Source: Boothiomyces macroporosus (lineage: Eukaryota; Chytridiomycota; Chytridiomycetes; Rhizophydiales; Terramycetaceae). From it: DNA of 17,534 nucleotides. Below are positions 1 through 17,534 of the stretch, piece after piece (position 1 is the stretch's first letter; every line of letters starts with the position of its first letter). The stretch covers positions 1 through 17,534 of the forward strand of contig JADGKB010000193.1 in NCBI GenBank assembly GCA_027604185.1, given 5' to 3'. Under the pieces are notes generated by a model. It worked only from the letters and a program-made list of their open reading frames with translations, made no database searches and was not told the DNA's origin. The position numbers and the translations under genes are program-made.

Positions 1-1
1 T

Positions 2-520
2 GAATTTAATTTTATGGAAGATTATTGTCAGGATGTTTTTCTTGACAGTAATTGCACGCAATTAGACGGTTGTGCTGGACGTAGTCAAATAGTTAGAGGA
101 AGTTCAGGACCAAATACTATGTATGTGACATACATTACACAAAATTTAATTTCCAATACCATAAACGATTTAATTGAAAAAACAGCAGATAAATATTACT
201 TTATGAGAACCCTTAATAACGGATGGACAGTATGTACACCTGTATTTAAACTCCCAAATTTTACTAACTTCCCAGGACCTGAAGAAGGAATTATTATTCC
301 AAGGTTTATTCAAACACGTATAAATGTAGGTCCGCTGTATCACTATACGGAAATAGAATTTAAATCATCAAGACATATTCCAATGAAATATACTGCTCAA
401 AATATTCAAAACACTTTTTCTAATAGTAATAATGGAATTGGAAATATTGTTTATACAATTAGAGATTTTACTATGGATGACAATCATTCAAACTCAGCAA
501 AGCTCATTATTCAACATTGA
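2..520 (+). CDS. Unrecognised protein, 3' part (5' end outside window)
   Basis: The frame is open from the left window edge (first full codon at base 2) to a TGA at 518-520. An ATG at 14 is in frame, but with only four codons before it one cannot say whether it is the start or an internal Met. The visible 172 residues have several Cys near the left end (YCQDV, SNCTQLDGCAG), many Asn/Thr/Ile residues and no clear membrane helix. I do not recognise a family. The Cys and Asn content would suit a secreted or surface domain, which is inference. The next gene starts 36 nt downstream on the same strand. Confidence 0.55.
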   Translation, partial: EFNFMEDYCQDVFLDSNCTQLDGCAGRSQIVRGSSGPNTMYVTYITQNLISNTINDLIEKTADKYYFMRTLNNGWTVCTPVFKLPNFTNFPGPEEGIIIPRFIQTRINVGPLYHYTEIEFKSSRHIPMKYTAQNIQNTFSNSNNGIGNIVYTIRDFTMDDNHSNSAKLIIQH

Positions 521-556
521 AGAATAAAGTTTGATTTTTTTTAAATGTTATAGTAA

Positions 557-970
557 ATGGATAAATACGTTCTAACTCTAAATGATAAAATTGGCGGAGT
601 ATTGGCAAATAATATTACTGGAAATACTTCATTTATAGAATGGGCAATTGGATATAACGATTTAGAGCTTTTAGAATGGGCATTAAAGAATGAGAAAGAG
701 CTTAAAGAAAATTACTTTAATATATATTTATTAGATGATGAAGATTGGGATAGATTATTCAAGCATATTTACAATACTCTTGGAGATGAATATTTAGAAA
801 AATTAAAGATGGTTAGAGAGATAGCTATTGAAACACAAAGAAAACATCCAGCAGAAAAAGATAATCTTTTGCAATACTATAAAGAGTTTAGTTTAGCATC
901 TTATCGAAGGCATCATAAAAATATTCCATGGAATGTGTTAAGTGAGGTTGAAAGGTTTGACGATGTTTAG
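557..970 (+). CDS. Hypothetical acidic protein, 137 aa
   Basis: An uninterrupted frame runs from ATG 557 to TAG 968-970. It is rich in Glu, Asp, Lys, Leu and Tyr, with no signal peptide or membrane helix, so probably cytosolic and largely helical. The stretch IEWAIGYNDLELLEWALKN (about residues 27-45) resembles a degenerate helical-repeat unit of ankyrin type, but the resemblance is too weak to name a family. The C-terminal half carries a basic patch (YRRHHKN). It follows the truncated gene at the left edge after 36 nt on the same strand. Not recognised; coding status is likely but unproven. Confidence 0.5.
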   Translation: MDKYVLTLNDKIGGVLANNITGNTSFIEWAIGYNDLELLEWALKNEKELKENYFNIYLLDDEDWDRLFKHIYNTLGDEYLEKLKMVREIAIETQRKHPAEKDNLLQYYKEFSLASYRRHHKNIPWNVLSEVERFDDV

Positions 971-1108
971 TTAAGATATTGGAGGGATGTAGTGGTGGAT
1001 ATGGATGAGATCATGTGACAAGTGTTGTGTGGGTTTGAAGGTGGACATATGTCGGTGAAAGGTGTGATAATGCTCCATTGGACTATACACGGGCATTTCA
1101 ACACCTAT

Positions 1109-1150
1109 CTGTTGTAGTCCAGAAAGGTATACCTTTCTGGACTACAACAG
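1109..1150. repeat. Perfect 42-bp palindrome, no spacer
   Basis: Two 21-base arms, the left reading CTGTTGTAGTCCAGAAAGGTA, are exact reverse complements that meet with no loop. Outside the arms, ACCTAT (1103-1108) pairs with ATAGGT (1156-1161) across a 5-nt one-sided bulge (TGTCA, 1151-1155), extending the possible cruciform. A degenerate copy of the arm end, GGACTATAC, lies at 1080-1088. As RNA it would form a very stable hairpin. It could be a fold-back element, a footprint of a mobile element or a cruciform site; there is no U-tract to suggest a simple terminator. Confidence 0.85.
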
Positions 1151-1205
1151 TGTCAATAGGTAGCATATGCATTGTTTTTTACCATTAATTTGATAATCCG
1201 TGATA

Positions 1206-1534
1206 TTGGGGGGTTTCAAAGTTGAACTAATTTAAAAATGTATTAAGAAAATGTTAAAGTAAAAACCAAAATCATTGGCTTCAATTTTTAACGAATTTAA
1301 ATGGGTTAGTAATAATGGGTAATCTACCAATGTTAATGTCGTTGTTGATAAAGACATTTAAGCTGCCAAGTGATTGTATTGGATGATGGTTGCCACAGCT
1401 TACAAACTAAACCCTAATTCAAGTTAATTTAACTTTGGGGGTCAAACAAACCTAATCCCAGTGTACTCTTAGTTTCAACTTCAGCAAACATAACCCTAAC
1501 CATTTTTAAATTTGTTCAACTTTGAAACCCCCAA
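1206..1534. mobile_element. MITE-like element with ~34-bp TIRs and TA target duplication
   Basis: The left end (1206-1240, TTGGGGGGTTTCAAAGTTGA and onward to AAAAATG) is a near-perfect inverted copy of the right end (1501-1534, CATTTTTAAA through to GAAACCCCCAA). They differ by one extra G in the left end and about one internal base. Both ends are directly flanked by TA (1204-1205 and 1535-1536), the target duplication typical of Tc1/mariner-type elements. The 329-bp body has no open frame of note, so this would be a non-autonomous MITE mobilised in trans. The superfamily is inferred only from the TA and the length; no transposase gene is in the window. Confidence 0.75.
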
Positions 1535-1674
1535 TAAATCAATTGACTTTAATTCAAAAAGTTGAAAATATTTCCTGGAATTTTCGAATACGATAATTGA
1601 GTATGGATGGATCATCAATAATTCCTGGATGAATTGAGCTGTTTAGTTTCCGTCAATTTTTTACCGTAGCTTGA

Positions 1675-2109
1675 ATGTACTTGTTGGGATTAGCCACAGG
1701 GATTAATGGAACAACCTTTGGGGCAATGTTGTTTGTAGGGTTAGTAGATGCTCGTACTTTTCTCAGTATTATCCGAAATGACGGTGCTGATCAGTTTATT
1801 AAAACTTTGTTTCCAGTCTGGTGGCCGAATGGTAGAGATCTAATGGCGCCTTTGGGGATTGCAGGTCTATTACTAAATGGATTAGCATATCATCATACTG
1901 GAAATCCAGTTTGGCTTATTAGCGCTTCCACTCATTTGGTTACATTGGTTTGGACTGCAGCATTGATGCGAGAGAGTATTTCGACTTTGGTTGAAGCAAA
2001 AGGTACCAATCTAAAGAAAATTGTTCAAACATTTTGCCTCCTACACGCTCCAAGGGTTGTATTCGCCGGAGTGGGGTACATTGCTTCTCTTTATTCACTG
2101 ATGCAATAA
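1675..2109 (+). CDS. DUF1772-like four-helix membrane protein
   Basis: This 144-residue frame starts at ATG 1675 and ends at TAA 2107-2109. About four hydrophobic helices are visible: residues ~3-25 (GLATGINGTTFGAMLFVGLV), ~55-72 (MAPLGIAGLLLNGLAYH), ~78-98 (PVWLISASTHLVTLVWTAALM) and ~124-142 (APRVVFAGVGYIASLYSL). The helix layout, the small size and a LHAPRVV-type motif before the last helix fit the DUF1772 (anthrone oxygenase-like) membrane family, whose members are mostly uncharacterised. The ATG is the first in frame; I cannot exclude a short upstream exon. The function is unknown beyond membrane location, and the family call is moderate. Confidence 0.65.
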   Translation: MYLLGLATGINGTTFGAMLFVGLVDARTFLSIIRNDGADQFIKTLFPVWWPNGRDLMAPLGIAGLLLNGLAYHHTGNPVWLISASTHLVTLVWTAALMRESISTLVEAKGTNLKKIVQTFCLLHAPRVVFAGVGYIASLYSLMQ

Positions 2110-2207
2110 AACATTTATTTTTGCGTATTACAAGAATTCTGGTTGTCATCTTTTAAAATACAGACACTGAATCGTATGATAAAATACAGTTTTATTATGA
2201 GGTCAGC

Positions 2208-3843
2208 TTATTTGGAGTTGTTTGCTAAAGCAACACCTTTCGCGGTAGTGTATCCCGATACAAAGTTGGGATCAGTTGAACCTTCGAACCAAACAGTTCC
2301 AGGAGGCATTGCCCTTCTCTTTTCAATTTCTTTTTCAAGAATTTGAATATTTTGTGCATGGCCTGGTGGAACCTGTGCCAAAGCTTCAGTTTGAAGAGCA
2401 ATTTGTTTCTTTTGCGCTTCAGCAATAGTGATGATATTCTTTGCTTCTTGCTGAGCAATCAATGCAGCAGTGTTGGCTTTTGCTTCTGCTTCCTTGATTT
2501 GCTGATAGTACTTTGCGTCGGCTTGTTTCTGTGCAATGAAATAGTCTGTTTCTGCTTGATTTCTTCTGTTTTCATTTTCTACTTGTTGCACAGCCAAAAT
2601 ACCCTTTTGTTTTTCATTGTTGATATGGTTACGCAACTCTATTTGGGTAGCTTCCATTTGGTTTTGCAATACTTGTTCGGCATTCTTTTCCAAATCTTTA
2701 CCCAAAGCTCCTTCTAATCTTCTATCCATGACGTCGAAAGCTAATACTTCAATCCCGTGTATTTGAGACAGTGCACGCAATTCATGAATACATTCTGATT
2801 TAATGAAAAAGTTACCACTCTTGAATGTCTCCAACCATGGAGTGTGGTGATAGTCTGGAACATCACCTCCTATTTTTTGTGCCCTCATAAACTGTTGGTA
2901 AGATAATCTACGTTACAAAGAAAATACCTCGACACCAGGGCGTTTACGATAGTTTGAGATGGATTAATCAACGCTTGCAAAGGTTCATCATAATGCTGAG
3001 TTAAGGTTACTGGATCAAAGATTTTGTATCGTAGATTAAGATCCAGCACCACAGGTACACCTTCCAGTGTATAAGCTGGTTGTGTTCTAAATGCATGCTG
3101 TCGTTCGCCAAGAGACAAGAATGATCTAAAAGTGGTAGATGGGTTGGTTAAAACATGCTGTCCACCATTGAGCGCAAATATTTTTGTTCCTTGCTGAATC
3201 AAAGCAACGTTGTTTGCAGGAATGTTCAAAAATGTAGCAACAGTTACATTTGCATCGCCAACAGTTGATTGGACTTCATGCTTATAGCCCAATACCCTAT
3301 TAGAACCTGGTTCTAGGACTGCAGTATTTTGTGGTAGATTCAGAGTATCTACTACAGCCAGGATTTTAAATCGACCATAGGCACCATAAGACACGAAACC
3401 ACCATTTCTTATAATAAATACTCTGTTTTGCGGGTCTTGCACAACCATGGCTTCACTTTGGCCAACTTGGCAGACTGTCAATCCCAGCTGTTCGATTTGA
3501 GAAGTAATATCATAGGAGCCAAACCAGGAACATGCGAAATTGAAATTCAGGTAACGGCCAGGATTCAATGAAACCTGAGGTTTACCTATGATTAGTTGTA
3601 TGTACCAGCTACTTTCCAGATGGCAATTCGGCCTGCATCTAGTCTTCTCCCAAACAAGCCATTATTGAGTTTTGAAGAAATCAATTTGCCGACTCCTTCT
3701 TGCTTCATTTTCTGATCGAGGACTTTTATTCGGTCGATAACATTGCCATTGCCAATCTCCACGAATAGTGGATTTGCCTTTACGTCTTGAGGCACAGACC
3801 AATCGTCAACATGCGCGACTTCGATTTTATCGCCCTTTTCCAT
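2208..3843 (-). CDS. SPFH/band 7 domain protein (three exons, two 20-nt introns)
   Basis: Exons on the minus strand are 3606-3843, 2912-3585 and 2208-2891, giving 531 residues. The start is ATG 3843; the in-frame codon further up at 3879 is TTG. An N-terminal region (about 1-65) precedes GRIAIWKVAGKPQVSLNPGR and the SPFH domain (about 68-370), with VVQDPQNRVFIIRNGGFVSY and VVLDLNLRYKIFDPVTL. A long Gln/Ala/Glu-rich coiled coil follows (about 370-475). Family members form ring-shaped oligomers on membranes; this one has no clear membrane helix, so attachment would be peripheral. Splicing joins AG|KPQV (phase 1) and FLCN|FMRA (phase 0), removing an in-frame stop at each junction. The family assignment is firm; the cellular role is not known. 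Confidence 0.85.
2892..2911 (-). other. 20-nt intron (SPFH gene, intron 2)
   Basis: On the minus strand it reads GTAGATTATCTTACCAACAG. Removing it in phase 0 joins ...RYFLCN to FMRAQKIGG... and bypasses the TGA that ends the middle frame. A 56-nt alternative using the donor GTAAAC at 2947 also restores frame, but it would delete twelve residues (VNALVSRYFLCN) from a predicted helix. The 20-nt form is preferred because it matches the size of the other introns here. The branch site is weak (CTTAC or TTACC). Confidence 0.65.
3586..3605 (-). other. 20-nt intron (SPFH gene, intron 1)
   Basis: On the minus strand it reads GTACATACAACTAATCATAG, with GTA at the 5' end, a CTAAT branch-like motif and a TAG acceptor. 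Unspliced, the frame stops at the TAA inside the branch motif (GTYN then stop). Splicing in phase 1 gives VAG-KPQVSLNPGRY, which fits the GKP...PGR turn common at the start of band 7 domains. No longer intron with usable sites restores frame as well. Confidence 0.75.
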
Positions 3844-4040
3844 TGTTTTTGAAAAATATTCTAGTGTTTTTATAGACAATTCACAGCCAGAGTCATTGTG
3901 CTGTGCCCATTTTTAAGTTTCCTGACTCATGTATCCCCATCCTCATCCTCATTAAAAATGGCGTAGAATTAAAAAAGTGATGTACCCGAGAAACCCAGCC
4001 CTATCAGATCATTCTCTGTATCAGCATTTTAAAAAGGACA

Positions 4041-4283
4041 CTATTGAGGATTTATTAACATTTCAACCAGCGATTTAATTTCAATTACATGCTGCTGCGC
4101 TTTTTTTAATTTCTGTTTGTTTTCAAGGTATTCCTGCTGCAGCTCTTCCAACTCTTGTTTCCTGTCTACAAAATTCAGTGTCCGTATGTACTGCTCTATT
4201 TCGGTGGTATCTTGTTTGCTAATCAGTAATTTCTTGTACTCTAGCTTTAGCTGTGCAAGTGTGAGATTTGAAAAATCGTTCAT
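4041..4283 (-). CDS. Small coiled-coil protein, 80 aa
   Basis: The frame runs from ATG 4283 (MNDFSNLTLAQ) to TGA 4041-4043; an upstream in-frame GTG at 4298 is unlikely to be the start. Nearly the whole protein is amphipathic and rich in Lys, Glu, Gln and Leu, with heptad-like spacing from about residue 8 to 75, and it has no signal or membrane segment. It looks like a subunit of a larger assembly, since small Mediator, kinetochore or tethering subunits have this appearance, but no diagnostic motif is visible. It lies between the SPFH gene and the GNAT gene on the same strand. Confidence 0.55.
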   Translation of the reverse strand: MNDFSNLTLAQLKLEYKKLLISKQDTTEIEQYIRTLNFVDRKQELEELQQEYLENKQKLKKAQQHVIEIKSLVEMLINPQ

Positions 4284-4362
4284 GAAAAAAAAATGCACAA
4301 GTTTATTAGATGGTCTCGCTTCCTCTGATACGCCAAATTCACTCGCATGATAAACGTGTAAT

Positions 4363-4881
4363 TCATTCTAGAATCTTTCCATAAATTGTTGTATCGTAGT
4401 AGACGTTATTTTTACAGAAATCTTTTACGAGAATTCCTTCCTTCTCAAATCCATTGCGCATCAGTGTTCTACCAGAGAATTCGTTCCCGTTGCAAACGTG
4501 TGCCTCTAATCTCTTGATTTTGATTTCCGCAGTTTCGTTTTGCTTTTCAACAATCTTTATCAGAGTAGCGAGTGCATTTTTCATGATCCCTTGGTTCCAT
4601 AATCCTTTTTTCAACCAATACCCAATAATTGCTTTGTGTGCAAAACAGCCTTTCTGTTGATCATACTCTATCGCTCCAACCACTTTGTCTTCCTGGACTA
4701 TTGCGAATAATCCTACCAGATTTTTATTTTCTGAAATGAATGTTTTTGCATGTTGAAGTGTGTATGGATGAGGTATGGTTGTGTAGCGAGTTACCTCTTC
4801 ATCAGCGAGCTCTTTAGACAATTCTACATCATCACTATCCCTGTATTTTCTTAAAAAGGTGTTTTCGTCTACTTTGAACAT
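4363..4881 (-). CDS. GNAT-family N-acetyltransferase (RimJ/RimL-like)
   Basis: This 172-residue frame from ATG 4881 covers a complete single GNAT domain. The N-terminal part (LRKYRDSDDVELSKELADEE, then TLQHAKTFI) matches the RimJ/RimL-type start. A central strand (FAIVQEDKVVGAIEYD) leads to the acetyl-CoA-binding motif around residues 87-100 (GYWLKKGLWNQGIM), where the pyrophosphate loop appears as GLWNQGIM. The C-terminal segment NEFSGRTLMRNGFEKEGIL is the usual last helix and strand. Such enzymes transfer acetyl from acetyl-CoA to an amine on a protein N-terminus or a small molecule; the substrate cannot be told here. No signal peptide, so cytosolic. It is divergent from the METTL25-like gene. 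Confidence 0.85.
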   Translation of the reverse strand: MFKVDENTFLRKYRDSDDVELSKELADEEVTRYTTIPHPYTLQHAKTFISENKNLVGLFAIVQEDKVVGAIEYDQQKGCFAHKAIIGYWLKKGLWNQGIMKNALATLIKIVEKQNETAEIKIKRLEAHVCNGNEFSGRTLMRNGFEKEGILVKDFCKNNVYYDTTIYGKILE

Positions 4882-5234
4882 GGTGTTTAAATTTTAGCAT
4901 TCTATTTAATACCCCGTGTGGCTTGTGACTCATCCAGCTCTCAACCTGTCATACATAATTTTGACTATCCAAAAAAGAAGTTATATATACTCGCTAATCT
5001 TACCACAAGCGCGTGAAATTGAGATGATCTGTAGTAAATCCAAGCAATATATGAATAGTTCTAACACGCGTTCAAGAATCCTATCGTTTTCAGCATCCAA
5101 TGTTGCCTTGTGTGCATATCATTAACCATTTGTATAGGAATCCAACTAAATGCTTTTTCAGGACCATTGCCATCTTACGATACCCTAGAAAAAAGAGTAT
5201 TTCGGAATCCTTTTTTTCAAATATTTTTTATAAA
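4882..5234. other. Divergent intergenic region, possible transit peptide coding
   Basis: This spacer separates the GNAT gene (minus) from the METTL25-like gene (plus) and presumably holds both promoters. AT-rich runs such as TTATATATAC near 4980 could be TATA-like. From ATG 5100 the methyltransferase frame is open for 45 codons before the preferred ATG 5235. That extension is basic and hydrophobic with few acidic residues, so a longer product with an organelle-targeting leader is possible. I see no other gene here. Confidence 0.4.
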
Positions 5235-6359
5235 ATGAATCTCATTAATTTCTACAACAAACACAAATTCATTAGCCAAGGCCATTATTTTGATATATAC
5301 CAGCAAGCATTCACAGAATATCCCACGGATTGGATAGAGTTTATCACCTCCAGCTCTGACGAAATTGTAGACGACTTTGCAAGTGCACTGTTGAATAATA
5401 CAATCTCAGATTCATTTCCCCAATCTTTAAAAGAATGGATAAAAGATACAAAGTCCATGTACTTGGATAAGCAACCTAAAAACATCAAAGAGCTGGATAT
5501 AAATGTCAAGTTTGTCAAGCACAAAAAAATGCATGAAATAAAGAGATTAGGAGCACTTGTGCTGGATACAATGAAATCATTAAATGTAGATTATATAGTA
5601 GATATAGGAGCAGGCGTAGGTCACTTGACCAATGTGCTATCAGAGCATTACCCAGTGATTGCAATAGAATGCAACAAAGAACTCTCTAATCAAATCAAAA
5701 AGAATGACAATGTTATCATAGTAGACAAATACATTGACAAGACCAACTTGATTTCAATACTGGACGATATCAAGCCAACAGGTACGTTTTTGTTGACTGG
5801 CCTCCACTCTTGTGGAGACTTATCATCAGCAATAACACTGGATGCGTTCAAAAACTGTGACAGGGTTAAAGCAGTAATTACAGTTGGCTGTTGTTTCCAA
5901 CTAATTTCTGAATTCCCGAAATCAAATCATTTCAAGGACAGTATCCAATTGACAAAGGCTCAATTAAACTCTGCCTGTCATGTATATTCTGATTTTAATA
6001 TTCCGAGACTGAATGCATACTGGAAAAGTTTGGGATATAGGGCTAGATTGAATGAAATGTTGAACTTGGATTTGGGAACAAAATTGAGATTCCCTAGCAA
6101 TGTTACATTTGAACAATATGTAGATATTGCAAACAAACAATTAGGTACAAATGCAATGCCAACTGATGGTGAAAAGTACCTGAAAATGATTGCATTTATC
6201 AGTCTGTTGCGGAGTGTGTTTTCCCCAGTGCTAGAGAAAATAATTCAATTAGATAGGCTGTTATATTTGCAACAAGATGGATATGAAGCTAAACTAGTCG
6301 CTTTATTCGATCCCATTCTATCGCCGAGGAATATGGTTCTAATCGCATTAAAGACTTGA
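5235..6359 (+). CDS. METTL25/RRNAD1-family methyltransferase
   Basis: From ATG 5235 the product is 374 residues. The SAM-binding Rossmann motif is DIGAGVGHLT (about 123-132), followed by the acidic strand end AIECN. The family-typical GLHSCGDLS (about 189-197) and VGCCFQ (about 217-222) come next, and the protein ends with LFDPILSPRNMVLIALKT, the conserved C-terminus of METTL25/METTL25B proteins. These motifs identify the Methyltransf_32 group; the substrate in this organism is not evident, and the old rRNA dimethylase name rests on weak similarity. An in-frame ATG at 5100 would add 45 residues. The TGA lies 3 nt from the stop of the convergent gene at 6363, so the 3' UTRs must overlap. Confidence 0.85.
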   Translation: MNLINFYNKHKFISQGHYFDIYQQAFTEYPTDWIEFITSSSDEIVDDFASALLNNTISDSFPQSLKEWIKDTKSMYLDKQPKNIKELDINVKFVKHKKMHEIKRLGALVLDTMKSLNVDYIVDIGAGVGHLTNVLSEHYPVIAIECNKELSNQIKKNDNVIIVDKYIDKTNLISILDDIKPTGTFLLTGLHSCGDLSSAITLDAFKNCDRVKAVITVGCCFQLISEFPKSNHFKDSIQLTKAQLNSACHVYSDFNIPRLNAYWKSLGYRARLNEMLNLDLGTKLRFPSNVTFEQYVDIANKQLGTNAMPTDGEKYLKMIAFISLLRSVFSPVLEKIIQLDRLLYLQQDGYEAKLVALFDPILSPRNMVLIALKT

Positions 6360-6362
6360 CTA

Positions 6363-6764
6363 TTATTCTACATTTTCACTAGGAACCTCTTTAATCTCTT
6401 CAACATACTTTTGCTTTATCCTGCGGATAATTTCATCTGTTCCCTGCATCAATCCATTCGCTTTGCTGATATCTACCTGCATTTTCCAATAATCCAAATC
6501 ACTGCAAAACTTTTTCGCTTGGACTCCTTGATTCTTTGAGATTAACATTAATTTAAGCAGTACGGATTGTCTGTAATCATTGGGTTGAATGTAGAATGCT
6601 ATTGGGTATGCTCGTCTGCATTCGCTTGCTGTTACTGGCCATTTAATGGTCTTGTCCTTGGGAGTGAGAAAGAATGGAGATTTAGTGGTTGCATTTAATG
6701 CGCTGCGGATGTTTCTAGTGATTCCGAATACAAAGGAAATCAAAACCAGATATACAGGCAGCAT
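6363..6764 (-). CDS. Small single-pass membrane protein, 133 aa
   Basis: ATG 6764 is the first Met in this frame after the spliced stop of receptor A (6799). One hydrophobic helix sits at the N-terminus (LPVYLVLISFVFGIT, residues ~2-16), followed by a soluble part with CRRAYPIAFYIQ, LDYWKMQVDISKA and a charged end (RRIKQKYVEEIKE). A signal-anchor topology is likely. Length, the N-terminal anchor and the SVLLK...DYWK stretch weakly recall Sec66/Sec71 of the ER translocon, but the match is not good enough to name it. The frame upstream is open into receptor A, so a continuous reading would wrongly fuse the two. The stop is 3 nt from that of the convergent METTL25-like gene. Confidence 0.6.
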   Translation of the reverse strand: MLPVYLVLISFVFGITRNIRSALNATTKSPFFLTPKDKTIKWPVTASECRRAYPIAFYIQPNDYRQSVLLKLMLISKNQGVQAKKFCSDLDYWKMQVDISKANGLMQGTDEIIRRIKQKYVEEIKEVPSENVE

Positions 6765-6798
6765 GATTGGAAAAAAGCTTTGTGACCGAAAAAACAAT

Positions 6799-7817
6799 TC
6801 AGCCTTTATTGTCAAGGACTTGAGTGCCACTAATATAACTAGGTTGATAATCAGTTCCTTCCACCGTTTGAAGTAAGGAAGAGTTCTATGATTAGCAGCT
6901 TGTACCTCGTATGGTATTCCCAACATCGTGTATACGTTCTGCTTGATTCTGGCATCCAACAGAATCAGTAAATATGGGTTAATAACTGCATTTGTCGTAG
7001 TCAGCAGACTTGATAGTGCATCCACGTTACTATTGACTGGTTGCAAAGTGATTTCCTGATAAACAATTGTGACAGAAATAGGAATCCAACATAAAATGAA
7101 TGCCGAGCATATAATCAATGCTTTCCTTATCAACTGCTTTTCCCTGTCACTAAGTTTCTTTGTTTTGTGTTTCTTTTGTTCCAAGTAAAAAGTCACTATG
7201 CGATAATAGACATATATAATGATATTCATGTATATGCACAGAAAGCATAGGATTGAAATTACTACTGCGAGTACTTCTGGTCTGTGACTTTGGAAATTGA
7301 ATGAACAATAGAGTTTTGAAGTGCTCAGGAGGATAGAGTCTTCAAAGTGGCCAGAGATTGTTGGAATCAGTGACACAAACAGGCTCAAGATCCATGTGAA
7401 TGCTACTGCAGCTGTTGCTTGTTTTTTTGAAATGTTTTTTCTGTAGAATATCGCAAGGTATCTTTCTATCGTGATTAGTACTAGACTAGTCCCGGAACAT
7501 ATTATACTAATCATTGCGTTGAAAAAGAAAACTTTGGCACCTGTTTTTTGGAATGCCCATCCTCCAACCAATAAATTGCCTATTGTAACAATCAAAGTCT
7601 GGGTATTATACATCCAATCTGCGACTGATAATGATAGTAAAAACAATGTGCTAGGACTAATATTCTGTCTCAATGTAGATATAATAACCAACAGTGATCC
7701 AATCTCTCCTATACAAGCATACATAAATAAAACGCAAGTCCAGATTTTCTCTGATGGTGTCAGTGATAAATCATTCCCTGATTGAAACTGAGAATAGATG
7801 CCCAGTGTTTTTTCCAT
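6799..7817 (-). CDS. Class A-like GPCR, array member A (spliced)
   Basis: Exons are 6906-7817 and 6799-6885, giving 332 residues. ATG 7817 (MEKTLGIYSQFQSG) is chosen because the QFQ.G.DLSL N-terminus is shared by paralogues; the in-frame ATG at 7886 would overlap receptor B. Seven helices carry rhodopsin-class marks: LSVADW (Asp67, TM2), IERY (117-120, DRY position), CWIP (243-246, TM6) and NP (280-281, TM7). The NPxxY Tyr is Leu284. Cys171 in loop 2 has no Cys at the top of TM3. No TM7 Lys, so not an opsin. The charged loop KKLSDREKQLIRKA before TM6 is a likely G-protein contact. Ligand unknown; plasma membrane expected. Closest neighbour in sequence is B. Confidence 0.88.
6886..6905 (-). 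other. 20-nt intron (receptor A)
   Basis: On the minus strand it reads GTACAAGCTGCTAATCATAG. The last ten bases (CTAATCATAG) are identical to those of intron 1 of the SPFH gene, an unrelated gene. It lies in phase 0 after IPYE. Splicing gives a 28-residue hydrophilic tail (NSSLLQTVEGTDYQPSYISG and onward) ending at 6799; retention leaves the frame open into the 133-residue gene. Confidence 0.75.
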
Positions 7818-7875
7818 AACTTTTTTGGAATGACATAACTCGACATTTGCTTGATATTTGATATTTTTATTAAGA

Positions 7876-8894
7876 TTAATCAACAATCTTTACAGTATCT
7901 ACCTTGCTTCCATTGAATTCATAGTTTGATTCGTCGCCAGAGGAATGATGTATTGTGGTGGTGGGCTATGTTAAAAACTATTTACATTAAACGGAATATT
8001 CAGCAGAATGAATACATTCTGCTTGATTCTAGCGTCGAGCATTATCAATAAATATGGGTTGATGACTGAATTCGTCACCATTAATAGAAAAGTGACCGCG
8101 TCTGAATTTGGACCAACTGGCTTCATTGTAATTTCAGAATATATGATGGAACATGAAATTGGAATCCAGCAAATAACGAACGTGAGACATATTATGACTG
8201 CTTTTTTGATGAGCTCTCTTTCTCTGTTGCTCAGTTTTCTTGTTTTAGACCCTCTTTGCTCCAGATAAAACGATACAATCTTGTAATACACAAACATCAT
8301 TATTTCAATGTATATTCCGAGAAAGCAGAGGACAGAGAATACTATGGCAAGGACTACTGGACGGTGGCTCGTGTAATTGAATGAGCAAAATAGTTTGGCA
8401 GTGCTTATTGATATTGAATCCTCAAATGATCCTGACATTATCGGTATCAGTGAAACTATTACACTAATTGACCAAGTGATAACTACTAGATTGACGGCTA
8501 TCTTTTTTGTTAGTGCTTTCTTGTGAAATATCGCAAAATATCTCTCCAGCGTCAATAGAACTACACTTGTTCCTGAACATAGGATGCATATTAGTTCAAT
8601 AAAGAATATTACTTTGGTTGCTCCTTTCCCAAATGCCCATTGACCGGCCAGCAGATTTCCAATGGTTATTATTAGCGACTGGGTGGTATATATCCAATCC
8701 GCTATAGACAGTGATAATAATACTAGTGTGCTTGCATTGATTCGCTGATTTAACGTTGATATAATGACCAGCAGCGAACCAATTTCGCCCAAACAAGTGT
8801 ACATGAATATAATACACGCCCATATCTTCATTGTAGGTGACAGTGAGAGATCATATCCAGGCTGAAACTGAGCACCTACACCATTAGTCTCCAT
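7876..8894 (-). CDS. Class A-like GPCR, array member B (spliced)
   Basis: Exons are 7986-8894 and 7876-7965, giving 332 residues. The start is ATG 8894 (METNGVGAQFQPGYDLSL); the upstream in-frame ATG at 9014 overlaps receptor C and would add a non-conserved 40 residues. Marks: LSIADW (Asp66), LERY (116-119), CWIP (242-245), NP (279-280) with Leu283 at the NPxxY Tyr position, and a helix-8-like LDARIKQN. Loop-2 Cys170 (LFCSFN) has no partner at the top of TM3. Splicing adds the polar tail PTTTIHHSSGDESNYEFNGS and onward, whose Ser/Thr residues could serve in regulation by phosphorylation. The stop is 58 nt from the start of A. Very similar to A. Confidence 0.88.
7966..7985 (-). other. 20-nt intron (receptor B)
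   Basis: On the minus strand it reads GTAAATAGTTTTTAACATAG, with a TTAAC branch-like motif and TAG acceptor, in phase 0 after IPFN. Unspliced, the frame runs into a TAA inside the intron four codons later. Splicing opens 29 further codons. Confidence 0.75.
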
Positions 8895-9010
8895 TCTGTA
8901 GATAATGTTAAAGAAAGATGACATAATCGCTCTGAATGAAAGGAGCCGTAACTTGCTCAGAATTTTCTTTAAAATATCAAGTAATGGTAATGTATTTGAT
9001 AAAGCTTGAT

Positions 9011-9982
9011 TCATTTTCCTTCTGCAATTCTGTTGACTTCTCTCCCTGACGATTTCAAGCTGGAAGGTTTCTCTTCGATCGGGATATTTAATAGCGTATA
9101 GACATTGTACTTGATTCTATTATCCAGTGAAATTAGAATAAAAGGGTTGAGAACAGAATTTACGACTGTCATTAATCCACAGAAAGCGTCCACATTCGCG
9201 CTTACTGGAATTTGAGTAATTTCTTGATAAATTATCGAAAGCGCTACTGGCGACCAACATATGATAAACGTTAGGCAGATTATCAGTGCCTTCTTTATCA
9301 GCTCCTTGTCCCTGTCCGACAGAGTTTTCTTTGAGAGTTTATCACTCGTCTTTTCTAAAAATATATGGATTATATGGACATAAAGGATATTGATAGCAAC
9401 AACGTATATTCCTAGCATTACCAGCAAAGATATCACACATGTTAGTACAACTGGTTGGTGGTCAGTAAAATTGAATGAGCAATACATTTTTGAAGCGCTA
9501 ATCGAAATCAACTGTTCGTATTCGCTAGTTATCATTGGAATCAATGGAAGAATTATGCTAATTGCCCATGTAATCATTACCCACACAAAGGCTGTGTATT
9601 TCGATATTGATACTTGGTTTGCTATTGTGATGTATCGCTCAATAGTAATCAACACTAGGCTGGTTGCAGATCCGATTATCGAGGATATTGTTACTACGTA
9701 ATTTATCACAGCACCCAGCTTCTCTATTGCCCATCTCTCGTATATTAAATTCGCTACTACAACAACTATTGTTTCAAAGGTATATAACATGTCTGCAAAT
9801 GAAAGTGATAAATACAGTATTATTGGCGCATTTATATTTTGTTTGCAGTTTGACACAATTACCAAAAGCGATCCAAGGAACCCAACAGAAGAAAACATGA
9901 ATAACACACTCATCCATATTTTGACTATTGTTGATAGCGATAAATCATATCCGGGCTGAAACTGTATATTAATGCTGTCCAT
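9011..9982 (-). CDS. Class A-like GPCR, array member C (no intron)
   Basis: A single exon of 323 residues from ATG 9982 (MDSINIQFQPGYDLSL). Marks: LSFADM (Asp64), IERY (114-117), CWSP (242-245) and NP (279-280, NPFIL so Leu in place of the last Tyr), then LDNRIKYN. Loop-2 Cys168 (MYCSFN) lacks a TM3 partner. After IPIE, where five paralogues have an intron, the frame reads directly into a polar tail (EKPSSLKSSGREVNRIAEGK). The loop before TM6 (KKTLSDRDKELIKKA) is conserved with A and B. The last bases overlap an upstream in-frame ATG of B that is probably not used. Ligand unknown. Confidence 0.88.
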   Translation of the reverse strand: MDSINIQFQPGYDLSLSTIVKIWMSVLFMFSSVGFLGSLLVIVSNCKQNINAPIILYLSLSFADMLYTFETIVVVVANLIYERWAIEKLGAVINYVVTISSIIGSATSLVLITIERYITIANQVSISKYTAFVWVMITWAISIILPLIPMITSEYEQLISISASKMYCSFNFTDHQPVVLTCVISLLVMLGIYVVAINILYVHIIHIFLEKTSDKLSKKTLSDRDKELIKKALIICLTFIICWSPVALSIIYQEITQIPVSANVDAFCGLMTVVNSVLNPFILISLDNRIKYNVYTLLNIPIEEKPSSLKSSGREVNRIAEGK

Positions 9983-10128
9983 TCAAAAATGACAAAAGTT
10001 CATTGTTACGATAAAAAGCACGCGTATTCTAGATTGACGAGAAATTATCATTATATTATATAAGAATCTGATTATTGGTAGGCAAAAGTATATTTGCTGT
10101 AATCAGTAAGATTTCAATGACTCTGAGG

Positions 10129-11140
10129 TCATATCTTGGTACCGATGTTTGTGGACTGAACGATGCCGTTAATTGAATTGCTCTGCTCTTGTTTCGTTTC
10201 CGTGGGTTCCTAAATTAACGAATATTACCAGTTTCAATCCAAAGAACGCATACAGATTTTGCTTAATTCGGGAATCCATAGTAATCAGCAAAAATGGATT
10301 AGCTGCTGAATTTACGCTGCACATTAAACCTGCGAAAACATCGTATATTGGATTGGGCTGCTGTTCCGTGATTTCCTGGTACACGATCGAGATTGCTAAT
10401 GGTGTCCAGCAAATGATAAATGTAGCACAAATGGTGACTGCTTTTTTAATCATCTCCCATTCTTTAAAGCTGAGTTTTTTCGTTGGCTGTCTGCTCTGCA
10501 TTTGGACTATGTAAAAAGAAACTATTCGATAGTATCCCAGAGGCAAGATAAGAAACGTACATCCCAGAGTACATAGAATAATCAATACGGGTATCAACAC
10601 AGATGTCTGATGGTTTGTGAAAGCTAAAGAGCAATAAACGTGCGAAGAGCTCAACGCGATAGATTGCTCCAACTTTCCTGTGAACGCTGGTAATAGAATA
10701 ACAAATATCGGAACTAGCCATACAATTCCTACCGCAAAGATTGCTCCGCCAATAGATAAAATATAATTGTGAAATATGGCCAAGTATCGCTCCAATAATA
10801 TCAAAACCAAGCTCTCTCCAGAGCAATATGCAGAGTATATTGCAATAAAATAATTGATTTTGCATCCCGTAATACCAAAAGGGTAGTAGCCATAGTACAA
10901 ACCTAGAAATGACAACGTGATTACATGGATGGAATAAATGAGATCTGCTATTGTGAGTGAAAGCAGAATGAGAATGCTGGGATTAGATTTGCTATTAAAA
11001 TTTGATAGTACAACCAATATTGATCCAACCACACCCACACAGGTTATCATGAAATCCACAGACATCCATATTTTAGTTACGGGTAGATAAATAAGGTTGT
11101 CTTTGTCGAGGAATATCGCAGTCAAGTTTTCTGTGTTCAT
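10129..11140 (-). CDS. Class A-like GPCR, array member D (spliced)
   Basis: Exons are 10229-11140 and 10129-10209, giving 330 residues. ATG 11140 (MNTENLTAIF) gives the N-terminal length of the paralogues; NLT at residues 5-7 is a possible glycosylation site. Marks: LTIADL (Asp66), LERY (116-119), CWTP (244-247) and NP (281-282) with Leu at the NPxxY Tyr position. Cys93 before TM3 (TGCKINY) and Cys170 in loop 2 can form the classic disulphide, which only D and E have. The N-terminus lacks the QFQ.G motif. The tail after splicing is EPTETKQEQSNSINGIVQST and onward. It pairs with E by the GCKINY segment and the YYRIVSFY helix. Confidence 0.85.
10210..10228 (-). other. 19-nt intron (receptor D)
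   Basis: On the minus strand it reads GTAATATTCGTTAATTTAG, with a TTAAT branch-like motif and a TAG acceptor, in phase 0 after FGLKL. It is one base shorter than the others. Unspliced, the end is VIFVNLGTHGNETRAEQFN; spliced, it becomes a 26-residue acidic and polar tail that brings the length into line with the paralogues. Confidence 0.6.
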
Positions 11141-11362
11141 TAAATACTTTTTGGACAGCAACTGAGATGACAATGAAATATGATGTCAATCCAGGAGTTG
11201 ATTGAAAATAGACATTGGTCAAGCAAGAACATTAAAGAAATGTACTTGTCGGAATTCGGATCAACGAATCAGTCAAAATGTGAATCATACTGAAAGGTAA
11301 GTTTATTCGGTAGATTAGCTTATACATAGTAATTGGGACAAAAGTGAGAGCGTAATTAAGTT

Positions 11363-12381
11363 CTACTCTGCTGTTTGGATAAACTCACTATCCTCCACAC
11401 CTTGAATTGAAAGACTCGGATCCTTCAGTACGCTTGACGATGACTATGGTTAGTAATATTTACATTGTATGGAATGTTTAGTAGTGCATAGACATTTTGC
11501 TTTATCCTCGCATCCATAATTATGAGCAAGTACGGGTTGAGCGCTGAATTCACCATGCTAATTAGACAGGTTATTCCATCTATTCCGATGCTAACCGGTT
11601 TTTGGGTTACTTCTTGGTATATGATTGCTAGAGCTATTGGTGTCCAACATGAGATGTACGTAAAGCATATCACCACTGCTTTTTTTATCAGCTGTTTCTC
11701 CCTATCGCTCAGCCGCCTCTTTGTTTTTGTCTGATTATTCTGCTGGATATAAAAAGACACTATTCGGTAGTATCCGAGTGTAAGAATATTGACGTTAATT
11801 CCTAGTATTGATAACACTGTAATAACTGACCAAAATACAATTGGATGATGGTTTGTAAAAGCGAAATTACAATACAGCTTTGTAGAACCTAAAGCTAACG
11901 ATTCTTCAAACTTTCCTGTAAATGTCGGAAGCAGTGTTACTACAGCACTCGCAATCCATATACCTAATACCCACAAGGAAGCTTTCCGCATCGTTAGTTG
12001 TTGCCTATAGAATATTGCCAAATATCTTTCCAATGTGATCAATACAAGGCTCATCCCAGAGCAAATAGCCGCAAACATTGCGATGATGTAGTTTATTTTA
12101 CACCCCAGCCTTCCAAGAGAATAATATTTGTAGTAAAGATCGATAATGCTAAGTATTAAAATGTGTCCTGAATACAGGAAATCAGCTATCGATAGTGACA
12201 ATAGCAATACGGTGCTGGCATTTATTGTATTACGAAAAGTAGATGTAATTACAATCAATGACCCGATAACTCCTATGCAAGTTGTCATGAACCAAACAAA
12301 GCTCCAGATTAGCGCTTCTGGGGTGAAATATAAATTGTTGAGTGATTGGAACTGAGTAATTATCGTTTCTACTTCCGCCAT
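11363..12381 (-). CDS. Class A-like GPCR, array member E (spliced)
   Basis: Exons are 11464-12381 and 11363-11443, giving 332 residues. ATG 12381 (MAEVETIITQFQS) lines up with the paralogues; an in-frame ATG at 12450 would add 23 residues. Marks: LSIADF (Asp67), LERY (117-120), CWTP (245-248) and NP (282-283, NPYLL, Leu for Tyr), then MDARIKQN. Cys94 before TM3 and Cys171 in loop 2 allow the standard disulphide, as in D. The intracellular loop is strongly basic (NQTKTKRRLSDREKQLIKKA). The spliced tail is SSSSVLKDPSLSIQGVEDSE and onward, with a Ser cluster suitable for phosphorylation. The gap to D is 222 nt. Confidence 0.88.
11444..11463 (-). other. 20-nt intron (receptor E)
   Basis: On the minus strand it reads GTAAATATTACTAACCATAG, with a perfect CTAAC branch motif 5 nt before a TAG acceptor, in phase 0 after IPYN. 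It is the clearest example in the window. Splicing replaces the stray end VNITNHSHRQAY with a 26-residue Ser-rich tail. Confidence 0.8.
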
Positions 12382-12822
12382 TATAATTTTCAAAGAATGA
12401 CATATCCCATTCAATGGAAAAATGAACAAATCGAAATCGAAACAAGGCAATGTCTTGAGTTATGCCGAGTAAAACTTGGCGGATGAATTACCAAGCAAGC
12501 TGCTGTTTCTGTACTAGTTTACCGCGACCTGTATCTCTAAAGAGTGGAATATCACAATCCATGAAACAATACACCAGATTAAAGTCGTTAACACATTTTC
12601 CAAGGTTCTTTAATTACAGAGGGGTGAGTCAAGAGAACGATTTATCAAAGTCGCTTCAACTCTGACCCCAATATTCTACTTGTTATTCCTTCAATAAAAG
12701 ACATTTCTTTCCACCACTTTGCTAATCTAGAGAGCATATGTTTGCAACCCAGTAGTTGATTCGCGCAAAACAAGACAAAGTTTATATATTATATGACAAT
12801 CTGTGGTTTAAATAAATTAACA
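12382..12822. other. Intergenic region with possible coding remnant (minus strand)
   Basis: This is the longest gap in the receptor array. On the minus strand a stretch ending at TAA 12488-12490 reads CVNDFNLVYCFMDCDIPLFR then DTGRGKLVQKQQLAW, which looks protein-like. Upstream, a 30-codon ATG frame (12645-12737) begins MLSRLAKWWKEMSFIEG. Neither reaches a normal length and I found no 20-nt intron joining them. They may be remnants of a decayed gene, exons of a small gene I cannot resolve, or chance. On the plus strand an ATG frame at 12462-12665 covers the same bases and looks less natural. Confidence 0.25.
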
Positions 12823-13838
12823 CTAGACAACACTTTTTTCAATATTCGTCCGTGAAACTTGATCAGAGTTTAAACTAGAATCCATTTCAATATGCGAATT
12901 CTGCTTTAGTTCTTGGTTACCTCAAATGGAATGTTTAGGAAAGCGTATACATTCTGCTTTATACGCGTATCGAGTGATATCAGAAGGAATGGATTCAGTA
13001 TGGAATTAGTGGTCGTTAATACGATTGTAAAACATTCCAAATTTATGTTGACTGGTTGTCTGGTAATCATTTGGTATAGAATTGCTCCAGCAATTGGTAT
13101 CCAGCAAGTTATGAAAGTGAAACAAATGATGAACGCTTTCTTGATCAAGAGCTTTTCCTTGTCCCCAAAAGCACGTCGTTTCCTGCTCTGTTTCTTTTGA
13201 GCTAAATAAAAGGTTACTATTCTGTAATAGCAAAAGTTTATGACGAGGATATTCAATCCCAATACGGTCAGTATTAATATTATGCATCCAATTATTTTTG
13301 GATTTGGGCTACGCCAGTGGTAGGAGCAGTTTAACAGCGAGGGGCTTACTGACAAGGAGTCTTCAAAGTCCCCAGTAAATATCGGCGCTAAGCTGACTAG
13401 CATGCTGAATATGCAGGTGATGGCAATCCAGATTGCTGCTCTAGTTTTTGTAATAAAAGTGTGGTTGAAAATAGCAATGTACCTTTCAATAGTAATCAAC
13501 GACAAGCCCATTCCAGAATTCAATACTGCATTCATGGTAAGTAGGTAGTTGATCTCTGCACCTATTTTGCCAAATGCCCACCTTCCCGCGATTAAATTTC
13601 CGATTACTATAATCAAACATTGGGTGGTATACACGAAATCTGCAAATGATAGTGATAGTAATAAAAGGATGCTGGCATTTACTTTTTGTCTTAGTGTTGC
13701 TATTATCACAATTGAAGAAGCGATTGAGCCGATGCAGGACATCATGAATAACAAACACATCCATATCTTTACATTTGAGGTAGCAACCAAGTCGTATCCA
13801 GATTGAAATTGGATAGTTATGCTATCACCTGTACTCAT
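12823..13838 (-). CDS. Class A-like GPCR, array member F (spliced)
   Basis: Exons are 12921-13838 and 12823-12900, giving 331 residues. ATG 13838 (MSTGDSITIQFQSGYDL) matches the paralogue N-termini. Marks: LSFADF (Asp67), IERY (117-120), CWIP (245-248) and NP (282-283, NPFLL, Leu for Tyr), then LDTRIKQN. Loop-2 Cys171 (LLNCSYHW) has no TM3 partner (GAEINYLL). The loop before TM6 is very basic (KKQSRKRRAFGDKEKLLIKKA) and lacks the usual LSDRE. The spliced tail starts NSHIEMDSSLN and clearly matches the intronless tail of G, so F and G are sister genes. The gap to the stop of G is 139 nt. Confidence 0.88.
12901..12920 (-). other. 20-nt intron (receptor F)
   Basis: On the minus strand it reads GTAACCAAGAACTAAAGCAG, with a CTAAA branch-like motif and CAG acceptor, in phase 0 after IPFE. 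Unspliced, the frame ends three codons on at a TAA within the intron. Spliced, the tail NSHIEMDSSLN aligns with TSHIDMDSDLN in receptor G, where the intron is absent. This comparison fixes both splice sites exactly. Confidence 0.85.
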
Positions 13839-13977
13839 TTGAATCCTGACAATATTAATAAGCAAGATGCAACACTATGCAGAACAATGGCTAGCAAACA
13901 ATCATATCTGTCAAATCAGCCAAAGAGAGGCTACTATGACTCCATAATTATTCGGTTTATTATATTCTAGCTCTTGA

Positions 13978-14988
13978 TTACAAAGGTAATGTAGTATCCA
14001 GTTCACTTTGGACCTTTTCATTGATCGTTCCTCCAGCATTTAAATCCGAGTCCATATCAATATGTGATGTTTCTAGGGGTATTTTTAATAATTTAAAAAC
14101 GTTCTGTTTGATTCTTCCATCCATAGCAATGAGTAGAAACGGATTAACTATAGAGTTTATGCTTGTAAGAAAGATTGTGAATGCGTCCAGATTGACACTG
14201 ATTGAATTACCGCTGATTTCTTGGTAGACTATACTTGTAGCTACTGGCATCCAGCATATTATGAATACAACGCAGATAGTGAGAGCTTTTTTGATTAGCA
14301 ACCGCTCTCTCTCGTTCAACAATGGTTTCTTTCGGCTGTGCTGTTTTTGTTGAATGTAAAACGTCACTATTCGATAATACCCAACTAGTATAACTGTCAA
14401 GTTTATGACAAATATTGAAAGCACAGCGATTACTGACCCCAGCACCATTGGCTCATAGTTCGACCAGTCAAAAGAGCAATACAGCATTGAAGGACTGATT
14501 GTTAGAGCTTCATCCAGTGATCCTGAAAATGTCGGCACCAGTGTCGTGATAATACTAATACACCATGCAATAGAAATCCACAAAATAGCACGTGGTTTCG
14601 TTAGTCTCCAGTTGTAGAATATCGACATGTACCTTTCAATCGTAATCAACGCCAACCCCATTCCAGAAGACAAGACACAAATCATTGTAACGATGTAATT
14701 GATTTCTCCGCCGACACGTCCTACAGCCCATTTGCCAAATGTCAAATTTATAGTAGTGAAAATCAGTGTTTGAAGGGTATATATAAAATCAGCCATTGAT
14801 AGCGAAACAAGTAGCACTGTACTAGCATTAATTTGCTGACGCAGTGTAGCCGTAATTACAATTATTGATGCAAACGCGCCAATACAAGTTAGCATAAACA
14901 AGGCACCCATCCATATTTGAGAATCTTGCGGTAGGGTTAGATTGAATCCTGAAAGCGTTTGGATAGTGAGACTGTCGACTGTATCCAT
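13978..14988 (-). CDS. Class A-like GPCR, array member G (no intron)
   Basis: A single exon of 336 residues from ATG 14988 (MDTVDSLTIQTLSGFNLTLP). Marks: VSLSMADF (Asp67), IERY (117-120), CWMP (245-248) and NP (282-283, NPFLL, Leu for Tyr), then MDGRIKQN. Loop-2 Cys171 (MLYCSFDW) has no TM3 partner (GGEINYIV). The tail follows IPLE without interruption: TSHIDMDSDLNAGGTINEKV and onward, acidic and polar. It is the outermost receptor, 201 nt from the stop of the SH3 membrane protein gene. The absence of the intron, with the flanking codons intact, points to precise loss or to insertion in the other copies. Ligand unknown. Confidence 0.9.
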   Translation of the reverse strand: MDTVDSLTIQTLSGFNLTLPQDSQIWMGALFMLTCIGAFASIIVITATLRQQINASTVLLVSLSMADFIYTLQTLIFTTINLTFGKWAVGRVGGEINYIVTMICVLSSGMGLALITIERYMSIFYNWRLTKPRAILWISIAWCISIITTLVPTFSGSLDEALTISPSMLYCSFDWSNYEPMVLGSVIAVLSIFVINLTVILVGYYRIVTFYIQQKQHSRKKPLLNERERLLIKKALTICVVFIICWMPVATSIVYQEISGNSISVNLDAFTIFLTSINSIVNPFLLIAMDGRIKQNVFKLLKIPLETSHIDMDSDLNAGGTINEKVQSELDTTLPL

Positions 14989-15189
14989 ACAAGAAATTTA
15001 CAATAGAGGAAACAATGGTGATTGATTACCCGCAGAGAAAAAGTATTGGATTGGCTCTCATATAATGCGAAACTGTTTTACTGCAGCACAAGTTTGATAA
15101 ATGCTTAATGGTGCTCAATAGGGACGATTCCTTCAATGATTGTATAGTTCCTAAAATACAATACGCTTGCAACTTTAAAAAGAATAATT

Positions 15190-16443
15190 TTAATCAAATG
15201 ATTGGTTTAATAGTGTTTCGCCAGTCCCAACACCATCCACAGGCTTTCTAAACATATCTTTAACACTGCTATTTGCACCAAGAACGTCTGAACCTTCATT
15301 TACCGGCGCAACAATCTCTGTACCACCTACACCTACATTCTTTAACAAAAAGTTTCGCAGTAAAGTTGAATGAGTCCTAAACATTTCTTCATTACTCAAA
15401 GAAGGATTCCTAAATGGATTAATCTGCTCATCTGCGTTTCTTACAGATTCTAGTGTCATCAAGTCCATTGAAGCCAAGCCTTTTTGGTATGTACGAACAT
15501 TGATTGCTTCACCAATTCCGTTCTCTCCCATTTGAACAAACAGAATCTGGTCTCCTTTAGAAAAAGACAGCTCGTTTTCTTTTCCTTTGCAATCTACACC
15601 AGCTATGTAAGAATGGTTAAATTGTTCAGTGTTTGAAGGGTATACAGGATAGTTTGATGTAGACATTTTTGGCGTTTTTGAAAACGGTTCCATAATGTTT
15701 ACTGGTTCATCATCCAGTGGAATATTCTGAAACTGGTCATACGAAAGCCTATTATCCATGCTTGCAGGTTGTTTTTCATTTTCATTCATTTCTTCGAGTG
15801 GTATTTCTCTGTCTTTGTCAAACAATGGCCGTTCAAAAGTGCTAAACGCCAGACTGGAAAAAGACATTCTAGATTCTCTATTAGTGAGAACAATCTCTTC
15901 GGTTTTTCTGTGTAGTTTAAAAGCAACAAGAATCAAACCACCCACAACCAATATTCCAAATATTGATCCGTAAAAGAGATAACTGAAACTGTACTGTGGG
16001 TCAAACTGGTCCATCATGTTACCTTGACTTTTTAATTTAGAGTCAAATGCAATTGGAGATAAACAATCAGAAGGAGAACTGTACTCTTTACAAATCCGTT
16101 CAGCCTGCGTCATGAAATCAATCCTTTCCTGGTATCCATTTTTACAATCCTTTAGTTGTTCAATTACCGAATTCCCGTATCCTTCACAAACAGAATCACA
16201 AATCTTTTTCGGTTGGTTACAGTTCTGAGAGAGAACATAAATATCGGTAAAGCAGTTGTACGTAGCAGAGTACTTTGGATCAATGTCGCATCCTAGGAAA
16301 TCTATCCAGGAAGTGTTTCTTACAAGTAGATGCCAATTAGAAGCAACAACTTTTTGGTTGTAGAAATGAGACAAGATGGAAAAATCTAGTTTGAAATCTG
16401 TGTATGGTGAACAAGGGTTGGTTTCTGGTATTGAACAAGCCAT
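15190..16443 (-). CDS. Single-pass membrane protein with cytoplasmic SH3-like domain
   Basis: From ATG 16443 the product is 417 residues. The N-terminal 150 residues are Cys-rich (SIPETNPCSP, LGCDIDP, QNCNQPKKICDSVCEGYG, DCKNGYQ, SDCLSP), as in an oxidised extracellular domain. One helix follows (about 153-176, SYLFYGSIFGILVVGGLILV). The cytoplasmic part has an acidic linker and an SH3-like domain at about 278-333 (NELSFSKGDQILFVQMGENG, then GEAINV, KGLASMDLM), in which the usual GWW and Pro are altered. A Ser/Asn-rich tail ends the protein. This layout is seen in fungal surface sensors and adaptors. Oddity: no signal peptide is visible; an in-frame GTG at 16515 is the only upstream extension before a stop. 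Confidence 0.75.
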   Translation of the reverse strand: MACSIPETNPCSPYTDFKLDFSILSHFYNQKVVASNWHLLVRNTSWIDFLGCDIDPKYSATYNCFTDIYVLSQNCNQPKKICDSVCEGYGNSVIEQLKDCKNGYQERIDFMTQAERICKEYSSPSDCLSPIAFDSKLKSQGNMMDQFDPQYSFSYLFYGSIFGILVVGGLILVAFKLHRKTEEIVLTNRESRMSFSSLAFSTFERPLFDKDREIPLEEMNENEKQPASMDNRLSYDQFQNIPLDDEPVNIMEPFSKTPKMSTSNYPVYPSNTEQFNHSYIAGVDCKGKENELSFSKGDQILFVQMGENGIGEAINVRTYQKGLASMDLMTLESVRNADEQINPFRNPSLSNEEMFRTHSTLLRNFLLKNVGVGGTEIVAPVNEGSDVLGANSSVKDMFRKPVDGVGTGETLLNQSFD

Positions 16444-16515
16444 GAGCAAGATTGAATTTTTTCGGTTTTTGAATATTGTGGGCAGTGTGTCCAGCCCCAA
16501 AAATAATTCATTCAC

Positions 16516-16839
16516 ACAGCATTAGTTGCCTCTTTCTTTAAAGCCACTGCTCTCTTTGAATGGGCTATCTCAAATATCTCTGTCTCCAGGATCTCTATTG
16601 AATTGCTCAAGGATCTCTATCTGTACAGCAACCACAAATGACATTTTTTTGACACTGGTTATTTCCTACCTTTTACCATTGTATTTAGCATACCCCAACT
16701 GCTTTTCTCTATCCATCTATCTACTCTCAGCATCTATCTACCCTATACTATCCAACGAACTACCAACGAACTGCCAACGAACCAACCAACCAACACCCAC
16801 ACCGACAAACCAAGTAGTACAAAGTAACAAAAGTATATC
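16516..16839. other. Intergenic region with short tandem repeats
   Basis: This separates the 3' end of TGS1 from the 5' end of the SH3 membrane gene, both on the minus strand, so it must hold the promoter of the latter. From about 16700 to 16805 the plus strand is built of pyrimidine-rich then AACC-rich short repeats (ATCTATCTA, then CCAACGAACT about three times, then CCAACCAACC). A plus-strand frame over 16526-16843 exists but is low-complexity and unlikely to be a gene. I see nothing else. Confidence 0.5.
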
Positions 16840-17534
16840 TTAGTGTCTATTTATTAGATTTCCATAGTAAACAGAGTAAGACTTCAACTTTCCATCCAAA
16901 AAAGTTTCCTCAAATTCGACATCCTCAAACATCAACTCTTCCTTTTTCAAATTTCTTGGTAAAAAGAAACAAATATCATTCGTAATTCTTTTGGTTCTGT
17001 TGAATATATCTGTTCCTTTTATCGGCATGTCATCAATACTAAATTCACTTTGGTTGTATGATATTCCTCCCCATGGTGGAGATAGGAATACTTTATCTGC
17101 TTTTAAATCTAGTTGCATGTAGTCACCATGAATGAATTCTATATTTTCACAACCGTATACTCTAGCATTATGCTTGGCACACTCTAGTCTAGTTTTGTTG
17201 TTGTCTATAGCAATTACTTTGTCGCATTTTTTAGCGAATTGGATAGTGTTGCCACCTACTCCACAAAAGGCATCGATAATGGTTCCGCCCTTGAGTCTGT
17301 TTGCTAGATGAATAGCTATTTGTTCAGGAGTTACAGAGAACCAGCCTTCCATGTCTATTTTTATATGGTCGAATAGAGAGAATAGAGAGTATCTTTGGTG
17401 GTAATACTTGTGCATATTTTTTGGTAATCTATCCAGACTCCAGTTATCAAGTGTATTTGATTCTTTGTTTTCAGTAGTTTGTAGATATTCATCGTCTCTA
17501 GTAGTCTGTATATAATCATCGTCTCTAGTAGTCT
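16840..17534 (-). CDS. TGS1: Trimethylguanosine synthase, catalytic domain (5' end outside window)
   Basis: The minus-strand frame enters at the right edge and ends with TAG at 16840-16842, giving about 230 residues in the window. Counting from Met 17415, YYHQRYSLFSLFD and MEGWFSVTPEQIAIHLA open the conserved core. Motif I is DAFCGVGGNTIQFA (about 48-61), IEFIHGDY (92-99) follows, and the catalytic motif SPPWGG is at 112-117. The end VYYGNL is typical. TGS1 converts the m7G cap of snRNA and snoRNA to 2,2,7-trimethylguanosine in the nucleus using SAM. Because the frame upstream of 17415 is open and encodes a tandem repeat, the true start lies beyond the window. Family assignment is firm. Confidence 0.92.
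   Translation of the reverse strand, partial: TTRDDDYIQTTRDDEYLQTTENKESNTLDNWSLDRLPKNMHKYYHQRYSLFSLFDHIKIDMEGWFSVTPEQIAIHLANRLKGGTIIDAFCGVGGNTIQFAKKCDKVIAIDNNKTRLECAKHNARVYGCENIEFIHGDYMQLDLKADKVFLSPPWGGISYNQSEFSIDDMPIKGTDIFNRTKRITNDICFFLPRNLKKEELMFEDVEFEETFLDGKLKSYSVYYGNLINRH
17473..17534 (-). repeat. 27-bp coding tandem repeat in TGS1 N-terminal region
   Basis: Two full units (17506-17532 and 17479-17505) and partial units at both ends encode the nine-residue repeat TTRDDDYIQ / TTRDDEYLQ, with the last copy decayed to TTENKES. The array runs off the window. It precedes the catalytic core and is probably a flexible acidic linker; copy number may vary between strains. Confidence 0.75.

Follow-up and report, generated by a model that had tools for sequence, protein, structure and literature searches.

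Genes and introns of the window

The window, i.e. the whole stretch of 17,534 nucleotides that was analysed, carries on its minus strand a family of receptor genes (A to G) and a gene for a protein of 531 aa. Receptor A (6799..7817) is a rhodopsin-type seven-transmembrane protein (PF00001, 116.9 bits) with 332 aa after splicing. The preliminary description had put the five spliced receptors at 330-332 aa, and these lengths were recovered: besides A, 332 aa for B (7876..8894; 342 aa when counted from an earlier ATG at 8924), 330 aa for D (10129..11140), 332 aa for E (11363..12381) and 331 aa for F (12823..13838). The receptors C (9011..9982; 323 aa) and G (13978..14988; 336 aa) are intronless, and G provides the reference for the tail of F. 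The 531-aa gene (2208..3843) has two introns; its product had no significant match in Pfam and only non-significant ones in the PDB, erlins among them. A methyltransferase at 5235-6356 remained without match in a PDB search, an Rfam scan of the window gave no match at the gathering threshold, and no tRNA was found in the window.

Seven introns had been listed, with GTA...AG ends and lengths of 20 nt (six cases) or 19 nt (one case), and all seven minus-strand stretches indeed have these ends and lengths. Six of the positions were kept. They comprise the introns of receptor A (6886..6905; 20 nt, GTACAAGCTGCTAATCATAG, branch A at +14, 16.3 bits), B (7966..7985; 20 nt, +15, 19.2 bits), D (10210..10228; 19 nt, GTAATATTCGTTAATTTAG, +14, 19.4 bits), E (11444..11463; 20 nt, +14, 20.4 bits) and F (12901..12920; 20 nt, GTAACCAAGAACTAAAGCAG, +15, 12.2 bits), and intron 2 of the 531-aa gene (3586..3605; 20 nt, GTACATACAACTAATCATAG, +14, 19.6 bits). 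The stretch CTAATCATAG is common to two genes, at 3586 and 6886, as had been described. Intron 1 of the 531-aa gene, on the other hand, most likely lies at 2908..2927 (20 nt, GTATTTTCTTTGTAACGTAG, branch A at +15, 14.5 bits) and not at 2892-2911, a reading that joins the same two frames but scores 9.5 bits and lacks a TAA.

The bit scores of the introns come from a position-weight model, for which 123 sites outside the window had been selected by motif and used as the training set. Above 16 bits the model found 5 sites in the window, all of them introns of the preliminary list, versus 0.2 per shuffled window (10 shuffles). Above 12 bits there were 8 sites (six introns from the same list, the corrected intron 1 and one antisense match) versus 2.1 per shuffled window. 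Since other GT-AG pairs of 12-120 nt join the same frames at all seven sites (3 to 12 per site, including the pair originally chosen), the choice of the intron at each site rests on motif and geometry.

The proposal that the introns restore reading frames applies to the 531-aa gene, in which both introns mend an interrupted frame (with intron 2 retained, the frame stops after 4 codons), but not to the receptors, where a stop is reached with or without splicing in all five. Without splicing, a stop is met after 4 codons in receptor B, 19 in D, 12 in E and 4 in F; the frame of A continues through 180 codons and enters the next ORF. It could be that the five introns in the receptor tails stay in the mRNA, entirely or to some degree, yielding alternative C-tails or readthrough of A, and that splicing is obligatory only in the 531-aa gene. 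A coding score over the first 25 codons prefers the unspliced tail in D and E, but the spliced one in A, B and F. We nevertheless consider retention improbable. The introns occupy the same position and phase in five paralogues and have diverged, yet they remain well-formed; the tails after splicing measure 25-29 codons; and the ORF beyond receptor A starts at its own ATG (6764), past the spliced stop of A. Moreover, the spliced tail of F aligns without gaps to the tail of G, as had been claimed, and fits it better than the retained form (local score 900 versus 857). The five putative receptor introns thus rest on motif, geometry and shared position, to which the G tail is added in the case of F.

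Intron lengths in the genome

In the whole genome, the pattern GTAAN{6,8}CTAACNNAG, which corresponds to 19-21 nt, matched 422 times versus 58 times for the reversed control. With the spacing widened to GTAAN{3,33}CTAACNNAG the figures were 548 and 656: the other 28 spacings of GTAA..CTAAC..AG contributed 126 matches versus 598 in reverse, and 77% of the matches fall in 3 of the 31 spacings. Among 100 of the 548 matches listed, 74 were 19-22 nt long and none 16-18 nt. The pattern GTA..YTAAY..AG gave 4, 65, 84, 45, 15 and 8 matches at 18, 19, 20, 21, 22 and 23 nt, respectively, against 9-12 each in shuffles, and there was no peak at 19-21 nt when GTC or ATG was substituted for GTA. These counts also bear on the idea that the apparent introns are frameshift errors of the assembly, for which no evidence was found and to which we attach a negligible probability: 422 motif-anchored matches at three spacings stand against 58, and stretches of 19-21 nt with splice motifs are not what errors would insert.

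A coding test (10-60 nt, 217.5 kb) pointed to the same lengths. At 19-22 nt it gave 53 for GT-AG and 4-12 for five decoy end pairs; a separate coding test gave, at 19-21 nt, 30 for GT-AG and 2-8 for six decoy pairs. A peak of U12-type introns was absent (4 for AT-AC versus 30 for GT-AG at 19-21 nt), a result that covers the AT-AC class only. No clear excess of GT-AG was seen at other lengths up to 60 nt, nor at 60-120 nt (141, versus 140-172 for six decoys). Some introns longer than 60 nt are possible, as the pattern GTA..CTAAY..AG occurred 193 times at 81-120 nt versus 128 in shuffles, and motif-pair counts above 50 nt somewhat exceeded those in shuffles. The most frequent intron length is thus ultra-short (at most about 21 nt), longer introns appear to be few in the range up to 120 nt, and since 19-21 nt prevails in the genome-wide distribution, which had been proposed as a check, the introns of the window are no local oddity. 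A dynamic-programming gene finder run with GT-AG likewise peaked at 19-22 nt; it jumped between genes and was set aside.

Branch geometry and conserved proteins

The branch A is mostly found at +14 or +15 and is followed by 5 or 6 nt, an arrangement present in 128 of the 150 coding-supported model matches, although the model itself favours such sites. The distance from 5' site to branch is 13-14 nt in most of the introns found, and the YTAAY, at a fixed distance, complements the GUAGUA of U2. At position +5 of the donors T is preferred over G, although U1 would pair with G.

Removal of ten introns of 19-22 nt restores conserved proteins, namely HBS1 (20, 21, 20 and 20 nt), SF1 (22 and 21 nt) and U2AF65 (19, 20, 19 and 19 nt). 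For U2AF65 the profile score rose from 230.7 bits unspliced (+31.1 for the last exon) to 326.6 bits spliced, with a cut-off of 310.3. The geometry varies to some extent in these genes: intron 2 of HBS1 is without YTAAY (4.8 bits), and in both introns of SF1 the branch A lies at +16. In a sample of ten pieces a Pfam domain ran across the junction in 4 and reached only its edge in 1, and no domain lay across it in the remaining 5.

Splicing machinery and nature of the introns

U2 snRNA is represented by two genome matches over the cut-off, carrying GUAGUA, and U6 snRNA by one, carrying ACAGAGA. A U1 candidate scored 68.8 bits, just below the Rfam threshold of 69.5, and has a canonical 5' end (AUACUUACCUG). 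Genes for SF1 and U2AF65 are present in the genome; a search with RED_N gave no match, which does not show absence of the gene. The earlier suggestion of a modified spliceosome is therefore not borne out by the parts looked at (U1 candidate, U2 and U6 motifs, SF1, U2AF65), which look ordinary. Because the motifs of U1 (candidate), U2 and U6 are canonical, the introns are, judged by sequence, of the major type. We conclude, with a probability of about 0.95, that they are ordinary major (U2-type) spliceosomal introns of a fixed length of 19-21 nt, which prevail in the genome and probably number in the order of ten thousand.

Removal by other means, such as programmed DNA elimination, a tRNA-type splicing enzyme or ribosomal bypass, would agree with the very uniform length. 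However, the GT-AG ends, the YTAAY that matches the GUAGUA of U2 and the GTAA donors that match the U1 candidate all argue against it, as does the lack of a comparable peak for decoy end pairs, and we regard it as very unlikely.

Lineage and comparison with known systems

The preliminary description had called the genome opisthokont-like. EF1A agrees with this, as it contains the insertion that is a feature of opisthokonts (GEFEAGISKDGQTREH); its top PDB chain is 1f60 (908 bits), which we take to be the yeast protein, ahead of 4c0s (861 bits), presumably the mammalian one. An alpha-aminoadipate reductase of the Lys2 type, a hallmark of the fungal lineage (Holomycota), was found at 1327.6 bits versus a cut-off of 1030.1 and makes the genome lean to the fungal side. 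The insertion, the reductase and dyneins together point to an organism of the fungal lineage that bears a flagellum. An orthonectid animal, of which Intoshia variabili has a genome of 15.3 Mb, was rejected as an alternative on account of EF1A, closer to the yeast chain than to mammalian ones, of the Lys2-type reductase and of the median intron of 57 bp in I. linei (PMC6543705); a mikrocytid parasite was rejected on account of the opisthokont insertion in EF1A and of introns that measure 16-17 nt in that group. In size (15.2 Mb) and GC content (38.3% in a sample of 226.7 kb) the genome is close to that of the aphelid Amoeboaphelidium occidentale, given as 13.6 Mb and 39.9% in the matched passages of its report (PMC10608142).

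The introns, mostly of 19-21 nt, appear to be among the shortest known. Chlorarachniophyte nucleomorphs, the relict nuclei of a green algal endosymbiont, have introns in the same length range (18-21 nt), whereas the genome studied here apparently belongs to the normal nucleus of an opisthokont. The further comparisons draw on matched passages of the papers cited. An 18-nt intron from the chlorarachniophyte B. natans and a 15-nt intron from Stentor coeruleus are both cited in PMC12316389. The ultra-short introns of Stentor likewise coexist with homologues of U2AF2 and U2AF1, which appear in a splicing-factor table (PMC9505925), but they are shorter and belong to a ciliate. The mikrocytids Mikrocytos mackini and Paramikrocytos canceri (Rhizaria) are similar in that their introns are ultra-short, nearly uniform in length and conserved in sequence (PMC10245619). 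They differ in the length of 16-17 nt, in the number (224 in M. mackini, versus a predicted order of ten thousand here) and in having a reduced spliceosome, for which 17-19 proteins and U2, U4 and U6 were identified, whereas a U1 candidate and U2AF65 are present here, in the fungal lineage. Among opisthokonts, introns have also shrunk in the dicyemids (median 27 bp, about two thirds below 30 bp), but these are animals and their introns are longer and more spread; the orthonectid Intoshia linei has a median of 57 bp (both PMC6543705). On the fungal side, the nucleariid Parvularia atlantis also has a compact, intron-rich genome (19.24 Mb), with introns about three times longer (mean 60.67 bp; PMC9492541).

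The rarity claimed for such introns in fungus-like genomes held among the literature matches listed, which contained no case from the fungal lineage, although a genome report on Amoeboaphelidium from 2022 may hold one. The mikrocytids (PMC10245619) are a further case of ultra-short introns that the preliminary description did not name. Nor were intron lengths of aphelids, rozellids or sanchytrids found among these matches; the word 'introns' was counted zero times in PMC6299283, PMC8371127, PMC10608142, PMC10716661, PMC5701793 and PMC11767097, which deal with genomes or transcriptomes of these groups.

A spliceosome in little space

Most introns follow two short rulers, one with the branch A at base 14 or 15 and the other with 5 or 6 bases after it; their almost free combination gives 19, 20 and 21 nt, and more rarely 22 nt. 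U1 would pair with GUAA, SF1 and then U2 would bind YUAAY, and the AG located 5-6 bases past the branch would be used, in a space too tight to accommodate a polypyrimidine tract. If the A lies at +14, the stretch paired to U2 would begin at about +9 and leave some two bases to the 5' site paired to U6. In human, splicing of one test pre-mRNA was abolished at a distance of 46 nt between 5' site and branch, and the B complex is estimated to require no less than 52 nt unless its shape changes (matched passages of PMC6692369), as compared to 13-14 nt in most introns here.

Because there would hardly be space for U1 next to U2, or for a standard B complex, the splice sites may be handed over in sequence, which by analogy with the human spliceosome we hold to be plausible, if somewhat short of an even chance. 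With somewhat lower probability, the order or shape of assembly itself might be altered, such that U1 at the 5' site never coexists with U2 at the branch, no standard B complex of the usual kind is bound, and U6 takes over the 5' site no later than the docking of U2. If that were true, the sharp wall below +14 would mark the physical minimum of this machine, in a cell that has canonical snRNA motifs and retains genes for SF1 and U2AF65. The genome would in any case be a good test of how little space a spliceosome requires, and a fungal relative, if culturable, would be handier than nucleomorphs or oyster parasites for studying this fit and its lower limit. In practice, many genes of a genome like this would be fragmented by gene finders that set the minimum intron length at 30-40 nt.

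Prevalence of 19-21 nt introns

Ultra-short introns are of a kind already known. New here is a genome of the fungal lineage in which introns of 19-21 nt prevail, whose branch geometry can be read and whose snRNA motifs are canonical; among the papers listed in searches of an open-access library, without most subscription papers, none reported such a fungal-lineage genome.

The plot of frame-restoring gap lengths that the preliminary description had called for shows a GT-AG peak at 19-22 nt, with none comparable for decoys (other end pairs in place of GT-AG). In 226.7 kb, 30 GT-AG gaps of 19-21 nt were counted versus 8, 2, 2, 7, 5 and 4 for six decoys, whereas 141 versus 140-172 were counted at 60-120 nt. 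A second coding test (217.5 kb, 10-60 nt, five decoys; the strictest threshold left too few to count) gave 53 versus 9, 7, 4, 11 and 12 at 19-22 nt, and no clear GT-AG excess at 10-18 nt (20 versus 17-22), 23-29 nt (22 versus 11-21) or 30-60 nt (85 versus 82-108).

When no coding requirement was made, the motif GTA..YTAAY..AG occurred 4, 65, 84, 45, 15 and 8 times at 18, 19, 20, 21, 22 and 23 nt in 259.9 kb (some loci overlapping), and 9-12 times each in shuffles. The 19-21 nt peak was absent from these 259.9 kb when GTC or ATG replaced GTA; GTA with a different branch pattern gave a smaller peak (37, 52 and 33 versus 10-14), which would fit a loose pattern picking up some of the same introns. 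Over the whole genome (15,203,306 bp in 216 contigs, the window being contig C193), GTAAN{6,8}CTAACNNAG has 422 matches and its reverse 58, while GTAAN{3,33}CTAACNNAG has 548 and its reverse 656. Three of the 31 spacings thus hold 422 of the 548 matches, and the other 28 hold 126 versus 598 in the control. Among the first 100 of the 548 (contigs C1-C9) the lengths were 19 nt (37), 20 nt (29), 21 nt (5), 22 nt (3) and longer (26), with none of 16-18 nt.

A counterpoint is that GTA..CTAAY..AG combinations spaced farther apart are somewhat above shuffles (50 versus 33 at 51-60 nt, 94 versus 67 at 61-80 nt and 193 versus 128 at 81-120 nt). Such combinations can arise when a donor is matched to the acceptor end of the following intron, but the excess leaves room for some longer introns.

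Branch geometry, donor and intron number

With YTAA allowed anywhere in the intron, the bases after the branch A number 5 (46 cases) or less often 4 (12) in 19 nt introns, 5 (38) or 6 (42) in 20 nt introns, and 6 (32) or less often 5 (10) in 21 nt introns; the remaining cells mostly hold 0-9. The excess in so few cells places the branch A mostly at +14 or +15, sometimes at +16, followed by 5 or 6 bases. In our main sample (200 kb taken across contigs C1-C20), 128 of 150 coding-supported model hits share a branch A at +14/+15 with 5 or 6 bases after it. Their lengths are 19 (47), 20 (60), 21 (33), 22 (5) and 17-18 nt (5), and their phases divide 62, 52 and 36. Since the model was trained on the same geometry and sample and scans 17-24 nt only, these figures describe, and it is the scores in the window that test. 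The 222 hits above 12 bits in this sample, set against a shuffled background scaled from the window, suggest an intron roughly every kb, or on the order of 10,000 genome-wide.

Conserved proteins restored by splicing

HBS1 (contig C51) requires excision of 20, 21, 20 and 20 nt, and the joined protein runs gapless through all four junctions against the PDB chain named Hbs1l; its intron 2 is off consensus (no YTAAY, 4.8 bits). SF1 (C3) requires excision of 22 and 21 nt, both introns being off consensus with the branch A at +16; its alignment to the chain named Splicing factor 1 spans both junctions, with a gap six residues past the second. U2AF65 (C2) requires excision of 19, 20, 19 and 19 nt; on that strand of the 1.4 kb the model gives no hit above 6 bits besides these four. 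Its family score is 326.6 bits spliced versus 230.7 read through (+31.1 for the last exon), with a cut-off of 310.3, and the printed PDB alignment spans junctions 2 and 3 with a gap at neither. Aminoadipate reductase matches in three blocks (profile 1-105, 104-325 and 325-1367) with 11 and 17 nt between them, a pattern to be expected of short introns.

Of ten spliced pieces taken from the sample, the junction fell inside a Pfam domain in four (DEAD, P450, DOMON and amidase, the last with about 47 extra residues) and at a domain edge in one; five had no domain across it. At L013:602-2326 (minus strand) DOMON and copper type II monooxygenase domains are matched, in what we take to be the order of dopamine beta-hydroxylase.

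The seven introns in the window

Each of the seven stretches first described does read GTA...AG on the minus strand; one is 19 nt long and the other six 20 nt. That they restore reading frames stands for both introns of the 531-aa gene (2208-3843, minus strand; no significant match in Pfam), where the unspliced frames stop after 8 codons (intron 1) and 4 codons (intron 2, 3586-3605). Intron 1 was initially placed at 2892-2911; an overlapping cut at 2908-2927 joins the same frames. We take the latter, which has G before the donor, TAAC with A at +15 and then five bases, and scores 14.5 versus 9.5 bits with a model trained outside the window.

As proof of the five receptor introns (6886-6905, 7966-7985, 10210-10228, 11444-11463 and 12901-12920), frame restoration falls short. 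At all seven sites 3 to 12 GT-AG pairs of 12-120 nt, the original pair counted, join the same frames. Unspliced, receptors B, D, E and F stop 4, 19, 12 and 4 codons on, respectively, and A stays open for 180 codons, into a 133-aa ORF (6363-6764, minus strand, own ATG at 6764) that directly follows A in its unspliced frame and has no match in Pfam. Over the first 25 codons the coding score is better for the spliced tail in A, B and F and for the unspliced in D and E. As these readings and scores do not decide, the receptor introns rest on their motif scores (12.2-20.4 bits), on a position and phase identical in five paralogues, and on the F tail, which after splicing aligns gapless with that of the intronless G, as had been proposed (score 900 versus 857 unspliced).

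Splicing machinery

The puzzle of these introns is steric. Among the results in PMC6692369, a 5' site-branch distance of 46 nt abolished splicing of a human test pre-mRNA, and the B complex was estimated to need 52 nt if its structure is unaltered; the distance here is 13-14 nt.

The genome contains genes for SF1 and U2AF65, two U2 loci (142.2 and 135.4 bits) with GUAGUA, a U6 (62.2 bits) with ACAGAGA, and a U1 candidate (C34:106388) of 68.8 bits against a cut-off of 69.5, whose 5' end is AUACUUACCUG. By its sequence the candidate would pair best with GTAAGT, yet the donors (pooled from loci L011-L030) favour GTAATT, with T rather than G at +5. Nothing seen in these parts points to a changed core, which the spliceosome may nevertheless have. 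RED_N gave no match in a genome search of a kind that cannot show absence.

Lineage and surroundings

EF1A carries the opisthokont insertion, and its best PDB chain is 1f60 (908 bits), presumably yeast, ahead of 4c0s (861 bits), presumably mammalian. HBS1, unlike EF1A, places Hbs1l (443 bits), which we take to be mammalian, above the yeast chains. A match to a Lys2-type reductase and 11 to dynein heavy chains (nine above 80 bits) suggest that the organism belongs to the fungal lineage and is flagellated. In the 226.7 kb sampled, GC content is 38.3%.

The seven tandem genes at 6.8-15.0 kb (receptors A-G, 6799-14988, minus strand) match the rhodopsin-type receptor family, which has 33 exon-level matches genome-wide at E 0.001 or better. 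To our knowledge such receptors are unusual in fungi, and the family may be a clue to the organism's lineage.

A TGS1-like cap guanine-N2 methyltransferase gene (16840-17534, minus strand; PF09445, 111.8 bits) is cut by the contig end. Elsewhere in the window, 32-nt inverted repeats (1209-1532, 97% complementary, 260 nt between) are reminiscent of a small non-autonomous transposon, and a perfect palindrome of 42 nt lies at 1109-1150.
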